From Bacteroidaceae bacterium (lineage in GTDB: Bacteria > Bacteroidota > Bacteroidia > Bacteroidales > Bacteroidaceae), in assembly GCA_017442855.1 (NCBI GenBank), contig JAFSPM010000048.1:17096-81095 (forward strand): 64,000 nucleotides of DNA. The letters are read 5' to 3'. This document shows positions 1 through 64,000 of this stretch, in pieces. Both the position numbers and the translations under genes were made by a program. How positions within the stretch are numbered: position 1 is the first letter of the stretch; each line of letters starts with the position of its first letter. The notes under the pieces are model-generated. The model was not told the DNA's origin and did no database searches. It worked only from the letters and a program-made list of their open reading frames with translations.

Positions 1-956
1 TCATGCCGAATCCTACCTATGCAAAGACGCAGGAAGGCGCGAAGCTGGTGAAAGAACATCATATTGACTTTATATTAGCAGTTGGAGGGGGCTCTGTCTC
101 TGACTGCTGCAAAGTTGTCTCTGCTCAAGCTTTATTAGACGAGGATATTTGGGAAATGGAATATACCCACCATCGTTATCCTAACCAGTTTGTTCCTATG
201 GGAGTAATCGTTACGGCTTCTGGCACAGGCTCGGAGCAAAACAACGGTGCCGTGATTACCAACGAGGAGAAGCAAATGAAAAGTCCTTTATGGGGCAGCT
301 TCGCCAATTTTGCCATTTTAGATCCAGACCTGACCAAGACCGTGCCGATGAAGCAGGTTATCAGCGGTGCTTTCGACACTTTGAGCCATTGCATGGAGAC
401 CTATTTTGGCAAGCCTTCGCAGAACAACGTCTCAGATGAAATAAACGAAGCAATCATGCGGAATGTAATACGGAACATGAGAGCCATCAAACAAAACCCT
501 GAGAATGACTATGCCCGGGGCGAACTGATGTGGAATTCTGCTATGGGTGAGAATGGATTACTAAAATTAGGAAAAGACACAGACTTCCAGTGCCACATGA
601 TTGAGCATCAACTGGGCGCCTATACAGATTGCAATCATGGACAGGGATTGGCAGCTATCCATCCGGCATTCTACAGGTTCCTTATTCCTTACAATATGGA
701 GAAATTCGTAAGGTTTGCCGAAGAAGTTTGGTACATTGAAACCACCAATAAAACTGACGAGGAGATTGCCTTAGACGGCATTGATGCCCTCTCAGACTTC
801 ATTACCGAAATGGGGCTGCCAGGTTCGTTATCAGATATGGGCATCACAGATGACGAAATCTTACGCAAGGTGGCCGACACAACCATTATAACACCAGGTT
901 GCGCCAAGCAGCTTACTCCTGATGAGATTTACACCATTCTGCAAGAAAGCAAATAA
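1..956 (+). CDS. Iron-containing alcohol dehydrogenase (YqhD/butanol dehydrogenase type), 5'-truncated
   Basis: Probable NAD(P)H-dependent reductase of aldehydes in the group III iron-dependent ADH family; cytoplasmic. The frame is open to the window edge, and the first visible Met (base 3) falls where YqhD-like proteins are already about 70 residues in, so the N-terminal part lies outside the window. Visible are the nucleotide-binding loop AVGGGSVSD (residues 26-34 of the visible part), TASGTGSE (71-78), and metal-ligand candidates in GAFDTLSH (D125, H129), IEH (H202) and CNHGQG (H212). The C-terminus is complete. The next gene starts about 35 bases downstream on the same strand with no visible promoter between, so the two may be cotranscribed. 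Family assignment is firm; substrate unknown. Confidence 0.9.
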   Translation, partial: MPNPTYAKTQEGAKLVKEHHIDFILAVGGGSVSDCCKVVSAQALLDEDIWEMEYTHHRYPNQFVPMGVIVTASGTGSEQNNGAVITNEEKQMKSPLWGSFANFAILDPDLTKTVPMKQVISGAFDTLSHCMETYFGKPSQNNVSDEINEAIMRNVIRNMRAIKQNPENDYARGELMWNSAMGENGLLKLGKDTDFQCHMIEHQLGAYTDCNHGQGLAAIHPAFYRFLIPYNMEKFVRFAEEVWYIETTNKTDEEIALDGIDALSDFITEMGLPGSLSDMGITDDEILRKVADTTIITPGCAKQLTPDEIYTILQESK

Positions 957-993
957 TACAATTATTATTCACCTTTCAAGAATTAGATAAGTG

Positions 994-1992
994 ATGAAAG
1001 TATTAATAACCATCATGGCTATGTATCTGTTTACAGCCTGTAGCAGCAACTATGTACAAGCAGAGGCACCTATAGATTATAAAAACACTTCCATACTGAT
1101 GGAAAACGGCACAACAACATCAAAACTATATACAAGGAATAGCAGCATCAGTGAAGTGATGAGCGATCCTGCATTTGGCAACTATGGCAGGTTGCTCTTT
1201 CCAGTAAACACCAGCTACTGGAGTGGTAACACTTTAGAACAGTTACGCCTTACTTGGTACAACCATATTGACCCTGACAAGACGGTGGAGATAGTGAATT
1301 ACCTGAAATCGCAAGCAGAAGTTGGTGAGCCGTTCTTCATCGACATCTATACAGAGGAAGAGAAGAAAGCCGACCCTCGCAAGCGAGATACGGGCTTGTT
1401 CTTCTTCAAAGGCAAAGCAGGCGCACCTTTTGCCATCTGTAATGCCGGTGGCGGTGGCGTTTTCGTGGGAGCCATGCACGACAGTTTTCCCCATGCCTTG
1501 GAGATTTCCAAAAAGGGTTATAACGCCTTTGCACTCATCTACAGAGCAGGTAATGGCGCAATGGAAGACTTAGCAAGGGCCATTGACTATATTTTCACTC
1601 ATGCCGATGAATTGGGCGTTGGCACTGAATGCTATTCAGTATGGGGAGGTTCTGCAGGAGCTCGAATGGCGGCATCAATGGGCAGCTACGGACCTGCCAA
1701 CTTTGGGGGTATTACCACACAAAGAGCAGGAACTGTCGTGATGCAATATACAGGGCACAGCGACTATACCCGCAACGACCCTCCTACTTACGTTTGTGTG
1801 GGAGAGAACGATGGCATCGCCAGTTGGCGCACAATGAAAAACCGTATTGACAAGTTGACTGCTTTGGGCATTCCCACTGAGTTTCATGTCTATCCTGGTT
1901 TGCCTCACGGCTTCGGCCTTGGCATCGGCACTGTAGCCAATGGCTGGATTGACGATGCCATCCGCTTTTGGGAAAAGCAGATGAAATTTTGA
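994..1992 (+). CDS. Alpha/beta-hydrolase esterase lipoprotein
   Basis: Predicted exported esterase. The N-terminus is a lipoprotein signal with lipobox FTAC (Cys about residue 16-17). The mature part has an oxyanion-type NAGGGG stretch near residue 151, the nucleophile elbow GGSAG (Ser about 221), an Asp candidate in GENDG (about 274) and a His in LPHGFG (about 306), spaced as in BD-FAE/acetylxylan-esterase-like hydrolases. A GTG at 991 directly precedes the ATG at 994; either could start translation and the ATG is preferred. The stop codon overlaps the -33 box of the next gene's promoter. Substrate unknown; deacetylation of plant polysaccharide is plausible beside other sugar genes but is only inference. 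Confidence 0.85.
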   Translation: MKVLITIMAMYLFTACSSNYVQAEAPIDYKNTSILMENGTTTSKLYTRNSSISEVMSDPAFGNYGRLLFPVNTSYWSGNTLEQLRLTWYNHIDPDKTVEIVNYLKSQAEVGEPFFIDIYTEEEKKADPRKRDTGLFFFKGKAGAPFAICNAGGGGVFVGAMHDSFPHALEISKKGYNAFALIYRAGNGAMEDLARAIDYIFTHADELGVGTECYSVWGGSAGARMAASMGSYGPANFGGITTQRAGTVVMQYTGHSDYTRNDPPTYVCVGENDGIASWRTMKNRIDKLTALGIPTEFHVYPGLPHGFGLGIGTVANGWIDDAIRFWEKQMKF

Positions 1993-2018
1993 TTTCTCGT
2001 TTTTTTGTTTTAACTTTG
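1988..2018 (+). promoter_or_regulatory. Bacteroidetes-type promoter for the aldo/keto reductase
   Basis: TTTG (1988-1991), 19 bp, TAACTTTG (2011-2018), matching TTTG-N19/20-TAnnTTTG. It lies about 56 bases before the start codon at 2074, and the -33 box overlaps the stop codon of the preceding gene. Confidence 0.65.
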
Positions 2019-2073
2019 AGTCAGAAGAGAACAAAACGGATTAAACGGTATATATTCATTAAAAGAGATAGCT

Positions 2074-2919
2074 ATGGAGACAATTAAGTTAAGCAATGGC
2101 ATTGAGATGCCAAAACTGGGATATGGTGTATTCTTGGTACCACCACAGGAATGCGAGCGTTGCGTCAGTGACGCATTGGAAGTAGGTTATCGCCTGATTG
2201 ATACGGCACAGGCATACGCCAACGAAGAAGGTGTTGGCAATGCGATAGCGAAATCTGGTATCAAGCGCAAGGATATTTTTTTGGTGACAAAGGTGTGGAT
2301 TAGCAATGCTGGCGAGGAAAAGGCAGCTAAGTCAATTGATGAGAGCCTGCGTAAACTGCAGACCGACTATATCGACCTCTTGCTCATCCACCAAGCCTAC
2401 GGTGATGTGTTCGGCTCCTGGCGAGCTATGGAGAACGCCTATCGTGACGGTAAGGTGAAAGCTATTGGCGTTTCTAACTTCCAGGAGGCTCGTTTCTTCG
2501 ACTTTGCCCACTATGTGGATATCAAACCTATGGTGAACCAGCTGCAATGCAATGCCCTGATTCAGCAGCGAGGCATCGAGCCACTGTTGACAGACTATGG
2601 CACTCGCATGATGGCATGGGGGCCTTTGGGCGGTCAAGGCGTTGATGGTATCCGAGAAAGTGAGGTTTTGGCAACAATCGGTGCCCGTTATGGCAAGACG
2701 GCTTCACAAGTAGCACTGCGTTGGCTCACCCAACGAGACATCGTGGCTATTCCAAAGAGTACCCACAAAGAGCGCATGGCACAGAACCTGAATATCTTCG
2801 ACTTCAAACTGTCTGATGAAGAGATGCAGCAGATTGCTACCATGAACCAGCACGATGCCGGCACCGTGAACTTCACAGACATGAATTTCGTAAAATACCT
2901 CATTGAGACCTACGGCTAA
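2074..2919 (+). CDS. Aldo/keto reductase (AKR, 2,5-diketogluconate reductase-like)
   Basis: Cytoplasmic NADPH-dependent carbonyl reductase. The AKR catalytic tetrad is intact: D43 and Y48 (LIDTAQAYANEEGVG region), K73 (VTKVW) and H106 (LLIHQAYGD). The C-terminal NADP-binding part carries AIPKST followed by an R-x-x-N pattern. Length 281 is normal for prokaryotic AKRs. It has its own promoter at 1988-2018 and a strong hairpin terminator directly after it, so it is probably monocistronic. Substrate cannot be inferred. Confidence 0.9.
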   Translation: METIKLSNGIEMPKLGYGVFLVPPQECERCVSDALEVGYRLIDTAQAYANEEGVGNAIAKSGIKRKDIFLVTKVWISNAGEEKAAKSIDESLRKLQTDYIDLLLIHQAYGDVFGSWRAMENAYRDGKVKAIGVSNFQEARFFDFAHYVDIKPMVNQLQCNALIQQRGIEPLLTDYGTRMMAWGPLGGQGVDGIRESEVLATIGARYGKTASQVALRWLTQRDIVAIPKSTHKERMAQNLNIFDFKLSDEEMQQIATMNQHDAGTVNFTDMNFVKYLIETYG

Positions 2920-2944
2920 CCCAAATAGAAGCTGCAAATAATAG

Positions 2945-2978
2945 TTGCCCCGTGTAGAATTACTTCCACACGGGGCAA
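2945..2978 (+). terminator. Hairpin terminator after the aldo/keto reductase
   Basis: Perfect 11-bp stem (2945-2955 with 2968-2978, GC-rich CCCCGTGT core) and a 12-nt loop, 25 bases after the stop codon. No clear U-tract follows. It may serve either strand. Confidence 0.65.
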
Positions 2979-3003
2979 ATTGTATCGATCAAGAAAAAAC
3001 TGC

Positions 3004-3196
3004 TTACAGCTCATCTATCTGACGAGTACGCTGACGCTGTTCCACATCAGTATAGCGACTTTGGAAAGTACGTGTACCTTTGTCGAGTGCACGAATCTGG
3101 TTCATCTCGCTTTCTGAAAGTTCAAAGTCGAAGATGTCAATATTTTCCTTGATGTGGTCAGGATTCTTGGAGCCAGGAATCACAGCTATGCGTGGC
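3004..3196 (-). pseudogene. C-terminal remnant of a second aldo/keto reductase
   Basis: Read on the minus strand, this gives about 64 in-frame codons ending in TAA (3006-3004). They contain AVIPGSKNPDHIKENI, then IFDFELSESEMNQIRALDKG and a charged tail QRQRTRQIDEL. This is the NADP-binding C-terminus typical of AKR enzymes, where the intact neighbour has AIPKSTHKERMAQN. Homology stops abruptly near 3196 with no N-terminal three quarters and no plausible start. The sequence is clearly different from the intact AKR at 2074-2919, so it is not a simple tandem duplicate. It is best explained as a gene cut by deletion or replacement. Confidence 0.75.
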
Positions 3197-3279
3197 CTGA
3201 ATAAAGAACAAAGATTCTATAACAGTCCCTATTCAAATTTAAGAGGATTTGTATCTAACAGAGCTCTGGAGGACTAACC

Positions 3280-4149
3280 ATGAAAAGACGAGATTTTATC
3301 AGATTTATGGCAGCAACAATGACAGCAACATTCGTGGGAGCCAACGTATTGTCAGCCTGTACCACAGAGCGAGGCAAGAAAAGACTGGTATTCTTCTTCA
3401 CAGGTACAGGCAACAGCCTTTATGCAGCGAAACAGTTCTCAGACAATCCTCTCAGCATCCCACAGGTGATGAAAAGTGACAACCTTGTATTTGACGCTGA
3501 TGAAATAGGACTGGTTTATCCGATATATGGCCATCAGCCTCCTGGTATCGTGCGTGACTTTTTGGAGAAAGCAACCCTGAACGCTCCTTATAAGTTTGCC
3601 GTCGCTACTTTTGGCGCACGCAAATGTAATACTGTAGAAATTCTCGACCACATTGCCTCCAAGGCAGGGATAAAGTTTGACTATATCACCACTATACACA
3701 TGGTGGATAACTTCCTTGTAGGCTTCGACATGAACGAGGAAATCAAGTTGGAGAAGCATGAGGATGAGCAATTGGCTCAGGCGGTGGCTGATGTAAATGA
3801 GCAGAAGCACTGGTTCCAGCCTTTTACGGAAGAAGAGAAAAAACTTCATGATGAACGCTACGGCAATGACTATGATAGGCGCATGACCATGAACAGCAAC
3901 GGTGCGTTCAAGATTGACCGTGACGCTTGTGTAGGTTGTGGGTTCTGCACGAGGGTATGTCCTCATAAGAACTACAAATTTACTTCACAAGGCATCACCA
4001 CTGATGGCAACTGCGAGATGTGCTTCTCTTGCATACAGAACTGTCCACAGAAAGCCATCAAACTGAATATGCACGAGGTGAATCCGAATGCAAGATATCG
4101 TAATCCGCACATCACCATTAATGAAATTGTTCGTGCCAACATGCAATAA
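3280..4149 (+). CDS. Exported flavodoxin / 2x[4Fe-4S] ferredoxin protein (EFR1-like)
   Basis: Electron-transfer protein. The N-terminus MKRRDFIRFM is a twin-arginine-like signal followed by a hydrophobic stretch and lipobox LSAC (Cys27), which suggests a Tat-exported lipoprotein. A flavodoxin-like domain follows with the FMN phosphate loop FTGTGNS (40-46). The C-terminus carries two [4Fe-4S] motifs: C217, C220, C223, C227 and C245, C248, C251, C255. EFR1 proteins are usually cytoplasmic, so the signal is unusual; the window also encodes TatA and TatC. A good ribosome-binding site (GGAGGA) precedes the ATG. An AraC regulator and an outer-membrane barrel follow. Redox partner unknown. Confidence 0.85.
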   Translation: MKRRDFIRFMAATMTATFVGANVLSACTTERGKKRLVFFFTGTGNSLYAAKQFSDNPLSIPQVMKSDNLVFDADEIGLVYPIYGHQPPGIVRDFLEKATLNAPYKFAVATFGARKCNTVEILDHIASKAGIKFDYITTIHMVDNFLVGFDMNEEIKLEKHEDEQLAQAVADVNEQKHWFQPFTEEEKKLHDERYGNDYDRRMTMNSNGAFKIDRDACVGCGFCTRVCPHKNYKFTSQGITTDGNCEMCFSCIQNCPQKAIKLNMHEVNPNARYRNPHITINEIVRANMQ

Positions 4150-4165
4150 TTCGTTTTATTTTCCA

Positions 4166-4173
4166 TATCTTTG
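4166..4173 (+). promoter_or_regulatory. Putative -7 element for the AraC-family regulator
   Basis: TATCTTTG (4166-4173), 22 bases before the ATG at 4196. The -33 region is only T-rich. Its position supports translation starting at 4196 and not at an upstream in-frame ATG inside the preceding gene. Confidence 0.45.
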
Positions 4174-4195
4174 CGAAGAAGAGAAACGCAAGGAT

Positions 4196-5005
4196 ATGGA
4201 TTTTGATACGAGCAATATTATCATTGAGAACGACCTGAACGGACTGTTAGAAGAACGGTTGGCGAATTACGTAGGTCATTTCTATTGTACAGAGGGAAGT
4301 TGTGTCATTAAATTCAACGAGAAGGAATTGGTGTTCAGCCAAGGTGACTGTATGATCATCACTGTCCCAAGCATGGTTTCTCGCATAGAGCCAGGGGAAG
4401 GCTTCAAGACGAAAGCAATTTATACTTCCATACCTTTCCTGGAATCTTGCGCTCCGCGTAACAACTACGCTATCAAGGGCACTTTGTTGCTCTATGTAGA
4501 TCCTATCTGGCACCTCAACGAAAGCGAGAAAAAGATTTGCCAGCATAATTTCCAACAAGTGGAAGAGCGACTCGCCGATACCGACCATGCCTTTCATCGG
4601 GATCTTATGATGAGTGTGGTACAAACCTTTTTCCTGGATTTTTATAATTTCCAAGTACGTATCTATGGCAATAACGACATCAAGGAACAACAGTCTTCTC
4701 TCATGATGCGCTTCATCGACATGCTCAGGAACGGCGAGTATCGAGAACATAGGGAACTAAGCTATTTCGCTGATAAGCTTTGTGTTACTCCCAAGTATTT
4801 ATCAGAGGTTTCAAAGAAAACCAGTGGGTTCAGTGCCAACTATTGGATTAACAGGTTTACAATTATAGAAATCAACCGATTGCTGAAAAACAGATCACTA
4901 TCATTTGTTGAAATCTCTGAGATGTTCAACTTCTCATCTCCCGCTTATTTCTCACGCTATGTGCAAAACTATTTGGGTGAATCACCATCGGCTCATAGAC
5001 AATAA
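4196..5005 (+). CDS. AraC-family transcriptional regulator
   Basis: DNA-binding regulator of 269 residues. The N-terminal half resembles a cupin-like sensor (FSQGDCMIITVPSM stretch). The last about 95 residues form the double helix-turn-helix of the AraC family (FADKLCVTPKYLSEVSKK..., then FVEISEMFNFSSPAYFSRYV). The open frame runs back to 4088 inside the previous gene, but ATG 4196 has an AAGGA ribosome-binding site and a -7 element just upstream, so it is chosen. Bacteroidetes regulators of this type often control adjacent oxidoreductase and membrane-protein genes; here the candidates are the flanking flavodoxin-ferredoxin and the outer-membrane protein, which is inference. Confidence 0.85.
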   Translation: MDFDTSNIIIENDLNGLLEERLANYVGHFYCTEGSCVIKFNEKELVFSQGDCMIITVPSMVSRIEPGEGFKTKAIYTSIPFLESCAPRNNYAIKGTLLLYVDPIWHLNESEKKICQHNFQQVEERLADTDHAFHRDLMMSVVQTFFLDFYNFQVRIYGNNDIKEQQSSLMMRFIDMLRNGEYREHRELSYFADKLCVTPKYLSEVSKKTSGFSANYWINRFTIIEINRLLKNRSLSFVEISEMFNFSSPAYFSRYVQNYLGESPSAHRQ

Positions 5006-5014
5006 ATATAGAAT

Positions 5015-6229
5015 ATGATGTATCGCTACCTTCTCACTCTCGCGTCACTCATGACGTTTCTCATGACCTTTGCCCAGGAATCGGGCAGTAGGTTCAGTTT
5101 CTACGGACAGGTGAGGAATGATTTCTATTACCAGAACCGACAAGCACAAGAGTCGTCAGAAGGTTTTGTGATGCTGTTCCCTTTAGACAAGGTTTATGAC
5201 GAAACGGGCAAAGACATCAACCGAGCCAGTTCTGCCAATCTTTTCAATTTCCACACCAGCTTAGGTGTAAATATCACGGGTCCTACATTTGGCAAGGTAA
5301 GCACCAGTGGAACCCTTGAGATAGATTTCAGGGGCAGTTTGAACGGCTCTGGAGGCATTTTACGACTGCGTAATGCAGTGATGCGTTTCCGCTGGGGTAA
5401 CTGGTGGCTTTCAATGGGACAGCTGGGACATGACTTGGGACACTCGCTTTATAATGAAACAGTTAGTCTGAATGTAGGAGCGCCCTACCAGCCTACTGGT
5501 CGTGTACCGCAAATAAAGATTCAGTATAATGATCCTGCCAAATATCTGGTAGCTTTCTCTTTGCTGTGGCAAGCACAAGGAGGCTCAATAGGCCCTAATG
5601 GAAGAAGCCGTGAGTACCTGCGTAACAGTGGTATCCCTGAGATGTCTCTGAAAGCAGAGATCCACAATACTGAAGGTTCGGTCTTGGGTACTGTTATCCA
5701 TTTTGCCTCTATACGTCCTCGCTTGGAGTCGGATGAAGGTTATAAAGTAGATGAACGGGTCAGTGGCTTCAACCTTCAGCTCTACGGGCGCTATCGCAAG
5801 GGTTTGTTCACGGTTGCCGGCAAGACAATGCTGAACCAGAACTTTACACAATCGAATACTTTAGGTGGTTATGGCGTTACCAGCAAAGACCCTGTGACTG
5901 GTGAACAGCAATATGCCCCTCTGCGTTTCTGGCAAAACTGGGTAAATGTGCTGTATGGCCGCAAGTGGCGAGGCGGTTTCTTCGGCGGTTACATCAAGAA
6001 TTTTGGTGCCTCTGAGCCAGTTACAGGACTTATCGGAACAGGAACCAACATCGACCAGATGTTTACAATATCTGCGATGCTGAACTACAACATCCCCAAC
6101 TGGCGCTTCGGCTTTGAGTATAGCCTCACCGAAGCATTCTACGGCACAAACGATGCCTACGGCAAGGTACGAAACACACATGGCATTGTGAATCATCGTC
6201 CCTATGCCACCGTCATGTTCATGTTCTAA
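5015..6229 (+). CDS. Outer-membrane beta-barrel protein (porin-like)
   Basis: Predicted outer-membrane protein of 404 residues. It has a signal peptide ending near TFAQES, then many alternating amphipathic strands rich in aromatic residues (RFSFYGQVRNDFYY, WWLSMGQLGH, FGFEYSLTEAFYG). The C-terminal residue is Phe in VMFMF, the usual BAM recognition end. No TonB box or plug domain is visible, so a porin is more likely than a TonB-dependent receptor. It starts 9 bases after the AraC gene and is probably cotranscribed with it. An adjacent second ATG at 5018 is an alternative start. Substrate unknown. Confidence 0.75.
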   Translation: MMYRYLLTLASLMTFLMTFAQESGSRFSFYGQVRNDFYYQNRQAQESSEGFVMLFPLDKVYDETGKDINRASSANLFNFHTSLGVNITGPTFGKVSTSGTLEIDFRGSLNGSGGILRLRNAVMRFRWGNWWLSMGQLGHDLGHSLYNETVSLNVGAPYQPTGRVPQIKIQYNDPAKYLVAFSLLWQAQGGSIGPNGRSREYLRNSGIPEMSLKAEIHNTEGSVLGTVIHFASIRPRLESDEGYKVDERVSGFNLQLYGRYRKGLFTVAGKTMLNQNFTQSNTLGGYGVTSKDPVTGEQQYAPLRFWQNWVNVLYGRKWRGGFFGGYIKNFGASEPVTGLIGTGTNIDQMFTISAMLNYNIPNWRFGFEYSLTEAFYGTNDAYGKVRNTHGIVNHRPYATVMFMF

Positions 6230-6357
6230 GTACCTTATTGATTCCAATTTTTTCTCATTTTCGAGCCAGAAAAAAAGGCTAGTACACGAGCAGAAATTAA
6301 CTGCCTTATTCAAGTTACCTGTAGTTATTTGAATAAGCTTATTATATGTTTAGATAA

Positions 6358-6389
6358 TTTGCAAATTAAAGCAGACTTTCTTATTTTTG
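6358..6389 (+). promoter_or_regulatory. Bacteroidetes-type promoter for the glycosidase
   Basis: TTTG (6358-6361), 20 bp, TATTTTTG (6382-6389), ending 30 bases before the ATG at 6420; a full consensus match. Confidence 0.75.
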
Positions 6390-6419
6390 CATCAAATAAT
6401 ATGTTAATACAAAAGGATT

Positions 6420-8177
6420 ATGAAAGCAATTAAATACCTATTGGCAGGGGTGGCACTGCTGACTGCCATCAGTATGGCGGCACAAGATGCCAACTTCCCT
6501 CGTATGCAAAACAATGGACAAGGTACACAACTAATCATTGACGGCAAGCCTTTCCTGATGTTAGGAGGCGAGCTGCACAACTCTACAGCTGGTAGTGCCC
6601 ACTACATCGCTCCTATATGGAAGCAGATGGCTGACAAGAACCTGAATACGGTTATCGCTACCGTATCGTGGGAACTGTTTGAGCCTGTAGAGGGACAATA
6701 TGAGTATAAGTTGGTGGATAGCATCATCGAGGGGGCTCGCAAGGAAAACCTCAAACTGGTACTTATCTGGTTTGCTTCTTGGAAAAATACTGAATCTACC
6801 TACGCTCCTGAATGGGTGAAGAAAGACAGTAAGCGCTTCCCTCGTGCCAAAACCAGCGAGGGCGAAACCATGAATATGCTCTCTCCTATGGGTGAGAACA
6901 CCATGCGTGCCGATGCTAAGGCCTATGCAGCTTTGATGCGCCACATCAAGGAGGTGGACAGTCAACACCATACAGTGGTGATGATGCAGGTGGAGAACGA
7001 ACTGGGTATGTTCAACATGCGTAAGTTTGGCAGTGCCAAAGGCAACGACAGTCAGCGTGACTATAGCGAAGCTGCCAACAAGGCTTTCAAGGGCCAAGTG
7101 CCAGCTGAGTTGATAGCTTACCTGAAGGCACACAAGAACGAACTGCATCCTGAGTTGCAGAAGGTATGGAAGGAGAATGGCTATAAGGAGAAAGGCACTT
7201 GGGAAGAGGTGTTTGGCAAAGGACAACCCAAGCCCGACTTTGAGCGTGGTTCTACAGAATGGCAGACTACCTTCCCCTACTACACCGAAGAACTGTTCAG
7301 TGCGTGGAATTATGCCAAGTATGTGGGCGAAGTAACCCGTCAGGGCAAGGCTGAATATCCTATTCCTATGTATGTCAACGCCTGGATGAAACAGGAAACT
7401 GGCGCAGAGCCTGGCAAGTATCCTTCTGGTGCCCCATTTGCCCATACTTTCGACATTTGGCGTGCTGCTGCTCCTGCAGTTGATCTCTTTGCACCCGATA
7501 TCTACATTGTTGATCATTTCGATTGGGTAGCACAACAATATAAATTTTCAGGCAACCCGCTATTTATCCCTGAAACCACTGTTGACCCCAGTGCTGCAGC
7601 TCGTGCCTTTTATGCATTTGGTAAATACGACGCCTTGTGCTACGCACCTTTCGGTATAGATGGCAACTGGTATTTCAACAATGCTGCCGAAGGCGATAAT
7701 TCTATTCAGTTGGCATACGGAGCCTTGAAGAACATCATGCCTGAGATTTTGAAGTACCAATATACTGAGCAGATGGACGGTTTGTTCATCAATAAAAACA
7801 AAGCTGTCGACAAGGTGGATATGGGCAAATACACCATTTCTATCATGCGCTCATCCACACAAGGTGCAGAAAATCTATTTGGTATGTCAATGGAAGAAGT
7901 AAAACAGTCGGATGTAGCTGCCGGATTGCTGATAATACAGACAGGCGAAGACGAATTCTTGATGGCAGGTGGCATTGGGGGACTCTCAGTAGTCATCAAT
8001 AAGAGCAGTAAAAGCAAAGCCCAGCATATCTCCTACGCCTCTGTCGATAAGATTACCTACGACGCTAATGGCAATGAACTGCGTCATCGCCTCAACGGGG
8101 ACGAAACCAGCTTCAGCGTAGCCACTATCCCTGTGGGTCAGGTGGGCATCTTCCGTATCAAGATGTTTGAGTACTAA
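6420..8177 (+). CDS. GH35-like beta-galactosidase with DUF5597 C-terminal domain, secreted
   Basis: Glycoside hydrolase of 585 residues. A signal peptide ends near SMAAQ. The TIM-barrel part carries acid/base candidate E194 in QVENELG and nucleophile candidate E385 in FIPET, both typical of clan GH-A and GH35. The C-terminal about 150 residues are the beta-sandwich seen as DUF5597, ending VGIFRIKMFEY. The gene stands alone between a consensus promoter and a strong terminator. Its last about 93 bases reappear, degenerate, at 16954-17050 after the SirTM gene. Periplasmic or surface action on galactosides is likely; exact substrate unknown. Confidence 0.88.
   Translation: MKAIKYLLAGVALLTAISMAAQDANFPRMQNNGQGTQLIIDGKPFLMLGGELHNSTAGSAHYIAPIWKQMADKNLNTVIATVSWELFEPVEGQYEYKLVDSIIEGARKENLKLVLIWFASWKNTESTYAPEWVKKDSKRFPRAKTSEGETMNMLSPMGENTMRADAKAYAALMRHIKEVDSQHHTVVMMQVENELGMFNMRKFGSAKGNDSQRDYSEAANKAFKGQVPAELIAYLKAHKNELHPELQKVWKENGYKEKGTWEEVFGKGQPKPDFERGSTEWQTTFPYYTEELFSAWNYAKYVGEVTRQGKAEYPIPMYVNAWMKQETGAEPGKYPSGAPFAHTFDIWRAAAPAVDLFAPDIYIVDHFDWVAQQYKFSGNPLFIPETTVDPSAAARAFYAFGKYDALCYAPFGIDGNWYFNNAAEGDNSIQLAYGALKNIMPEILKYQYTEQMDGLFINKNKAVDKVDMGKYTISIMRSSTQGAENLFGMSMEEVKQSDVAAGLLIIQTGEDEFLMAGGIGGLSVVINKSSKSKAQHISYASVDKITYDANGNELRHRLNGDETSFSVATIPVGQVGIFRIKMFEY
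8085..8177 (+). repeat. Left copy of a direct repeat made of the glycosidase 3' end
   Basis: By hand alignment this stretch matches 16954-17050 at roughly three quarters identity, with one 4-base CAGG duplication in the right copy. Here it is the intact coding end of the glycosidase, reading HRLNG...SFSVATIPVGQVGIF...KMFEY. Confidence 0.75.
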
Positions 8178-8184
8178 AGGATTT

Positions 8185-8250
8185 AATAGCTGGAATTCTT
8201 TTCAGCTATTATTAACAAATAAAGGCAGACCAATTGGTCTGCCTTTATTT
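8185..8250. terminator. Bidirectional terminator (two hairpins)
   Basis: A small hairpin (stem AATAGCTG, 8185-8192 with 8203-8210) is followed by a perfect 34-base palindrome (8217-8250) with GGCAGACC in its arm, ending in a T-rich run on either strand. It sits between the glycosidase stop and the stop of the convergent HxlR gene and can terminate both. Confidence 0.85.
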
Positions 8251-8276
8251 ATTATTTCATAATGAAGCAAATAACT

Positions 8277-8666
8277 CTACTGCTCCTCCTCTTTAAATTT
8301 CTTACCTTTGCTGCTCTTACGATGAGCCACAATATATTCACGATGCTTGTCGGCCCAGGCAGTAAGCGATACGATGAAAGGCACAAGTTCCTTGCCTAAT
8401 TCCGTGAGCTGATATTCTACATGCAAAGGAACCTCGGGGAAAACTTCACGTTGGATAAGAGCATCGTCTTCCAATGCCCGTAGCGTATTTGACAACACTT
8501 TCGTTGACACATCAGGAATAGCACGGCTCAACTCTCCAAAACGGATAGAACCTTTCTCACTAACTACCAATATTACCAAGAACGCCCATTTATTGCCAAA
8601 ACGGGCTACTACGTTACGAACGGGACATACCTCAAAGATGCTGTTTTTCTCTTCTTTCTTAAGCAT
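8277..8666 (-). CDS. HxlR-family winged-helix transcriptional regulator
   Basis: DNA-binding protein of 129 residues. It has the family's conserved Cys in CPVRN (C14), the KWAFLVILVV helix, and the recognition region FGELSRAIPDVSTKVLSNTLRALE followed by the wing VEYQLTELGKEL. HxlR/YodB-type proteins often sense electrophiles or redox stress through that Cys. It is divergent from the ABM-domain lipoprotein at 8897, with consensus promoters facing both ways. By position it probably regulates that gene and itself (inference). Confidence 0.9.
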   Translation of the reverse strand: MLKKEEKNSIFEVCPVRNVVARFGNKWAFLVILVVSEKGSIRFGELSRAIPDVSTKVLSNTLRALEDDALIQREVFPEVPLHVEYQLTELGKELVPFIVSLTAWADKHREYIVAHRKSSKGKKFKEEEQ

Positions 8667-8699
8667 GACAGTTGTGCGTTAAGTTCATAATTATCAGTC

Positions 8700-8731
8700 C
8701 AAAGATAAGAGAAAAAAATTACACATCCAAA
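8700..8731 (-). promoter_or_regulatory. Promoter for the HxlR regulator
   Basis: On the minus strand TTTG (8731-8728), 20 bp, TATCTTTG (8707-8700), 34 bases before the start codon. Full consensus. Confidence 0.75.
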
Positions 8732-8757
8732 TAATCTTATAATAAAAGTTAAAGTCA

Positions 8758-8854
8758 TTTTTGTAACAGGCTGATAACACCAATATAGACTTTTTTGTAA
8801 CTACCCTACCTTTTTATCACCTCTTGACAAGCATTTCCTTTTTACGTAATTTTG
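8758..8854 (+). promoter_or_regulatory. Promoter for the ABM lipoprotein with repeated upstream motif
   Basis: CTTG (8823-8826), 20 bp, TAATTTTG (8847-8854), 42 bases before the ATG at 8897. Upstream, TTTTTGTAAC occurs twice (8758-8767 and 8792-8801) in direct orientation 34 bp apart between the two divergent promoters. It is a candidate binding site for HxlR (inference). Confidence 0.65.
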
Positions 8855-8896
8855 CATCAAGAAACTAATTAAAAGTAAATATAAATAAATAAAAGT

Positions 8897-9589
8897 ATGA
8901 AAAGGATAATGTATGGTTTGGCAATGATGAGCCTTATTGGTATGGCATCATGCGCACAGAAAGCTGCACAGCAGCAGGAAGAGGCAGCTCCTGAAGCAGC
9001 TGCAAGTAACAACGAAATTCGCATCAACTGCCTGTTTAAGGTGGCTCCTGAGAATGTGGCTAACATCGTGAACCTGAGCAAGGAACTGGTGGCTGCTTCT
9101 CGCAACGATAGTGGTAACATTGACTATGACATTTATCAGAGTCAGATGGATCCTACACAACTGATGATATTTGAGACTTGGAAAGACCAAGCATCTCTTG
9201 ATGTTCACTCTAACGCAGCTCACTTTACCCGCATTGTACCTCAGTTGGCTGGTGCTGCTGTAGGCGAGATGGCTATCCAGTCTTTCACTGCTGACAGCAA
9301 GGGTGATGGCATTCGCATCAACTGCTTATTTAAGGTTGCTCCTGACAATTTGGTAAAGATTTTGGGACTTTCTAAGGAATTGGTGGAAATTTCCCGCAAG
9401 GATGCTGGTGTAATTGACTATGATATCTATCAGAGCCAGACGGACAAGACACAGCTGATGATATTCGAGACTTGGAAGGATCAGCCTTCATTGGACGTTC
9501 ACTCTAATGCAGATCATTTTACCCGCATTGTACCTCAATTGGCTGAAGCCGCAATAGGTGAGATGGCCATCCAAACATTCAAGAAGTGA
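8897..9589 (+). CDS. Lipoprotein with two tandem ABM (antibiotic biosynthesis monooxygenase-type) domains
   Basis: Lipoprotein signal with lipobox MASC (C19), a short Gln/Ala/Glu linker, then two nearly identical modules of about 92 residues, roughly 43-134 and 138-229. Each runs from IRINCLFKVAP through YDIYQSQ and MIFETWKDQ to HFTRIVPQL. The modules are ferredoxin-like ABM folds (YgiN-like: EIWKD, HSNADHF). ABM domains act as quinone or small-molecule monooxygenases or as binding modules and normally dimerise, so the fusion may be a covalent dimer. High similarity of the halves indicates recent internal duplication. Divergent HxlR control fits a detoxification role, which is inference. Confidence 0.85.
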   Translation: MKRIMYGLAMMSLIGMASCAQKAAQQQEEAAPEAAASNNEIRINCLFKVAPENVANIVNLSKELVAASRNDSGNIDYDIYQSQMDPTQLMIFETWKDQASLDVHSNAAHFTRIVPQLAGAAVGEMAIQSFTADSKGDGIRINCLFKVAPDNLVKILGLSKELVEISRKDAGVIDYDIYQSQTDKTQLMIFETWKDQPSLDVHSNADHFTRIVPQLAEAAIGEMAIQTFKK

Positions 9590-9622
9590 TTTATCATTTG
9601 CTAACAGATAGTTTTTGAGAGG

Positions 9623-9666
9623 ATGGCAGGCAGGCGTGATAAAACGCACTCGTGCCATTTTTCTTT
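9623..9666 (+). terminator. Possible weak terminator after the ABM lipoprotein
   Basis: Interrupted hairpin: ATGGCA (9623-9628) with TGCCAT (9653-9658), an inner GCGT/ACGC stem, and a T-rich run after it. Partial readthrough into the nitroreductase is possible. Confidence 0.4.
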
Positions 9667-9690
9667 TAGCTGAATTCACACTTTTATATT

Positions 9691-10560
9691 ATGAGTGCAG
9701 AATTAAAGACCCGCTTTCATGTAGATATATCTAAATGCATCGGCTGCGGACGCTGTGTAAATGTTTGTACGGGCATGGTGCTGAAAATGTCAGACGGAAT
9801 GCCTGTTATGCAGCCTTATGAGAAATTCGGATGGAGCGGATGCTGGCGATGCCAGCATTGCATAGCAGTATGCCCCGAAGGTGCCATCTCTATTTTCGGG
9901 AAGAAAACGTCCGACCTGCCTTCCAAACCAGACAATATCATAGCAGAACAGCTGGAGAGACTGGTGAGTTACAGGCGTTCATGCAGAAGATACCTGATGA
10001 AAAATGTGGCTCCGTCAATCATCGACAGAATCATGGATGCCATGCAGCAGGTTCCCACAGGAGGCAATGCCCAGCAAGTGGAATACACAGTAATTGATGA
10101 TATGAACCGCTTGGAAGAGATTTGGGATATCGCCTATGCCCGTATGGAGGAGAATGCGAAGCGAGGCTACTATAGCAGCGGTTTCTCATCACGTCTGTAC
10201 CAAACTATGAAGCGGTCGGAGAATAGTCTTCGCAAGGATGATATGTTGTTTTGCGGAGCACCTCACCTCTTTGTGGCTCATCAGAAGGCGTCGGGCAAAT
10301 GGGTCAGCGATGCCATTGCTGACTGCAACATCGCAACCGCTTATTTTGAACTGCTTTGCAATGCTCATGGGTTGGGTACCGTCATCATGAGTTATGCGGC
10401 CAGCGTATTGCAGGACGTTCCGCAAGCACGGGCTATGCTGGGCATTCCAGAAGACCACTACATGAATCTCATCGTAGGTTTCGGCTATCCTGAGATTCCT
10501 TACGCCAGAGGCGTGAAGAAAGACCGGTTCAGCAAGATTCACAGATGGAGCAAACGTTAA
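9691..10560 (+). CDS. Ferredoxin-nitroreductase fusion
   Basis: Flavin-dependent reductase of 289 residues. The N-terminal about 70 residues hold two [4Fe-4S] motifs (C16, C19, C22, C26 and C51, C54, C57, C61). The remainder is a nitroreductase-family FMN domain (SYRRSCRRY near 92, PTGGNAQ, then LFCGAPHLFVAH and AHGLGTVIM). The fused ferredoxin would supply electrons to the flavin directly. Probably cytoplasmic, since no signal is visible. It follows the ABM lipoprotein and is 11 bases from the next gene, so those two may be cotranscribed. Natural substrate unknown (quinone, nitro or enone reduction are family activities). Confidence 0.88.
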   Translation: MSAELKTRFHVDISKCIGCGRCVNVCTGMVLKMSDGMPVMQPYEKFGWSGCWRCQHCIAVCPEGAISIFGKKTSDLPSKPDNIIAEQLERLVSYRRSCRRYLMKNVAPSIIDRIMDAMQQVPTGGNAQQVEYTVIDDMNRLEEIWDIAYARMEENAKRGYYSSGFSSRLYQTMKRSENSLRKDDMLFCGAPHLFVAHQKASGKWVSDAIADCNIATAYFELLCNAHGLGTVIMSYAASVLQDVPQARAMLGIPEDHYMNLIVGFGYPEIPYARGVKKDRFSKIHRWSKR

Positions 10561-10571
10561 TGTAATTTTAT

Positions 10572-11333
10572 ATGATCAAAAGAACTATACTGTTATTATT
10601 TGTGTCAATGGCGATGAATGCCTTTGCACAGGTTACGAGAGAGATCCCGATGGACGCATCCCATCTGGAAGGAGTGAACGGTATGCCAATGTCGTTTGAG
10701 ATGTTCGACGGCTATCAGGTACTGCATGTAGTTCCTGAAGAGAATGCTCCTATGGCTATGACGTTAGCTGACTTAGGACTGGATGCCAATCAAACAGATA
10801 ATGGTCCTGTCAAGGCGATGTCATCCAATAAGCCACCTCAGTTTGTTAAGGTGAAGGATGTGGATTTCCACAATGGTACCATCGAACTGAAGGTATGGAG
10901 TCACATTGTTGACGGAGCTCCTGAGCTGGCGCGTGGCTTCATGGGAGTGATGTTCCGTATCAATGCTGACTATTCAAGAAATGAATATATGTATATTCGT
11001 CCTCTTAATGCGATGGTTGATGACCAAGTGAGGCGTAACCATACGTTACAATATGCTTCAAACCCAGGCTTGAACTTCGTGCTGTCACGACAGAAATTTC
11101 CAGAGAAATATGAGTCGTATGCAGAGATGGCACTCGACTGTTGGATTCTGTTGCGTATTGTGGTGAAAGACTCAATAGCTAAATTGTATATCAATAACCA
11201 CGAACAACCTTCTCTGGTGGTAACAGACCTGTGGCAAGGTCCCGATTTGCGTGGTTCTGTAGGCATCAGTGTAGGCACGGAACTGGGTACTGAAGGCTAT
11301 TTCCGTGACTTGAAGATTACGACCGAAGATTGA
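10572..11333 (+). CDS. Secreted protein with concanavalin A-like (DUF1080-type) fold, function unknown
   Basis: Signal peptide ending AFAQ, then about 235 residues that look like a single beta-sandwich: DFHNGTIELKVWS, FMGVMFRIN, YMYIRPLN, WILLRIVVKDSIAKLYIN, and a terminal LRGSVGISVGTELGTEGYFRDLKI. This strand order resembles DUF1080/LamG-like folds used for carbohydrate binding or hydrolysis. No catalytic residues can be assigned. It follows the nitroreductase by 11 bases. Another DUF1080-like protein is encoded at 45378. Confidence 0.65.
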   Translation: MIKRTILLLFVSMAMNAFAQVTREIPMDASHLEGVNGMPMSFEMFDGYQVLHVVPEENAPMAMTLADLGLDANQTDNGPVKAMSSNKPPQFVKVKDVDFHNGTIELKVWSHIVDGAPELARGFMGVMFRINADYSRNEYMYIRPLNAMVDDQVRRNHTLQYASNPGLNFVLSRQKFPEKYESYAEMALDCWILLRIVVKDSIAKLYINNHEQPSLVVTDLWQGPDLRGSVGISVGTELGTEGYFRDLKITTED

Positions 11334-11600
11334 ATTTTGCAAATAGTCTTTTTATATACATTCAATGAGCAAGAATCTATATTGTCGCTCAGCCAGTGAA
11401 GTCAGTCACCGTGGTGACTGTGTTTACTCATCGTTGTGATTTTGTTAAGTCATCGCCTTGATTAAAAATCTTCATCGGTGTGACTAAATTTCTATGGCTG
11501 TTGTAACATTGTATAGTTAATCATTGTTAATGTAAAAATGGCAAGCGCTTCAAATCGTCAATCTTGCACTATTTGTAACCATGAAACAAAAAAGTAACCT
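11334..11600. other. Intergenic region with short repeats, upstream of the peptide operon
   Basis: No gene is seen. The region contains a four-unit 22-bp direct repeat (11406-11493, listed separately), an 8-bp inverted repeat with 2-bp spacer inside the first unit (CAGTCACC at 11403, GGTGACTG at 11413), and the promoter for the downstream operon at its right end. Confidence 0.7.
11406..11493 (+). repeat. Four 22-bp direct repeats (operator-like array)
   Basis: Units begin at 11406, 11428, 11450 and 11472, exactly 22 bp apart. The first 14 bases fit TCAYCGnnKTGAYT and the remaining 8 are A/T-rich and variable. Each unit has a TCA...TGA dyad. Two helical turns between units would place bound proteins on one DNA face. 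The array ends about 107 bases before the -33 box of the peptide operon, which suits an activator or cooperative regulator. It is not CRISPR, since units abut without spacers. Confidence 0.65.
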
Positions 11601-11632
11601 CTTGTGCATTATAATTCAACATCTTATCTTTG
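11601..11632 (+). promoter_or_regulatory. Promoter of the Cys-peptide / radical SAM / SirTM operon
   Basis: CTTG (11601-11604), 20 bp, TATCTTTG (11625-11632). It lies 40 bases before the ATG at 11673 and excludes the upstream in-frame ATG at 11604 as the start. No further promoter or terminator is obvious until after 16990. Confidence 0.75.
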
Positions 11633-11672
11633 CAATGGAAAAAACAAATGTATGAACTTAAATATTTATTTT

Positions 11673-12425
11673 ATGAAAAGATTTGTATCATTCTTGATGA
11701 TGGCATCTTTACTGATAATAGGTGCCAATGCACAGAAGAAAATCATGTTTGACCTCTCACACAGTCAATGCACTGACGTATATGAAGGTCATGAAACCTA
11801 TCCTTTAGTGGTACCTGCTTATACAGAGATGGCACAGCAGTTGGGTGCCGAATTAGTGGTAAATGAAGAGGCAGAGATTACTCCTCAACTACTGAAAGGC
11901 ATTGATGTATTGGTAATGTTATCACCCTTGAGCAACAAATTGCAGAAAGACTTGACGGAGGTAGAGAAGAAAACTTTGGTTGACTTTGTAAAGAAAGGTG
12001 GCTCACTCATATTCTTCGTTGATGACAACCATCGTGTTGATTTAAGCCGTTATGGGGCCAACGATGTTACGAGAGCGTTTGGCATTGAGTTCGGCGAGGA
12101 TGTAGCCCTACCAGGTAATGTGGGAGCCGTTTCTTTCAAGAATGAAATTTTCAAGGATCGTTACGAGATTCCATACAGCGGTGCTTGCGTAATGACAGGC
12201 GGAATACCTGCCAGTGTCTGCATGGAAGATGGCTGGCTGCACAGTAGCTATGTAAAGCTCGACAATGGAGGCAAGTTCTTTGCCGGTGGCGACACAATGG
12301 TAGGCCTGCTCTTAGGTTATGATGATGGTGTTCGCAAAGTAAGGAACGGTATGGAAACCCGCTGGTGGGGCAAAGATAGTCGTGCTTTTATGACCGATTT
12401 GTTGGAATGGGCTTTGGAAAAATAA
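11673..12425 (+). CDS. Secreted protein with class I glutamine amidotransferase-like fold (DUF4350-like)
   Basis: First gene of the operon; 250 residues with a signal peptide ending GANAQ. The mature protein begins KKIMFDLSHSQ and has the alternating fold of GATase1-like/DUF4350 proteins: LVVPAYTEMAQQLGAEL, LLKGIDVLVMLSPL, LVDFVKKGGSLIFFVDD, then a C-terminal MTDLLEWALE helix. The catalytic Cys-His-Glu triad of true amidotransferases is not evident, so a binding role is more likely. The open frame continues upstream to an ATG at 11604, but that lies within the promoter, so MKRFVSF at 11673 is taken as the start. The gap to the Cys-rich peptide gene is 35 bases. Role in the operon unknown. Confidence 0.7.
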   Translation: MKRFVSFLMMASLLIIGANAQKKIMFDLSHSQCTDVYEGHETYPLVVPAYTEMAQQLGAELVVNEEAEITPQLLKGIDVLVMLSPLSNKLQKDLTEVEKKTLVDFVKKGGSLIFFVDDNHRVDLSRYGANDVTRAFGIEFGEDVALPGNVGAVSFKNEIFKDRYEIPYSGACVMTGGIPASVCMEDGWLHSSYVKLDNGGKFFAGGDTMVGLLLGYDDGVRKVRNGMETRWWGKDSRAFMTDLLEWALEK

Positions 12426-12460
12426 CAACCCTATTTATTAACTTTCAAATAAAAGAAATT

Positions 12461-12673
12461 ATGAAGAGAATTGATTTCAATTTCGCTCATAGCGCCCAGG
12501 GCGTTATGCTGAACGAAGAGAAGCCAGCTGCATGTGGTGCAGCTTGTGGTGCAGGTGACAAACCAGCTGAAGAGAAGCCAGCTGCTTGCGGTAGCGCTTG
12601 TGGCGCAGGCGACAAACCAGCTGAAGAGAAACCCGCAGCTTGCGGTAGCGCATGCGGTGCAGGTGAGAAGTAA
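12461..12673 (+). CDS. ACGX-type Cys-rich repeat peptide, predicted RiPP precursor
   Basis: Seventy-residue peptide. Residues 1-18 (MKRIDFNFAHSAQGVMLN) are leader-like. The rest is three tandem 18-residue repeats (19-36, 37-54, 55-70), each EEKPAACG[A/S]ACGAG plus DKPA, with Cys pairs at 25/29, 43/47 and 61/65. At DNA level these are 54-bp repeats from 12515. The gene sits 9 bases before a radical SAM/SPASM gene, the layout of radical-SAM-modified peptides (thioether crosslinks from Cys in sactipeptides and ranthipeptides). HMM collections name an ACGX repeat peptide and matching maturase, as far as I recall; the product is, to my knowledge, uncharacterised. ATG 12461 is preferred over an in-frame ATG at 12407 that lies inside the previous gene. 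No signal peptide or protease/exporter gene is adjacent. Confidence 0.88.
   Translation: MKRIDFNFAHSAQGVMLNEEKPAACGAACGAGDKPAEEKPAACGSACGAGDKPAEEKPAACGSACGAGEK
12515..12670 (+). repeat. Three 54-bp tandem repeats in the peptide gene
   Basis: In-frame units 12515-12568, 12569-12622 and 12623-12670 (last truncated). They encode the Cys-pair repeats and differ mostly at synonymous positions, so the amino-acid pattern appears selected. Confidence 0.85.
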
Positions 12674-12682
12674 TCAGTCATT

Positions 12683-13720
12683 ATGGAGTATTTTGCTTTC
12701 CAATGGCATATTACGGATGAGTGCGACCAACGTTGCAAGCATTGTTACATCTTTTCCGAAGGGCATCCCAAACTGATTGAGATGCCTTGGGAAAGGTTGG
12801 TTTCGGTGCTTGCCAACGTGGAGCGCATGTGTCGGAAGATGAGCCGCCTACCATATTTATATATTACAGGTGGCGACCCTATTTTGCATAGTCGCTTTTG
12901 GGATTTTCTGGAGTTAGTGCATAGCCGCAACATTCCTTTCACCATTATGGGCAATCCGTTCCACCTGACGGATGAGGTATGCCAACGCCTCAAGAGCTTA
13001 GGATGCCGCAAGTACCAGCTAAGCATTGACGGACTGCGCGAGACACATGACTATTTCCGTAAACCCGGCTCGTTTGACAGGACTCTGGAAGCCATTGCCA
13101 CCATCCGCAAAGCGGGAATGCATTGTGCCATCATGACTACGGTATCGGGTACGAACATTAACGAGATACCTGATATTATTGATTTGGTAGTGGAACATCA
13201 TGCAGACATCTTCGCGTTTGGCAGGTACTGCCCCACCAGTGAGGACAAGGCTACACCTGATAAAGGCTGGCATATCGAGCCACTGAAATATCGAGACTTA
13301 TTAGAGAAATGCTGGGCGAAGTACGAACAATACAAGAACTCAGATACGACTTTTAACCTGAAGGATCATCTGTGGACGCTCTTCCTCTACGAGAAAGGAT
13401 TGTTTAAGATTCCTGAGGGGCTTAATGATGATATCATTTATGATGGTTGCAATTGTGGTAACTGCCACTTCACTATTTCTGCAGAGGGAAGACTGATGGC
13501 TTGCCGACGTTTCGAAAGTTATGTGGGAACAGTGGAAGAAGAGTTGTGCGATGTGTTTAATGGTGAGAAAATGGAGCAATATCGACTGCATGAAAAGTTT
13601 GAGAAATGTCGCAAATGCGAGCTGTTACGTTTTTGTAGAGGTTGTCCGGCAGTAGCTTTTGGATATACACATAATTTCTATGCATCTGATCCTCAATGCT
13701 GGAAGGAGATTGACAGTTAA
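12683..13720 (+). CDS. Radical SAM/SPASM peptide maturase (ACGX system)
   Basis: Predicted maturase of the preceding Cys-rich peptide; 345 residues. The radical SAM cluster motif CX3CX2C is C14, C18, C21 in TDECDQRCKHCYIF, followed by the TGGDP SAM-binding motif. The C-terminal third is a SPASM-type domain with many Cys: CNCGNC near 255-260, then ACRRFES, then KCRKCELLRFCRGCP near 305-320 and a last Cys near 340, enough for two auxiliary [4Fe-4S] clusters. Such enzymes form thioether or other Cys crosslinks on ribosomal peptides. Direct adjacency (9 bases) and the Cys pairs make the peptide its likely substrate; reaction type is inference. Confidence 0.9.
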   Translation: MEYFAFQWHITDECDQRCKHCYIFSEGHPKLIEMPWERLVSVLANVERMCRKMSRLPYLYITGGDPILHSRFWDFLELVHSRNIPFTIMGNPFHLTDEVCQRLKSLGCRKYQLSIDGLRETHDYFRKPGSFDRTLEAIATIRKAGMHCAIMTTVSGTNINEIPDIIDLVVEHHADIFAFGRYCPTSEDKATPDKGWHIEPLKYRDLLEKCWAKYEQYKNSDTTFNLKDHLWTLFLYEKGLFKIPEGLNDDIIYDGCNCGNCHFTISAEGRLMACRRFESYVGTVEEELCDVFNGEKMEQYRLHEKFEKCRKCELLRFCRGCPAVAFGYTHNFYASDPQCWKEIDS

Positions 13721-13737
13721 TCATTATTCAATAAAAA

Positions 13738-14352
13738 GTGGACGCAATAACTTGTATTAAAAAGCTTGGGTATGTTGGAACCCTTACCTTTGCAACGGTA
13801 GATAAAAACGGACATCCTCAAGTTCGCAGTATCAGTGCCATTCATTATGAGTCAGACGCAATCTATTTCTATACTGCGCGAGGAAAGAATTTCTGCCAGC
13901 AGTTGATGGCAGACGGCCACGTGCAGATTCTAGCGCTTACCAAATATAAGGAGATGATACGTCTCTCTGCCGTTGCCAAACCTGTACCTGACGACGAACA
14001 GGAATATTGGAAGGATGTGATATTCAAGGAGCAGCCCTATTTGGCTAATGTCTATCCAGGCGATACCAGAAGCATAGGTATTATTTTCTATATCCGTGAT
14101 GCTCAAATAGAATATTTCTTCTTAGGTTGTCATCCTATAGATAGAGAATACTTAACGATGGGAAATGCTGTGCCAGAACATAAAGGTTTTGTAATTACAG
14201 ATAGTTGCATTGCTTGTGGCACATGTCAGACAGTATGTCCACAGGGTTGTATTGAAGAGGGAGAGACATACCACATACAACCTAATCATTGTCTGCATTG
14301 CGGCAATTGTTTTGAAAACTGCCCTGTTGAAGCTATTGTTAGATTGGACTAG
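13738..14352 (+). CDS. PNPOx-fold flavoprotein fused to 2x[4Fe-4S] ferredoxin
   Basis: Redox protein of 204 residues. Residues 1-140 resemble the pyridoxamine-phosphate-oxidase/flavin reductase fold (GTLTFATVDKNGHPQVR, YFYTARGKNFCQQL). The C-terminus carries two [4Fe-4S] motifs (C157, C160, C163, C167; C185, C188, C191, C195). The start is GTG at 13738; a stop codon lies in frame immediately upstream and no ATG is near. It is 17 bases after the radical SAM gene and 2 bases before the MDR gene, so it belongs to the operon. A plausible job is to supply low-potential electrons to the radical SAM enzyme or to reduce a flavin substrate; this is inference. Confidence 0.85.
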   Translation: MDAITCIKKLGYVGTLTFATVDKNGHPQVRSISAIHYESDAIYFYTARGKNFCQQLMADGHVQILALTKYKEMIRLSAVAKPVPDDEQEYWKDVIFKEQPYLANVYPGDTRSIGIIFYIRDAQIEYFFLGCHPIDREYLTMGNAVPEHKGFVITDSCIACGTCQTVCPQGCIEEGETYHIQPNHCLHCGNCFENCPVEAIVRLD

Positions 14353-14354
14353 TT

Positions 14355-15320
14355 ATGAAAGCTATTATAATAGAGAAATGTTGCGAGGCAGAAGACTTGC
14401 ATGTAAGTGAATTACCTAAACCAACTGCCAAACCTGGTTGGGTATTAGTGAAGGTGCATGCAGCTGGCTTAAACCATTCAGAAGCACTGCTGAGAATGTT
14501 TGAGGCCGACAATGATTATATCAATACGCCCATAGTACCAGGCATAGAGTGTGTGGGTGAGATAGCCGATGCTTCTGATTCTCAATTCCAAAAAGGCGAT
14601 AAGGTGATTGCCTTAATGGGAGGTATGGGGCGCAGCTTTAATGGTAGCTATGCTGAATATGCTTTGCTACCCGAAAGTCATGTATTCAAAGTTGATACAA
14701 ACCTCGACTGGATTTCATTGGCAGCTGTCCCTGAAACTTATTTTACAGCCTACGGTTCTTTGTTTGAATGCCTATACCTTACTGCTGAAGACACACTGTT
14801 AGTACGTGGAGCAACCAGTACTGTAGGACAAGCTGCTATCCAGTTGGCAAAAGCAGTTGGTGCAAAGGTGATTGCAGCTTGCCGTAAGGAAGAATCTTTC
14901 GAAAAGTTGAAAGGCATCGGAGCTGACTATTGTATCATCGACGAAGGACAACTCAGCCAACAGTCATTACCCTATAAACCAAACAAGATTTTAGAGTTAA
15001 TAGGTCCAAAGACATTACGTGACTCGTTGCTTACCGTCACACACCCTGGTTATGTATGCAGCACTGGTGTTTTGGGCAATGTGTACTCCATTACTCAGTT
15101 CGACCCAATCAAATATATACCAAACGGAGTATTCCTCACAGGGTTCTATTCCAATTTCCCAACTTATCAATCTATAAACAACCTATTTGACTTGATTAAC
15201 AAGGCACAGCTAAAACCGCTCTATGCCAAGGTGTTCACTTTAGATCAAATTGTAGAGGCACATACCTTGTTAGAGAAAGGTGGTGCCGGAGGTAAAATCA
15301 TATTGAAAATTGATTATTAG
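14355..15320 (+). CDS. MDR-family NADPH:quinone oxidoreductase / zinc-type dehydrogenase homologue
   Basis: Medium-chain dehydrogenase/reductase of 321 residues. It has a GroES-like N-terminus (VKVHAAGLNHSEALLR, PIVPGIECVGEI), the nucleotide-binding motif RGATSTVGQAAIQLAKAVGAKVIA near 150-175, and a C-terminal ending GGAGGKIILKI. The structural and catalytic zinc Cys/His clusters of classical ADHs are absent, placing it with quinone oxidoreductase or enoyl-reductase members that need no zinc. Cytoplasmic. Oxidoreductases accompany SirTM-macrodomain genes in other bacteria, as far as I recall, so its presence here fits. Substrate unknown. Confidence 0.85.
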   Translation: MKAIIIEKCCEAEDLHVSELPKPTAKPGWVLVKVHAAGLNHSEALLRMFEADNDYINTPIVPGIECVGEIADASDSQFQKGDKVIALMGGMGRSFNGSYAEYALLPESHVFKVDTNLDWISLAAVPETYFTAYGSLFECLYLTAEDTLLVRGATSTVGQAAIQLAKAVGAKVIAACRKEESFEKLKGIGADYCIIDEGQLSQQSLPYKPNKILELIGPKTLRDSLLTVTHPGYVCSTGVLGNVYSITQFDPIKYIPNGVFLTGFYSNFPTYQSINNLFDLINKAQLKPLYAKVFTLDQIVEAHTLLEKGGAGGKIILKIDY

Positions 15321-15354
15321 ATAAATCGTTTTTGAGTCTTGAACATTATACTAT

Positions 15355-16107
15355 ATGTGGGATAGGATTGAAAATATTGATTTTGTATTGAAATACTTGT
15401 TGGTGGAACAAGGAGCCCCCCCCAAGTTGCCAGATAATCTAGAAACAAAACAAAGATTAATGCGGGCATTGATGAACGTGCGCCAACCTGTGCCCGCATC
15501 AGATGAGTTCATAGCAGCACAAGATGCCGAACTGAAGCTACAGGCTAAGGATAAGGGTATTGTTAAGATTGACCAGCCTGGTATTTCCATATGGCAAGGT
15601 GACATCACCCGTTTGCAAGTGGATGCCATTGTGAATGCGGCCAACTCAAAATTGCTGGGGTGCTGGCAGCCCCTGCATGCTTGTATTGACAACTGCATCC
15701 ATTCCGCTGCCGGTATTCAGCTAAGACAGGAATGCCATGAGCTGATGCAAGCTCAGGGACATGAAGAGCCTACAGGGTGGGCAAAGATGACCAAGGGTTA
15801 TAACCTACCAGCGAAATATGTGATTCATACTGTAGGGCCAATCATCCCTGACGGACACCCTACCCCATTACAAGAGGAGCTGTTGGCTTCTTGCTACCGT
15901 TCATGTCTGGAAGTGGCTGAGCTACATAAGCTACAAAGCATCGCTTTTTGCTGTATTTCTACTGGTGTGTTTCATTTTCCTAACCAAAGAGCTGCTGAGA
16001 TAGCTGTGGAAACTGTGAAAAAATATCCCTTGACGTCACTCAAAACTATCGTTTTCAATGTATTTATAGACAAAGACTATGACATCTATCATCGACTTAT
16101 TCAGTAA
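15355..16107 (+). CDS. Zinc-containing macrodomain ADP-ribosyl hydrolase (SirTM-linked type)
   Basis: Predicted hydrolase removing ADP-ribose from proteins; 250 residues. An N-terminal helical extension (1-70) precedes the macrodomain, which begins near ISIWQGDITRLQVDAIVNAANS (78-98). The zinc-macrodomain signature C103-x4-H108-x-C110 follows, then IDNCIHSAAGIQLRQEC. YVIHTVGP and the phosphate-binding loop SIAFCCISTGVFHFP come later. This Cys-His-Cys type is the one found beside SirTM sirtuins, whose modification it reverses. It lies 34 bases after the MDR gene and 7 bases before the SirTM start, forming a transferase/hydrolase pair. Family is firm; the cellular target is unknown. Confidence 0.9.
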   Translation: MWDRIENIDFVLKYLLVEQGAPPKLPDNLETKQRLMRALMNVRQPVPASDEFIAAQDAELKLQAKDKGIVKIDQPGISIWQGDITRLQVDAIVNAANSKLLGCWQPLHACIDNCIHSAAGIQLRQECHELMQAQGHEEPTGWAKMTKGYNLPAKYVIHTVGPIIPDGHPTPLQEELLASCYRSCLEVAELHKLQSIAFCCISTGVFHFPNQRAAEIAVETVKKYPLTSLKTIVFNVFIDKDYDIYHRLIQ

Positions 16108-16114
16108 AAAGACA

Positions 16115-16990
16115 ATGTCACAACCAACGTTTAAGCATCGTATTGAACAAGTGAGGAAACTTTTGTACGAAGCTGACCATGTATTGATTGGTGCAGGCTC
16201 GGGGCTTTCAGCAGCAGCTGGCTTGGACTATGGGGGCGCGGAGTTCAAGCAGGAGTTTCATGAGTGGATAGAGCGTTATGGATTTGAAGACCTTTATTCT
16301 TCTTCATTCTATCCATTCCCAACAGAAGAGGAAAGATGGGCATATTGGGCGAGGCATATCTGGTTTACTCGCTATCGCGTCAAAGGTATGGAGCTTTATC
16401 ACCAGCTTTTTGATTTGGTTAAAGACAAGAATTATTTTGTCATCACTACCAATGTGGATGCACAGTTTGAGAAATCGGGCTTCTCGAAAGATAGAATTTT
16501 TGCCACACAAGGCGACTATGCCTATTTTCAAGCTAAGGGTGGAGAAAACAAAAAGTTGATTTATAATGAGGAATGGGTGAAGCAAGCGATGGATGCAACC
16601 ATTAATTGCAAGGTACCCACATCATTGATACCCCATCATCCAGATACTGGTGAGGCACTGAGTCCTAATTTACGTTGTGACAGTTTTTTTGTAGAGGATG
16701 AACATTGGCACCAACAAGCTGATAAATATCAAGATTTCGTACTGACAGGCAGTAAGAAGAACATGCTGTTATTAGAGTTTGGTGTGGGCTTCAACACGCC
16801 AATTATCATCCGTTTCCCCTTCGAGCAAATGGCTGGAAACTTTGAAGGAACAACCCTTGTACGCTTCAATCGCGACTACCCACAACTTACAACACCATAT
16901 GTGACAAGATACATTGCCTTTCAAGAGAAACTAAACCAGTCTTTGTTGCAGGCCATTGCCTCAATGGCAACTATGTCAGCTTCTGCTTAG
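16115..16990 (+). CDS. SirTM-type sirtuin (protein ADP-ribosyltransferase)
   Basis: Sir2-fold NAD-dependent enzyme of 291 residues. Visible are GAGSGLSAAAGLDYGG (27-41), TTNVDAQFEKSGF (111-123) and ATQGDYAYFQ (130-139), where canonical sirtuins have a catalytic His. Class M sirtuins lack that His and transfer ADP-ribose, in Gram-positives to a lipoylated GcvH-L. The usual zinc-binding CxxC pairs look eroded: IPHHPDTGEALSPNLRCD keeps only isolated Cys. The last 11 residues (from 16955) and the stop codon lie inside a degenerate copy of the glycosidase 3' end, in another frame, so the C-terminus is chimeric. ATG 16115 is preferred over 16079, which overlaps the macrodomain gene. No GcvH-L or lipoate ligase gene is nearby. 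Confidence 0.85.
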   Translation: MSQPTFKHRIEQVRKLLYEADHVLIGAGSGLSAAAGLDYGGAEFKQEFHEWIERYGFEDLYSSSFYPFPTEEERWAYWARHIWFTRYRVKGMELYHQLFDLVKDKNYFVITTNVDAQFEKSGFSKDRIFATQGDYAYFQAKGGENKKLIYNEEWVKQAMDATINCKVPTSLIPHHPDTGEALSPNLRCDSFFVEDEHWHQQADKYQDFVLTGSKKNMLLLEFGVGFNTPIIIRFPFEQMAGNFEGTTLVRFNRDYPQLTTPYVTRYIAFQEKLNQSLLQAIASMATMSASA

Positions 16991-17050
16991 CCTCTATCCC
17001 TGCTAGTCAGGCAGGTAAGCATTTACCGCATTAAGATGTTTGACTACTAA
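16954..17050 (+). pseudogene. Degenerate 3' remnant of a GH35/DUF5597 glycosidase gene (right copy of direct repeat)
   Basis: Aligned by hand with 8085-8177. In the glycosidase frame it reads HCLNG, then VSFCLASIPASQ, a 4-base CAGG duplication, then VSIYRIKMFDY and TAA; the intact gene has HRLNG, TSFSVATIPVGQ, VGIFRIKMFEY. The rest of the gene is absent upstream of about 16954, where the SirTM gene abuts. The SirTM stop codon (16988-16990) lies within it. Confidence 0.75.
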
Positions 17051-17124
17051 AATTCATACAACTGCCTGCCAACAATAATAGGGAAGCTTGTTATTACAAT
17101 GCCTAAAACTCGCTATTACTATTG

Positions 17125-17267
17125 GGAGAACTTGCTACCACCGACGGCAATAGTTGCCATGGGTTATCGCAATATCTCCCATAGGGGTATAGGAGATACT
17201 GCGATGAGTAATAGCAGATACTGGAACGGGTGATAGCAAATACTGCGACGACCCGTAGAAATGCTTA
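17125..17267. repeat. Intergenic hairpin repeat, copy A
   Basis: Non-coding stretch sharing words with 56907-57055, such as TAGGAGATACTGCGATGAG and GCGACGACCCGTAG. It holds an imperfect 16-bp inverted repeat (17168-17183 with 17188-17203, 14 of 16 paired) with a GGGG loop. Its right end includes the stop codon of the minus-strand PNPOx gene. Confidence 0.65.
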
Positions 17268-17663
17268 GAATGAAATTACTTTAGGAGCTTCCGTAAACGA
17301 ATAGAAAGTAGCGGTGGCATCAGTGACGTAGAGCACTGCCATATTGCCATCGTCAGCTTTGTACATTGATTTCAGTTCGGGGTTCAGTTCCAAGAACTGC
17401 TCCTTGATGGCCAACGAATCATCGTTCACCAACTTGCCACATAATCGCATCCACTCGGCACCATTGGCCTTCATGGCGCATACCTCAAATTTGGGATTGG
17501 CATCCAACTGCTTGAACACATTCTTTACTTTACCCGTCATGAAATACAGACGTCCGTCAAGTATCTCCATTGCGCCAAAGGGGCGTACACGGGGCTGATC
17601 TCCATCGCAAGTAGCCAGGAAAAAAGCACCACACTCTTTCAAATAAGCTAAAACTTCGTTCAT
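17265..17663 (-). CDS. PNPOx-family FMN-binding protein
   Basis: Small flavoprotein-type protein of 132 residues with the split-barrel fold of pyridoxamine-phosphate-oxidase-like and general-stress proteins: FFLATCDGDQPRVRPFGAM near 14-32, LYFMTGKVKNVFKQLDANP, then MRLCGKLV and a C-terminal TATFYSFTEAPKVISF. Members bind FMN or F420 and reduce small molecules or sense flavin; the true substrate is unknown. The stop codon lies in the flanking hairpin repeat. It is downstream of the SGNH hydrolase on the same strand with a 52-base gap. Confidence 0.85.
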   Translation of the reverse strand: MNEVLAYLKECGAFFLATCDGDQPRVRPFGAMEILDGRLYFMTGKVKNVFKQLDANPKFEVCAMKANGAEWMRLCGKLVNDDSLAIKEQFLELNPELKSMYKADDGNMAVLYVTDATATFYSFTEAPKVISF

Positions 17664-17715
17664 AATTGTTTATTTTATTGTGTTATCTTTTACATGAGTC
17701 GCACTGGATTATTAG

Positions 17716-18540
17716 TTATTGTGCCAGGAATCTGACTTGCAGTGGAGCGATGCGACGATAGCCATCTTCATTCATGTGCAGCTTATCTTTCTGATAGAAC
17801 AGTTCGTAATTATGTTCATCAACGTCCTGCAGACTGAACTGGTCTAACACGGGAACTCCATGATATGCACAACATGCCTTCTGGGCATCCACATAGTGGG
17901 CAAAGGTTTGTCCGGTAAGGTTTGGAGCCGTTGAGAAGGGGTTGTGACCTGCATCTTGACCGAAGAAGCGCAGAGAGGTGAAGAAGTAAATCTTGGCTTG
18001 TGGATTCTTTTCACGTAACCGCTTGATGCAGTAATTGATGCCACCGCATTGGGTATTGAGTTTACCCTCATCGTAGTTGTCCAAGGCTGTATAATCCAGC
18101 GGGTTGCCACAAGGACGACTATTGACGTAGTCATTGGTGGATGCCCAAAGTACGTAGATATCATATACTCCTGCCTCATCAACCTGTTTCTGGAGCGAGC
18201 AACCCTGTTCTATAGAAAAGCCAGCACCTCCAACGCCGTAAGTGACTACCTCTGTTCCTAATTGGTTGGCCCATTGCTGCTTGGCAGCGTCAGACTCCTT
18301 ATTGACAGATAGCGATCCACCAAATACAGCAATACGTTTTCCATAGTTGGCAAAACCCTTATAAGGACTTTCTTTGGCAGCTTCAGCATCAGGAAACAAG
18401 TGATGTTTCTCTGGTTCTGGACGAAGGGAAGCTAAATAAGCCTGAATCTGTTCTGGAGTAGGCGGAGTTCTCTGTTCTTGCGCTTGTAGCACAGATGACA
18501 GAAGCAAAAAAGCAGGAAGAAGAAGTAATAATTTTCTCAT
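17716..18540 (-). CDS. Secreted SGNH/GDSL hydrolase
   Basis: Signal peptide ending LQAQ, then an SGNH esterase fold. Block I is VFGGSLS (Ser76 as nucleophile, with Gly in place of the common Asp). A Gly lies in YGVGGAG (about 103-106), block III is ASTNDY (Asn136), and block V is DKLHMNEDGY (D252, H255). The family deacylates polysaccharides, lipids or other esters; the substrate is not predictable. Transcribed from a consensus promoter at 18567-18597. Confidence 0.85.
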   Translation of the reverse strand: MRKLLLLLPAFLLLSSVLQAQEQRTPPTPEQIQAYLASLRPEPEKHHLFPDAEAAKESPYKGFANYGKRIAVFGGSLSVNKESDAAKQQWANQLGTEVVTYGVGGAGFSIEQGCSLQKQVDEAGVYDIYVLWASTNDYVNSRPCGNPLDYTALDNYDEGKLNTQCGGINYCIKRLREKNPQAKIYFFTSLRFFGQDAGHNPFSTAPNLTGQTFAHYVDAQKACCAYHGVPVLDQFSLQDVDEHNYELFYQKDKLHMNEDGYRRIAPLQVRFLAQ

Positions 18541-18566
18541 CTTGATTATGATTTAGTATTCTTCTG

Positions 18567-18597
18567 CAAAATTACTGAAAAAAGTATGCAGAACAAA
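18567..18597 (-). promoter_or_regulatory. Promoter for the SGNH hydrolase
   Basis: On the minus strand TTTG (18597-18594), 19 bp, TAATTTTG (18574-18567), 27 bases before the start codon at 18540. Confidence 0.7.
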
Positions 18598-18673
18598 AAA
18601 TGTAGCTTTTTTTATTCAAAAAAGGGTGAAGTTACAAGAGTTGCTTTTGATTTGGGAAAAAACTTATAAGCAT

Positions 18674-21589
18674 CTATAAGTGTATGTCCTTTGTGTCAAA
18701 ATATTGCAACATTCGGCGATAGATAGGATGCTGGCGCAGGAGCTGCGGCACTCCTATAAGGAACAACTGCTTTCTGGCACGCGTCAAGGCGACATTGAGC
18801 TTGCGGTCGATAAGGTGACCATTATCTTCGGTGAGGTTGCTAAGTTGCTCTAACTGCCAAGGACGGTTAACGCAGAAACTATAGATGATGACATCGCGCT
18901 CGCTTCCCTGATAGCGTTCAACGGTATCAATGGTGATGTCGTTCAATGCAGGGATGGAGAGCTTGGCCAACTCGCTTCTGATCAGGGCTATCTGACTGCG
19001 ATAGGGGGTGATGATGCCTAAGGTATGTTGAGCATCAAAGTCATCAGTCTGTTGGTAGATAGTTGCCGCTATCTCTGCAGCAATCACAGCCTCGCTGTGA
19101 TTCACCTTATGGGAGTACTGTGGGGACTCTGGGTCCGAAGGGATGAACCGTGTACGCTGTGTCATCGTTTCTGTCTGATGGGGCAAGCCAACGGGTTGTA
19201 GTCTGCCCTCATAGAAAGCATCGTTAGCAAACTTGGCCACATCGGGGTGCATGCGGCCTTGCTTGGTCAACATGTCAACAGACATATTATCAATATTTCT
19301 ATAGAGTCGCTCGAAGAGGGAGTCTTTGAGATTGGTGAGCCCCATGGCACGCAGCAGAGGGTTCTTGACTTCAGAAACGGATGATGGTTGCAGCACCACT
19401 GCTGGCAATTGTTTGTGGTCGCCTATGAGGATGAACTTATCGATGGCATCCCTACCCTCACCATCTTTCATGCAGAGCAGACCCAACAGCTGGGGCTCAA
19501 GTATCTGGGTAGCCTCATCAATCAGGGCAACATCAAAATGCTTGATATTGAATAAGGAGGTGCGGGCTGAAAGCGTAGAGACTGTGCCGACAAAGATACT
19601 GCAACGCTCCAACAACTGCAACACCTCACGACGATTGGTACAGGTAGTGACCTGCTGCTCGAGGAGGTGCGAACGATAGGGCTCAGCACAAGCTGCAGAC
19701 GTGCCAATGCGGAGATAATCAACACTCAACTTACCCAGCATCTTGCAAATCTCATCCACTGCCCTATTGGTATAGCTTAATAATAGTATTTGTTTGCCTC
19801 GCTGATGGAAGGCATCTACCATGCTTCGCAGTGCCATAGAGGTCTTGCCTGTGCCAGGAGGGCCTACCAGCAAGAAGTAGTCTTTAGCAGCTAACGCTTT
19901 CTGGGTAATGCGTTGAAAATCATCTTTCGCTTGCCGGATAGCTTTATCATAACGGGCATCATGCATAGGTTGCCGTTGTCCCAATAGCAAGTCACGCCGC
20001 TTTTGTGAAGCTTGCAAGAAAAGTCCCAAGCCTTGATACATGGAACGGAAGGTGGTATCCATGAAATCGTGCTCAAAGGCATAGAGAGTTTCAGCCGGCA
20101 ACACCTTATGATTCCGTTGGGATTGGCGAAGGGTTATTTTCCAATTACCATCAGGATAGATTTCTTCAATCGAACCTTTGAACAACAGTCGGTTGGTGAC
20201 ATTGGCATCGAGAGTATCCCGTTGGTAGAGAACAACAGCATCTCCTTCCCGGAAGTTTGGTTTCGCTCGATTCTTAAATTCAACATCACCTTTTTTAGTT
20301 CCTAAAATCAAGTAGGGATTAAGAATGTCATCGGCATGATTCTCAAGGAGGTGGAGATCTATCACTATTTCACCTGCATCAATCTTCTCATCAAAGGTGT
20401 CAAGCCACTGGGCAGCCTGCCCTTTCCGACCTTCATAATCGGAAGCACCTGCTGTTTTAGCTGTATATAGTTCACGAGTAATGAAATTGTAAAGCGTATA
20501 GAAGTAGCTGCGTTCCAACGCAGTAAGCCGTTGCAGGTTATGTTGGAAGGCGGCAATCTGCGGCTCTTGGTATTGTGTCCACAACTTGCTGCTTAGCCGT
20601 AGCTCATTGAGAGTTGATGGGTTGACTTGAGCAAGTACGTCAGCTGTATAGTCTTCATCATCATGCGCTTGTACTTGGTAATCCATCGCCACAATACAAT
20701 TGCGCAGGTTGATGATGCGGTGTACCATCGTCCACGAAGGACTGGCAGGATAAAGCATGGGATAACGAGTGTAAAGCAAGTATGCTTTAACGCGCCGATG
20801 GTCAATGCCCATCGTATATTCCAACATGGCCTGGTAAAGCAGCATTTGCACCAGGTTGTTCTCACGAGGCAGCACGTGTCCGGGCATGGTAAACTCATCG
20901 GCCTTACCTGATTTCATCTCAATGAATGCATGCATATCTCGTTGCATATAGTCGAGACGTCCCTGTATGCCCAATGCCTCGCAGATGTATGAGGGTTCCA
21001 GCACTGCATCTGATTTATCCAACTGATAGCCAGGCTCACGGAAGGTTACATCAACCGTTTGCTGGATGTTTCGGAAGTGTTGCTGGCAGGCTTGTGCCAA
21101 TTCGCGCTCCTTGGCGGTATCCTTCAAGGCAATGCAGGCAGAGATGCTGACAGGATGTTGGCGGAATGCCTTCATCATACTTTCCTTATAATCGGGGGCA
21201 TCATTGTTGATCCATTCATCGAGGAAGGTGTTGGCAATGTTACCCAAGATAAGCGGAACAGTATTCTCAGATGGGGTAAGTTTGGAAAAGATGTAATTGG
21301 CAGGATGGGCGCCATAGTTCTTATAGCATTCTGCCAACGAACTCGCATCCATCAGATAATCGGGTTCCAATACAATAAATCGAGGTATGAGAGCACCAGT
21401 TTCATCAATGCTTACATCCAGGAGGTTAAGCTGTGCTTGTGGCCACAGCAGCACTGTAGCATTAAACTCAGCATTGACATCAACGACAGCATAACGTACC
21501 TTCAACAGCTCTTTAGCCATTGGCTCGCCAGACTGCACATATAGGTATTGGTCGTCTTTGTGCAGGAATGTGACCCTTATGCGTTTCAT
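18674..21589 (-). CDS. Dna2-like protein: PD-(D/E)XK nuclease plus SF1B helicase
   Basis: Large DNA-processing protein of 971 residues. The N-terminal half carries a Cas4/RecB-like nuclease signature: GRLDYM near 211 and IEMKSGKA near 223 (D...ExK). The C-terminal half is an SF1 helicase of the Upf1/Dna2 type: Walker A GPPGTGKTS near 575, LIDEATQ, GDHKQLPAVV, a later GIITPYRSQ, DTVERYQGSERDVII and NVALTRARKQ. The order nuclease then helicase is that of eukaryotic Dna2. Role is probably DNA repair or end processing, possibly defence; not established here. It is the last gene of the minus-strand operon, and its ATG overlaps the tatC stop by 4 bases. Confidence 0.85.
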   Translation of the reverse strand: MKRIRVTFLHKDDQYLYVQSGEPMAKELLKVRYAVVDVNAEFNATVLLWPQAQLNLLDVSIDETGALIPRFIVLEPDYLMDASSLAECYKNYGAHPANYIFSKLTPSENTVPLILGNIANTFLDEWINNDAPDYKESMMKAFRQHPVSISACIALKDTAKERELAQACQQHFRNIQQTVDVTFREPGYQLDKSDAVLEPSYICEALGIQGRLDYMQRDMHAFIEMKSGKADEFTMPGHVLPRENNLVQMLLYQAMLEYTMGIDHRRVKAYLLYTRYPMLYPASPSWTMVHRIINLRNCIVAMDYQVQAHDDEDYTADVLAQVNPSTLNELRLSSKLWTQYQEPQIAAFQHNLQRLTALERSYFYTLYNFITRELYTAKTAGASDYEGRKGQAAQWLDTFDEKIDAGEIVIDLHLLENHADDILNPYLILGTKKGDVEFKNRAKPNFREGDAVVLYQRDTLDANVTNRLLFKGSIEEIYPDGNWKITLRQSQRNHKVLPAETLYAFEHDFMDTTFRSMYQGLGLFLQASQKRRDLLLGQRQPMHDARYDKAIRQAKDDFQRITQKALAAKDYFLLVGPPGTGKTSMALRSMVDAFHQRGKQILLLSYTNRAVDEICKMLGKLSVDYLRIGTSAACAEPYRSHLLEQQVTTCTNRREVLQLLERCSIFVGTVSTLSARTSLFNIKHFDVALIDEATQILEPQLLGLLCMKDGEGRDAIDKFILIGDHKQLPAVVLQPSSVSEVKNPLLRAMGLTNLKDSLFERLYRNIDNMSVDMLTKQGRMHPDVAKFANDAFYEGRLQPVGLPHQTETMTQRTRFIPSDPESPQYSHKVNHSEAVIAAEIAATIYQQTDDFDAQHTLGIITPYRSQIALIRSELAKLSIPALNDITIDTVERYQGSERDVIIYSFCVNRPWQLEQLSNLTEDNGHLIDRKLNVALTRARKQLFLIGVPQLLRQHPIYRRMLQYFDTKDIHL

Positions 21590-23574
21590 TGGTTGAAACG
21601 ACCATAGTCGTAACGGATACCACTGATATCAATAGAAGATTGTGCAGCGGCTTTGGCAGCTTCTTCGGCAGCAGCCTTGGCAGCTTCTTCGGCAGCTTTG
21701 GCAGTTTCCTCAGCGATGCGAGCAGCCTCTTGAGCAGCTTTTACAGCTTGCTCAGCAGCCCTACGTGCGTTCTCTGCCGCCATTCGGGCCTGCTCGACAA
21801 TGCTATTGGCAGATGAAGGGATATCAGGGACAGATGGAATGCTTTCTGCAAGAGAAGCTACATCTTTTGACGTATTGGCCAATGCCTCAGCTGCTTCTTC
21901 CTCTGCCATCTCACGATGAGTCTCTGCATAGTACTTGCTGAGATCAGGCATTGCCTCTGGATCATCGTAATAAGGCTCATTTAAAACATCGGGCTTATTG
22001 ACGGGCTCCTGTATATAAGTTTCCGCTAATGGACTTTCTGTAGAGGCATCCACTGACGGTGTTTCTACTGCAGGTTCAGCTGGAGTCCTTACTGCTTCAG
22101 CATCAACAGTAACTTTTTCAACTGGTGCTTCTTCTGTTACAGATTCGACAGCAGGTGTTGATGAAACAGGTTCATCAACAGATGTTTGTTCCTGTGCAAT
22201 TTCAGGGGTCGGAGAATTCTCAGAGGCAGGTTCTGCAGCAGTTTCCCTTTCTACAGGTGTATTCTCAGCCGTTTCTTTATTCTCAGCGGACAATTCTTCA
22301 GCCTTTTGTTCCTCAGCAGGCGTTTCTTCAACGACATCAACTTCTGGGCCTTCTTCCCAATAGATTTCATCGTTGATGATAACCATGCGAGGTTCACGTT
22401 TCTTCTTTTTCACTACGGTCGCCTCTTTAGCTTCGGCCAAAGCATCTTTAACAGAAGGATCGGTATTGGCCGTCAGTTCCTTAGTAGTGCCTTCTGCAGC
22501 TTCCCCTGTTTCAGCAGCAGTACCTGCCACACCTGCAGCTGCTGCCTTGTCGATGCGTTCTTGCAGGGCCTTGTTCTTAGCTTCCACCTTCGCCTGTTCT
22601 GCCGCTTCGCGCTGGAGACGCAACGTCTCGTGGATATCTCTATCCTCTGGCTTTATCTCTTTGGCCTCAGCAGCTGGTGCATCAGGGTCGCCACCGCCAT
22701 CGGGTTTCTTCTCCAAGGCAGGTTTCGGACCATCTGTTTTTTTATCAGTAACCTTATTATTAGTATTTTCCTCCTCTTCGTCATCTTCGTCCTTGCTCTC
22801 TTTAATCATAAAAATACTCAGTTCGTAGAGGGCATAAAGAGGCAAGGCCACAGCAGTCAGCGTGAACGGATCACCCGTAGGAGTGATGATAGCTGCTGCG
22901 ATAACAATCACAACGATGGCATGACGACGATACTCACGCAAAGTACTGCGTGTCAACAAGCCAAAGAGCGAGAGCAACCAAGTTACCAAAGGCAACTCAA
23001 AAGCAATACCCATGGCCAGTATCAGCATCATGAAATTGTCAATGTAGGAGTTCAACGAGATAAGGGTGTCGATGTTGTCACTCAAATCGTAGGTGGAGAG
23101 AAAACGCAAAGCCAGCGGATATACCATGAAATAACCCACGGCCATGCCGACATAGAACATGACGTTACCCAACAGCAACGCCTTGCGCACGCCAGCTGCC
23201 TCGTTAGGATAGAGGGCAGGACGGATAAAAAGCCAGATTTCCCAAAAGATATAGGGAACCAGGATAACGATGGAAAGTACGAATGATGTGGTGAGATGCA
23301 CAAAGAAAGGTGCAGCTAAGTTGATGTTCTGCAGTTTGATGTCAAACCGCTGGGTAAAGAAGTCACCCGTCAGATTGAACATCTCACCTATCTTTCGCAA
23401 GAATCCGTAGAAGACAAAGTTGTCGTGGCACGGTCCCATGATGACAGGGTCGAAAATGTATGGCATGGCAATGAAGAAACCTATCGCCAACAAAAACCAA
23501 AATCCCACTATTCGGGCCAGTGCCCATCGTAACACATCAAGGTGTTCCCAAAACGTCAATTCTCTGTCTTCCAT
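21586..23574 (-). CDS. tatC: TatC with a long Ala/Glu-rich C-terminal extension
   Basis: Sec-independent translocase core subunit. Residues 1-260 are a standard TatC: the N-terminal FWEHLDVLRW motif, six membrane segments, and LITPTGDPFT-like TPTGDPFTLTAVALPLY before the last one. The remaining about 400 residues are an added cytoplasmic tail: an acidic DEDDEEEE start, Lys/Asp/Pro segments, Glu/Pro/Val-rich low-complexity sequence (about 350-530), then an Ala-rich heptad coiled coil (about 590-650, EEAAKAAAEEAAKAAAQ) and a final YDYGRFNQ. Ordinary TatC is about 240-280 residues, so this is more than twice normal length. TatA is encoded 13 bases upstream. Tail function unknown. Confidence 0.92.
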   Translation of the reverse strand: MEDRELTFWEHLDVLRWALARIVGFWFLLAIGFFIAMPYIFDPVIMGPCHDNFVFYGFLRKIGEMFNLTGDFFTQRFDIKLQNINLAAPFFVHLTTSFVLSIVILVPYIFWEIWLFIRPALYPNEAAGVRKALLLGNVMFYVGMAVGYFMVYPLALRFLSTYDLSDNIDTLISLNSYIDNFMMLILAMGIAFELPLVTWLLSLFGLLTRSTLREYRRHAIVVIVIAAAIITPTGDPFTLTAVALPLYALYELSIFMIKESKDEDDEEEENTNNKVTDKKTDGPKPALEKKPDGGGDPDAPAAEAKEIKPEDRDIHETLRLQREAAEQAKVEAKNKALQERIDKAAAAGVAGTAAETGEAAEGTTKELTANTDPSVKDALAEAKEATVVKKKKREPRMVIINDEIYWEEGPEVDVVEETPAEEQKAEELSAENKETAENTPVERETAAEPASENSPTPEIAQEQTSVDEPVSSTPAVESVTEEAPVEKVTVDAEAVRTPAEPAVETPSVDASTESPLAETYIQEPVNKPDVLNEPYYDDPEAMPDLSKYYAETHREMAEEEAAEALANTSKDVASLAESIPSVPDIPSSANSIVEQARMAAENARRAAEQAVKAAQEAARIAEETAKAAEEAAKAAAEEAAKAAAQSSIDISGIRYDYGRFNQ

Positions 23575-23587
23575 TAAATATCAACTA

Positions 23588-23809
23588 TCAGTTATCTTTA
23601 GCCTTAGTATCCTTGTCTTCCAGTTCCTTGGTAGCGTCGCTAATTTCGCTCTTAGCCTCATTGACACCGTCTTTGAAGCTCTTAACGCCCTTACCAAGAC
23701 CCTTCATGAGTTCTGGAATCTTCTTGCCACCAAACAACAACAGGATGATCAATGCGATAATGATCCACTCTGAGCCCGAAGGCATAAACATTAACAGTAA
23801 ATTTTCCAT
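23588..23809 (-). CDS. tatA: TatA/E twin-arginine translocase subunit
   Basis: Seventy-three residues: one N-terminal membrane segment ([14 protein letters not shown]), the conserved [23 protein letters not shown] hinge and amphipathic helix, then a charged tail. It oligomerises to form the Tat translocation path with TatC, encoded 13 bases downstream. The preceding murF-alr gene ends 34 bases upstream, so cotranscription is likely. Confidence 0.93.
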
Positions 23810-23843
23810 AATTCTTATTGTTTTTAAATTGTTAATAATATTC

Positions 23844-26324
23844 TTAATCTTGGAAATATATTCGTTTCACACGGTTGCTTACACTGGTTAGCACCTCGTA
23901 CGGGATGGTGTCCAGCGCATCGCTCAATACGGTTACTGGCAGATGGTCGCCAAAGATTTCCACCTTATCACCTTCCTTGCAATCGATGTCGGTAACATCA
24001 ATCATGCACACATCCATGCAGATATTGCCCACGTAGGGAGCCTTCTGGCCATTGACCAGACAGTAGCAGTTGCCGTTGCCCAAATGACGGTTCAAACCAT
24101 CGGCATAGCCGATAGGTATGGCGGCAATGCGTGACGGACGGTTGAGATGTCCTTTGCGGCTATAGCCCACTGTCTCATCAGCCGGCACATCATGTGTCTG
24201 CAAGATGGTGGTTTTGAGAGTACATACATTGTGCATCACAGCATTGGTAATGGGGTTGATACCATACAAGCCCAACCCCAGACGCACCATATCCAACTGG
24301 CTGCCTGAGAAGCGCTCGATACCTGCCGAGTTGCAGATGTGTCGCAAAATCTTATGTGGAAAAGCAGCCTGTAGTTCATTGGCAGCTTTCAGGAAAGTAT
24401 TAATCTGACGACAGGTAAATGCATCAAATTGCTCGGAGTCACTGCCCACAAAATGGGAGAATACCGAGCGTACAATCAGGGCATTCTGACTCTTCAGCCG
24501 GTTAATCAGTGCAGGTATATCGGAAGTGTCGAAACCCAAGCGATGCATACCTGTATCCAGTTTGACATGTATCGGGAAGTTGGTGATACCTTCTTTCTCA
24601 GCAGCTTCAATCAAGGCTTCCAGCCAATGGAAGCTATATACCTCAGGTTCCAGCTTATAGTCGAACATGGTCTTGAAAGCGGTCATCTCCGGGTTCATAA
24701 TGAGGATGTTGGCATGGATGCCAGCCTTACGGAGTTCTGCTCCCTCATCAGCCACCGCCACCGCCAAATAATCCACCCGATGATCCTGTAAGGTACGTGC
24801 CACTTCGATGGCACCAGCTCCATAGGCCGATGCTTTCACCATGCACACCATCTTAGTAGTAGGTTTCAGCAAACTGCGATAATAGTTGAAGTTTTCAACC
24901 AAGGCACCGAGGTTGACCTCTAAGATGGTTTCATGTACTTTCTTCTCGATGGCCTCGGTCAGTTCGTCGAAGCCAAACTTACGGGCACCCTTGATGAGGA
25001 TAATCTCATGATCCAGCCTCAGCCTGTGCTCATTGATGGCCTCCAGCAAATCGTTGGTAGAGGAAAAGAAAGCACGTTCGATAGAAAACTCATCAGCACA
25101 TGAGGCAATCTCCTCACCTACTCCAATAATGCGTTGTATGTCCTTGCTGATTAGCAATTGTGCCACCTGACGGTAAAGAATAGGAGCCTTTTTGCCTGTT
25201 TCCAATATATCACTCAATATTAAAGTGCGCTTCAACTGTTTGTCTTGCGAACGGCGATACTGAAAATCCAGAGCCAGTTCCAAGGAAGTGAGATCGGAAT
25301 TGTAGCTATCATTAATCAGCAGACAGTTATTCTTGCCCTCCTTTACCTCCAGTCGCATAGCTACTGGCTCCAAATGAGCCATACGTTCAGCAACCTGCTC
25401 TGGTGGAATCATCAAGTAGCAGCAAACACCTAAGCAGTTCAGGCAGTTTTCTATAGAGGCATCATCGATGAAAGGCAACGTAAACTGATTCACCATGTCA
25501 AGGTAACGATAAGTGATTTGCGTACTATCCTCACCTTTTTCTACTTTACTAATAAATAAGGGGCGGTCGGCATCCTTACGGCTCCATGCCATCGAACGGG
25601 TAGCAAGCAGGGAATTACTCACGCAATTGTTAATGAAATCATCATCACCGTTATATATCACCACATCGCTGTCTCTGAAGAGTGTCAGTTTCTCCATGCA
25701 TTTTACCTGGCGCGAGAAGAAATTCTCCTGATGTGCTCCTCCAATATTGGTAAGTACACCGATGGTAGGTTGAATGATGTCACGCAACGCCTCCATCTCA
25801 CCTGGCTGAGAGATGCCGGCTTCAAAGATGGCGAGTTCAGTACCTTCGTGCAGTTGCCATACTGATAGAGGTACACCTATCTGGGAGTTATAACTGCGTG
25901 GTGAACGCACTACTACCTTATCAGGGCTCAACAACTGGTGCAGCCATTCCTTCACGACCGTCTTACCATTACTGCCAGTAACACCAATCACAGGGATATT
26001 GAACTGTTTTCTGATGCACTGCGCTAATTTCTGTAAGGCACTGAGCGTATCAGGCACCAACAAGATGTTGGCATCTTTGATGTTGAGGGCTTCTACCTCA
26101 GCATAATCGGAGCGAGCAACTACAAAGTTTCTCACGCCACGCTGGTATAGTTCATTGATATAGTGTGTACCGCTGTTGCGCTTTGTTGTCAAGGCAAAGA
26201 ACAGGGTTGCCTCAGGAAAGCTGAGGGAACGGCTGTCGGTCAACAGCCAATCGATGGTAGCAGGGGTATCGCCTACCCTTTGTGCACCTATTTCTAACGC
26301 AATCTGTTCAATTTGGTAAGACAT
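23844..26324 (-). CDS. Bifunctional MurF / alanine racemase fusion
   Basis: Peptidoglycan precursor enzyme of 826 residues. The N-terminal half is MurF (UDP-MurNAc-tripeptide:D-Ala-D-Ala ligase) with the ATP loop GVTGSNGKT near 110-118, [11 protein letters not shown], and NDSYNS. The C-terminal half (from about 460) is a PLP alanine racemase: Lys in [11 protein letters not shown] near 495, [13 protein letters not shown], and catalytic Tyr in VGYSRKGHL. The fusion links D-Ala supply to its use and is common in Bacteroidetes. Its start overlaps the end of the GSCFA gene by 31 bases. Confidence 0.94.
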
Positions 26325-27289
26325 GATTCTTTTTCTTTATCGAAGTCAAAGTAAGGATATTTTTCTGAAAGTGCTTCTATTTTTAACACAATTTGTTGTA
26401 AAAATCGTGCATAATCCTCGGATTCTGGATGCAAAGGACGATGTTCCATCATATTTTTAATTTCTTTAACACTTTTCATCGTCATCAAAGTATCTGGGGT
26501 GAAACACGCCTCCGAGAAACGTTGCCAAATAAACTCTACAGCCATACGGGAAGGGTGCACCAAGTCGTCGGCATAGAAACGATAATCACGCAACTCATCC
26601 ATCAGCAGTTCGTAGGCAGGATAATACAGTATCTTATCAGGAAACAGTTGTTTGAGTTGATCACTCGATAACAACAAAGTGGCTTTGCTCAGCTGGTTTT
26701 CGTGCAAGCCATCACGTATGTGACGAATGGGACTGACGGTAAACAACACCCTCATGGCAGGGTTCACTTGCCAAATAGCTTGCAGCAAAGATTTATATGT
26801 ATCCACGATCTCTCCTATCGGCAACCGTCTTCTGTTAAACAGCTTTTCAGGCAGCTTATGACAATTGGCCACTACCTTTCCTGTTTCTCTCCATTCATAT
26901 ACATAGGCAGAGCCAAATGTAATGAACAGGCAAGTAGTCTGTTTCAAGCTATCGCGACAAGCAACGAGTGAATGTCGGATGTTATCCCATAAACCCTCTT
27001 TTGTGGGTGCCGAGAAATCTCCATGAAAAGAAAGGCTATGCCAACATCCCTCGTGAAAAATAAAATCATCCTCCGTTGGAAATTTATTTTCCAGTAATAA
27101 ACGAAGCGAGGAGGCGATGCTCATGGGGTTGTAGAGCACTCCAAAAGGATTGATCTGGCAACGCAACTTGGTCTCTTGCAAGCGTTCACCTATCTCGGTA
27201 GCGAAACAAGAACCCATGAGTAGCAGGACATCATGGTAATCCAGCTGAGGGGAGATTTTACTTGTTTCTACGCTTGTAAAGAGGTTCAT
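26294..27289 (-). CDS. GSCFA-domain protein (SGNH-like hydrolase family)
   Basis: Protein of 331 residues in the GSCFA family: the signature LLMGSCFATEIGERL lies at about residue 21, followed by NPFGVLYNPMSIA, later FTVSPIRHIRDGLHENQLSKA, and YFPAYE-like YYPAYELLMDELRDYRFYADD. The family belongs to the GDSL/SGNH superfamily and often neighbours murF-alr in Bacteroidetes; the reaction is unknown. An upstream in-frame ATG at 27376 would overlap dxs, so MNLFTS at 27289 is used. First gene of the apparent operon running to 18674. Confidence 0.85.
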   Translation of the reverse strand: MNLFTSVETSKISPQLDYHDVLLLMGSCFATEIGERLQETKLRCQINPFGVLYNPMSIASSLRLLLENKFPTEDDFIFHEGCWHSLSFHGDFSAPTKEGLWDNIRHSLVACRDSLKQTTCLFITFGSAYVYEWRETGKVVANCHKLPEKLFNRRRLPIGEIVDTYKSLLQAIWQVNPAMRVLFTVSPIRHIRDGLHENQLSKATLLLSSDQLKQLFPDKILYYPAYELLMDELRDYRFYADDLVHPSRMAVEFIWQRFSEACFTPDTLMTMKSVKEIKNMMEHRPLHPESEDYARFLQQIVLKIEALSEKYPYFDFDKEKESCLTKLNRLR

Positions 27290-27314
27290 ATTGTTTTTTT
27301 TCCTGTTCTTCGTG

Positions 27315-27356
27315 CAAAGATAATGTTTATTTATGTATTTTTGCATCCAAGGAGGT
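27315..27356. promoter_or_regulatory. Divergent promoter region between GSCFA gene and dxs; strong SD for dxs
   Basis: Minus-strand -7 element TATCTTTG (27322-27315) lies 26 bases before the GSCFA start. Plus-strand -7 element TATTTTTG (27336-27343) lies 18 bases before dxs. Neither has a good -33 box. AGGAGG directly upstream of the dxs ATG is an unusually strong Shine-Dalgarno for this lineage. Confidence 0.5.
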
Positions 27357-27361
27357 AAAAT

Positions 27362-29263
27362 ATGAACGAAGAACAACCAACATATAGTCTACTTGAACAA
27401 ATAAACGACCCGGAGGACCTGCGGAAAATTCCTGTAAAACAGCTTCCACAAGTTTGCAAGGAATTGAGGAACGACATCATTAGAGAAGTTTCACGCAATC
27501 CTGGGCATTTTGGTTCGAGCTTAGGTACTGTAGAACTGACCGTAGCCTTACACTATGTATTCCATACGCCCGAAGATCTGATTATTTGGGACGTTGGTCA
27601 TCAAGCATACGGGCACAAGATTCTGACTGGCAGACGCGAGGCTTTTGCTACCAATCGTCAGTTTAAGGGCATTCGTCCTTTCCCCTCTCCAGAAGAAAGC
27701 ATTTATGACACCTTTGCCTGCGGACATGCATCAAATTCAATTTCCGCTGCTTTGGGTATGGCGGTGGCCGCTCAGCTCAAAGGAGAGGAAGGCAAGCATG
27801 TGGTAGCAGTGATTGGCGATGGAAGCATGAGTGGCGGATTGGCTTTTGAGGGACTCAACAATGCCTCTTCCATGCCCAATGACCTGCTGATTATCCTCAA
27901 CGACAACAACATGTCGATTGATAACAGCGTGGGTGGCATGAAGCATTACTTGTTGAACCTGACCACCACTACCAGCTACAACCAGTTACGTTATAAGGTT
28001 GCTAGGGCGATGGAGAAGATAGGAATGCTCAACGACGAACGTCGCAAGATGTTTATCCGTTTGGGCAATAGTCTCAAATCTATCGCTGCTAATCAGCAGA
28101 ATGTCTTCGAAGGTATGAATATTCGCTATTTCGGACCTATTGATGGACATAACGTAGAGGAAATTATACGAGTGCTGAATAATATCAAGGATATGAAAGG
28201 CCCCAAACTGCTGCACCTGCATACCAAGAAGGGTAAAGGCTTTAAGCCTGCAGAGGAGGATCCTGCTTTCTGGCATGCCACCAGCAAGTTCAACCCTGAG
28301 ACGGGCGAACGAATTCCTGAAAACACAGACAATTTACCCCCTAAATACCAGGATGTTTTTGGCGAGACCTTGGTAGAGCTGGCTAAGCAGAATGACAAGA
28401 TTGTGGGCATCACGCCAGCCATGTTACAAGGTACCAGCTTGAGTAAGCTCAAGGAGGTATTTCCTGAACGCACTTTCGATGTGGGTATTGCCGAAGGACA
28501 TGCCGTGACTTTTAGCGGAGGCTTGGCAAAAGAGGGTATGCAACCGTTCTGTGCTATCTATTCTTCGTTCTTGCAACGTGCATACGACCATATTGTTCAC
28601 GATGTAGCATATCTGAATTTGCCTGTGGTATTCTGTATCGACAGAGCTGGCATCGTTGGCGAGGATGGTCCTACGCATCACGGTATGCTCGACATGGCGG
28701 CTTTACGTCCTATTCCCAACTTGACCATCGCCTCCCCAATAAATGAGGTAGAATTACGACATTTGATGTACACAGGTCAGTTACCCAACAAGGGACCGTT
28801 TGTGATTCGCTATCCAAGAGGACGAGGCATATATACCGACTGGCATCAGCCTATGGAAGAGTTGCCTGTCGGAAAAGGCAAGAAACTGAAAGAAGGCAAA
28901 GACATAGCAGTCATTACCATTGGACCTATTGGCAATGTAGCTGTTGAAGCCATCGTCAAAGCTGAAAAAGATAAGGGGTTGAGCATCGCTCACTATGATT
29001 TGCGATTCCTTAAGCCTATAGACACGGAGATGTTGGATGAGATAGGAAAGAAGTTCCATCGCGTTGTCACCGTGGAAGATGGCATCCTTAATGGAGGTAT
29101 GGGAAGTGCCGTATTGGAATATATGTCTAACCATGACTATACGCCTACGGTGAAACGCATAGGCATACCTGATTCATTCATTGAGCATGGTACGCCTGAG
29201 GATCTCTATCATCTGTGTGGAATGGATGAGGAGGGTATTTACAAAACATTGATGAGTATATGA
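27362..29263 (+). CDS. dxs: 1-deoxy-D-xylulose-5-phosphate synthase
   Basis: First enzyme of the MEP isoprenoid pathway (pyruvate + glyceraldehyde 3-phosphate, TPP-dependent), 633 residues. Motifs: [36 protein letters not shown] site [17 protein letters not shown] near 152 with NDNNMSID, and the pyrimidine-domain [15 protein letters not shown] near 425. Stop overlaps the trkA start by 4 bases, so translation is probably coupled. Confidence 0.96.
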
Positions 29264-30600
29264 AAATCATTATTGCAGGAGCAGGGGCAGTAGGTACTCA
29301 CTTAGCCAAATTGCTATCGCGAGAGAAACAGGACATCTACTTGATGGACGAGAGCGAGGAGAAGCTCAGCACCCTGGGTAATAACTTCGACCTCATGACA
29401 GTGGTTGCCTCTCCTATATCTATTCAGTCTTTGAAGGATGTGGGGGCTTCTGATGCCGACCTGTTTATTGCTGTAACTCCTGACGAAGCCACCAACTCAA
29501 TGGCCTGTATGCTGGCTCGTAGCTTGGGTGCCAAAAAGACGGTGGCTCGCATCGATAAATATGAATATATCGAGCCCAAGAACCAAGAATTCTTCAGACG
29601 CATGGGCATCGGTTCCTTGATTTATCCTGAGCACCTGGCAGCTAAGGAAATCGTATCATCCATTCGTATGAGTTGGGTACGCCAATGGTGGGAGTTCAGC
29701 AATGGCGCACTGATTCTCGTGGGTGCCAAGATGCGCGAAAAAGCAGAGATTCTAAATATCCCATTAAAGGATTTGGGCGCTACTGACCTGCCCTATCATG
29801 TTGTAGCCATCAAACGTGGCAACGAAACCATTATACCAGGTGGTAATGACGAGATCAAACTCTATGATATCGTTTATTTTACCACTACCAGAAAATATGT
29901 GCCCTATGTACGTAAGATTGCTGGCAAGGAAGACTATCCTGATGTACGTACCGTGATGATCATGGGTGGCAGTCGCATCGCCATACGAACAGCGATGTAT
30001 GCCCCAGATTATATGCAGGTGAAGATTATTGAGCAAAATCCGGAGCGTTGTCATTACCTCACTACTGTATTGAGCGATAAGACAATGATTATCAATAGTG
30101 ATGGACGCGACTTAGACTTGCTGAAGCAAGAGGGATTGCATAATACTGATGCTTTTGTAGCACTGACAGGCAATAGCGAGACCAATATCCTGGCTTGTCT
30201 GGCAGCCAAACGAATGGGCGTGGAAAAGACGGTGGCCGAAGTGGAAAATATCGACTATATCAGTATGGCGGAAAGTCTTGACATTGGTACCGTCATCAAC
30301 AAGAAACTGATTGCCGCCTCACACATCTACCAGATGATGCTGGATGCCGACGTGAGCAATGTGAAGTGCCTGACCTTTGCTGATGCAGATGTGGCAGAGT
30401 TTACCGTCAAAGAAGACGCTCGTGCCACCAAATACATGGTGAAAGACCTGGGTCTGCCTCGTGGTGCTACCATCGGTGGTATGGTACGCAATGGTGAAGG
30501 TATCTTGGTAAGAGGTAACACACGCATAGAAGCAGGCGACCATGTGATGGTGTTCTGCCTGAAACAGACAATCCAGAAAATCGAGAAGTTCTTTAACTGA
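29260..30600 (+). CDS. trkA: Trk potassium uptake regulatory subunit TrkA
   Basis: Peripheral NAD-binding regulator of K+ uptake, 446 residues. Two RCK modules are visible: the first opens with [16 protein letters not shown] (residues 6-21), the second with [15 protein letters not shown] near 232. Each is followed by a C-terminal RCK_C segment. It overlaps dxs by 4 bases and trkH by 1 base. Confidence 0.95.
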
Positions 30601-32051
30601 TGATCAACTACAAAGCCATCATAAGGGTTATTGGCAACTTGTTGCTGTTAGAGACAATGATGTTGCTGTTATCGTCTGGCGTATCGGCTTATTATCATGA
30701 CGATGCCTTAAATAGTCTGCTCATTACAGCTGGCTTAACAGGGATCATCGGTTCGCTTATGTCTTTCCTTTTCCGTAAGAGTCCTAATGTGTTTACCCGT
30801 CGTGATGGATATATTATGGTAACCGCTTCATGGTTAGCTTTTGCCCTATTCGGCATGCTTCCTTTCTACCTGGCAAGTCATATCCCATCTGTTACCAATG
30901 CTTTCTTTGAAGCGATGTCCGGCATCACCAGTACGGGTGCCACCATTCTTGATGACATTGACAGCATGCCTCATGGACTGCTTTTCTGGCGTAGCATCAC
31001 CCAGTGGTTCGGTGGTTTGGGTATTATCATCTTCACCATTGCCCTTCTGCCTTTCTTAGGTGTTAGTGGCTTACAGATGTTTGCAGCTGAGGTGAGTGGT
31101 CCCACCCACAACAAGGTGACTCCTCGCATCGGCATCACCGCTCGTTGGATTTGGAGCATCTATATCGGTATTACTGCATTGCTTTTTATCCTGCTGTTAC
31201 TGGGAGGTATGGGAGGCTTCGACAGTATCTGTCATGCATTTACAGCCACAGGAACAGGTGGTTTTTCTACCCATCAGGAAAGTATCGCCTACTACCACTC
31301 CTCATACATAGAATATGTGATTATAGCCTTTATGTTCATTTCGGGCATGAACTATAGCCTGCTCATCCTCTTTGTAAGTGGAAGATTTAAGAGGGCACTA
31401 AAAGACAGTGAATTGAAATGGTACACCATGATTGTCGTTATTGTTACGCTTTTTATCACTGTTATGTTATGGGCAAGTCAAAACATGGAAAGCGAAGATG
31501 CGTTTAGGCACGCCCTCTTTCAGGTGGTATCCCTCCAAACATCAACAGGTTACAGTACCACCGATTACATGCTTTGGCCTTCTGTCCTGTGGGGCATGTT
31601 ATTATTTGTCATGGTGGTGGGAGCATGTGCCGGAAGTACTTCTGGAGGTTTGAAATGTATTCGTATTTTAGTGCTATTTAAAGTGTTGTTAAATGAATTC
31701 AAGCATATTCTCCACCCCAACGCAGTGCTTCCTATAAGGATAGACAAACAAGTGGCACCTAATTCGTTGCTCAGCACAGTCATGGCCTTCTGCTTAATAT
31801 ACCTTATTATTATTTTCGGTAGCACACTCTTCCTTTCCTCTATCGGAGTTGATTTTATGGAAGCCATGGGGTGCTCCGTATCAGCACTTGGCAACATGGG
31901 ACCTGCCATTGGCAGTTACGGTCCTTCCAGTACTTGGAACAGCATGCCAGACGCTGGCAAGTGGCTGATGAGTTTCCTAATGTTGCTCGGACGTCTGGAA
32001 ATCTTTACCGTCATCCTGCTCTTCACTCCAAATTTCTGGAAACGCAATTGA
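30600..32051 (+). CDS. trkH: Trk potassium transporter TrkH
   Basis: Integral-membrane K+ channel subunit, 483 residues, with the four-repeat TrkH/Ktr fold. Pore-loop segments include MSGITSTGATI, FTATGTGGFSTHQ, SLQTSTGYSTTDY and SALGNMGPAIGSYGPS. The ATG shares its A with the trkA stop codon. Pairs with TrkA above. Confidence 0.95.
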   Translation: MINYKAIIRVIGNLLLLETMMLLLSSGVSAYYHDDALNSLLITAGLTGIIGSLMSFLFRKSPNVFTRRDGYIMVTASWLAFALFGMLPFYLASHIPSVTNAFFEAMSGITSTGATILDDIDSMPHGLLFWRSITQWFGGLGIIIFTIALLPFLGVSGLQMFAAEVSGPTHNKVTPRIGITARWIWSIYIGITALLFILLLLGGMGGFDSICHAFTATGTGGFSTHQESIAYYHSSYIEYVIIAFMFISGMNYSLLILFVSGRFKRALKDSELKWYTMIVVIVTLFITVMLWASQNMESEDAFRHALFQVVSLQTSTGYSTTDYMLWPSVLWGMLLFVMVVGACAGSTSGGLKCIRILVLFKVLLNEFKHILHPNAVLPIRIDKQVAPNSLLSTVMAFCLIYLIIIFGSTLFLSSIGVDFMEAMGCSVSALGNMGPAIGSYGPSSTWNSMPDAGKWLMSFLMLLGRLEIFTVILLFTPNFWKRN

Positions 32052-32088
32052 GATTTATTGTGTAGAGATTGCGTGTATTTTCTACATT

Positions 32089-32136
32089 ATTATTACCAAC
32101 TTATTAAAATAAGTATTATCTTTGTGAGGTAATAAT
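32089..32136 (+). promoter_or_regulatory. Promoter and operator candidate of the arabinose operon
   Basis: The -7 element TATCTTTG is at 32117-32124, 27 bases before the galM-like start. A 16-bp palindrome ACTTATTAAAATAAGT (32099-32114, 7-2-7) occupies the space just upstream of it. An outer 9-bp inverted repeat (ATTATTACC 32089-32097, GGTAATAAT 32128-32136) brackets promoter and palindrome. The layout suits a repressor, probably the AraR encoded in this operon (inference). Confidence 0.6.
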
Positions 32137-32150
32137 CATCATTTAAGGCA

Positions 32151-33296
32151 ATGAAAAATACATTCTTTTTAGCAGGTTTCATGGCGATGGCTTTGTATGC
32201 CTGCCATTCACAAGAAGAAACTAAGACTGCATTGACACAGTCGGGCTTAGACCCACAAAAGTTCGAAGCAAACGTTGACGGGCAACAGACTCATCTTTTC
32301 ACGCTTACCAACAAGAACAACATGGAAGTTTGCATCACCAATTTTGGTGGGCGTATCGTTTCTGTGATTCTTCCAGACAAAGATGGTACGCCAAGAGACC
32401 TGGTACTGGCTTTCGACAATATTGAGGATTTCCAGAACAACTCCAGCGATTTCGGTGCCAGCATAGGACGTTATGCCAACCGTATAGCAGATGCGAGATT
32501 CGAGTTGGACGGTACAACTTACGAGTTGCTTGCCAATGACGGTGACAACTGCCTGCATGGAGGCCCGAAAGGATGGCAATATAAAGTATTTGAAGGGAAG
32601 CAACTTAGTGATAACCAATTGCAGCTGACGCTTGACTCACCTGATGGCGACATGAATTTCCCAGGCAACTTAAAAGTACAAGTTACTTTTACCTTGACGA
32701 ATGACAATGCTATTGACATCAAGTATAGTGCCACTACCGACAAAAAGACGGTAATCAACATGACCAACCACTCCTATTTCAACTTGAGTGGCGACCCTCA
32801 GAATGACATATTAGACCATGTACTGTATATCAATGCCGATAACTTCACCCCCGTCAACGCAAAGTTGATTCCATTAGGTAATCTTGAAAATGTGAAAGGA
32901 ACACCGATGGACTTTACCACTCCTAAAGCTATTGGTCAGGACATCAACCAGACAGACTTCGAGCAGATTCAATTGGGTCACGGATTCGACCACAACTGGG
33001 TATTGAACACCAATGGTAACATCTCTCAATTAGCAGCGAAGGCTACCTGTCCAACTACAGGCATCAGTGTTGAGGTATATACCAACGAACCTGGCATACA
33101 GGTTTATACAGGCAACTTCCTGAATGGCCAAGTAACGGGAAAGAATGGTATTGCATATAAAAGACGCACGGCTGTTTGTTTAGAGACACAACATTTCCCT
33201 GACTCTCCTAACCAGCCTCAGTTCCCAACTGTTGTACTGGAACCCGGACAGACATATAACAGTGAATGTATTTACAAGTTTACTATAAATAAATAA
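32151..33296 (+). CDS. Aldose 1-epimerase (mutarotase), lipoprotein
   Basis: Interconverts sugar anomers so that arabinose or other aldoses can be used by the downstream pathway; 381 residues. Lipobox LYAC (Cys about 18), hence a periplasm-facing lipoprotein. Catalytic candidates: His in CLHGGPKGW, His in NMTNHSYFNLSG (about 207), Glu in CLETQHFPDSPNQP (about 345). First gene of the arabinose operon; the next gene's ATG overlaps its stop (TAATG). Confidence 0.92.
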   Translation: MKNTFFLAGFMAMALYACHSQEETKTALTQSGLDPQKFEANVDGQQTHLFTLTNKNNMEVCITNFGGRIVSVILPDKDGTPRDLVLAFDNIEDFQNNSSDFGASIGRYANRIADARFELDGTTYELLANDGDNCLHGGPKGWQYKVFEGKQLSDNQLQLTLDSPDGDMNFPGNLKVQVTFTLTNDNAIDIKYSATTDKKTVINMTNHSYFNLSGDPQNDILDHVLYINADNFTPVNAKLIPLGNLENVKGTPMDFTTPKAIGQDINQTDFEQIQLGHGFDHNWVLNTNGNISQLAAKATCPTTGISVEVYTNEPGIQVYTGNFLNGQVTGKNGIAYKRRTAVCLETQHFPDSPNQPQFPTVVLEPGQTYNSECIYKFTINK

Positions 33297-34978
33297 TGGA
33301 ACTACTTGACTGGATAGTAATAGCAGCGTTTTGCTGCATATTAGCAGGTATCATTGTTTGGGTACTGAAGAGTAAGCAGAACAACTCTGCCGACTATTTC
33401 TTAGGTGGACGAGATGCTACCTGGATTGCCATTGGTGCCTCTATTTTTGCTTCTAACATTGGCTCAGAACACCTGATTGGCTTGGCAGGTACAGGAGCCT
33501 CCAGCGGTATGGCGATGGCGCATTGGGAAATCCAGGGTTGGATGATCTTGATTTTAGGTTGGGTATTTGTACCTTTCTATAGTCGCAGTATGGTTTATAC
33601 CATGCCTGAGTTCTTGGAAAGGCGTTACAACCCACAATCACGCACTATCCTGTCTGTGATTTCTCTCGTCAGCTATGTGTTGACAAAAGTGGCTGTTACC
33701 GTATATGCAGGAGGCTTGGTATTCCAACAAGTATTTGGAATCGACACTCTTTGGGGTATTGATTTCTTCTGGATAGCTGCTATCGGACTGGTGCTGATTA
33801 CTGCCATATATACAGTGCTGGGAGGAATGAAATCAGTGCTTTATACTTCTGTTCTCCAGACACCCATTCTACTATTGGGCTCTATCATCATCCTTGTACT
33901 GGGACTGAAAGCCTTAGGGGGATGGGATGAGCTGATGGGTATCTGCAGTGCTGTAACCATCAATGATTATGGCGACCACATGACGAACCTGATTCGTGAC
34001 AATCGCGACCCTGAATACCCTTGGTTGGGTGCTTTGATCACCTCGGCCACCATTGGCTTCTGGTATTGGTGTACCGACCAGTTCATCGTACAGCGTGTAT
34101 TATCTGGAAAGAACGAAAAGGAAGCCCGTCGAGGCACTATCTTTGGCGCTTACCTAAAGATGCTGCCAGTTTTCATCTTCCTGATTCCAGGTATGATTGC
34201 CTATGCCTTAAATGCAAAAATGGGAGGTGGCTTCCTGCCTTTAGATGCAAATGGCAACACGCTCAGTGATGCAGCCTTCCCCACCCTCGTAGCGAAACTA
34301 TTGCCAGCAGGAATGAAAGGTCTTGTGGTTTGTGGCATTCTGGCTGCCTTGATGAGTTCGCTGGCATCGCTTTTCAATTCGTCATCCATGCTGTTCACCA
34401 TCGATTTCTACAAGCGCCTTCGTCCTAACACATCAGAAAAAGCATTGGTGCGTATCGGTCAAATAGCTACAGTAGTCATCGTACTGTTAGGTATTTTATG
34501 GATTCCTATCATGCGTAGCATAGGCAGTGTGCTCTACAACTACCTGCAAGATGTACAATCGGTGCTGGCTCCTAGCATTGCAGCTGCATTCTTGTTGGGT
34601 ATCACCTGGAAACGAGCCTCTGCCAAAGGCGGCATGTGGGGTCTTATCAGTGGTATCATCATTGGTTTAACCCGCTTGGGAGCCAAGGTGTACTACACCA
34701 ACGTACCCGATGCTGCTCAGACTTGGTTCAAGAGCGTATTCTACGACTTCAACTGGCTGTTCTTCAGTGGCTGCATGCTGGTATTCTGTCTGCTGGTAGT
34801 CATTGTAGTGAGTATGTGTACTGAAAAGCCTGACGAGAAGAAAGTTCAAGGTCTGGTATTCGGAACTGCTACCCCTGAACAGATAGCTGCTTCAAGGGCA
34901 AGCTGGAATCATTGGGATGTTATCCATACGATCATCATCCTATCTCTGACGGTTGCTTTCTATATTTATTTCTGGTAA
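33296..34978 (+). CDS. SSS-family sodium:sugar symporter (probable arabinose transporter)
   Basis: Inner-membrane transporter of 560 residues with about 14 membrane helices. SGLT/SSS features include NNSADYFLGGRDATW, ASIFASNIGSEHLIGLAG, YTVLGGMKSVLYTSVLQ and MSSLASLFNSSSMLFTID. Its position between mutarotase and AraR-AraD-AraA matches the Bacteroides arabinose locus, where the SSS protein imports L-arabinose. Substrate assignment rests on context. Confidence 0.9.
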   Translation: MELLDWIVIAAFCCILAGIIVWVLKSKQNNSADYFLGGRDATWIAIGASIFASNIGSEHLIGLAGTGASSGMAMAHWEIQGWMILILGWVFVPFYSRSMVYTMPEFLERRYNPQSRTILSVISLVSYVLTKVAVTVYAGGLVFQQVFGIDTLWGIDFFWIAAIGLVLITAIYTVLGGMKSVLYTSVLQTPILLLGSIIILVLGLKALGGWDELMGICSAVTINDYGDHMTNLIRDNRDPEYPWLGALITSATIGFWYWCTDQFIVQRVLSGKNEKEARRGTIFGAYLKMLPVFIFLIPGMIAYALNAKMGGGFLPLDANGNTLSDAAFPTLVAKLLPAGMKGLVVCGILAALMSSLASLFNSSSMLFTIDFYKRLRPNTSEKALVRIGQIATVVIVLLGILWIPIMRSIGSVLYNYLQDVQSVLAPSIAAAFLLGITWKRASAKGGMWGLISGIIIGLTRLGAKVYYTNVPDAAQTWFKSVFYDFNWLFFSGCMLVFCLLVVIVVSMCTEKPDEKKVQGLVFGTATPEQIAASRASWNHWDVIHTIIILSLTVAFYIYFW

Positions 34979-34994
34979 CTAACACCTCCTGATT

Positions 34995-35675
34995 ATGGAA
35001 CAACAATATTACAAAGAGTATTCCAAGTTCCTATTAGTAACTGACTGTGTGGTTTTCTGTTTCAAGGATAACCAACTGAATGTATTGCTGGTAAAAAAAG
35101 ACAGCGAGCCCTCTAAGGGTGAATGGAGTTTGCCCACAGCATTCGTCAACGAAAACGAGAGCGTTGACAACACCGTTCGGCGTGCATTAGCTGCCAAAAC
35201 AGGATTGGAGGATATCTTCATCGAACAAGTTAGATGTTTCGGAGATTTGAATCGTGACCCCTACGCTCGTATCATCTCTATCATGTACTATGCCCTCATC
35301 AACATTCAACTTTATGACGAGAAGCTAAACAAACGTAATGATGCCAGATGGTTTCCTGTAAAAGAACTTCCAGTCATGATGTATGATCAAAACGAGATGG
35401 TGGAAGTTGCCATCAAGCGCATGAGATATAGGACGATGGAGAAGCCTGTAGGCCTGCGTATGCTTCCTCCCTTATTCACTATCTCCCAACTGCACAAGTT
35501 AGTAGAGGCCATTGAGGACAAACTACGTGACAAGCGTAATTTCCGAAAAGTGGTGGAAGAGGCTTACTATATTGAAAAAACAGATAAAATTGATAAGTCT
35601 AGTTCCAAGCGAGGAGCTGCTCTCTATCGGTTTAACCAGCGGCTGTATCAGCATTACCTGAAACATAAATTATAG
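34995..35675 (+). CDS. araR: Nudix-fold transcriptional regulator AraR
   Basis: Arabinose-responsive repressor of the NrtR-like type found in Bacteroides; 226 residues. The N-terminal Nudix domain has a degenerate Nudix box: where REUXEEXGU is expected it reads R63 A L A A K T G L, so the catalytic Glu residues are lost and the domain should only bind ligand. The C-terminal part ([23 protein letters not shown] and [17 protein letters not shown]) is the winged helix for DNA. It is inside the operon it probably controls. Ligand L-arabinose is known for the family, not shown here. Confidence 0.88.
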
Positions 35676-35676
35676 T

Positions 35677-36363
35677 ATGCTTGAAGATTTAAAACGAAAG
35701 GTTTTCAAGGCCAATCTTGACTTGGTGAAACATGGTTTAGTGCTGTTCACCTGGGGCAATGTCTCTGCTATCGACAGAAAAAATAATCTGGTGGTTATCA
35801 AGCCCAGTGGAGTGAGTTATGAAACAATGACGCCAGATGATATGGTAGTCGTAGATATCGAAGGTCATGTAGTAGAAGGCAACTTACGTCCTTCTTCTGA
35901 TACCCCTACCCATTTGGTACTCTATAAAGCATTCCCTGAGATTGGCGGAGTGGTACACACCCACTCCACCTATGCCACAGCATGGGCACAGGCTGGTAAA
36001 GACATTCCCAACATAGGCACTACTCACGCCGACTATTTCCATGACTCCATCCCATGTACAGCAGATTTGACCCGTGAAGAAGTGGAAGGCAATTACGAGT
36101 TGGAAACGGGACATGTGATTGTGAAAAGGTTTGAAGGCCTCAACCCTGTACATACACCAGGCGTACTGGTGAAGAACCACGGACCTTTTACCTGGGGCAA
36201 AGATGCCAATGAGGCTGTCTATCACGCTGTGGTACTGGAAGAGGTGGCGAAGATGGCTGCAATCGCCTTTTCCATTAACCCCGACCTCACTATGAGCGAA
36301 CATCTGGTGGAAAAGCATTTCAGTAGGAAACACGGACCTAACGCTTATTACGGACAGAAATAA
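35677..36363 (+). CDS. araD: L-ribulose-5-phosphate 4-epimerase
   Basis: Converts L-ribulose 5-phosphate to D-xylulose 5-phosphate; zinc-dependent class II aldolase family, 228 residues. Metal ligands H94 and H96 ([10 protein letters not shown]) and H168 ([11 protein letters not shown]) are present; [11 protein letters not shown] and [10 protein letters not shown] bind the substrate phosphate and backbone. It is 1 base after araR. Confidence 0.95.
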
Positions 36364-36387
36364 CAAAATATTAAAAATCATAATACT

Positions 36388-37926
36388 ATGGAAGCATTTA
36401 AAGATCTAGAAATTTGGTGGGTAACAGGAGCACAGCTCCTTTACGGCGGTGACGCAGTGGTAGCTGTTGACGGGCACTCTAAAGAAATGGTAGCTGGCCT
36501 TAACGAGAGTGGCAACATACCCGTAAAAATTGTTTATAAAGGCACTGCCAACAGCAGCAAGGAAGTGGAAGCCGTGATGAAAGCGGCTAACAATGACGAC
36601 AAATGTGTGGGTATCATTACCTGGATGCACACTTTCAGTCCAGCTAAGATGTGGATCAAGGGTCTGCAAGACCTTCAAAAACCTCTGCTCCACTTCCACA
36701 CTCAGTATAACGCAGAGATTCCTTGGAATGAAATCGATATGGATTTCATGAACCTGAACCAGAGTGCCCATGGAGACATCGAGTTCGGACACATCTGTAC
36801 TCGTATGCGAGTAGCTCGCAAAGTAGTTTGTGGTTATTGGAAGGATGAAGCTGTTCAGCAACAGATTGCCGTATGGGCACGTGTGGCAGCTGGCGTAGCT
36901 GATGCCAAAAATGTTCGCTGCCTGATGTTCGGTATGAACATGAACAATGTAGCCGTGACTGATGGTGATCGCGTGGAGTTTGAGCAGCGTTTAGGTTATC
37001 ATGTTGATTATTACCCTGTGAGTTCGCTCATGGAATATTATAAAAAGGTAACTGATGCAGAAGCAGATGCCTTGGTTGAAGAATACAAACAACTCTATAC
37101 TGTCAAGATTGATGAAAGTGGTGAAGAGGTGTATTGGGAGAAGGTGAAGAATGCTGCCAAGGCTGAGATAGCCTTACGCCGAGTACTCAAGGACGAAGGT
37201 GCTACTGCATTCACTACCAACTTTGACGATCTGGGCGATGCCAATATTGACGACCCTAACTTCTGCGGCTTCGACCAGATACCTGGCTTGGCATCACAGC
37301 GTCTGATGGAAGAAGGATACGGCTTTGGTGCTGAAGGTGACTGGAAAACGGCTTGCCTCTATCGCACCTTGTGGGTTATCCAGCAAGGCATGCCAAAAGG
37401 ATGTTCTTTCCTTGAAGACTACACCCTCAACTTTGCAGGCAATCGTTCATCATGCCTCCAGAGCCACATGCTCGAAATTTGTCCGCTCATCGCTACTGAC
37501 AAGCCAAAGTTGGAGGTGCATTTCTTGGGTATTGGCATCCGCAAGCAACAGACAGCCCGACTGGTATTCACCTCTAAGGTGGGCAGAGGTATTAAGGCCA
37601 CTATCATCGACCTAGGCAATCGTTTCCGCCTTATCTCTCAAGAAGTGGAGTGCATCGAGCCTCAACCCATGCCTCACTTGCCTGTAGCCAGTGCCCTCTG
37701 GGTGCCACAACCCACCTTCGAGATTGGTGCAGGAGCATGGATCTTAGCTGGTGGTACGCACCACAGTGCATTCTCCTACGACATCACCGAGGAATACTGG
37801 GAAGACTTTGCTGAGATGACAGGTATTGAGTATGTAAAGATCAACAAAGATACCAAGATCAGCGAGTTCAAGCAGCAACTGAGGAATAACGAGGTATATT
37901 ATATGTTGAACAAAGCGTTGAAATAA
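36388..37926 (+). CDS. araA: L-arabinose isomerase
   Basis: Converts L-arabinose to L-ribulose; 512 residues, full length. Starts EIWWVTGAQLLYG; WMHTFSPAKMWIKGL is typical. Metal-site candidates: Glu in GAEGDWKTA, Glu in FLEDYTLNF, His in CLQSHMLEICP and His in GTHHSAFSY. It lies 24 bases after araD. Confidence 0.96.
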   Translation: MEAFKDLEIWWVTGAQLLYGGDAVVAVDGHSKEMVAGLNESGNIPVKIVYKGTANSSKEVEAVMKAANNDDKCVGIITWMHTFSPAKMWIKGLQDLQKPLLHFHTQYNAEIPWNEIDMDFMNLNQSAHGDIEFGHICTRMRVARKVVCGYWKDEAVQQQIAVWARVAAGVADAKNVRCLMFGMNMNNVAVTDGDRVEFEQRLGYHVDYYPVSSLMEYYKKVTDAEADALVEEYKQLYTVKIDESGEEVYWEKVKNAAKAEIALRRVLKDEGATAFTTNFDDLGDANIDDPNFCGFDQIPGLASQRLMEEGYGFGAEGDWKTACLYRTLWVIQQGMPKGCSFLEDYTLNFAGNRSSCLQSHMLEICPLIATDKPKLEVHFLGIGIRKQQTARLVFTSKVGRGIKATIIDLGNRFRLISQEVECIEPQPMPHLPVASALWVPQPTFEIGAGAWILAGGTHHSAFSYDITEEYWEDFAEMTGIEYVKINKDTKISEFKQQLRNNEVYYMLNKALK

Positions 37927-37935
37927 TTGATAATT

Positions 37936-39528
37936 ATGAACGCAAAAGAAACTATTCAGGCTGGTAAGGCCATCTTGGGTATAGAGTTAGGTTCCACCCG
38001 CATCAAGGCTATACTGATTGATACGGAAAATCATCCTATCGCTCAGGGTAGTCATACGTGGGAGAACCAACTGGTGGATGGACTATGGACCTACAGCACC
38101 GAAGCCATCTGGAACGGTTTGCAGGATTGTTATGCCGACTTGCGTAAAGAGGTAAAGACACAATATGGTATTGAGATAGAGAATCTTGCAGCTATAGGCA
38201 TCAGTGCCATGATGCATGGCTACCTGCCTTTTAATAAACAAGGAGATTTGTTGGTACCATTCCGCACGTGGAGAAACACCAACACAGGGGAAGCTGCTAA
38301 AGTGCTTTCCAAGCTCTTCGTCTATAACATACCCCTTCGCTGGAGCATCTCACACATCTATCAGGCTATACTTAACAATGAGGACCATATCAAGGATATC
38401 AGTTTCCTTACTACCTTGGCCGGTTATATTCACTGGCAACTGACGGGAAAGAAAGTACTTGGCATTGGCGATGCATCAGGCATGATTCCTGTGAATCCTG
38501 ATACAAAGAATTACCGTGAGGATATGATGGATAAGTTTGATGAACTGATAGCTCCGAAGAATTTAGGATGGAAACTTCGTGATATCTTGCCCGAAGTGTT
38601 AGTAGCAGGTGCAGATGCTGGTACTCTCACAGAAGAAGGAGCTTTGCGTTTGGATCCATCTGGTCACTTGAAGAAAGGTGTTCCGTTCTGTCCACCAGAA
38701 GGTGATGCGGGAACAGGCATGGCTGCTACCAATGCTGTGAAGCAGCGTACCGGCAATGTTTCGGCTGGCACTTCTTCATTCTCAATGATAGTATTAGAGA
38801 AAGAACTGTCAAAGCCCTACGAACCAATTGATATTGTTACTACTCCCGATGGCAGCTTGGTAGGTATGGTGCATTGCAACAACTGTACTTCTGAAATCAA
38901 CGCATGGACCGAATTATTCAAGGAATATCAGGAAATGTTTGGAATACCAGTTGACATGGGAGCTATATATGAAAAGCTGTTTAACAAGGCACTTGAAGGA
39001 GATGCCGATTGTGGCGGATTAGTGGCATACAACTATGTATCAGGCGAGCCTGTTACTGGATTTGCCGAAGGTCGTCCGCTATTCATGCGCTCAGCTACCG
39101 ATAAGTTTAACTTGGCCAATTTCATGAGGGTACAGCTCTATGCAGCTATTGGTGTATTGAAGATAGGTAACGATATACTGTTCAAAGAGGAGCAGGTGAA
39201 GGTAGATCGTATCACAGGACATGGCGGATACTTTAAAACCAAGGGAGTAGGTCAGCGTATGTTAGCCGCTGCACTGGGTTCACCCATCTCTGTCATGGAG
39301 ACAGCTGGTGAAGGTGGTGCATGGGGTATTGCACTGTTAGCATCTTATATGGTGCATCATACTCCTCAACAAACACTGGCTGATTTCTTAGACACTCAGG
39401 TTTTTGCAGGAAACGCTGGCGTAGAGGTTTCGCCTACGGTCGAAGACATCGAAGGCTTTAATGCGTATATCGAGAACTATAAACGTGCCTTGCCTGTAGA
39501 GGAAGCTGCCGTTAAATTCAAAAAGTAA
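37936..39528 (+). CDS. araB: FGGY-family carbohydrate kinase, probable L-ribulokinase
   Basis: Sugar kinase of 530 residues with the ASKHA fold: [18 protein letters not shown] phosphate-1 motif, [48 protein letters not shown] phosphate-2 motif, and [19 protein letters not shown] adenosine motif. Position between araA and the arabinofuranosidase completes the isomerase-kinase-epimerase route, so L-ribulose is the expected substrate although the sequence resembles xylulokinase-type members. ATG 37936 is preferred over an upstream TTG at 37927. Confidence 0.88.
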
Positions 39529-39532
39529 AATT

Positions 39533-41068
39533 ATGAAAAGAACATTCACTTTTATGATTATGGTAGCCACATTGGCTATGGTTAAAGCACAGACAACGGC
39601 CGTATTGCATGCCGACCAAGGCACACAAATCATTCCGAAAGAGATTTACGGACAGTTCGCTGAGCACCTCGGATCCTGCATATACGGCGGCTTGTGGGTG
39701 GGAGAAGACTCTAACATCCCCAACACCAACGGTTATCGCACTGATGTGCTAAATGCACTGAAAGCCCTCAAAGTACCTGTGTTACGTTGGCCGGGTGGTT
39801 GCTTTGCCGACGAATACCACTGGATGGATGGCATCGGACCTAAAGAGAACCGTCCCAAGATGGTGAATAACAACTGGGGTGGTACCATCGAAGACAACAG
39901 TTTCGGTACCAACGAATTCCTGAATCTCTGCGAACTATTGGGAACAGAGCCCTACATCAGTGGTAACGTAGGCAGTGGCACAGTAGAAGAAATGGCAAAG
40001 TGGGTGGAATATATGACCTCAGAGGGTGACTCCCCCATGGCCCGACTGCGTCGTCAGAACGGTCGCGATCATGCTTGGCGGGTGAAATATCTGGGCGTAG
40101 GCAATGAGAGTTGGGGATGCGGTGGCAGTATGCGCCCAGAATACTATGCCGATGTGTATCGACGCTATGCTACCTATTGTCGCAATTACGATGGCAACCG
40201 CTTGTTCAAGATTGCCAGTGGTGCCAGCGACTACGACTACAATTGGACCAAGGTTCTGATGGAGAACATAGGTAATCGCATGGACGGTATCTCACTGCAT
40301 TACTACACCGTATTAGGATGGAACGGCAGTAAAGGCTCTGCCACCCAATTCAATGACGACGAGTTTTATTGGACCTTGGGTAAATGCCGTGAGATAGAGG
40401 ATGTCATCAAGCGCCATATTGCCATCATGGATTTCTACGACCCTAACAAGCGTGTGGCACTGATGCTCGATGAATGGGGCACTTGGTGGGATGTGGAGCC
40501 TGGCACCAATCCTGGTCACTTGTTCCAGCAAAATTCCCTGCGTGATGCTTTCGTAGCATCGCTCACCTTCGACATCTTCCATAAATATACTGATCGTTTG
40601 AAGATGGCGAATATCGCTCAGGTGGTGAACGTACTGCAATCGATGATCTTGACCAACGATAAGCAGATGACCCTTACCCCCACCTATCATGTGTTCCGCA
40701 TGTATAATGTGCACCAAGATGCTACTTATCTGCCACTTGACATCCAAACGGCTACAAAGAAAGTAGATGGCAATCGTACTATACCCATGCTCAGTGGTAC
40801 AGCATCACGCGACCAGCAAGACAGAATCCACATCTCTTTGTCGAACGTGGATTTGCAAAATGCACAAGAGGTAAGTATCAGCTTGCAGGGAGTGGACGCC
40901 AAAAAGGTGACAGGTGAGATACTTACCTCGGCCAACATTACTGACCACAACACCTTTGACAAACCCAATCAGGTGAAGCCTGTTGCATTCAATGGTGCCA
41001 GCATCAGTGGTAATACGCTGAAAGTGAAGCTCCCTGCCAAATCCATCGTTACCTTGGAATTGCAGTGA
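39533..41068 (+). CDS. GH51 alpha-L-arabinofuranosidase, secreted
   Basis: Releases L-arabinose from arabinan or arabinoxylan; 511 residues with a signal peptide ending MVKAQ. GH51 features: [22 protein letters not shown], acid/base E192 in [11 protein letters not shown], nucleophile E314 in [11 protein letters not shown], and a C-terminal beta-sandwich. It starts 4 bases after the kinase and supplies the substrate for the pathway upstream. Confidence 0.94.
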
Positions 41069-41110
41069 TGAGAAATAAGAGCAAAATTATTACCCATTTT
41101 AGATATAAAA

Positions 41111-41156
41111 AATATGTAAACATATTTTGTTCTACTCTCTACTTTTAGTACCTTTG
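41111..41156 (+). promoter_or_regulatory. Promoter with palindromic operator candidate before transketolase
   Basis: TTTG (41126-41129), 19 bp, TACCTTTG (41149-41156). The 16-bp palindrome AATATGTAAACATATT (41111-41126, 7-2-7) touches the -33 box. An ATTATTACC word at 41086-41094 also occurs at the galM-like promoter. It separates the pentose-phosphate pair from the ara genes transcriptionally while allowing shared control. Confidence 0.65.
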
Positions 41157-41177
41157 CCAAAAATAATAATATCAGAT

Positions 41178-43190
41178 ATGAACGATAAGAAAGTAATGAA
41201 TCTGGCAGCTGATAACATCCGTATCTTGGCTGCATCAATGGTAGAAAAGGCAAAATCAGGCCATCCAGGCGGTGCTATGGGTGGTGCAGACTTTATCAAC
41301 GTGCTCTTTTCTGAGTTCCTCATTGACGATCCTGACGATGGTGCTTGGATGTCACGCGACCGCTTCTACCTGGACCCTGGTCACATGTCACCTATGCTTT
41401 ATGCCCAGCTTATGCTGAAAGGACGTTTCACCATGGACGAGCTGAAAGAGTTCCGTCAGTGGGGCAGTCCAACACACGGTCATCCGGAGCGCAACCTGCA
41501 GCGTGGCATTGAAAATACTTCTGGTCCGTTAGGTCAGGGACACACCTATGCTGTGGGTGCAGCCATTGCAGCCAAGTTCTTGCAGGCACGTTATGGTGAA
41601 GTGATGAACCACACCATTTATGCCTACATTTCTGATGGTGGCGTGCAAGAAGAAATCTCACAAGGCGCTGGTCGTGTGGCAGGCACACTGGGTTTGGACA
41701 ATCTTATCATGTTCTACGATGCCAATGACGTACAGCTTTCTACTGAGACAGAAGATGTCACCATAGAAGATACTGCCAAGAAATACGAAGCCTGGGGATG
41801 GAAGGTCATCACCATTGACGGTAATGACGTAGATGCTATCCGCAAGGCCCTGACAGAAGCTAAGGCTGAGCAAAACCGCCCTACCCTTATTATCGGTCAC
41901 ACCATCATGGGTAAGGGTGCACGCCGTGCCGACAATACCAGCTACGAAGCTTGCTGTGCCACTCATGGTGCTCCATTGGGTGGCGATGCATATATCAACA
42001 CCATCAAGAACTTAGGTGGTGACCCAGCCGATCCATTCAAAGTGGCTCCTGAAGTAGCTGAGCTGTATGCTAAGCGAGATGCCGAGCTCCGCCAGATTGT
42101 AGCAGAGAAACGTGCCCTGCACGCTGCTTGGGCAAAGGAGAACCCAGAGTTGGCTAAGAAGCTCGACTTCTACTTCTCTGGCAAGGCTCCGAAGATTGAT
42201 TGGATGAAGGTACAGCAAAAGAAAAATGTAGCTACCCGCAACGCATCGGCTACCGTACTGAGTGTATTGGCAGAACAGGTGGGCAACATGGTGGTATCAT
42301 CAGCCGACCTGAGCAATTCCGATAAGACCGATGGTTTCCTGAAGAAGACACATGCCTTTAAGAAGGGTGATTTCAGTGGAGCCTTCTTCCAGGCAGGTGT
42401 GGCAGAGCTCACCATGGCTTGCATCATGATGGGTATGTGGATGCACGGAGGTGTGATACCTGCTTGCGCTACCTTCTTCGTATTCTCCGACTATATGAAG
42501 CCAGCCATCCGTATGGCAGCTTTGATGCAGATACCTATCAAGTTCATTTGGACACACGATGCCTTCCGCGTGGGCGAAGACGGTCCTACCCACCAGCCAG
42601 TAGAGCAAGAGGCTCAGCTGCGACTGATGGAACGCCTGAAGAACCACAGTGGCAAGAGCTCCATGCTGGTGCTTCGCCCTGCCGATGCAGACGAAACAAC
42701 GGTGGCTTGGCGCATGGCTATGGAAAATACCGACAGTCCTACGGGCTTGATCTTCTCTCGTCAGAACGTCGAAAGCTTACCTGCAAACAACGACTATGAA
42801 GAAGCCATGAAGGGGGCTTATATCGTGGCTGGCTCCGACAAGAATCCTGATGTGGTACTGGTGGCTTCTGGCTCAGAAGTTTCTACTCTCATGGCAGCGG
42901 CCAAACTGTTACGCATCGACGGTATAAAAGTACGTGTTGTCTCTGCTCCGTCAGAGGGAAAATTCCACGACCAGACTGTAGCTTATCAGGAATCCATCAT
43001 CCCTGCCCGATTGAAGAAATTCGGTCTCACAGCTGGTCTGCCTATAACAATAGCCGGACTGGTAGGCAACAATGCCAAGATCTGGGGTATGGAAAGTTTT
43101 GGCTTCTCAGCTCCTTACAAGGTGCTTGACGAGAAACTGGGCTTCACTGCCGACAATGTTTATCGTCAGGTAAAAGAGATGATGTTATAA
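41178..43190 (+). CDS. tkt: Transketolase
   Basis: TPP-dependent two-carbon transfer in the non-oxidative pentose phosphate pathway, here handling xylulose 5-phosphate from arabinose; 670 residues. Motifs: KSGHPGGAMGGAD, DPGHMSPMLYA, GPLGQG, the TPP-loop variant ISDGGVQEEISQGAG, and [20 protein letters not shown]. The open frame extends to an ATG at 41127, but that lies inside the promoter, so MNDKK at 41178 is the start. Confidence 0.95.
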   Translation: MNDKKVMNLAADNIRILAASMVEKAKSGHPGGAMGGADFINVLFSEFLIDDPDDGAWMSRDRFYLDPGHMSPMLYAQLMLKGRFTMDELKEFRQWGSPTHGHPERNLQRGIENTSGPLGQGHTYAVGAAIAAKFLQARYGEVMNHTIYAYISDGGVQEEISQGAGRVAGTLGLDNLIMFYDANDVQLSTETEDVTIEDTAKKYEAWGWKVITIDGNDVDAIRKALTEAKAEQNRPTLIIGHTIMGKGARRADNTSYEACCATHGAPLGGDAYINTIKNLGGDPADPFKVAPEVAELYAKRDAELRQIVAEKRALHAAWAKENPELAKKLDFYFSGKAPKIDWMKVQQKKNVATRNASATVLSVLAEQVGNMVVSSADLSNSDKTDGFLKKTHAFKKGDFSGAFFQAGVAELTMACIMMGMWMHGGVIPACATFFVFSDYMKPAIRMAALMQIPIKFIWTHDAFRVGEDGPTHQPVEQEAQLRLMERLKNHSGKSSMLVLRPADADETTVAWRMAMENTDSPTGLIFSRQNVESLPANNDYEEAMKGAYIVAGSDKNPDVVLVASGSEVSTLMAAAKLLRIDGIKVRVVSAPSEGKFHDQTVAYQESIIPARLKKFGLTAGLPITIAGLVGNNAKIWGMESFGFSAPYKVLDEKLGFTADNVYRQVKEMML

Positions 43191-43203
43191 ATTTAACTTG
43201 AGG

Positions 43204-43223
43204 AACGGGGCGCAGGCTCCGTT
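43204..43223 (+). other. Small hairpin between tkt and rpiB
   Basis: Stem AACGGGGC / GCTCCGTT (one mismatch) with a GCAG loop in the 54-base gap. No strong U-tract. It may be an mRNA-processing or partial attenuation structure. Confidence 0.35.
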
Positions 43224-43244
43224 TCTCTAAATAGATAAACTATT

Positions 43245-43688
43245 ATGAAAAAGATTGGACTGTGTTCCGACCATGCTGGCTTCGACATGAAGGAACATGT
43301 AAAAGAGTGGCTGAAAGGCAGGGGGATGGATTTTGTGGACTATGGTACTTATTCCAGCGAGAGCTGCGACTATCCCGATTTCGCCCACAAACTGGGTCAG
43401 GCCATCCAGAACAATGAGGTAGATGAAGGAATTGCCGTGTGCGGAACAGGCAACGGTATCAGCATGACCCTCAACAAATACCCCAAAGTACGTGCCGGCT
43501 TATGCTGGAATCGTGAGGTAGCTCGCTTGGTTCGTCAACATAATAATGCCAACGTGTTGGCTTTGCCCGGTAGGTTTGTGTCACTCTACGATGCCGACAA
43601 GATCCTTGCTGAATACTTCGACAAAGAGTTCGAAGGCGGCAGACACCAACGCAGGATTGATAAAATTCCAATAGCTGGAACGGTATAA
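43245..43688 (+). CDS. rpiB: Ribose-5-phosphate isomerase B
   Basis: Interconverts ribose 5-phosphate and ribulose 5-phosphate; 147 residues, RpiB/LacAB family. Opens IGLCSDHAGFDMKEHV (H10 for ring opening) and carries the catalytic Cys in AVCGTGNGISMTLNKYP (C66). Followed by a strong terminator; functionally matched to transketolase. Confidence 0.94.
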   Translation: MKKIGLCSDHAGFDMKEHVKEWLKGRGMDFVDYGTYSSESCDYPDFAHKLGQAIQNNEVDEGIAVCGTGNGISMTLNKYPKVRAGLCWNREVARLVRQHNNANVLALPGRFVSLYDADKILAEYFDKEFEGGRHQRRIDKIPIAGTV

Positions 43689-43693
43689 CAAAT

Positions 43694-43728
43694 AAGGGGA
43701 TGTGTGTTTAACATCCCCTTTTCTTTTT
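43694..43728 (+). terminator. Rho-independent terminator after rpiB
   Basis: Perfect 10-bp stem (43694-43703 with 43711-43720), 7-nt loop, then TTCTTTTT. It ends the ara/tkt/rpiB unit and overlaps the end of the convergent peptidase gene. Confidence 0.85.
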
Positions 43729-45232
43729 ATCTTGCTGTTGCTTCAATCTTATCAACATTTCCAAGTTCCATCAAGGAAAGTGCCATCCACCTGACAGCAT
43801 CGTGCGACAGATCGAAGTCGATGTAATCCATTGTGTCACCAGGCACATGATAAGGAATCCTAACAGTAGAGCCGTAAGCGAACGGAGCCACTGTAGGAAC
43901 ACCCTTGATAAAGAAGTTGGCCTCATCGGTTCGCGGACGGGTCACTATCTCATCCCTACCCACAGCTTCTCTGAACGGACGGTTCACGCTACGCTCCATG
44001 GTTGATTTAAAGAAATCAAACAGCGAACCGTGTTTCTTGGCTATCCTCACGCCCATGCCATAACCAGCTGCCAAGCAGTCGATATTGATCAGCAGTTTGT
44101 GGTTCTTCTGATCCATAATGGGATGGTTAGCCATATAGTCACTGCCTATCAGCCCCGTCTCTTCACCGCCAAACAAGGTAAAGACAATAGTCCTACGAGG
44201 TTTGTAACCCGATGTAGCCAATGCCTTGGCGGCACCCATGATAATGATAGAGCCGGAAGCATTATCCTGTGCACCCGGACAGAGGTAAGGCTGCAAGCCA
44301 ATATGATCTACATGCGCGCCAATGGTTACATACTCTGGAGCCAAGGTAGGGTCAGTGCCTCGCAAGATACCCACCACATTACATCCCTTGCCCTCAGGAT
44401 GCCATTCAGTAATCGCCTTGATGTCAGCTTTCTTGTTGATGGCAAATGAGATAGGCTTCAAGGTCTTATTCATCTCAGCCTTCACCTTTGCATGATCTTT
44501 CCCTGTACCAGAGAAGATATCGTTGGCCACACTGTCACTTACGTTACAATAAACGAAGTTCTTGTTATAACCAGGGTTAGGATTACCGGCAGTAGAGATA
44601 TACAACATACCAGCCGCTCCATGCTTCGTAGCATTGGTCATCTTGAAGTTGTGGTACTGATAAGGCATCCATGCCTTCTGCAACTTCGGATCTTGTCCCT
44701 GATAAGGCACATCACGCTCGCACACCACAATCTTGCCTTTCACATCCACACCCTTGTAAGAGTCATACCCCAACTCAGGCGCCGTAATGCCATAGCCCAC
44801 ATACACCAAGTCGAGTTGCTGCAGGAAACCAGTATCGGAAGTACCACCTACCATATAATTATCCGGATAGTCATACTGCTTTCCTACCCACTGGTCGCCC
44901 ATAGGCATGTAAAGCGTAAAAAAACCACCCTCCTGAGGCATTACATACGGATGATCAAAGTTCTGGAAATAAGTACCGTCATCACCTCCAGGCTCCAAGC
45001 CCCATTCCTTGAACAGGTCAGCTGCATACTGTACAGCCTTGAAGAAACCAATATCACCGGTCAACCTACCACGACATTCCGGAGAGGTCAGGAATGTCAT
45101 CCATTCTTGTAAGTCCCTGGTAGAAGTGGCATACATTGCCTTCTGCTGGGGTGTCGGCTCTGCCTGCTGAGCAAAAGCAAACACAGGTGCCATCAAAGAC
45201 ACAATAATAAATAATAATACATTCTTTCTCAT
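43727..45232 (-). CDS. Secreted M28-family metallopeptidase
   Basis: Probable aminopeptidase, 501 residues, with signal peptide MRKNVLLFIIVSLMAPVF... ending AFAQ. A PA-like insertion (YKGVDVKGKIVVCERD) precedes the catalytic domain. Two-zinc ligand candidates: His in GAHVDHIG, Asp in CPGAQDNASG, Glu-Glu in FGGEETGLIG, Asp in LINIDC, and His in IPYHVPGDTMDYI. The open frame continues upstream to 45316, but a -7 element at 45263-45270 lies between and the signal peptide begins at 45232. Confidence 0.88.
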   Translation of the reverse strand: MRKNVLLFIIVSLMAPVFAFAQQAEPTPQQKAMYATSTRDLQEWMTFLTSPECRGRLTGDIGFFKAVQYAADLFKEWGLEPGGDDGTYFQNFDHPYVMPQEGGFFTLYMPMGDQWVGKQYDYPDNYMVGGTSDTGFLQQLDLVYVGYGITAPELGYDSYKGVDVKGKIVVCERDVPYQGQDPKLQKAWMPYQYHNFKMTNATKHGAAGMLYISTAGNPNPGYNKNFVYCNVSDSVANDIFSGTGKDHAKVKAEMNKTLKPISFAINKKADIKAITEWHPEGKGCNVVGILRGTDPTLAPEYVTIGAHVDHIGLQPYLCPGAQDNASGSIIIMGAAKALATSGYKPRRTIVFTLFGGEETGLIGSDYMANHPIMDQKNHKLLINIDCLAAGYGMGVRIAKKHGSLFDFFKSTMERSVNRPFREAVGRDEIVTRPRTDEANFFIKGVPTVAPFAYGSTVRIPYHVPGDTMDYIDFDLSHDAVRWMALSLMELGNVDKIEATAR

Positions 45233-45262
45233 ATAAACAAGGTACTTTTTAATTCTTTGTGC

Positions 45263-45270
45263 CAAAAATA
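45263..45270 (-). promoter_or_regulatory. Putative -7 element for the M28 peptidase
   Basis: Minus-strand TATTTTTG (45270-45263), 30 bases before the chosen start; the -33 box is poor. Confidence 0.45.
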
Positions 45271-45315
45271 CGTTTTTTTTATGATAAAATCGGAATAGCT
45301 TATTACTTTTTTTCA

Positions 45316-45323
45316 TACATTTG
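45316..45323 (+). promoter_or_regulatory. Putative -7 element for the DUF1080 protein
   Basis: TACATTTG at 45316-45323, 54 bases before the ATG at 45378; no clear -33 box. Confidence 0.4.
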
Positions 45324-45377
45324 TAGAGGAATTTGTTCCAAAAAAAGAATGTGTTTCATTTTTAAACTAATAAACCC

Positions 45378-46223
45378 ATGAAGAAACTATTTGTATTAAG
45401 CATCTTTGCTTTGGCTTGCGGTGCAATGTTTGCTCAGCAGCCACAGGGTCAGCGTCCTCAGCAGCAGCCACAGGATGTTCGTAACGATAAGATCGGTGTA
45501 GGCATGACCCCAACTATGTCAGAGTATTGGTCACCACAGCCAAAGGTGGTAACTCCGGGTAATCAGGCAACAGCCAGTGCTCCATCTGATGCTATCATTC
45601 TGTTCGATGGTACACAGAAGTCACTCAACGACAACTGGGTAACCAAGAATATGCGTACTCAGGAAGTAAACCCTGCTAAGTGGACAGTAAAGGACGGTGT
45701 GATGACCGTTAACAAGGACATGCGTAATGGCGGTGGCGACATCCAGACCAAGCAAGAGTTTGGCAGTTTCCAGCTCCACCTCGAATGGTGTGTTCCTGAA
45801 ATGGATGCTAAATTCACCAGCCAGATTCGTGGTAACAGTGGTGTATATCTGCAGAACATGTATGAGGTACAGATCCTTGACTGCTACAACAACGAGACCT
45901 ATGTAAACGGTATGACCGGTTCTCTATACAAGCAGACTCCTCCATTGGTAAACGCTATGCGCAAGCCAGGTGAGTGGCAGTACTACGACATTATTTACAA
46001 TGCTCCTGTGTTCAATGCTGATGGCACCTATAAGGTACGCCCATACGTAACCGTTATCCACAATGGCGTTGTTTTGCAGAACCATACCGAGATCCTGGGT
46101 ACTACCGAGTACATCGGCTTCCCACAGGTGAAGGCTCACGGCGATGGTCCTATCTTGCTGCAGTGCCACGGTGACCCAAGTCCAAGCATTAGCTTCCGTA
46201 ACATCTGGATTCGCAAGATGTAA
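45378..46223 (+). CDS. Secreted DUF1080 (3-keto-disaccharide hydrolase-type) protein
   Basis: Protein of 281 residues: signal peptide ending AMFAQ, a Gln/Pro-rich segment (QQPQGQRPQQQPQ), then the DUF1080 concanavalin-like domain beginning IILFDGTQKSLNDNW (about 74-88), with WTVKDGVMTV, FQLHLEWCVPE, GNSGVYLQNMYEVQILD and the terminal GDGPILLQCHGDPSPSISFRNIWIRK. DUF1080 members include 3-ketoglycoside hydrolases; the activity here is not proven. It stands alone between a -7 element and a strong terminator. Confidence 0.88.
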   Translation: MKKLFVLSIFALACGAMFAQQPQGQRPQQQPQDVRNDKIGVGMTPTMSEYWSPQPKVVTPGNQATASAPSDAIILFDGTQKSLNDNWVTKNMRTQEVNPAKWTVKDGVMTVNKDMRNGGGDIQTKQEFGSFQLHLEWCVPEMDAKFTSQIRGNSGVYLQNMYEVQILDCYNNETYVNGMTGSLYKQTPPLVNAMRKPGEWQYYDIIYNAPVFNADGTYKVRPYVTVIHNGVVLQNHTEILGTTEYIGFPQVKAHGDGPILLQCHGDPSPSISFRNIWIRKM

Positions 46224-46267
46224 TATCAACTGGTCTAAATTACCCTTTTGATATTCTTAATACCGCA

Positions 46268-46301
46268 CAAAGGCAAAAAAGTTCGTTCTTTTTTGCCTTT
46301 G
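46268..46301 (+). terminator. Terminator after the DUF1080 gene
   Basis: Perfect 14-bp stem (46268-46281 with 46288-46301), 6-nt loop TTCGTT. The arms contain A6/T6 runs, so it could work in either direction. Confidence 0.8.
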
Positions 46302-46364
46302 TTTCATTAATAATATCTATCTTCGCAACAGAAATAATAAACAACAATTTAAATATTATACATT

Positions 46365-46742
46365 ATGAAAAAGTTTGCTTTAATGATGGTTTGCCTAATG
46401 GGCATGCTGTTTGTATCAAACAACGCTAATGCACAGGACAAGAAGAATCCGTTTATCGGTTCATGGACAGCTACCTCAAGCACACCTATTGGTGAGACAG
46501 TGATGACCATCGTGTTTGAAGAAAATGATGGCAAGATTACAGGTTATATGACTGCCGAGGCTATGGGTGACGAGAAGATTGAATGCGAAGACATCAACAC
46601 CGAGAAGGAAGACGAGATTTCTTTCACCTTCTTCGCTGCTATGGCTGGCATGAACATCGACATGTACCTCACCCTTGATGGTGAAGATGCTTGCAAAGGC
46701 GCTATGATGGGACAGTTCCCTGTTGAAGCGAAACGTAAATAA
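46365..46742 (+). CDS. Small secreted protein of unknown function
   Basis: One hundred twenty-five residues. A signal peptide ends NANAQ. The mature 100 residues begin with NPFIGSWTATSSTPIGETVMTIVFEENDGKITGYM, a strand pattern resembling lipocalin- or fatty-acid-binding-like small barrels (GSWT near the start), with an acidic middle and a basic end (VEAKRK). No specific family recognised. A -7-like TATCTTCG lies at 46318-46325 and a terminator follows. Confidence 0.7.
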   Translation: MKKFALMMVCLMGMLFVSNNANAQDKKNPFIGSWTATSSTPIGETVMTIVFEENDGKITGYMTAEAMGDEKIECEDINTEKEDEISFTFFAAMAGMNIDMYLTLDGEDACKGAMMGQFPVEAKRK

Positions 46743-46772
46743 ACAGATGTAAGACCATCTTTAATTTAGAAG

Positions 46773-46803
46773 GACACGCTCCTAAAGAGTGTGTCTTTCT
46801 TTT
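46773..46803 (+). terminator. Terminator after the small secreted protein
   Basis: Nine-bp stem with one G-T pair (46773-46781 with 46787-46795), 5-nt loop, then TTTCTTTTT. Confidence 0.75.
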
Positions 46804-46818
46804 TATCTTCTATATGGC

Positions 46819-47154
46819 ATGAAAGACTATCCCGATAAGATGACACCCGAAGAGGTGCGCAGGTTTCAAGACGATGTACTGAATATCGTGTCACAGATTC
46901 CACGCGGCAAGGTCACCACCTACGGCACCATCGCAGCATGGGCTGGATGGCCAAGCCACTCACGCATGGTAGGCAGGACCTTGCGCTACACCCCTGGTGC
47001 CGAACAACTGCCCTGTCATCGTGTAGTGAATAAAGAAGGTCGCACAGCCCCTGGCTGGATGCAACATCGCTCCCTCCTCGCATCCGAAGGCGTCACCTTC
47101 AAGTCTAATGGTCATGTAGATATGCAACGTCATTTCTGGGAACCAGAGTATTAA
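46819..47154 (+). CDS. MGMT-family DNA alkyltransferase-like protein
   Basis: One hundred eleven residues corresponding only to the DNA-binding/active-site domain of O6-alkylguanine-DNA alkyltransferase: VLNIVSQIPRGKVTTYGTIAAWAG, SHSRMVGRTL, and the alkyl-acceptor motif LPCHRVVNKEGR (Cys66). The Cys is kept, unlike ATL proteins with Trp there, but the N-terminal domain of Ada/Ogt is missing. Likely acts in repair or recognition of alkylated bases. The upstream ATG at 46789 lies in the terminator, so 46819 is used. It overlaps the convergent HsdR stop by 4 bases. Confidence 0.85.
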   Translation: MKDYPDKMTPEEVRRFQDDVLNIVSQIPRGKVTTYGTIAAWAGWPSHSRMVGRTLRYTPGAEQLPCHRVVNKEGRTAPGWMQHRSLLASEGVTFKSNGHVDMQRHFWEPEY

Positions 47155-50100
47155 TACTCACTCCTACCCTCTGCTGCCATCGGCATATCACCAGACTCTT
47201 CTTCCAACACAGCATACTTGCTAACAGGAGCTTCTTCTGTTAGCTCTGTATAGAAATTATCTTCATCTTGACTCTCATACTTTTTAAAGTTCTCCGCCTG
47301 CTCAAAAATTCCTTTAAACACATCATCCTGAGGTACTGGAGGATATCCGTGCTCTGCAAGAATAAGAATCAAATCCATCTGAAGTTCAGCCTTGATATCT
47401 GAACGATTTGCCCAGTCGGTATAGCGTGATTTATCATCCACCATCTTTTTCACAGCTGCAGATAATGGGATAAGTTTATCTTCCGGATATTCGAAGCCAA
47501 ACTTATGAGCGATGTCTTTTAAGATGTCATAGAAAGCCTTCTCCTCGTAAGTGATGCCTAAATCCTTAAATGACTTTTTCTCTGTATTGACTTCTTTCAG
47601 TAGCTCTGCCATCTGCTTAGCCACCTCATTCAGTACTTCCTCTGCAAAGATGGCGTTGTCACTACGATCATTGTACTTCTGCACTAAAGCATTCAAGCGT
47701 TTTGTGAAATCCACGCCCTTTATCTTATTTACTTTCTTAAAGTCGGTGATAACAGTGCGGAGCAACTTCTCCATTAACTTTACTTTGGTATTAGGCAGTT
47801 TTAGCTTTTCAAGTCTATCCATATACTCCTGACTCAGCAAATCCAAGTCTTTTGAACTCGCATTTAACTGAACGACCTCTTCTACACCCTCCGACTTCAA
47901 TGCCTCTTCTATCATCTTGCTTACTTTGCGATTCATCTGTGCAGCATCAGGAGCAGAACCTTTTGTCAACTTATATATGATGGCACGAACGCCTGTAAAG
48001 AAGTGTACGTTTTCACGTTCTTCGTCTGTTATAGCTTCATGATTAGAACAGAGATTATAGGCAGATTTCAGTTTCTTGGTATGCCCCATAAACTGATTCT
48101 GCGTTTTCTCAGTTGCTTGCACAAACTCAGCTGCAAGATTCAAGCACTCCAATTGTTCTAATGGAGTACCAGTAGTAAACTTCGAGTAGTCAAACTTGTC
48201 AAACATCCTGCGAAGAATATCCAACTCATCTTTCACCATCGTCAGCGACTGTTCGATTGTTTCCACATTATCACCTAAGTCACCACCTCCTGCATATTGT
48301 TTCAGGGCATTGTTCATATTGGTCTTAATGCCAATATAGTCAACTACCAAACCCTTATCCTTGCCTTCATAAACTCTATTCACACGTGAAATCGTCTGTA
48401 CCAAGGTATGCTTCTGTAAAGGCTTGTCAATATACATGGTGTCCAGGCAAGGCACATCGAAGCCCGTTATCCACATGGAAACTACAATGGCTATCTTGAA
48501 ATTTGATTCAGGATTCTTAAACAGAACATCAAGTGCTTTTCTATCTTCATCAGAGCCAATCAGTTCACGTAATTTTGGATCATCGTCCTTTTCACGAGTC
48601 ATCACCAACTTGATACGTTCTACAGGTGTATGCTCGCTATCACCTATCTTCTCAGCCCATCCTGGGCGCAGAGCGATAATCTGTTTATAGAGGTCATAGG
48701 CTATGAATCTGTTTGAGCAGACAAACATAGCTTTACCACAAACCGTACTGCCCTCCTCTATGCGTTTCTCATAATGCTCAATAAAATCCTTAGCCACTAC
48801 AGCCAATCTTTGAGGGTCGCCAAGAATCTTATCCATTTGAGTAACTGCTTTCTTGCTTTCCTCTATCTGGTATTCGTTGGCTCCCTGCTCTGCACATTGC
48901 TTATAATAAGCCTCAATAGCCTCCAACTGCTTGTGGTCAGCAAACACTTTGGCAGCTCTACCTTCATAGACTATCCTGCGAGTAATACCATCAGCTACTG
49001 ATTCAGTCATCGTATAGGAATCTACCACTTCACCAAACACATCAATTGTAGCATCAATTGGTGTACCTGTAAAGCCTACGTATGTAGCATTAGGCAATGA
49101 ATCATGCAGATACTTGGCAAAGCCATAGCTGCGTTTCACACCCTTATCAGTAATTTGGACACTTTGTTCTATGTTCGTTTGGGAACGATGAGCCTCATCA
49201 GATATACAGATGATATTCGCTCTATCAGACAGTACATTAATATCCTCACTAAACTTTTGTATTGTCGTCAGAAAAACGCCACCACTCTTTCTGCCTCTAA
49301 GTAACCTACCCAGTTCTTCACGTGATTCCACATTGATTACGGTCTCATCGCCAATAAACTGCTTAGCATTCAGGAACAATCCTGATAGTTGGTCGTCAAG
49401 GTCGGTACGGTCAGTTATCAGCACGATAGTTGGACTTGAGAGATGTTTACTTCTCATCAAAACACGTGTAAGATATAGCATCGTTAAACTCTTGCCACAG
49501 CCAGTAGCGCCAAAATACGTACCACCCTTGCCATCACCATGAATATTGATATGCGAGTGCTCCAAGATATTATCATAGAGCCTGTGCGTAGCGAAGAACT
49601 GAGGATAGCGACATACTATCTTCGTTTCGTTCTTTGAAGTATCTGGGAAGAAAACAAAGTCTTTGATAATACTCAACAGACGTTCTTTTCTAAACAATCC
49701 TTCCATCATGGTATGCAGTGAGTTGATACCATCGTCAGGTTTATCAGTACGTTCTACTTTACGCCAAGCATAGAAAAACTCATAATCAGAAAACAGTGTA
49801 CCATATTTATTGTTCACACCATCACTAATCACGATAAAGGCATTATACCTGAATAAATCTGGCACATCCCTACGATAGCGCACCGTCAGTTGCGTATAGG
49901 CATTCATGATGGTAGTATCTTCCTTTACAGCACTCTTAAACTCCAGCACTACCACAGGCAAACCATTAAGATATACGATACCATCAGGAATACGCTTTTC
50001 AACACCTTTTATCTCCAACTGGTTTACTACCTTGAAGATATTTCTCTCTACATCATTAAAGTCTATCACCTCAACGAACAAGTCTGGCTTTGACGCATCT

Positions 50101-50387
50101 TCACGCTTTATGGTAAAGCCCTCTGTCATCAGCCTATAGGTCTGGGCATTCTGCTGGTATAGAGGTGCACCGTTGTCTGCTGTCAGTTTTGCTATCACGC
50201 GTTCTACCTCCAGCGCAGTAATACCCTCTGCACTATATCTGTCCATCAGATACATCCGCAAGTCATCACGAAGTAGCACATCCGACAACTCTTTGTGTAT
50301 CGTCTCACCGTTCTGATAGCTATATCCTTGCTGCTCGAACAGCTCCATGATGCCCATTTCCAAGGCGTGTTCGTTGAATGGTGTCAT
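47151..50387 (-). CDS. hsdR: Type I restriction enzyme, motor/endonuclease subunit HsdR (system 1)
   Basis: Restriction subunit of 1078 residues that translocates and cuts unmodified DNA in complex with HsdM and HsdS. N-terminal PD-(D/E)XK site: Asp in PDGIVYLNG near 134 and VLEFKSAV near 147-150. SF2 motor: GATGCGKSLT near 295, SDEAHRS near 397, GFTGTPID, and QTISRVNRVYEGKDKG. The C-terminal helical region contacts the methylase. It resembles the EcoR124 group and is not closely related to the HsdR of system 2 at 59457. Last gene of a minus-strand cluster beginning at 56725. Confidence 0.93.
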   Translation of the reverse strand: MTPFNEHALEMGIMELFEQQGYSYQNGETIHKELSDVLLRDDLRMYLMDRYSAEGITALEVERVIAKLTADNGAPLYQQNAQTYRLMTEGFTIKREDASKPDLFVEVIDFNDVERNIFKVVNQLEIKGVEKRIPDGIVYLNGLPVVVLEFKSAVKEDTTIMNAYTQLTVRYRRDVPDLFRYNAFIVISDGVNNKYGTLFSDYEFFYAWRKVERTDKPDDGINSLHTMMEGLFRKERLLSIIKDFVFFPDTSKNETKIVCRYPQFFATHRLYDNILEHSHINIHGDGKGGTYFGATGCGKSLTMLYLTRVLMRSKHLSSPTIVLITDRTDLDDQLSGLFLNAKQFIGDETVINVESREELGRLLRGRKSGGVFLTTIQKFSEDINVLSDRANIICISDEAHRSQTNIEQSVQITDKGVKRSYGFAKYLHDSLPNATYVGFTGTPIDATIDVFGEVVDSYTMTESVADGITRRIVYEGRAAKVFADHKQLEAIEAYYKQCAEQGANEYQIEESKKAVTQMDKILGDPQRLAVVAKDFIEHYEKRIEEGSTVCGKAMFVCSNRFIAYDLYKQIIALRPGWAEKIGDSEHTPVERIKLVMTREKDDDPKLRELIGSDEDRKALDVLFKNPESNFKIAIVVSMWITGFDVPCLDTMYIDKPLQKHTLVQTISRVNRVYEGKDKGLVVDYIGIKTNMNNALKQYAGGGDLGDNVETIEQSLTMVKDELDILRRMFDKFDYSKFTTGTPLEQLECLNLAAEFVQATEKTQNQFMGHTKKLKSAYNLCSNHEAITDEERENVHFFTGVRAIIYKLTKGSAPDAAQMNRKVSKMIEEALKSEGVEEVVQLNASSKDLDLLSQEYMDRLEKLKLPNTKVKLMEKLLRTVITDFKKVNKIKGVDFTKRLNALVQKYNDRSDNAIFAEEVLNEVAKQMAELLKEVNTEKKSFKDLGITYEEKAFYDILKDIAHKFGFEYPEDKLIPLSAAVKKMVDDKSRYTDWANRSDIKAELQMDLILILAEHGYPPVPQDDVFKGIFEQAENFKKYESQDEDNFYTELTEEAPVSKYAVLEEESGDMPMAAEGRSEY

Positions 50388-50396
50388 AGGCTATTT

Positions 50397-51539
50397 CTAT
50401 TTATTATCCGATAATAATCCTTCTATCTCATCATCAAAATCCGATCTGAAAAGACGGTCTTGTATGATGCGATACTTTTCAAATTCCGATTCTGCAAAAT
50501 CCTTGGCTTCTTCAGCAGACACACTTCCATTATCCAGAAGTATAGGTCTGTCATCCATCGTCAAGAATTTATCTATGTGCTTTGCCCAGTCTTCCATAGT
50601 CATCGGAATATGGCGTTTAGCACGATCTTCTGCCAAATCAAGGAATGCATTGACAATTCTTCCCAAGCTCTCCAGTTCCTTACCATTCAAGTAGTTCTTG
50701 GCTATGGAGACATCAGTCTTAACGATCTTTCCCTTTGGTGCATTTTCCCATGTAGTCAACCCCATGTGTTCTTTCTCAGCACCGGCACGTTTCACAATCA
50801 ATTCTGCAGCCGTATTTCCATGAATGGCATAGTGCAGTTTATTCTGCACCTTTGCGAAGAAACGGCGAGTAGTTGGTGCATCTTTATTATAGTCTATGGC
50901 TGTGGCATAGATATCAGTCACTTTTTGATACATCCTGCGTTCACTCAAACGTATCTCACGTATCTCTGCCAACAGATGCTCAAAGTAGTCAATGGTCAGG
51001 AATGCCCCATTTTCCAAGCGTTTCTTATCAAGCACATAGCCACGAATGGCAAACTGACGGAGTACAGCTGTTGCCCATTGACGGAATTGGGTGGCGCGTG
51101 TTGAATTTGCTCTATATCCTACAGAAATAATAGCATCCAGATTATAGAACTGGGTATTATAACTTTTACTATCAGCGGCAGTTCGTCGGAATTTCCGACA
51201 TACTGACTCTTTCTGCAGCTCACCTTCATAAAAGATGTTCTGCAGATGCTCTGTGATAGTCGTTCTGCTTTTATCAAATAGCGCTGCTATGGCATCTTGT
51301 GTACACCATATTGTTTCATCAGCATACATCACCTCCACACCGTTGGCCTGACTCTGAGCCTGAAAAATAAGAAACTCTGCCGTACTATTTCTAATAGTCA
51401 GGCTTTGCGTCTTTGGAGGTTCCTCTTCTGTGAGCCTCCATTCACAGCCACAGTCGGCACACCAGTAAACGCCTCTGGTTCTCTTTATGTTTTGAGACTT
51501 ACACTTCGGGCAAGATAGTATTTTTTTCTCTTCTGACAT
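50397..51539 (-). CDS. RhuM-family protein with N-terminal zinc ribbon
   Basis: Three hundred eighty residues. Residues 10-32 form a zinc-ribbon (C10, C13, C27, C30). The main part is the RhuM/virulence-RhuM family: FLIFQAQSQANGVEVMYADETIWCTQDAIAALF region, then RTTITEHLQNIFYEGEL and YNLDAIISVGYRANSTRATQFRQWA, C-terminal DUF-like helices. The core resembles phage KilA-N/Bro-type DNA-binding modules. RhuM genes are frequent passengers in type I restriction loci; function unproven. It lies between HsdR (9 bases) and the DUF4268 gene (10 bases). Confidence 0.88.
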   Translation of the reverse strand: MSEEKKILSCPKCKSQNIKRTRGVYWCADCGCEWRLTEEEPPKTQSLTIRNSTAEFLIFQAQSQANGVEVMYADETIWCTQDAIAALFDKSRTTITEHLQNIFYEGELQKESVCRKFRRTAADSKSYNTQFYNLDAIISVGYRANSTRATQFRQWATAVLRQFAIRGYVLDKKRLENGAFLTIDYFEHLLAEIREIRLSERRMYQKVTDIYATAIDYNKDAPTTRRFFAKVQNKLHYAIHGNTAAELIVKRAGAEKEHMGLTTWENAPKGKIVKTDVSIAKNYLNGKELESLGRIVNAFLDLAEDRAKRHIPMTMEDWAKHIDKFLTMDDRPILLDNGSVSAEEAKDFAESEFEKYRIIQDRLFRSDFDDEIEGLLSDNK

Positions 51540-51549
51540 ACTTTATTGC

Positions 51550-52473
51550 TTATTCACCAAATTTTGATGCGATTTCTTTATATATAATTGCTTTCTCCAA
51601 GAACCAATTGTAGGCCTTTTGCCAGCACTCACGCTTCTTGGGATTGATATCTGTAGAAATGACTATGCGACATGCCTTCTTTGCTTCTCGCCATTCCACT
51701 TCGCTATTAAGCATGGCAGCTATCTCATCCTTATGACTCTTGAATTGTGCAAACAACTCCTTGTCATCATCAATGTATATATCTGCGCCAATACATTGCT
51801 TTTGAGTATTAAAGGTCAAGCATACATGATAGGCAGAACTGCCAATACTCAAATCGTACCAATGCTGAGGTGAAGCTTTACGCGCACGGAAGTGATGCTT
51901 AAAAACATCGTTATTACTCATAGCATCATTAAAGCCTGTCCAGAACTCAAGTTTCAGCAAGTCTGTATCAGAAAGGCCCTCTATTGTCTTCATTGTCTTA
52001 GACCAATCATTTGGCTTTTCAACAATATTAAAGCGTGGGGCTTTCATCGAATCGCCAATCTGCCACAACTCTATCTCTAACAGGAAGAAAGCGATATTAC
52101 TATCTGTATGCTGGTTCAGCCATTCAATAGCCTGGCGATGTTCATCGCGTGCTCGCTTAACCACCCAGACTATTACTTCGGCTCCTTTACCTGAGGCGTA
52201 TGTAATCAGTTTGCCAAGATGATCGTGGTTGGTATCCTCCAATTGGTTTTCAATGATCACACGACGATTGGTACCAACCTCTTTGGCAAAGATATCTACG
52301 CTGAAACTACCAACAGACGATTCTCTTTCTTCAAGTTCCAGGTCAATATCAATTGCATCACTCAGCAGCGCAAGATTCTCCTCTTGTGCCAACCACTTAG
52401 TGAAATCATTAGCCTCATGAGGCCATACAGACCTCAAATCGGTTATTCTTATCATCTTGCCTAACTTATCCAT
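51550..52473 (-). CDS. DUF4268-domain protein with nuclease-like N-terminus
   Basis: Three hundred seven residues. The N-terminal half looks like a PD-(D/E)XK-type fold: SVDIFAKEV (Asp about 59) followed by VIIENQLEDTNHDHLGKLITYA, where ExQ replaces ExK, a variation seen in such families. The C-terminal half is the DUF4268 region (FWTGFNDAMSN to the end, with HWYDLSIGSSAYHVCLTF and DIYIDDDKELFAQ). DUF4268 proteins recur in restriction and defence loci; activity unknown. Its start overlaps the hsdS end by 8 bases, so it is translated with the system. Confidence 0.8.
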   Translation of the reverse strand: MDKLGKMIRITDLRSVWPHEANDFTKWLAQEENLALLSDAIDIDLELEERESSVGSFSVDIFAKEVGTNRRVIIENQLEDTNHDHLGKLITYASGKGAEVIVWVVKRARDEHRQAIEWLNQHTDSNIAFFLLEIELWQIGDSMKAPRFNIVEKPNDWSKTMKTIEGLSDTDLLKLEFWTGFNDAMSNNDVFKHHFRARKASPQHWYDLSIGSSAYHVCLTFNTQKQCIGADIYIDDDKELFAQFKSHKDEIAAMLNSEVEWREAKKACRIVISTDINPKKRECWQKAYNWFLEKAIIYKEIASKFGE

Positions 52474-53653
52474 AGCTTTTTTGTTTTAAGTTACCCATCT
52501 TCGCCAATAGCAATGATTGGAGTTCCTTTAGTTTGGAGGTTTCTTGCTTATACAACATCACATTTTGATACAGAACTTCTACTTTTGTCGTAAAGTCCAT
52601 CAACAACTCTTGTGATGGGATAACAATATGGAAAGAATCTATTTCTGCTTTTGTAATGGCCTCTCTTGTTGAACCTGATTGGCTCATACCTAATAACGAT
52701 TGCTTTGCATCATCAGAACACAAAGAACAAAGCAGATAATATGGCATATAATCATCTTTAGCACGGATTATCATGACATGCTGATTAACCCTTGCAGGTA
52801 TTATTTCATCAGGAACCATACAGCATCTTGCAACAGAAGCACCTGTAATATTGAAAAGAATGTCTTTCTTGTTCACAGCAACGCCATCTAATTGCTTCGC
52901 TTGTCTATCAGAGATGTGAGCTAATTCCTCATAACTGAAATTGAAATCAAAGACATTCATACTACGGATAAGTGACACTCCAGAATCCTGATAACTATCT
53001 TTTCCACCTTTAGGAGTTGAGCCACTTCCTATTTTAGAGCAAACTTCTCCCAACGTTCCCATTCTCCAACCATCTGGCAGATTCTCCTTGTCGATACCAT
53101 CAACGAACATCTTGCGGTAGAGGGCTTGAGCTGTGGCTTCGAGTTCCTGAATCATTTGCTCATTCAGACTAATGCGACGAGAAAGGGTTTCGTATTCCTC
53201 CACGATTTCATGCTGACGATCTATGGAAGGCAGAGGTATCATTACATTACACAATTCATCCCAATCAAAGATTTCGCGAGCACTTCCGTGAGAATGGAAA
53301 CGAGCATAGCGGTCAAACTCTGGACGCAGGAACCACATCATCAGATACTTGGGCAATAGCTTATTACTGTCAATTATTTCAAATACCGTATATGCTTGCG
53401 ATACTATTGCACTTTCATAATCTTTAAGTAATGCAATAGCAATCTTATCTCCTCGTCTTGAAGTATCGGCTATATAAACAAGTTGGTTCTTCTTTACAAT
53501 CTTGTAGGTTGACATATCAGTACCAATTGTATTAGCTATTGAGGGCATAAACTCTTTAGAAACACTTAAACCTAGCAGATTCGTAACCTTTTCATCTCGA
53601 TTACGAACATTCACTTCTCTGATATAGTCACCTAAACGTTCGTATTGCATCAT
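52466..53653 (-). CDS. hsdS: Type I restriction specificity subunit HsdS (system 1)
   Basis: DNA-recognition subunit of 395 residues with two target-recognition domains separated by conserved helices: first TRD about 1-140 ending in PLPSIDRQHEIVEEYE, a helix to about 195, second TRD opening PDGWRMGTLGEVCSKIGSGSTPKGG and ending DFTTKVEVLYQNVMLYKQETSKLKELQSLLLAKM. It pairs with HsdM at 55163, although the Fic gene lies between them. No second hsdS or invertase for phase variation is visible in this system. Confidence 0.92.
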   Translation of the reverse strand: MMQYERLGDYIREVNVRNRDEKVTNLLGLSVSKEFMPSIANTIGTDMSTYKIVKKNQLVYIADTSRRGDKIAIALLKDYESAIVSQAYTVFEIIDSNKLLPKYLMMWFLRPEFDRYARFHSHGSAREIFDWDELCNVMIPLPSIDRQHEIVEEYETLSRRISLNEQMIQELEATAQALYRKMFVDGIDKENLPDGWRMGTLGEVCSKIGSGSTPKGGKDSYQDSGVSLIRSMNVFDFNFSYEELAHISDRQAKQLDGVAVNKKDILFNITGASVARCCMVPDEIIPARVNQHVMIIRAKDDYMPYYLLCSLCSDDAKQSLLGMSQSGSTREAITKAEIDSFHIVIPSQELLMDFTTKVEVLYQNVMLYKQETSKLKELQSLLLAKMGNLKQKSYG

Positions 53654-53660
53654 CTATTCC

Positions 53661-53701
53661 TTTCCAATTCTTTCCAATTCTTTAAACAATGGAAAGAATT
53701 A
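53661..53701. repeat. TTTCCAATTC repeats and hairpin at the 3' end of the fic gene
   Basis: TTTCCAATTC twice in tandem (53661-53680) followed by GGAAAGAATT (53691-53700), forming a hairpin over the Fic stop codon. Related words flank the other side of the gene at 55049-55155. Confidence 0.55.
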
Positions 53702-55015
53702 CTTCAAAATTGGTTTGACGGCTTCCTCTAATTCACCACTTCTCACATAGCCTTTCTTCACCTTGTTAAAGGCAAACTCGTTGATAAGACCACGCTCTAC
53801 AAGTCCCATAATATCACCCTTAGCCGTCGTAGCACTAATAAAGAATTTGCTCTGAATGTCTTTGACAGTGATGACTTCCTTGGGGTTATCAACAAACATC
53901 TTGATAATCTGAGCCTGACGATCGTTTATGTCACCCAATTGCAGGAACGTATTTGCCGCCTTCTTTTCTTCTTGCTTCCGCTTCAGATAACCTTGTAGTT
54001 GTTTGAACGAAAGGTCTAATACACGTAGATTATATGCTACAAAATAGCCAATGTCATTATTATCTGCTTCTGTATATTGAAAAGACTTCTCGTATGATTT
54101 CTTCGATTTGGCAATAACCCTCGATATTGAAAGATATTCAGTCAGCCAATACTTCTGCTTCAACATATACCAATAGAAGAGAGCACGAGCCGTTCTTCCG
54201 TTTCCATCGACAAACGGGTGCATATAGGCAATCATAAAGTGGATAATAATGCCCCGAATAATGGGATGGATAAAAACCTTAGGCTTTTCTTCATTGAAGA
54301 ACTTGCATAGGTCTTTAACGAAAGAAGGTATCTCCATATAGGAGGGAGGCCGATGAACGATTTCATGGGTAATGCCGTTTTCCACTACCACATCGTCGTT
54401 TGTACGGAGTCGTCCTGCATCCTCTGGATTATCCAAAGTCTTTTCTGTCATCAGCCGATGAATATGCTGTAGCAGTTCCACCGTAAGTGGTGTGTCCTGA
54501 TTCTGAACCACAAACTGGATAGTCTGATAGTTGTTAACTATCATCTGCTGTGACTTGTCTTTAGGGGTCATCTTCTTACGAAGCATATCTTTTGCCACCT
54601 GACGGGTTGTTGCTGCCCCCTCCATCTGACTGGAGAATATGGCTTCTTCCATCAGCGAACTGACTAAATACCGTTCTTTTTTATCTCCTGGGATAATAGA
54701 ACTTGTGCCCCAAAAGCCACCAAAGTTCATATCAAACTCATGACACATGCGCTGCATTTGGTTTGTGATTCCTAGTAAAATGTTATATTGGGGCCATACA
54801 CGAATCATATTCTTCGTTCTGGAGGCTTTTACATAAGTCCATAACTTCTTAGAAGAACATCCTTTAGGGCATTTCTTGTACTTAACCGTGTCCCAATATT
54901 CATATTCTTCATTGATTTTATCTACTAATGAAACAACTTCTTCGTGGGGAGGGGTGACTAAAGAGTCAAGCATCTCCTGAAGTTCAATTTTAGGAGGGGT
55001 TTCTATTATACTCAT
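53699..55015 (-). CDS. Fic-family AMPylase with inhibitory motif and C-terminal winged helix
   Basis: Four hundred thirty-eight residues. The Fic core motif is complete: HPFVDGNGRTAR (266-277). An inhibitory-helix motif S128-x3-E132-G133 (SSQMEG) lies N-terminal to it, as in self-inhibited class II Fic proteins. The C-terminal about 90 residues (INDRQAQIIKMFVDNP, VKDIQSKFFISATTAKGDIMGLVERGLI) look like a winged helix-turn-helix. Fic domains usually AMPylate proteins. It sits between hsdM and hsdS but has its own promoter overlapped by an inverted repeat, so it may repress itself. Confidence 0.9.
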   Translation of the reverse strand: MSIIETPPKIELQEMLDSLVTPPHEEVVSLVDKINEEYEYWDTVKYKKCPKGCSSKKLWTYVKASRTKNMIRVWPQYNILLGITNQMQRMCHEFDMNFGGFWGTSSIIPGDKKERYLVSSLMEEAIFSSQMEGAATTRQVAKDMLRKKMTPKDKSQQMIVNNYQTIQFVVQNQDTPLTVELLQHIHRLMTEKTLDNPEDAGRLRTNDDVVVENGITHEIVHRPPSYMEIPSFVKDLCKFFNEEKPKVFIHPIIRGIIIHFMIAYMHPFVDGNGRTARALFYWYMLKQKYWLTEYLSISRVIAKSKKSYEKSFQYTEADNNDIGYFVAYNLRVLDLSFKQLQGYLKRKQEEKKAANTFLQLGDINDRQAQIIKMFVDNPKEVITVKDIQSKFFISATTAKGDIMGLVERGLINEFAFNKVKKGYVRSGELEEAVKPILK

Positions 55016-55033
55016 ACTTATTGTATTTTGCTA

Positions 55034-55155
55034 CAAAGATAAGAAAAACTTTCCAATCTTGCAAGGATTGGAAAGAATTGGAAAGAATAAACCCCATTTA
55101 TTTAACTTTATATAACAGCCCATCCTTTCCAATCTTGAAAGAACTGGAAAGAATT
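55034..55155 (-). promoter_or_regulatory. fic promoter with TTTCCAATC operator repeats
   Basis: Minus-strand CTTG (55065-55062), 20 bp, TATCTTTG (55041-55034). A perfect 10-bp inverted repeat CTTTCCAATC/GATTGGAAAG (55049-55058 with 55066-55075) covers the -33 box and spacer. More copies of the half-site follow at about 55076-55086 and, degenerate, at 55126-55155. This looks like an operator for a repressor, candidate being the Fic protein's own winged helix. Confidence 0.65.
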
Positions 55156-55162
55156 GAATAGT

Positions 55163-56725
55163 TTAAAGACTATACTCTAACTTCTCAAAGAGTTCTTTCA
55201 ACTGCTGTTTACTCTCTTCTTCCTGCTGCAAGAGGTCGCGCATATCAGTTTGCAGTTGCTTCATCTTGATGTCGAAGTCTATCTGCTCGTCACGGTTCTT
55301 AAACTCGATGTATTTACTGGGTACAAGACTCCAGCCTTTCTGTTCTATTTCTTCAAGAGTGGCAGAGTAGCAATACTCTGGTTCATTGTGATAAGTCTCT
55401 TCATAGCCCACACGCTGCCAGTTGTGGAAGTTCTCAGCAATCTGCTGTATCTGCTCTGGCGAGAATTGGATGTATTTCTTTTCATAAGGTTCGCCCCATT
55501 GGCGTAAATCAATAAAGAGTACTTCGTTTTCACGATTGCGATACTTCACCAATTTACCGTTCTGCTCTACACTACGGGCTTTCTTGTTATTGTTCAAAAT
55601 CCAGAGCGTCACACTAATATCTGTTGAATAGAACATGTTACGAGGCAGAATAACAATAGCCTCTACCAAATGGTTCTGCAATAGCTGCTGGCGGATGGCC
55701 AACTCTGTGCCATCACCACTCAATGCGCCATTTGCCAAGAGGAAGCCTGCAACACCATTAGTTGATAGCTTAGACGCAATATTCAGAATCCAGCCATAGT
55801 TGGCATTGCTCGTTGGTGGCACATCGTAACCCACCCAACGAGGATCGTCCTTCAGTTCGTTTTCTGCTCGCCAAGCCTTCTGGTTGAAAGGAGGATTGGC
55901 CATAATGAAGTCTGCCTTCAAATCCTTGTGCTGGTCGTTGTGGAACGTATCAGCAGCCATTTCGCCCAGGTTACAAGCAATGCCACGAATGGCAAGGTTC
56001 ATCTTTGCCAGTTTGTAAGTGGTGTTGGTGTATTCCTGGCCATAGACAGAGATGTCGCGCTTGTTACCATGATGCGCCTCGATAAACTTCATGCTCTGCA
56101 CGAACATACCACCAGAACCACAACATGGGTCATAAATCTTGCCACGATAAGGCTCAATCATCTCGGCTATCAGATTGACGATGGTCTTAGGGGTATAGTA
56201 TTCTCCTTTACCCTTTCCTTCAGCAATAGCGAACTTGCCCAAGAAGTATTCATACACACGACCAATGAGATCGTTCTCTGGGTCTTTCAGGGTGTCAATC
56301 TTGTTAATCTCATCGAGCAAGGCAGCCAACTTGGTGCGATCGAGCGATAATCCTGCATAATAGTTGCTGGGCAAGGCACCTTTGAGCGTAGGGTTGTTCT
56401 GCTCCACCTTAGCCAGAGCCTTATCTATCTTGATGGCTATGTCATTCTGCTTGGAGTTCTCTATCAGATAGTCCCAACGGCTTTCTGGTTCAAGGTAGAA
56501 TACGTTCTTAGCATTATAGAAAACAGGATTATCAAGAAAAGCGCCTTTTCCATCTGCTTCCAACTCATTGCGTCGTTCCGTAAAGCGATCGTTGGCATAC
56601 TTCAGGAAGATGAGGCTCAACACCACGTGCTTATACTCCGAAGGCTCCACAGAGCCACGCAGTTTATTGGCAGTTTCCCATAAAGCTTCCTCTATTGCCT
56701 TTTCTTTTATTATTTTCTTTGCCAT
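55163..56725 (-). CDS. hsdM: Type I DNA N6-adenine methyltransferase HsdM (system 1)
   Basis: Modification subunit of 520 residues. N-terminal helical domain (LRGSVEPSEYKHVVLSLIFLKYANDRF), SAM-binding DPCCGSGGMF near 200, catalytic NPPF near 278, TRSPD-like downstream motifs. First gene of the minus-strand system 1. A possible -7 element (TATCTTTG, 56769-56762) lies 36 bases before the ATG. Separated from hsdS by fic. Confidence 0.95.
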   Translation of the reverse strand: MAKKIIKEKAIEEALWETANKLRGSVEPSEYKHVVLSLIFLKYANDRFTERRNELEADGKGAFLDNPVFYNAKNVFYLEPESRWDYLIENSKQNDIAIKIDKALAKVEQNNPTLKGALPSNYYAGLSLDRTKLAALLDEINKIDTLKDPENDLIGRVYEYFLGKFAIAEGKGKGEYYTPKTIVNLIAEMIEPYRGKIYDPCCGSGGMFVQSMKFIEAHHGNKRDISVYGQEYTNTTYKLAKMNLAIRGIACNLGEMAADTFHNDQHKDLKADFIMANPPFNQKAWRAENELKDDPRWVGYDVPPTSNANYGWILNIASKLSTNGVAGFLLANGALSGDGTELAIRQQLLQNHLVEAIVILPRNMFYSTDISVTLWILNNNKKARSVEQNGKLVKYRNRENEVLFIDLRQWGEPYEKKYIQFSPEQIQQIAENFHNWQRVGYEETYHNEPEYCYSATLEEIEQKGWSLVPSKYIEFKNRDEQIDFDIKMKQLQTDMRDLLQQEEESKQQLKELFEKLEYSL

Positions 56726-56906
56726 AATTCTTCTCCAGATTAAGCTGATATTATCAACTTACAAAGATAATAATAATCTAATAATTCACCACTTTTCTAA
56801 AAGCTTTTTATGACACTTTAGGGTCTAAGGGCAGTATTCTGACGAATGCCTTCTAACAGTATGGGGAAAGCATGCTATCTCCATGACTAAAGCTTTCCAT
56901 CACAGA
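56726..56906. other. Intergenic region upstream of hsdM
   Basis: No gene seen. It contains the hsdM -7 element (minus strand, 56769-56762), A/T-rich sequence and the left approach of the hairpin repeat, including a second AAGC/CTTTCC-rich imperfect dyad around 56860-56900. Confidence 0.5.
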
Positions 56907-57055
56907 AGGGGAAGCTTGCCACCACTGGGCGCAGTATCTCCTATCACCCGTCGCAGTATCTGCCATACCCCCATAGGAGATACTGCGATGAGAGAAAGGA
57001 AGCCTTCCGACGACCCATAGCAAAGCCTGCGACGACCCGTAGTAATGCCTGTTAT
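56907..57055. repeat. Intergenic hairpin repeat, copy B
   Basis: A perfect 15-bp inverted repeat (56930-56944, CGCAGTATCTCCTAT, with 56973-56987). The loop contains another direct copy of the arm (CGCAGTATCTGCCAT, 56952-56966), and the right flank repeats CGACGACCC(A/G)TAG twice. It shares several words in the same order with copy A at 17125-17267. No reading frame of note. Confidence 0.65.
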
Positions 57056-57161
57056 AAAAAGGAGGGGAAAACAACGTCTGTTTACCAACTTGTTTGCATA
57101 TACCTTTAAACACCCAGAATAAGGTAAAAAAATCCTTTTTTTCAAAAAACGGGCAAAAAGG

Positions 57162-57192
57162 TTTGTAGAATCAAAAATACTTTGTATCTTTG
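57162..57192 (+). promoter_or_regulatory. Promoter of the tRNA-Ser gene
   Basis: TTTG (57162-57165), 19 bp, TATCTTTG (57185-57192), 38 bases before the tRNA; full consensus. Confidence 0.75.
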
Positions 57193-57230
57193 CACCGCTT
57201 TCAAAACGAGAGTGTGTCGCATAGACGCTT

Positions 57231-57316
<86 letters not shown>

Positions 57317-57328
57317 TTAATTAAATTG

Positions 57329-57356
57329 AAACCCGCTGAAAATCAGCGGGTTTCTT
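57329..57356 (+). terminator. Terminator after tRNA-Ser
   Basis: Perfect 11-bp stem AAACCCGCTGA (57329-57339) with 57343-57353, loop AAA, followed by CTTGTTTC. Confidence 0.8.
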
Positions 57357-57370
57357 GTTTCTTCCCTGTA

Positions 57371-57394
57371 GAGGTTCCGTTTGAGGTTCCGTTT
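57371..57394. repeat. Tandem 12-bp repeat sharing a word with the tRNA
   Basis: GAGGTTCCGTTT occurs twice in tandem. GAGGTTCCG also occurs inside the tRNA-Ser variable/T-arm region (57283-57291). It could be a trace of an integration site, or chance. Confidence 0.35.
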
Positions 57395-57458
57395 TTCTTT
57401 TATGAAAGTTTAACGTGAAATCTTGGTGATAGCACTATTTTTGACCGTTCAAGAGTGA

Positions 57459-59141
57459 TTATCTCCGCTTTGAGGTGTATTCTACATTGATGAATCCGCA
57501 ACGCCGTAGAAGTTCCACCGCTTCTACAAAATTAGGATTCAGATTGTTCCTTTCTTTTTCGTAGTTGTTCACAGAAATGTACCTGGCTGTAGCTGGATTG
57601 ATAGGCTTTCCAGTCTTCGACTCAAAGAACTCTGCTGCTATGCCCATGTCCTCTGGATTGTTTCTTGCATCTGACAGCAGACAGCGTATAATATGGCCTA
57701 ACAGAACATTCTTTCCTCTCCAGTTAATTTTGGAAGAAGGTGGATAAGGTTCACCTTGTCCGCTGAAACGATATACAAAAAGAGACTTGGAGGAAGTCGT
57801 ATCTATAAGTCCCTCTTTCGTCAGTTCGTCATATAGCAAAGACAGACATCTGGGTAGTTCTCTATCCTTCTCTTCGCTATTGCTTCCTTTAAGTTTTGAG
57901 TTGAGAACCGTGACATGCCTTTTCTCCCTTAAAATTATGCTGTCTTCACCATCAAAAGCTTGATCTTCGTGCCTGGTTTCTTGATACTCCTCCGCTATAA
58001 TAACCTGTTGCTCAACATCAGTGTACAATGACACAATCCAGTTCAGCAAATCCTTATCTTCTTTATTCAGGAATCCTTCGACTATTAGATAGGCAGATTT
58101 CATTTGCTGAAGGGAAAGGGTAATGAAGTCCAGAAAGTCTTGACATTCTAATTCAACATAATCCCAATCTTCATCTTCCCATTTTTGCTCTATAGCAGCA
58201 GTAAAAGTATTGCCTCCTGGGTTCCCTAAACGCTGTTCTATAGCATCTTTATGACTTCTTAGTGCAGACAATATGATTTTATAAGCTTGAAGTTTGCAGT
58301 TGTATGTAATGGATGAAAGAGCAGTTGATGTGGTTTCGTTATTCTCAGGCTCGCTCAGAAACTGTTTCCAAGACTTTCTTTCGGAATCAATATAGTGCAA
58401 ATATGGTTTTGTTTGTGCAACAGCTCTACTGTCGTATTGTTGCGTTCCTATCCGCTGTCTGCGTGCAATGCTCTTTGTGTCAAATCCGCAAAGAAGTTTT
58501 ATCCTTTCTTCGGCGAACCGTTCTTCTTCCTCTTTCGGGATATTTCTGAAAAATGGTGCTAACCCAGTATCTGTCAGCCAGAGATTTTCCAACTGAATCT
58601 TTTTGCCACGTTTGATTATCCTAACGTCCTTTTCACTCTTGATTCCAAACAGTAGATAGCGCATCGTCCACAATATTCCCATTAGATCTTGGCAGTCTGT
58701 TTCTTTTAAGCTTGCTGAAAAAGCTGCTTTGTCCTGAGTATAAATTGAGTTAATGACCTCTGTGTAAACATTTGATGGAAGTCTGTTGTAGTGGTCAATG
58801 ATATTACGGGTGTCGGTATGTCCTAATGTACATAAGAAGTCAAAGGCTTCATCGTAGGTCAGAAAAGATGTGGGTTCTTTGCCGTTGTCTCTCAGGTATA
58901 CGTAGAGACTATTAATGTGTTTCTTAAGATTCGCATGAAGAACCTGAAAGAACGGAATGACCACTCCTTCACTGAAAGCGATGTATTCAAAGAGGCATGG
59001 CAGAAAAGGAGCCAGTTCAGAAGGTTCACGCTCTTCTGACCAACACAAGAGTTTTCTGATTCTCCCAATCCCCAAGTCTACATTTGGAAGGATGGTCAGA
59101 TGCTCTTGATTCGTTTTTATGCTGCCTGTTTCTGTTAACAT
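57459..59141 (-). CDS. Protein of unknown function (560 residues), accessory region
   Basis: I do not recognise this family. No signal peptide or membrane segment is evident. Visible features: a helix-rich N-terminus with FLPCLFEYIAFSEGVVIPFF, a repeated Glu-rich central part with KWEDEDWDYVELECQDFLDF, and a C-terminal region (SKINWRGKNVLLGHIIRCLL near 475, then NPATARYISVNNYEKERN) that looks like a compact nucleic-acid or replication-regulator-like domain. A -7 element lies just upstream. It lies between tRNA-Ser and the second restriction system, facing away from it. Likely part of a transferred segment. Confidence 0.7.
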   Translation of the reverse strand: MLTETGSIKTNQEHLTILPNVDLGIGRIRKLLCWSEEREPSELAPFLPCLFEYIAFSEGVVIPFFQVLHANLKKHINSLYVYLRDNGKEPTSFLTYDEAFDFLCTLGHTDTRNIIDHYNRLPSNVYTEVINSIYTQDKAAFSASLKETDCQDLMGILWTMRYLLFGIKSEKDVRIIKRGKKIQLENLWLTDTGLAPFFRNIPKEEEERFAEERIKLLCGFDTKSIARRQRIGTQQYDSRAVAQTKPYLHYIDSERKSWKQFLSEPENNETTSTALSSITYNCKLQAYKIILSALRSHKDAIEQRLGNPGGNTFTAAIEQKWEDEDWDYVELECQDFLDFITLSLQQMKSAYLIVEGFLNKEDKDLLNWIVSLYTDVEQQVIIAEEYQETRHEDQAFDGEDSIILREKRHVTVLNSKLKGSNSEEKDRELPRCLSLLYDELTKEGLIDTTSSKSLFVYRFSGQGEPYPPSSKINWRGKNVLLGHIIRCLLSDARNNPEDMGIAAEFFESKTGKPINPATARYISVNNYEKERNNLNPNFVEAVELLRRCGFINVEYTSKRR

Positions 59142-59456
59142 AAAGCCATGCAGATGATATTCAGATGCAAAGGTACTCTATTTTTATGAATTTTAGCCCA
59201 CTTCATTTAATAAAATGCAAAAAAGGCATCATTGAAGGGGTAACTTTATATAATATGACGTTAGAAGCCACTTAAAACGCTCTTTTAGACTTCATAATTG
59301 TAGCAAAAGTAGAAATTTTCGTTAAATTGTGGCGCATTAAAACTCAAACTAGGGGGAATTTGAGTAAAATTGTGTACCTTTGCACTAACTTGGGATAATA
59401 TGCACTTATCGGAAGTATGAAACCAAGGCCATGTGTAACATCAAAAAGCTATCAGT
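59142..59456. promoter_or_regulatory. Divergent intergenic region with two -7 elements
   Basis: Minus-strand TACCTTTG (59175-59168) lies 26 bases before the 560-residue protein gene. Plus-strand TACCTTTG (59375-59382) lies 74 bases before hsdR of system 2. Neither has a good -33 box at the usual spacing. The remaining sequence is A/T-rich with no gene seen. Confidence 0.5.
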
Positions 59457-62270
59457 ATGGCACCAGAAGAAAAGGCAAGGCAAATAATAGACAGGAAGCT
59501 TGAAGATGCTGGTTGGGTAATCCAGGATTGTCAAGATAAGAACCCTATTGCGTCTCTTGGAGTCGCAGTCCGTGAATATCTCACAAGTGACAACAAAGAG
59601 GTCGATTACGCGCTTTTCATTGAAGGAACTCCTGTTGGCATAATCGAAGCCAAGCCCGATGAAGAGGGTGTTCACCTTGTGACTGCGGCACATGAGCAGA
59701 ATGAAGGATATGTCAGTTCTGGCTTGAAATGGGCCAATTATTCCAAGAAGGATATGCGCTTCATCTACGAGGCAACAGGTGTATTGACACACTTCACAGA
59801 CTTGCTTGACCCGAAGCCCAGAGTGCGTAAGCTGTTCTCGTTTCATAAGCCAGAGCAGTTACAATACTGGATAAACGATTATAAGTTCAATGGAAAGAAA
59901 ACGCTTCGAGGTCGATTGCAAGAGTTCCCTGAACTGCCAAAAGAAGGATTCCGTGAATGTCAGATAAAGGCTATACTAAACCTTGAAAAGTCTTTCGGTA
60001 ACAACAAGCCTCGTTCTTTGGTTCAGATGGCAACTGGCGCAGGAAAGACCTATACTGCCATCACCAACTCATATCGACTGTTGAAGTTTGCCAAGGCAAA
60101 ACGAATACTATTTCTTGTTGATACGAAGAACCTCGGAATGCAAGCCGAAACAGAATACAAGAACTATCAGCCTTACGATAGCACTGAGAAGCTGAACGCC
60201 CTATATAACATTCAGCGCATTCAGACATCGAACATTCCTCAAAGCACCCAAATCTGTATAAGTACGATTCAGCGCGTATATTCTATGCTGACAGGAAACC
60301 TCTCCTCCATACCCGATGACGTGGACGATGAACCTGGTACAACAACTGGAACAGAGCGAGAGGTAAAATATAATTCTGAATACCCACCAGAGTTCTTCGA
60401 TTTTATCATCATTGACGAGTGCCACCGTTCCATTTACAACCAATGGCGGCAAGTGCTGGAGTATTTCGATGCTTTCCTTATTGGACTGACAGCGACTCCG
60501 AACCAACACACCTTTGCTTTCTTTGACGAGAATGTTGTAAGCGAATACACCCATGAGGAAGCAGTTTCCGATGGTGTTAACGTGGGCGCACTTGGTACTT
60601 TCTGCATAGAAACGGAAAAGACCAAAGAGGGCGGCATCGTTCCGAAGATTAACCAGCAGATAGAGATTCGTGACAAGCGTACCAGAAAACAGCGTTGGGA
60701 GTCAACAGATGAAGATATAGCTTACGATGGGAAAGACCTTGACAACTCCGTAGTCAATAAATCGCAAATCAGGGTAATCCTACAGACTTTCAAGGATAAC
60801 TGGAAGAAATGGGAATACTACAAGGACAGGAAGGAATTGCCAAAGACGCTCATATTTGCAAAGAACGATAGTCATGCAGACGATATTGTTGCTTTGGTGA
60901 AAGAGGTATTCAATGAAGGTAATGACTTCTGTAAGAAGATAACTTTCAAGTCCGAAGAAAACGAGACTTCGCTACTCTATGCTTTCCGTAATGAATTCTA
61001 TCCTCGTGTGGCTGTAACAGTGAACAAGATAGCAACTGGTACTGATGTAAAAGCCATCGAGATATTGCTCTTTATGCGTGACATCCGCAGTGAGAACTAC
61101 TATGAGCAGATGCTTGGGAGAGCAAGAAGAACGATGGATTTGGAAAGTCTGAAACAGGCTTCTCCGTCAGCAACTACCCCTAAATTAGGGTATGTGATTG
61201 TAGATGCTGTGGGTGTAACCAAATCTGACAAGTGTGCTGCCAAGAAGAAATGTGGTGGTGATGTGAAACCAACCGTCTCTTTCAAGTCGCTGCTTGATGC
61301 TGTGGTGACTGGGGATATTTCGGAAGAAACCTTCAGCACCCTTGGTACACGACTTGAACATATTGACAAGGTGCTTACCGACAAGGAGCGTGAGGAATTC
61401 AAGAAGGTATCAGGAGGAACGTCACTTCGACAGCTTTCTACTAATATCAAGAACGTACATGATGTTGATAGGATAGAAGAGACAATAAAGACTGACCATC
61501 CTGAATATCCTACTCTTTCGCCCGTTGATAAGGAAGAAGTAAGAAAAGAAGTTATCAAGAAACGTTGCCTTGAAGCAGCAAAACCCATCTATGAGCCGAA
61601 AGTCCGTGATTTCCTGATGAACGTCCGTAACTCTAACGACCAGACCATTGATCCAGCATTGGATCATCTGACATACGCAGGTTTTGAAACCGACGTGGCG
61701 GAGACCAAAGCTAAGGTTCGTGAGACCCTGAAAGAGTTTATTGAGACCAATAAAGACGAGATAACAGCTCTCAACATCATATATCATCAGGACTATCGAA
61801 ACCGCCACATTACCGAAGCAATGATACATGAGCTTTACGACAAGATGCAACGTTACAACAATATGCTCAATGGTAGTTTGATATTCTCGGCATACGCAGA
61901 TATGACCCGCAAGAAAACTGTTCTTAAGGAACTGGTTGACATCATTCAGATTATCAAGTATGAGTGGGGACAGATACCAGAGATATACCCCTTTGCAGAT
62001 ATGGTGAAAAAACGCTACAAGGAATGGATCTTCGAGCGTAATGCCAACAAGGGAGGTGTCCGTGGTGCAGGAACAGCCCCGTTTACAGAAGAACAAACGA
62101 AGTGGCTGGAAATGATACGCGACTATATTGCCATCAATGCCAGTTTCCACGTTGATGCTCTAAAGAGCGGTGAGTTTAACAAGCTCGGAGGAACGGCAAA
62201 ATACTACAGCCTCTTTGGTAGTCAGTGGAAAGACATCATCATTGAGTTAAATCAGAAATTAGTAGCATAA
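59457..62270 (+). CDS. hsdR: Type I restriction subunit HsdR, EcoEI-like (system 2)
   Basis: Nine hundred thirty-seven residues. N-terminal PD-(D/E)XK nuclease: Asp50 in KEVDYALF and E64-x-K66 in GIIEAKPD. SF2 motor: MATGAGKTYT near 191-200, IIDECHRS near 320, GLTATPN, then KIATGTDVKAIEILLFMR and MLGRARRTMD. The C-terminal helices (YKEWIFERNANKG..., WLEMIRDYIAINA) are typical of EcoEI-type R subunits. It starts the plus-strand system 2; hsdM follows after 7 bases. Distinct family branch from HsdR of system 1. Confidence 0.92.
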   Translation: MAPEEKARQIIDRKLEDAGWVIQDCQDKNPIASLGVAVREYLTSDNKEVDYALFIEGTPVGIIEAKPDEEGVHLVTAAHEQNEGYVSSGLKWANYSKKDMRFIYEATGVLTHFTDLLDPKPRVRKLFSFHKPEQLQYWINDYKFNGKKTLRGRLQEFPELPKEGFRECQIKAILNLEKSFGNNKPRSLVQMATGAGKTYTAITNSYRLLKFAKAKRILFLVDTKNLGMQAETEYKNYQPYDSTEKLNALYNIQRIQTSNIPQSTQICISTIQRVYSMLTGNLSSIPDDVDDEPGTTTGTEREVKYNSEYPPEFFDFIIIDECHRSIYNQWRQVLEYFDAFLIGLTATPNQHTFAFFDENVVSEYTHEEAVSDGVNVGALGTFCIETEKTKEGGIVPKINQQIEIRDKRTRKQRWESTDEDIAYDGKDLDNSVVNKSQIRVILQTFKDNWKKWEYYKDRKELPKTLIFAKNDSHADDIVALVKEVFNEGNDFCKKITFKSEENETSLLYAFRNEFYPRVAVTVNKIATGTDVKAIEILLFMRDIRSENYYEQMLGRARRTMDLESLKQASPSATTPKLGYVIVDAVGVTKSDKCAAKKKCGGDVKPTVSFKSLLDAVVTGDISEETFSTLGTRLEHIDKVLTDKEREEFKKVSGGTSLRQLSTNIKNVHDVDRIEETIKTDHPEYPTLSPVDKEEVRKEVIKKRCLEAAKPIYEPKVRDFLMNVRNSNDQTIDPALDHLTYAGFETDVAETKAKVRETLKEFIETNKDEITALNIIYHQDYRNRHITEAMIHELYDKMQRYNNMLNGSLIFSAYADMTRKKTVLKELVDIIQIIKYEWGQIPEIYPFADMVKKRYKEWIFERNANKGGVRGAGTAPFTEEQTKWLEMIRDYIAINASFHVDALKSGEFNKLGGTAKYYSLFGSQWKDIIIELNQKLVA

Positions 62271-62277
62271 GACCCAA

Positions 62278-63810
62278 ATGGCAGATTCTACAATAAGCAA
62301 CAAAGTATGGAATATCGCTGGCATTCTGTTTGATGGCGGCGTTTCAAATAGTGACTACTTGGAGCAGATAACCTATCTTCTTTTCCTCAAAATGGTTGAC
62401 GAGGACATGAAGATGCCCGAAGAACTCCGGTGGAACAACTGGCGCAATCTGGAACTTCCTACCGATTGTGACTGGTCACTGCTCATGTCGAAGTCAGGCG
62501 AGGAACTGAAGGAACACTATGGAAAGATTCTCTCCCTTCTCTCTAAGAAAACAGGTATGATAGGCGAGATTTACCGTGGCGCACAGAATAAGATTCAGAC
62601 TCCTGAGCATCTGCGTAAGGTTATCCAGATGATTGACGGTACACAATGGAACTCCCTGAGTGAAGACGTGAAAGGCGACATCTATGAAAGCCTGTTGGAA
62701 CGTATTGCTCAGGACACAAAGTCTGGTGCTGGTCAGTATTTCACCCCTCGCGCCCTGATTAAGACCATTGTGAAATGCGTCAACCCCGAACTTGGAAAGG
62801 TCATTGTTGATCCTTGCTGCGGTTCTGGAGGTTTCTTACTTGCTGCTAAAGATTTCTTGCAGGGGAAATATACAACGATGACAGGTCAGCAGACAGATGA
62901 CTTGAAACTGCATACCTTTTACGGAACTGAGATTGTTCCTAATACCTATCGTCTTTGTCTGATGAACTTGCTGTTGCATGGTATCGGTGAGTTTGGCGGT
63001 GTGCCTCCCATCAAGTGTGCAGATTCGCTTGCTTCTGCTCCTAGTGACAATGATCTTTGCGAATATGTGATGACCAATCCTCCTTTCGGAAAGAAGTCAT
63101 CAACGACGATTGAGGTACAGGAAGAGGACAAGGAAACGGGTGAGGTGGTCACAAAGATCAAGAAAGCACAAGACAACTATGTACGGGCAGACTTTATAGC
63201 TACCACTTCCAATAAGCAGCTTAACTTCTTACAGCACATCAAATCGTTGCTGAAAGTCGGTGGAACTGCTGCCGTCGTGCTTCCAGATAATGTGCTGTTT
63301 GAGGGTGGCGCTGGTGAAACTATCCGCAAGAATATCTTAAAGACCTGCGACCTGCATACCATTCTCCGTCTACCAACAGGATTGTTTTATGCCCAGGGTG
63401 TAAAGGCTAATGTGCTATTCTTTGAGAAGAAACCCACCTCAGAGAATGCCCAGACTAAAGAGGTCTGGATTTACGACTATCGTACCAATGTCAAGCATAC
63501 GCTGAAACAAAATCCTTTGCGCGAGACTGACCTTCAGGATTTTGTGGATTGCTATCGTCCCGATGACCGTCACCATCGTCAGGAAACCTATCATGCAGAG
63601 AGCAATCCAGATGGTCGTTGGCGTAAGTTCACATACGACGAGGTGCTGGGACGTGACAAGACCAGTCTTGATATTACTTGGATAAAACAAGGTGAAGAGA
63701 GCGAAGATCTCTCGTTGCCAGAGCTTATCAGTATCATCAAAGAGAAAAGCAACAACATCACTGAGGCTGTTGCAGAACTGGAGAAACTTCTTGAAAATCT
63801 TGAAAGCTAA
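62278..63810 (+). CDS. hsdM: Type I DNA N6-adenine methyltransferase HsdM (system 2)
   Basis: Modification subunit of 510 residues. N-terminal domain ISNKVWNIAGILFDGGVSNSDYLEQITYLLFLKM, AGQYFTPRALI, SAM-binding DPCCGSGGFLLAAKDF near 180, catalytic NPPFGKKS near 266, ANVLFFEKK downstream. Its stop codon overlaps the hsdS start (TAATG). It is a different branch from HsdM of system 1. Confidence 0.95.
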   Translation: MADSTISNKVWNIAGILFDGGVSNSDYLEQITYLLFLKMVDEDMKMPEELRWNNWRNLELPTDCDWSLLMSKSGEELKEHYGKILSLLSKKTGMIGEIYRGAQNKIQTPEHLRKVIQMIDGTQWNSLSEDVKGDIYESLLERIAQDTKSGAGQYFTPRALIKTIVKCVNPELGKVIVDPCCGSGGFLLAAKDFLQGKYTTMTGQQTDDLKLHTFYGTEIVPNTYRLCLMNLLLHGIGEFGGVPPIKCADSLASAPSDNDLCEYVMTNPPFGKKSSTTIEVQEEDKETGEVVTKIKKAQDNYVRADFIATTSNKQLNFLQHIKSLLKVGGTAAVVLPDNVLFEGGAGETIRKNILKTCDLHTILRLPTGLFYAQGVKANVLFFEKKPTSENAQTKEVWIYDYRTNVKHTLKQNPLRETDLQDFVDCYRPDDRHHRQETYHAESNPDGRWRKFTYDEVLGRDKTSLDITWIKQGEESEDLSLPELISIIKEKSNNITEAVAELEKLLENLES

Positions 63811-64000
63811 TGGACACAAAGAAACTTCGCCAAAAGATACTCGACCTTGCCATTCGTGGTAAGTTGGTTCCACAAGACCCTAATGACGAGCCTGCATCTG
63901 TACTATTGGAACGAATCAAGGCAGAAAAAGAACGCTTAATCAAGGAAGGGAAGATTAAGCGTTCCAAGAAGTCTGCTTCCGATACGTCCCATTATGAGAA
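63810..64000 (+). CDS. hsdS: Type I specificity subunit HsdS (system 2), 3'-truncated by window edge
   Basis: Starts at ATG 63810 sharing its A with the hsdM stop codon and stays open to the window end. The visible 63 codons read MDTKKLRQKILDLAIRGKLV, then QDPNDEPASVLLERIKAEKERLI and a Lys/Ser-rich stretch. This is the conserved N-terminal helical segment that precedes the first target-recognition domain of many HsdS proteins. Specificity cannot be judged. Confidence 0.85.
   Translation, partial: MDTKKLRQKILDLAIRGKLVPQDPNDEPASVLLERIKAEKERLIKEGKIKRSKKSASDTSHYE

Follow-up and report, generated by a model that had tools for sequence, protein, structure and literature searches.

A recurrent operon of gut bacteria joins an ACGX-repeat peptide and its radical SAM enzyme with a zinc macrodomain and SirTM

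Introduction

Why should a predicted protein ADP-ribosylation pair be encoded in one operon with a Cys-rich peptide and a radical SAM enzyme? The question is raised by a 64,000-nucleotide stretch of DNA from a Bacteroidaceae bacterium, referred to below as the window. According to the excerpts of PMC11490716, no protein other than GcvH-L is known as an ADP-ribosylation target of SirTM, and the targets of other SirTM/Zn-Macro pairs are unknown. For ACGX peptides, no paper was found in the open-licence PMC literature, which likewise yielded no system combining the two modules, in agreement with an earlier note on this DNA that knew of no characterised one.

Results

The seven closely spaced same-strand genes described in the earlier note are all present (open reading frames at 11604-16990), with intergenic gaps of 35, 9, 17, 2, 34 and 7 bp, in order, once starts are corrected by reading the sequence. 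The first (11673..12425, + strand; start corrected from 11604) encodes a GAT-like (ThuA/ABC_transp_aux-like) protein whose N-terminus resembles a signal peptide by eye; the amidotransferase fold attributed to it is putative, all its Pfam matches being sub-threshold, and the gene occurs in 9 of 81 ACGX loci. It is followed by the ACGX-repeat peptide gene acgA (12461..12673, +), with a 70-aa product containing six Cys and an N-terminal HSAQG motif (TIGR04341, 62 bits, cut-off 28), and by the radical SAM/SPASM enzyme gene acgM (12683..13720, +; TIGR04340, 565 bits, cut-off 400; PF04055, PF13186). Both score above their NCBIfam cut-offs and are adjacent at 9 bp, which places them in the ACGX system. 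As is characteristic of radical SAM/SPASM peptide maturases, acgM has a CX3CX2C motif at Cys 14/18/21 together with SPASM auxiliary-cluster cysteines (256, 258, 274, 309, 312, 318, 321 and 339), present in 81 of 81 rows; matches to the models of the thio(seleno)oxazole SbtM class (174 bits, cut-off 350) and the PapB ranthipeptide class (58 bits, cut-off 340) fall below the curated cut-offs. Next come a fusion of a PNPOx fold with a 2x[4Fe-4S] ferredoxin (PNPOx-Fd; 13738..14352, +; GTG start; PF01243 and Fer4) and an MDR-family quinone-reductase-like enzyme (14355..15320, +; PF08240/PF00107), for which a nitroreductase stands in at other ACGX loci. Of the 81 loci, many have less than 10 kb of flank; among the 53 that extend 3 kb or more to either side, 35 have MDR only, 15 nitroreductase only and 3 both, and the peptide itself is found in 53 of 53.

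The last two genes encode the ADP-ribosylation pair. The zinc macrodomain (ZnMac; 15355..16107, +; NF003163, 335 bits, cut-off 272), predicted to be of the protein-ADP-ribose hydrolase type, matches the solved Zn-Macros 8rsi (E 1e-78) and 5kiv. It has the Zn-loop Cx4HxC (CWQPLHAC), Dx3H (DNCIH), NAAN (VNAANS) and the N-terminal extension that define this group in the excerpts of PMC11490716, and aligns to 8rsi from residue 6; outside Bacteroidota, all 13 linked loci retain the Zn motif. Its stop at 16107 is followed at 16115 by the start of SirTM (16115..16990, +; start corrected from 16079), a class-M sirtuin and predicted ADP-ribosyltransferase that has no Pfam match and resembles the solved SpySirTM 5a3a (E 6e-37). 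QG replaces the catalytic HG, and the active-site residues N113/Q132/R187, equivalent to SpySirTM N118/Q137/R192, are conserved in 78 of 78 rows of the joint SirTM tree, from which 12 rows that were divergent, partial or tandem had been set aside beforehand, along with matches below 250 bits; an earlier SirTM tree excluded rows of at most 180 aa and dropped four more. Values of dN/dS against locus L049 (0.16 for SirTM, 0.11 for ZnMac) indicate that both genes are under purifying selection. Facing the operon is a gene for a PNPOx-like 132-aa protein (17265..17663, -; PF01243, 39 bits), relatives of which recur beside Bacteroidota SirTM genes.

Upstream of the seven genes we found an additional partner, absent from the gene list of the earlier note: an HxlR (DUF24-type) transcription regulator (8277..8666, -; PF01638, 96 bits) with an N-terminal CPVRN cysteine. 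Between it and the seven genes lie genes for an antibiotic-biosynthesis-monooxygenase-fold protein with two ABM repeats (ABM; 8897..9589, +; PF03992), a ferredoxin-nitroreductase fusion (9691..10560, +; PF00881, 82 bits, and Fer4) and a 253-aa protein (hyp253; 10572..11333, +) that gave no family in profile searches and has a signal-peptide-like N-terminus by eye. The fusion is also present in locus L050 (98% identical) and was not found in L049 or L051, where ABM ends 14 bp upstream of the GAT-like gene; relatives of hyp253 lie close to ZnMac/SirTM in L103, L102, L114 and L118.

When the + strand of 8601-17300 was scanned for TTG-N17..23-TAnnTTTG, two Bacteroidetes-type promoter matches were obtained where chance predicts about 0.75, and we regard them as no more than suggestive. 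One (11602..11632, +; TTG-N20-TATCTTTG) lies ahead of the GAT-like gene and hence the seven-gene unit, and the other (8824..8854, +; TTG-N20-TAATTTTG) ahead of the ABM gene, divergent from HxlR, with a similar site at L049:7222. The match at 11602 is the candidate for the single consensus promoter previously claimed. An E. coli-type (sigma-70) scan gave sites at chance level (16 against 16.7 expected from shuffled DNA). Within 14352-15355, where a transcription start had been named as what would separate the modules, the + strand scan found no Bacteroidetes-type match. Promoter-like matches in L050 (at 4787, between SirTM and ACGX) and in L049 (at 11345, inside MDR) suggest that in those loci the halves may be transcribed apart.

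Adjacency of the modules in this genome alone, which the earlier note had given as grounds for abandoning its reading, is excluded by their recurrence in our Bacteroidota set and in a second class. In several arrangements, 6 of the 81 ACGX loci of the Bacteroidota set have an intact SirTM/ZnMac pair within 10 kb. SirTM occurs in 14 of the 79 genomes behind 80 ACGX loci (the 79 include G268, which is counted also in the second class and has an ACGX contig that could be mis-binned), lying within 10 kb of ACGX in 6 of them (5 intact, 1 decayed), whereas random placement would give 0.09 linkages, uncorrected for kinship; in 3 of the 14 (G226, G234, G251) SirTM is on contigs under 5 kb, too short to judge linkage. 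The other 65 of 79 gave no SirTM match at E 1e-10, and 18 of 19 SirTM/ZnMac genomes taken from the window's family and order gave no ACGX enzyme match at E 1e-60. The weak-match genomes G069, G112 and G140 were left out of these 19; all three had been covered by the family search, in which six others scored above the cut-off. The closely related syntenic allele L051, with an almost identical peptide, has HxlR divergent from ABM-GAT-ACGX-rSAM-MDR and lacks the pair. To judge from these sequences, the SirTM/ZnMac pair is a labile, dispensable addition to ACGX loci in Bacteroidota.

In the second class, that of G268 and probably Clostridia, the union of ACGX, ZnMac and SirTM is the rule. SirTM was detected in 14 of 15 ACGX genomes of this class against 43 of 306 others (p ~1e-10, uncorrected for kinship), and in 11 of 14 ACGX-peptide loci ZnMac and SirTM lie on the same strand with starts within 5 kb of the enzyme start; 17 ACGX-enzyme places were fetched, and L252, L268 and L269, without the peptide, stand outside the 14. 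Conversely, an ACGX enzyme match is absent in 43 of the 57 SirTM genomes of the class, and L306 retains SirTM with no rSAM gene adjoining. A Roseburia plasmid carries an HTH gene beside acgA-acgM-nitroreductase-4Fe4S protein-ADP-ribose hydrolase-Sir2, and a Subdoligranulum plasmid has a gene string like it; acgM scores above the NCBIfam cut-off in three second-class loci and on the Subdoligranulum plasmid. Given the plasmid search and the second-class sample, the view of the union as a Bacteroidota oddity was dropped: the recurrent operon spans two phyla of gut bacteria, the second by its probable class. Phages gave no rSAM match at E 1e-40, and IMG/VR held one ACGX locus, L253, without SirTM. 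No extra motif was evident by eye in the ACGX peptides beside SirTM. The claim that the modules belong together is thus borne out by their co-occurrence in several arrangements and weakened by the dispensability of the pair in Bacteroidota and by an HxlR that each half also has alone.

HxlR lies within 5 kb of ACGX in 51 of the 53 well-flanked loci. With its PF01638 domain and an N-terminal Cys conserved in 103 of 104 aligned HxlR rows, at the position corresponding to the DUF24 sensing Cys, the protein has the features of an HxlR/DUF24 redox regulator, HxlR and DUF24 being presumably one family. In the excerpts of PMC6943732, the DUF24 regulators HypR, YodB and CatR detect HOCl, quinones and diamide via a conserved N-terminal Cys, and their targets include the nitroreductase YodC and the azoreductase AzoR1. 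Of 13 family/order genomes without the ACGX enzyme (taken from 21 that were SirTM-positive), 8 also have HxlR within 10 kb of SirTM. Among 40 second-class SirTM loci with no intact ACGX operon alongside, 17 have HxlR within 7 kb; the 40 come from 63 places and represent 37 of the 43 ACGX-free genomes, together with the extra copies L337, L338 and L339 of ACGX genomes. Since either half can have HxlR nearby without the other half, much of the linkage could be due to common control, and a shared HxlR-controlled stress regulon with no biochemical coupling, SirTM acting on unrelated proteins, is the strongest competing explanation, though we consider it rather unlikely. It would accord with the absence of the pair from L051, with the numbers of HxlR matches (0-4 per genome in 30 genomes searched at E 1e-10, the window's genome having three, each with a SirTM ORF no more than 10 kb away) and with one 94-row HxlR clade that unites all 68 ACGX rows, all 6 'both' rows and 11 of 13 SirTM rows, yet also takes in 9 of 17 others. 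The second-class association, 14 of 15 genomes with 11 loci in one string, is however tighter than a loose regulon requires. A palindrome search near 104 HxlR genes found no operator common to both modules; none of the best palindromes was seen in more than 10 loci, most of which by far belong to the ACGX group, and they were rejected as a shared operator because they resemble kinship.

A further alternative, unlikely in our judgement and overlapping one branch of the reading we favour, is that PNPOx-Fd (or the nitroreductase/MDR) is the SirTM substrate, an electron-carrier flavoprotein being switched, and the ACGX pair a passenger. PNPOx-Fd is enriched beside SirTM among Bacteroidota ACGX loci (5 of 7 SirTM-bearing against 13 of 74 others, p 0.005 in a test chosen post hoc, with L127, which has a SirTM fragment, classed as without SirTM), and 11 of the 40 second-class loci without intact ACGX encode it upstream of ZnMac-SirTM; moreover, staphylococcal and streptococcal SirTM operons also hold OYE and luciferase-like oxidoreductases (excerpts of PMC4518038). 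Against this, PNPOx-Fd is missing from L255, L256 and L267 of the second class and from L097 and L103 of Bacteroidota, all of which combine ACGX with SirTM, and it is also present in ACGX loci without SirTM.

It is very improbable that SirTM acts here on canonical lipoyl-GcvH, as its staphylococcal and streptococcal counterparts do, with its operon neighbours being incidental. The status of GcvH-L as sole known target and a GcvH match in 6 of 6 Bacteroidota genomes searched would fit this, but GcvH is absent from the window's operon (neither GcvH-L nor LplA2, the marks of the extended lipoyl SirTM operon, is among the seven genes), 0 of 11 linked second-class genomes have a GcvH match, and the minimal-operon MorMacro was unable to demodify SpyGcvH-L (excerpts of PMC11490716). 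Least credible is a chance or hot-spot neighbourhood gathering redox genes in a meaningless union, which the mosaic dS values (PNPOx-Fd 0.008 against 0.37-0.54 for five other genes, window versus L049; hyp253 0.025, window versus L050) and the differing module content of close relatives would suit, but the linkage, which in either sample greatly exceeds random placement (uncorrected for kinship), the shared gene string on the two plasmids and the purifying selection would not.

Discussion

We hypothesise, leaning slightly towards rather than against it, that the cluster is an HxlR/DUF24-governed thiol/electrophile-stress operon in which SirTM ADP-ribosylates an operon product, with the stress signal, the peptide chemistry and the target as its conjectural parts. 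By analogy with HypR, YodB and CatR, a reactive compound might modify the N-terminal Cys of HxlR and release the cluster. The short Cys-Gly-rich peptide would then be modified by a radical SAM/SPASM enzyme of established family, with a chemistry and an intracellular location that we infer, while the operon would supply reductases that depend on NAD(P)H or flavin (MDR or nitroreductase), with PNPOx-Fd as an electron carrier. SirTM would add ADP-ribose to a product of the same operon and the zinc macrodomain would take it off, so that the redox output could be switched by NAD+ supply. The modified ACGX peptide and PNPOx-Fd seem the likeliest targets.

A more specific version, which we put forward tentatively as possible but doubtful, is that the radical-SAM-modified ACGX peptide is the ADP-ribosylated carrier, a ribosomal and sulfur-based redox carrier produced by a dedicated modifying enzyme, in place of lipoyl-GcvH-L. 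The nitroreductase/MDR and PNPOx-Fd would feed the peptide, SirTM would switch it and the zinc macrodomain reset it, an arrangement replacing staphylococcal GcvH-L with LplA2 and OYE. If so, SirTM would have its first target outside the GcvH family, and the peptide would be, to our knowledge, the first ADP-ribosylated one of RiPP type. More generally, the pairing suggests that the ADP-ribose signal has a new kind of target, a recurrent operon free of GcvH matches in the linked genomes of one phylum offers a short list of candidate SirTM targets, and the HxlR and reductase context gives ACGX peptides a directly testable role in thiol/electrophile stress.

Among known systems, the extended SirTM operon of Lactobacillales and Staphylococcaceae (GcvH-L, LplA2, Zn-Macro, SirTM, OYE and LLM, as given in the excerpts of PMC4518038 and PMC11490716) has in common with the window SirTM and Zn-Macro together with their catalytic residues, oxidoreductases encoded alongside, a small carrier-like protein with its modifying enzyme, and an oxidative-stress link that is proposed there and presumed here. 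It differs in that the window operon has no GcvH-L and has instead a Cys-rich ACGX peptide and a radical SAM enzyme, with no lipoyl domain, in its HxlR regulator, and in that nitroreductase/MDR and PNPOx-Fd stand where that system has OYE/LLM. The minimal SirTM/Zn-Macro operon (e.g. MorMacro, in the excerpts of PMC11490716) likewise has adjacent, nearly overlapping macrodomain and sirtuin genes, whereas the window's pair is embedded in an HxlR-linked redox cluster. With the HypR, YodB and CatR regulons of Bacillus subtilis (excerpts of PMC6943732) the cluster has in common the type of regulator, with its N-terminal Cys, and adjoining nitroreductase/quinone-reductase-like enzymes; it adds a RiPP-like peptide and an ADP-ribosylation pair, and its sensing is predicted by analogy. 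For the ACGX system itself, the NCBIfam models (acgM/acgA) cover the peptide and the enzyme only, whereas the present census adds HxlR, the reductases, PNPOx-Fd and SirTM/ZnMac as partners.

The operon and its members

The window carries seven genes on the forward strand (11673-16990): a GAT-like gene (GAT), the Cys-rich ACGX peptide, its radical SAM enzyme, a PNPOx-ferredoxin (PNPOx-Fd), an MDR reductase, a zinc macrodomain (ZnMac) and the sirtuin SirTM. An earlier note had read them as one operon joining a peptide module with an ADP-ribosylation module, and gene positions, NCBIfam scores and active-site residues confirm both where it placed the genes and what it saw in them. With starts corrected, the intergenic gaps are 35, 9, 17, 2, 34 and 7 bp, so that a single transcript is plausible. 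Peptide and enzyme score above the cut-offs that NCBIfam sets for TIGR04341 and TIGR04340, and are thus a pair already named 'ACGX system' by NCBI. The macrodomain exceeds the cut-off of NF003163 (protein-ADP-ribose hydrolase), can be aligned with the solved Zn-Macro 8rsi from residue 6 onward, and has the Cx4HxC Zn-loop, Dx3H and NAAN, the motifs that define Zn-Macro in an excerpt of PMC11490716. The sirtuin had no match in a Pfam search and can be aligned with SpySirTM (5a3a); its N113, Q132 and R187 correspond to SpySirTM N118, Q137 and R192, mutants of which had dramatically lowered activity according to an excerpt of PMC4518038.

Scanning the + strand (8601-17300) for Bacteroidetes-type promoters gave two matches, at 11602 upstream of GAT and at 8824 upstream of ABM, against about 0.75 expected by chance. 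None fell in 14352-15355 (+), so a start separating the modules, named beforehand as refuting the operon, was not seen by this sequence scan. Among relatives the predicted promoter picture looks less clean, with promoter-like matches within MDR in L049 (11345) and between SirTM and ACGX in L050 (4787). ABM stops 14 bp upstream of GAT in L049 and in a third relative, L051, both of which lack the two window genes at 9691-11333, a ferredoxin-nitroreductase fusion (9691-10560) and hyp253 (10572-11333). Six genes, not including the peptide, were compared between the window and L049, and five of them have a dN/dS of 0.047-0.16. The sixth, PNPOx-Fd (window 13738-14352; L049:10056-10670), has a dS of 0.008 and its neighbours 0.37-0.54, and for hyp253 dS is 0.025 between the window and L050; such near-identity amid diverged neighbours points to recent recombination within the operon.

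The ACGX core in Bacteroidota

The Bacteroidota set comprised the window and the best 80 of 322 relatives from one scan of one-per-species genomes (81 loci). Profile searches of the 53 loci whose flanks reach 3 kb or more on each side found the peptide in all 53 and an HxlR regulator within 5 kb in 51, the exceptions being L050, whose contig begins 5 kb upstream, and L112. The reductase was MDR alone in 35, a nitroreductase alone in 15 and both in 3; the window and L050 are two of these three, and the nitroreductase domain there is a separate ferredoxin fusion. HxlR, which lies at 8277-8666 on the - strand of the window (PF01638), has an N-terminal Cys in 103 of 104 aligned rows; in an excerpt of PMC6943732, the DUF24 regulators HypR, YodB and CatR use such a cysteine to sense HOCl, quinones and diamide, and their targets include nitroreductase and azoreductase genes. 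No non-profiled gene cluster occurred in more than 11 of the 81 loci. We infer that the peptide is intracellular, since no transporter or peptidase recurring with the core was recognised among the 45 largest, partly annotated clusters.

Recurrent linkage of the two modules

At 6 of the 81 loci an intact SirTM/ZnMac pair lies no more than 10 kb from the ACGX enzyme: downstream of MDR in the window, L049 and L097 (Marinilabiliales), between GAT and ACGX in L050, convergent in L065, and about 9 kb downstream in L103 (Prolixibacteraceae); L060 and L127 hold fragments only. The L050 pair, in its other position in the operon, is 63-73% identical to that of the window, and L051, syntenic on both flanks, lacks the pair and PNPOx-Fd. 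SirTM is present in 14 of 79 ACGX genomes (8/49 plus 6/30), including G268, labelled Oscillospiraceae, and is within 10 kb of the enzyme in 6 of the 14 (decayed L060 counted), against 0.09 expected under random placement. SirTM turned up in 10/201 genomes of the family (E 1e-10), in 14/393 of the order and in 1/395 of a phylum sample (E 1e-20), where the single positive is the genome the window comes from. When 19 SirTM/ZnMac genomes were searched for the ACGX enzyme (E 1e-60), 18 gave no match. On the tree the linked SirTM label takes 3 changes, 2 of them forced by well-supported branches, and shuffled labels went as low in 5 of 500 trials; linked SirTMs are thus more clustered, and part of the links were inherited.

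The linkage recurs in a second class, the one to which G268 belongs (inferred to be Clostridia), sampled with 321 genomes. The ACGX enzyme (E 1e-70) was found in 15 and SirTM (E 1e-20) in 57, with SirTM in 14 of the 15 enzyme genomes versus 43 of the 306 others (Fisher p ~1e-10, kinship uncorrected); one of the 15, G1235, has a 37% match without the peptide. Fourteen of 17 fetched enzyme places (13 genomes) have the peptide, and in 11 of these 14 ZnMac and SirTM lie on the same strand with starts within 5 kb of the enzyme start; L254 and L265 lack such a pair, and L258 ends 1.5 kb past the enzyme. HxlR accompanies all 14, divergent upstream in 13, and PNPOx-Fd is in 8 of the 11 linked loci. 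In one operon (L262:11917-13200) the stretch between PNPOx-Fd and ZnMac encodes toxin-antitoxin proteins of RelB and ParE type as well as an HD-domain protein, and L263 and L264 have similar ORFs.

Searching plasmids for the enzyme returned four records of three distinct plasmids, two with SirTM within 3 kb. That of Roseburia sp. 831b has a helix-turn-helix gene beside acgA (peptide), acgM (enzyme), nitroreductase, 4Fe4S protein, protein-ADP-ribose hydrolase and Sir2, and that of Subdoligranulum HxlR beside ACGX, radical SAM enzyme, nitroreductase, PNPOx-Fd, SirTM and ZnMac; the Subdoligranulum enzyme and three second-class enzymes score 555-600 bits with TIGR04340. The AcgA and AcgM proteins of Roseburia sp. 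831b have the accessions WP_075681285.1 and WP_075681283.1. The Methanosphaera plasmid has HxlR, PNPOx-Fd, an ACGX-like peptide, the radical SAM enzyme and MDR, with no SirTM match in its 19-kb stretch. On this plasmid (pNP174; L234:8667-10019) the archaeal peptide has a different repeat, and the annotation splits the radical SAM/SPASM enzyme into two genes. An ACGX locus accompanied by ABM, a nitroreductase and HxlR also lies on a putative viral contig from IMG/VR (L253), which may be bacterial DNA. The combination of ACGX with SirTM/ZnMac is therefore recurrent, and no description of it was found in the open-licence PMC literature, in line with the earlier statement that no characterised system combines both modules.

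SirTM away from ACGX

The strongest rival explanation is that the modules share HxlR instead of being directly coupled. Within 7 kb of 40 second-class SirTM loci lacking an adjoining intact ACGX operon, HxlR occurs at 17 and PNPOx-Fd at 11, and in the window's family and order HxlR is within 10 kb of SirTM in 8 of 13 tested genomes (of a distant type in one, G654). HxlR is thus a common denominator of SirTM loci with and without ACGX, but the tight ACGX-SirTM gene string of the second class argues against its being merely that. The proposal that the two modules act together therefore stands in part: their linkage is recurrent, although a shared HxlR may explain much of it. On a joint tree of the SirTMs, a single one built by a quick method, the ACGX-linked label takes 12 changes.

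One locus (L306:8276-9669) has HxlR, a truncated ACGX frame and a nitroreductase fragment, then PNPOx-Fd, ZnMac and SirTM, with no match in a radical SAM search; it is an apparent ACGX operon remnant, in which the SirTM half seems to have been kept after the ACGX half was lost. Besides the SirTM of this operon, the window's genome has two or more others that are broken where contigs end (L151 on C48, L152 on C20, L153 on C16). The C20 and C16 ends share an identical 120-bp block, so paralogous SirTM copies probably broke the assembly; C48 has HxlR, ZnMac and SirTM on one strand, and each of the three HxlR matches of the genome has a SirTM ORF within 10 kb. In six other drafts (G129, G176, G234, G226, G251, G250) SirTM genes also lie near contig ends, perhaps owing to multiple similar copies. 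Proteins of DUF1848 (PF08902; L232:12995-13936, L267:9607-10536) and DUF5131 (PF07505; L164:10491-11363, L097:12672-13547) are encoded in or adjoining SirTM operons. SirTM-like sirtuins form tandem pairs in L161, L162, L192 and L194, where a ZnMac search of the stretch gave no match; those of L161 and L162 are 29-37% identical to the window SirTM.

Proposed function and comparison with the lipoyl operon

A thiol/electrophile-stress operon that includes a switch is the reading with the best support. HxlR would be the sensor, the reductases would be the acting enzymes, the modified Cys-rich peptide could serve as a buffer or carrier, and SirTM and Zn-Macro might toggle one of these operon products. 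The tight second-class gene string speaks for a SirTM target encoded in the operon, as does the lack of a GcvH match in all 11 linked genomes there (drafts, all with ACGX); GcvH was present in 6 of 6 Bacteroidota genomes searched. The cluster resembles the lipoyl SirTM operon in its small modified sulfur protein, the enzyme modifying it, oxidoreductases, SirTM and Zn-Macro, whereas it lacks GcvH-L and its peptide is no lipoyl domain; the relation is one of resemblance, not membership.
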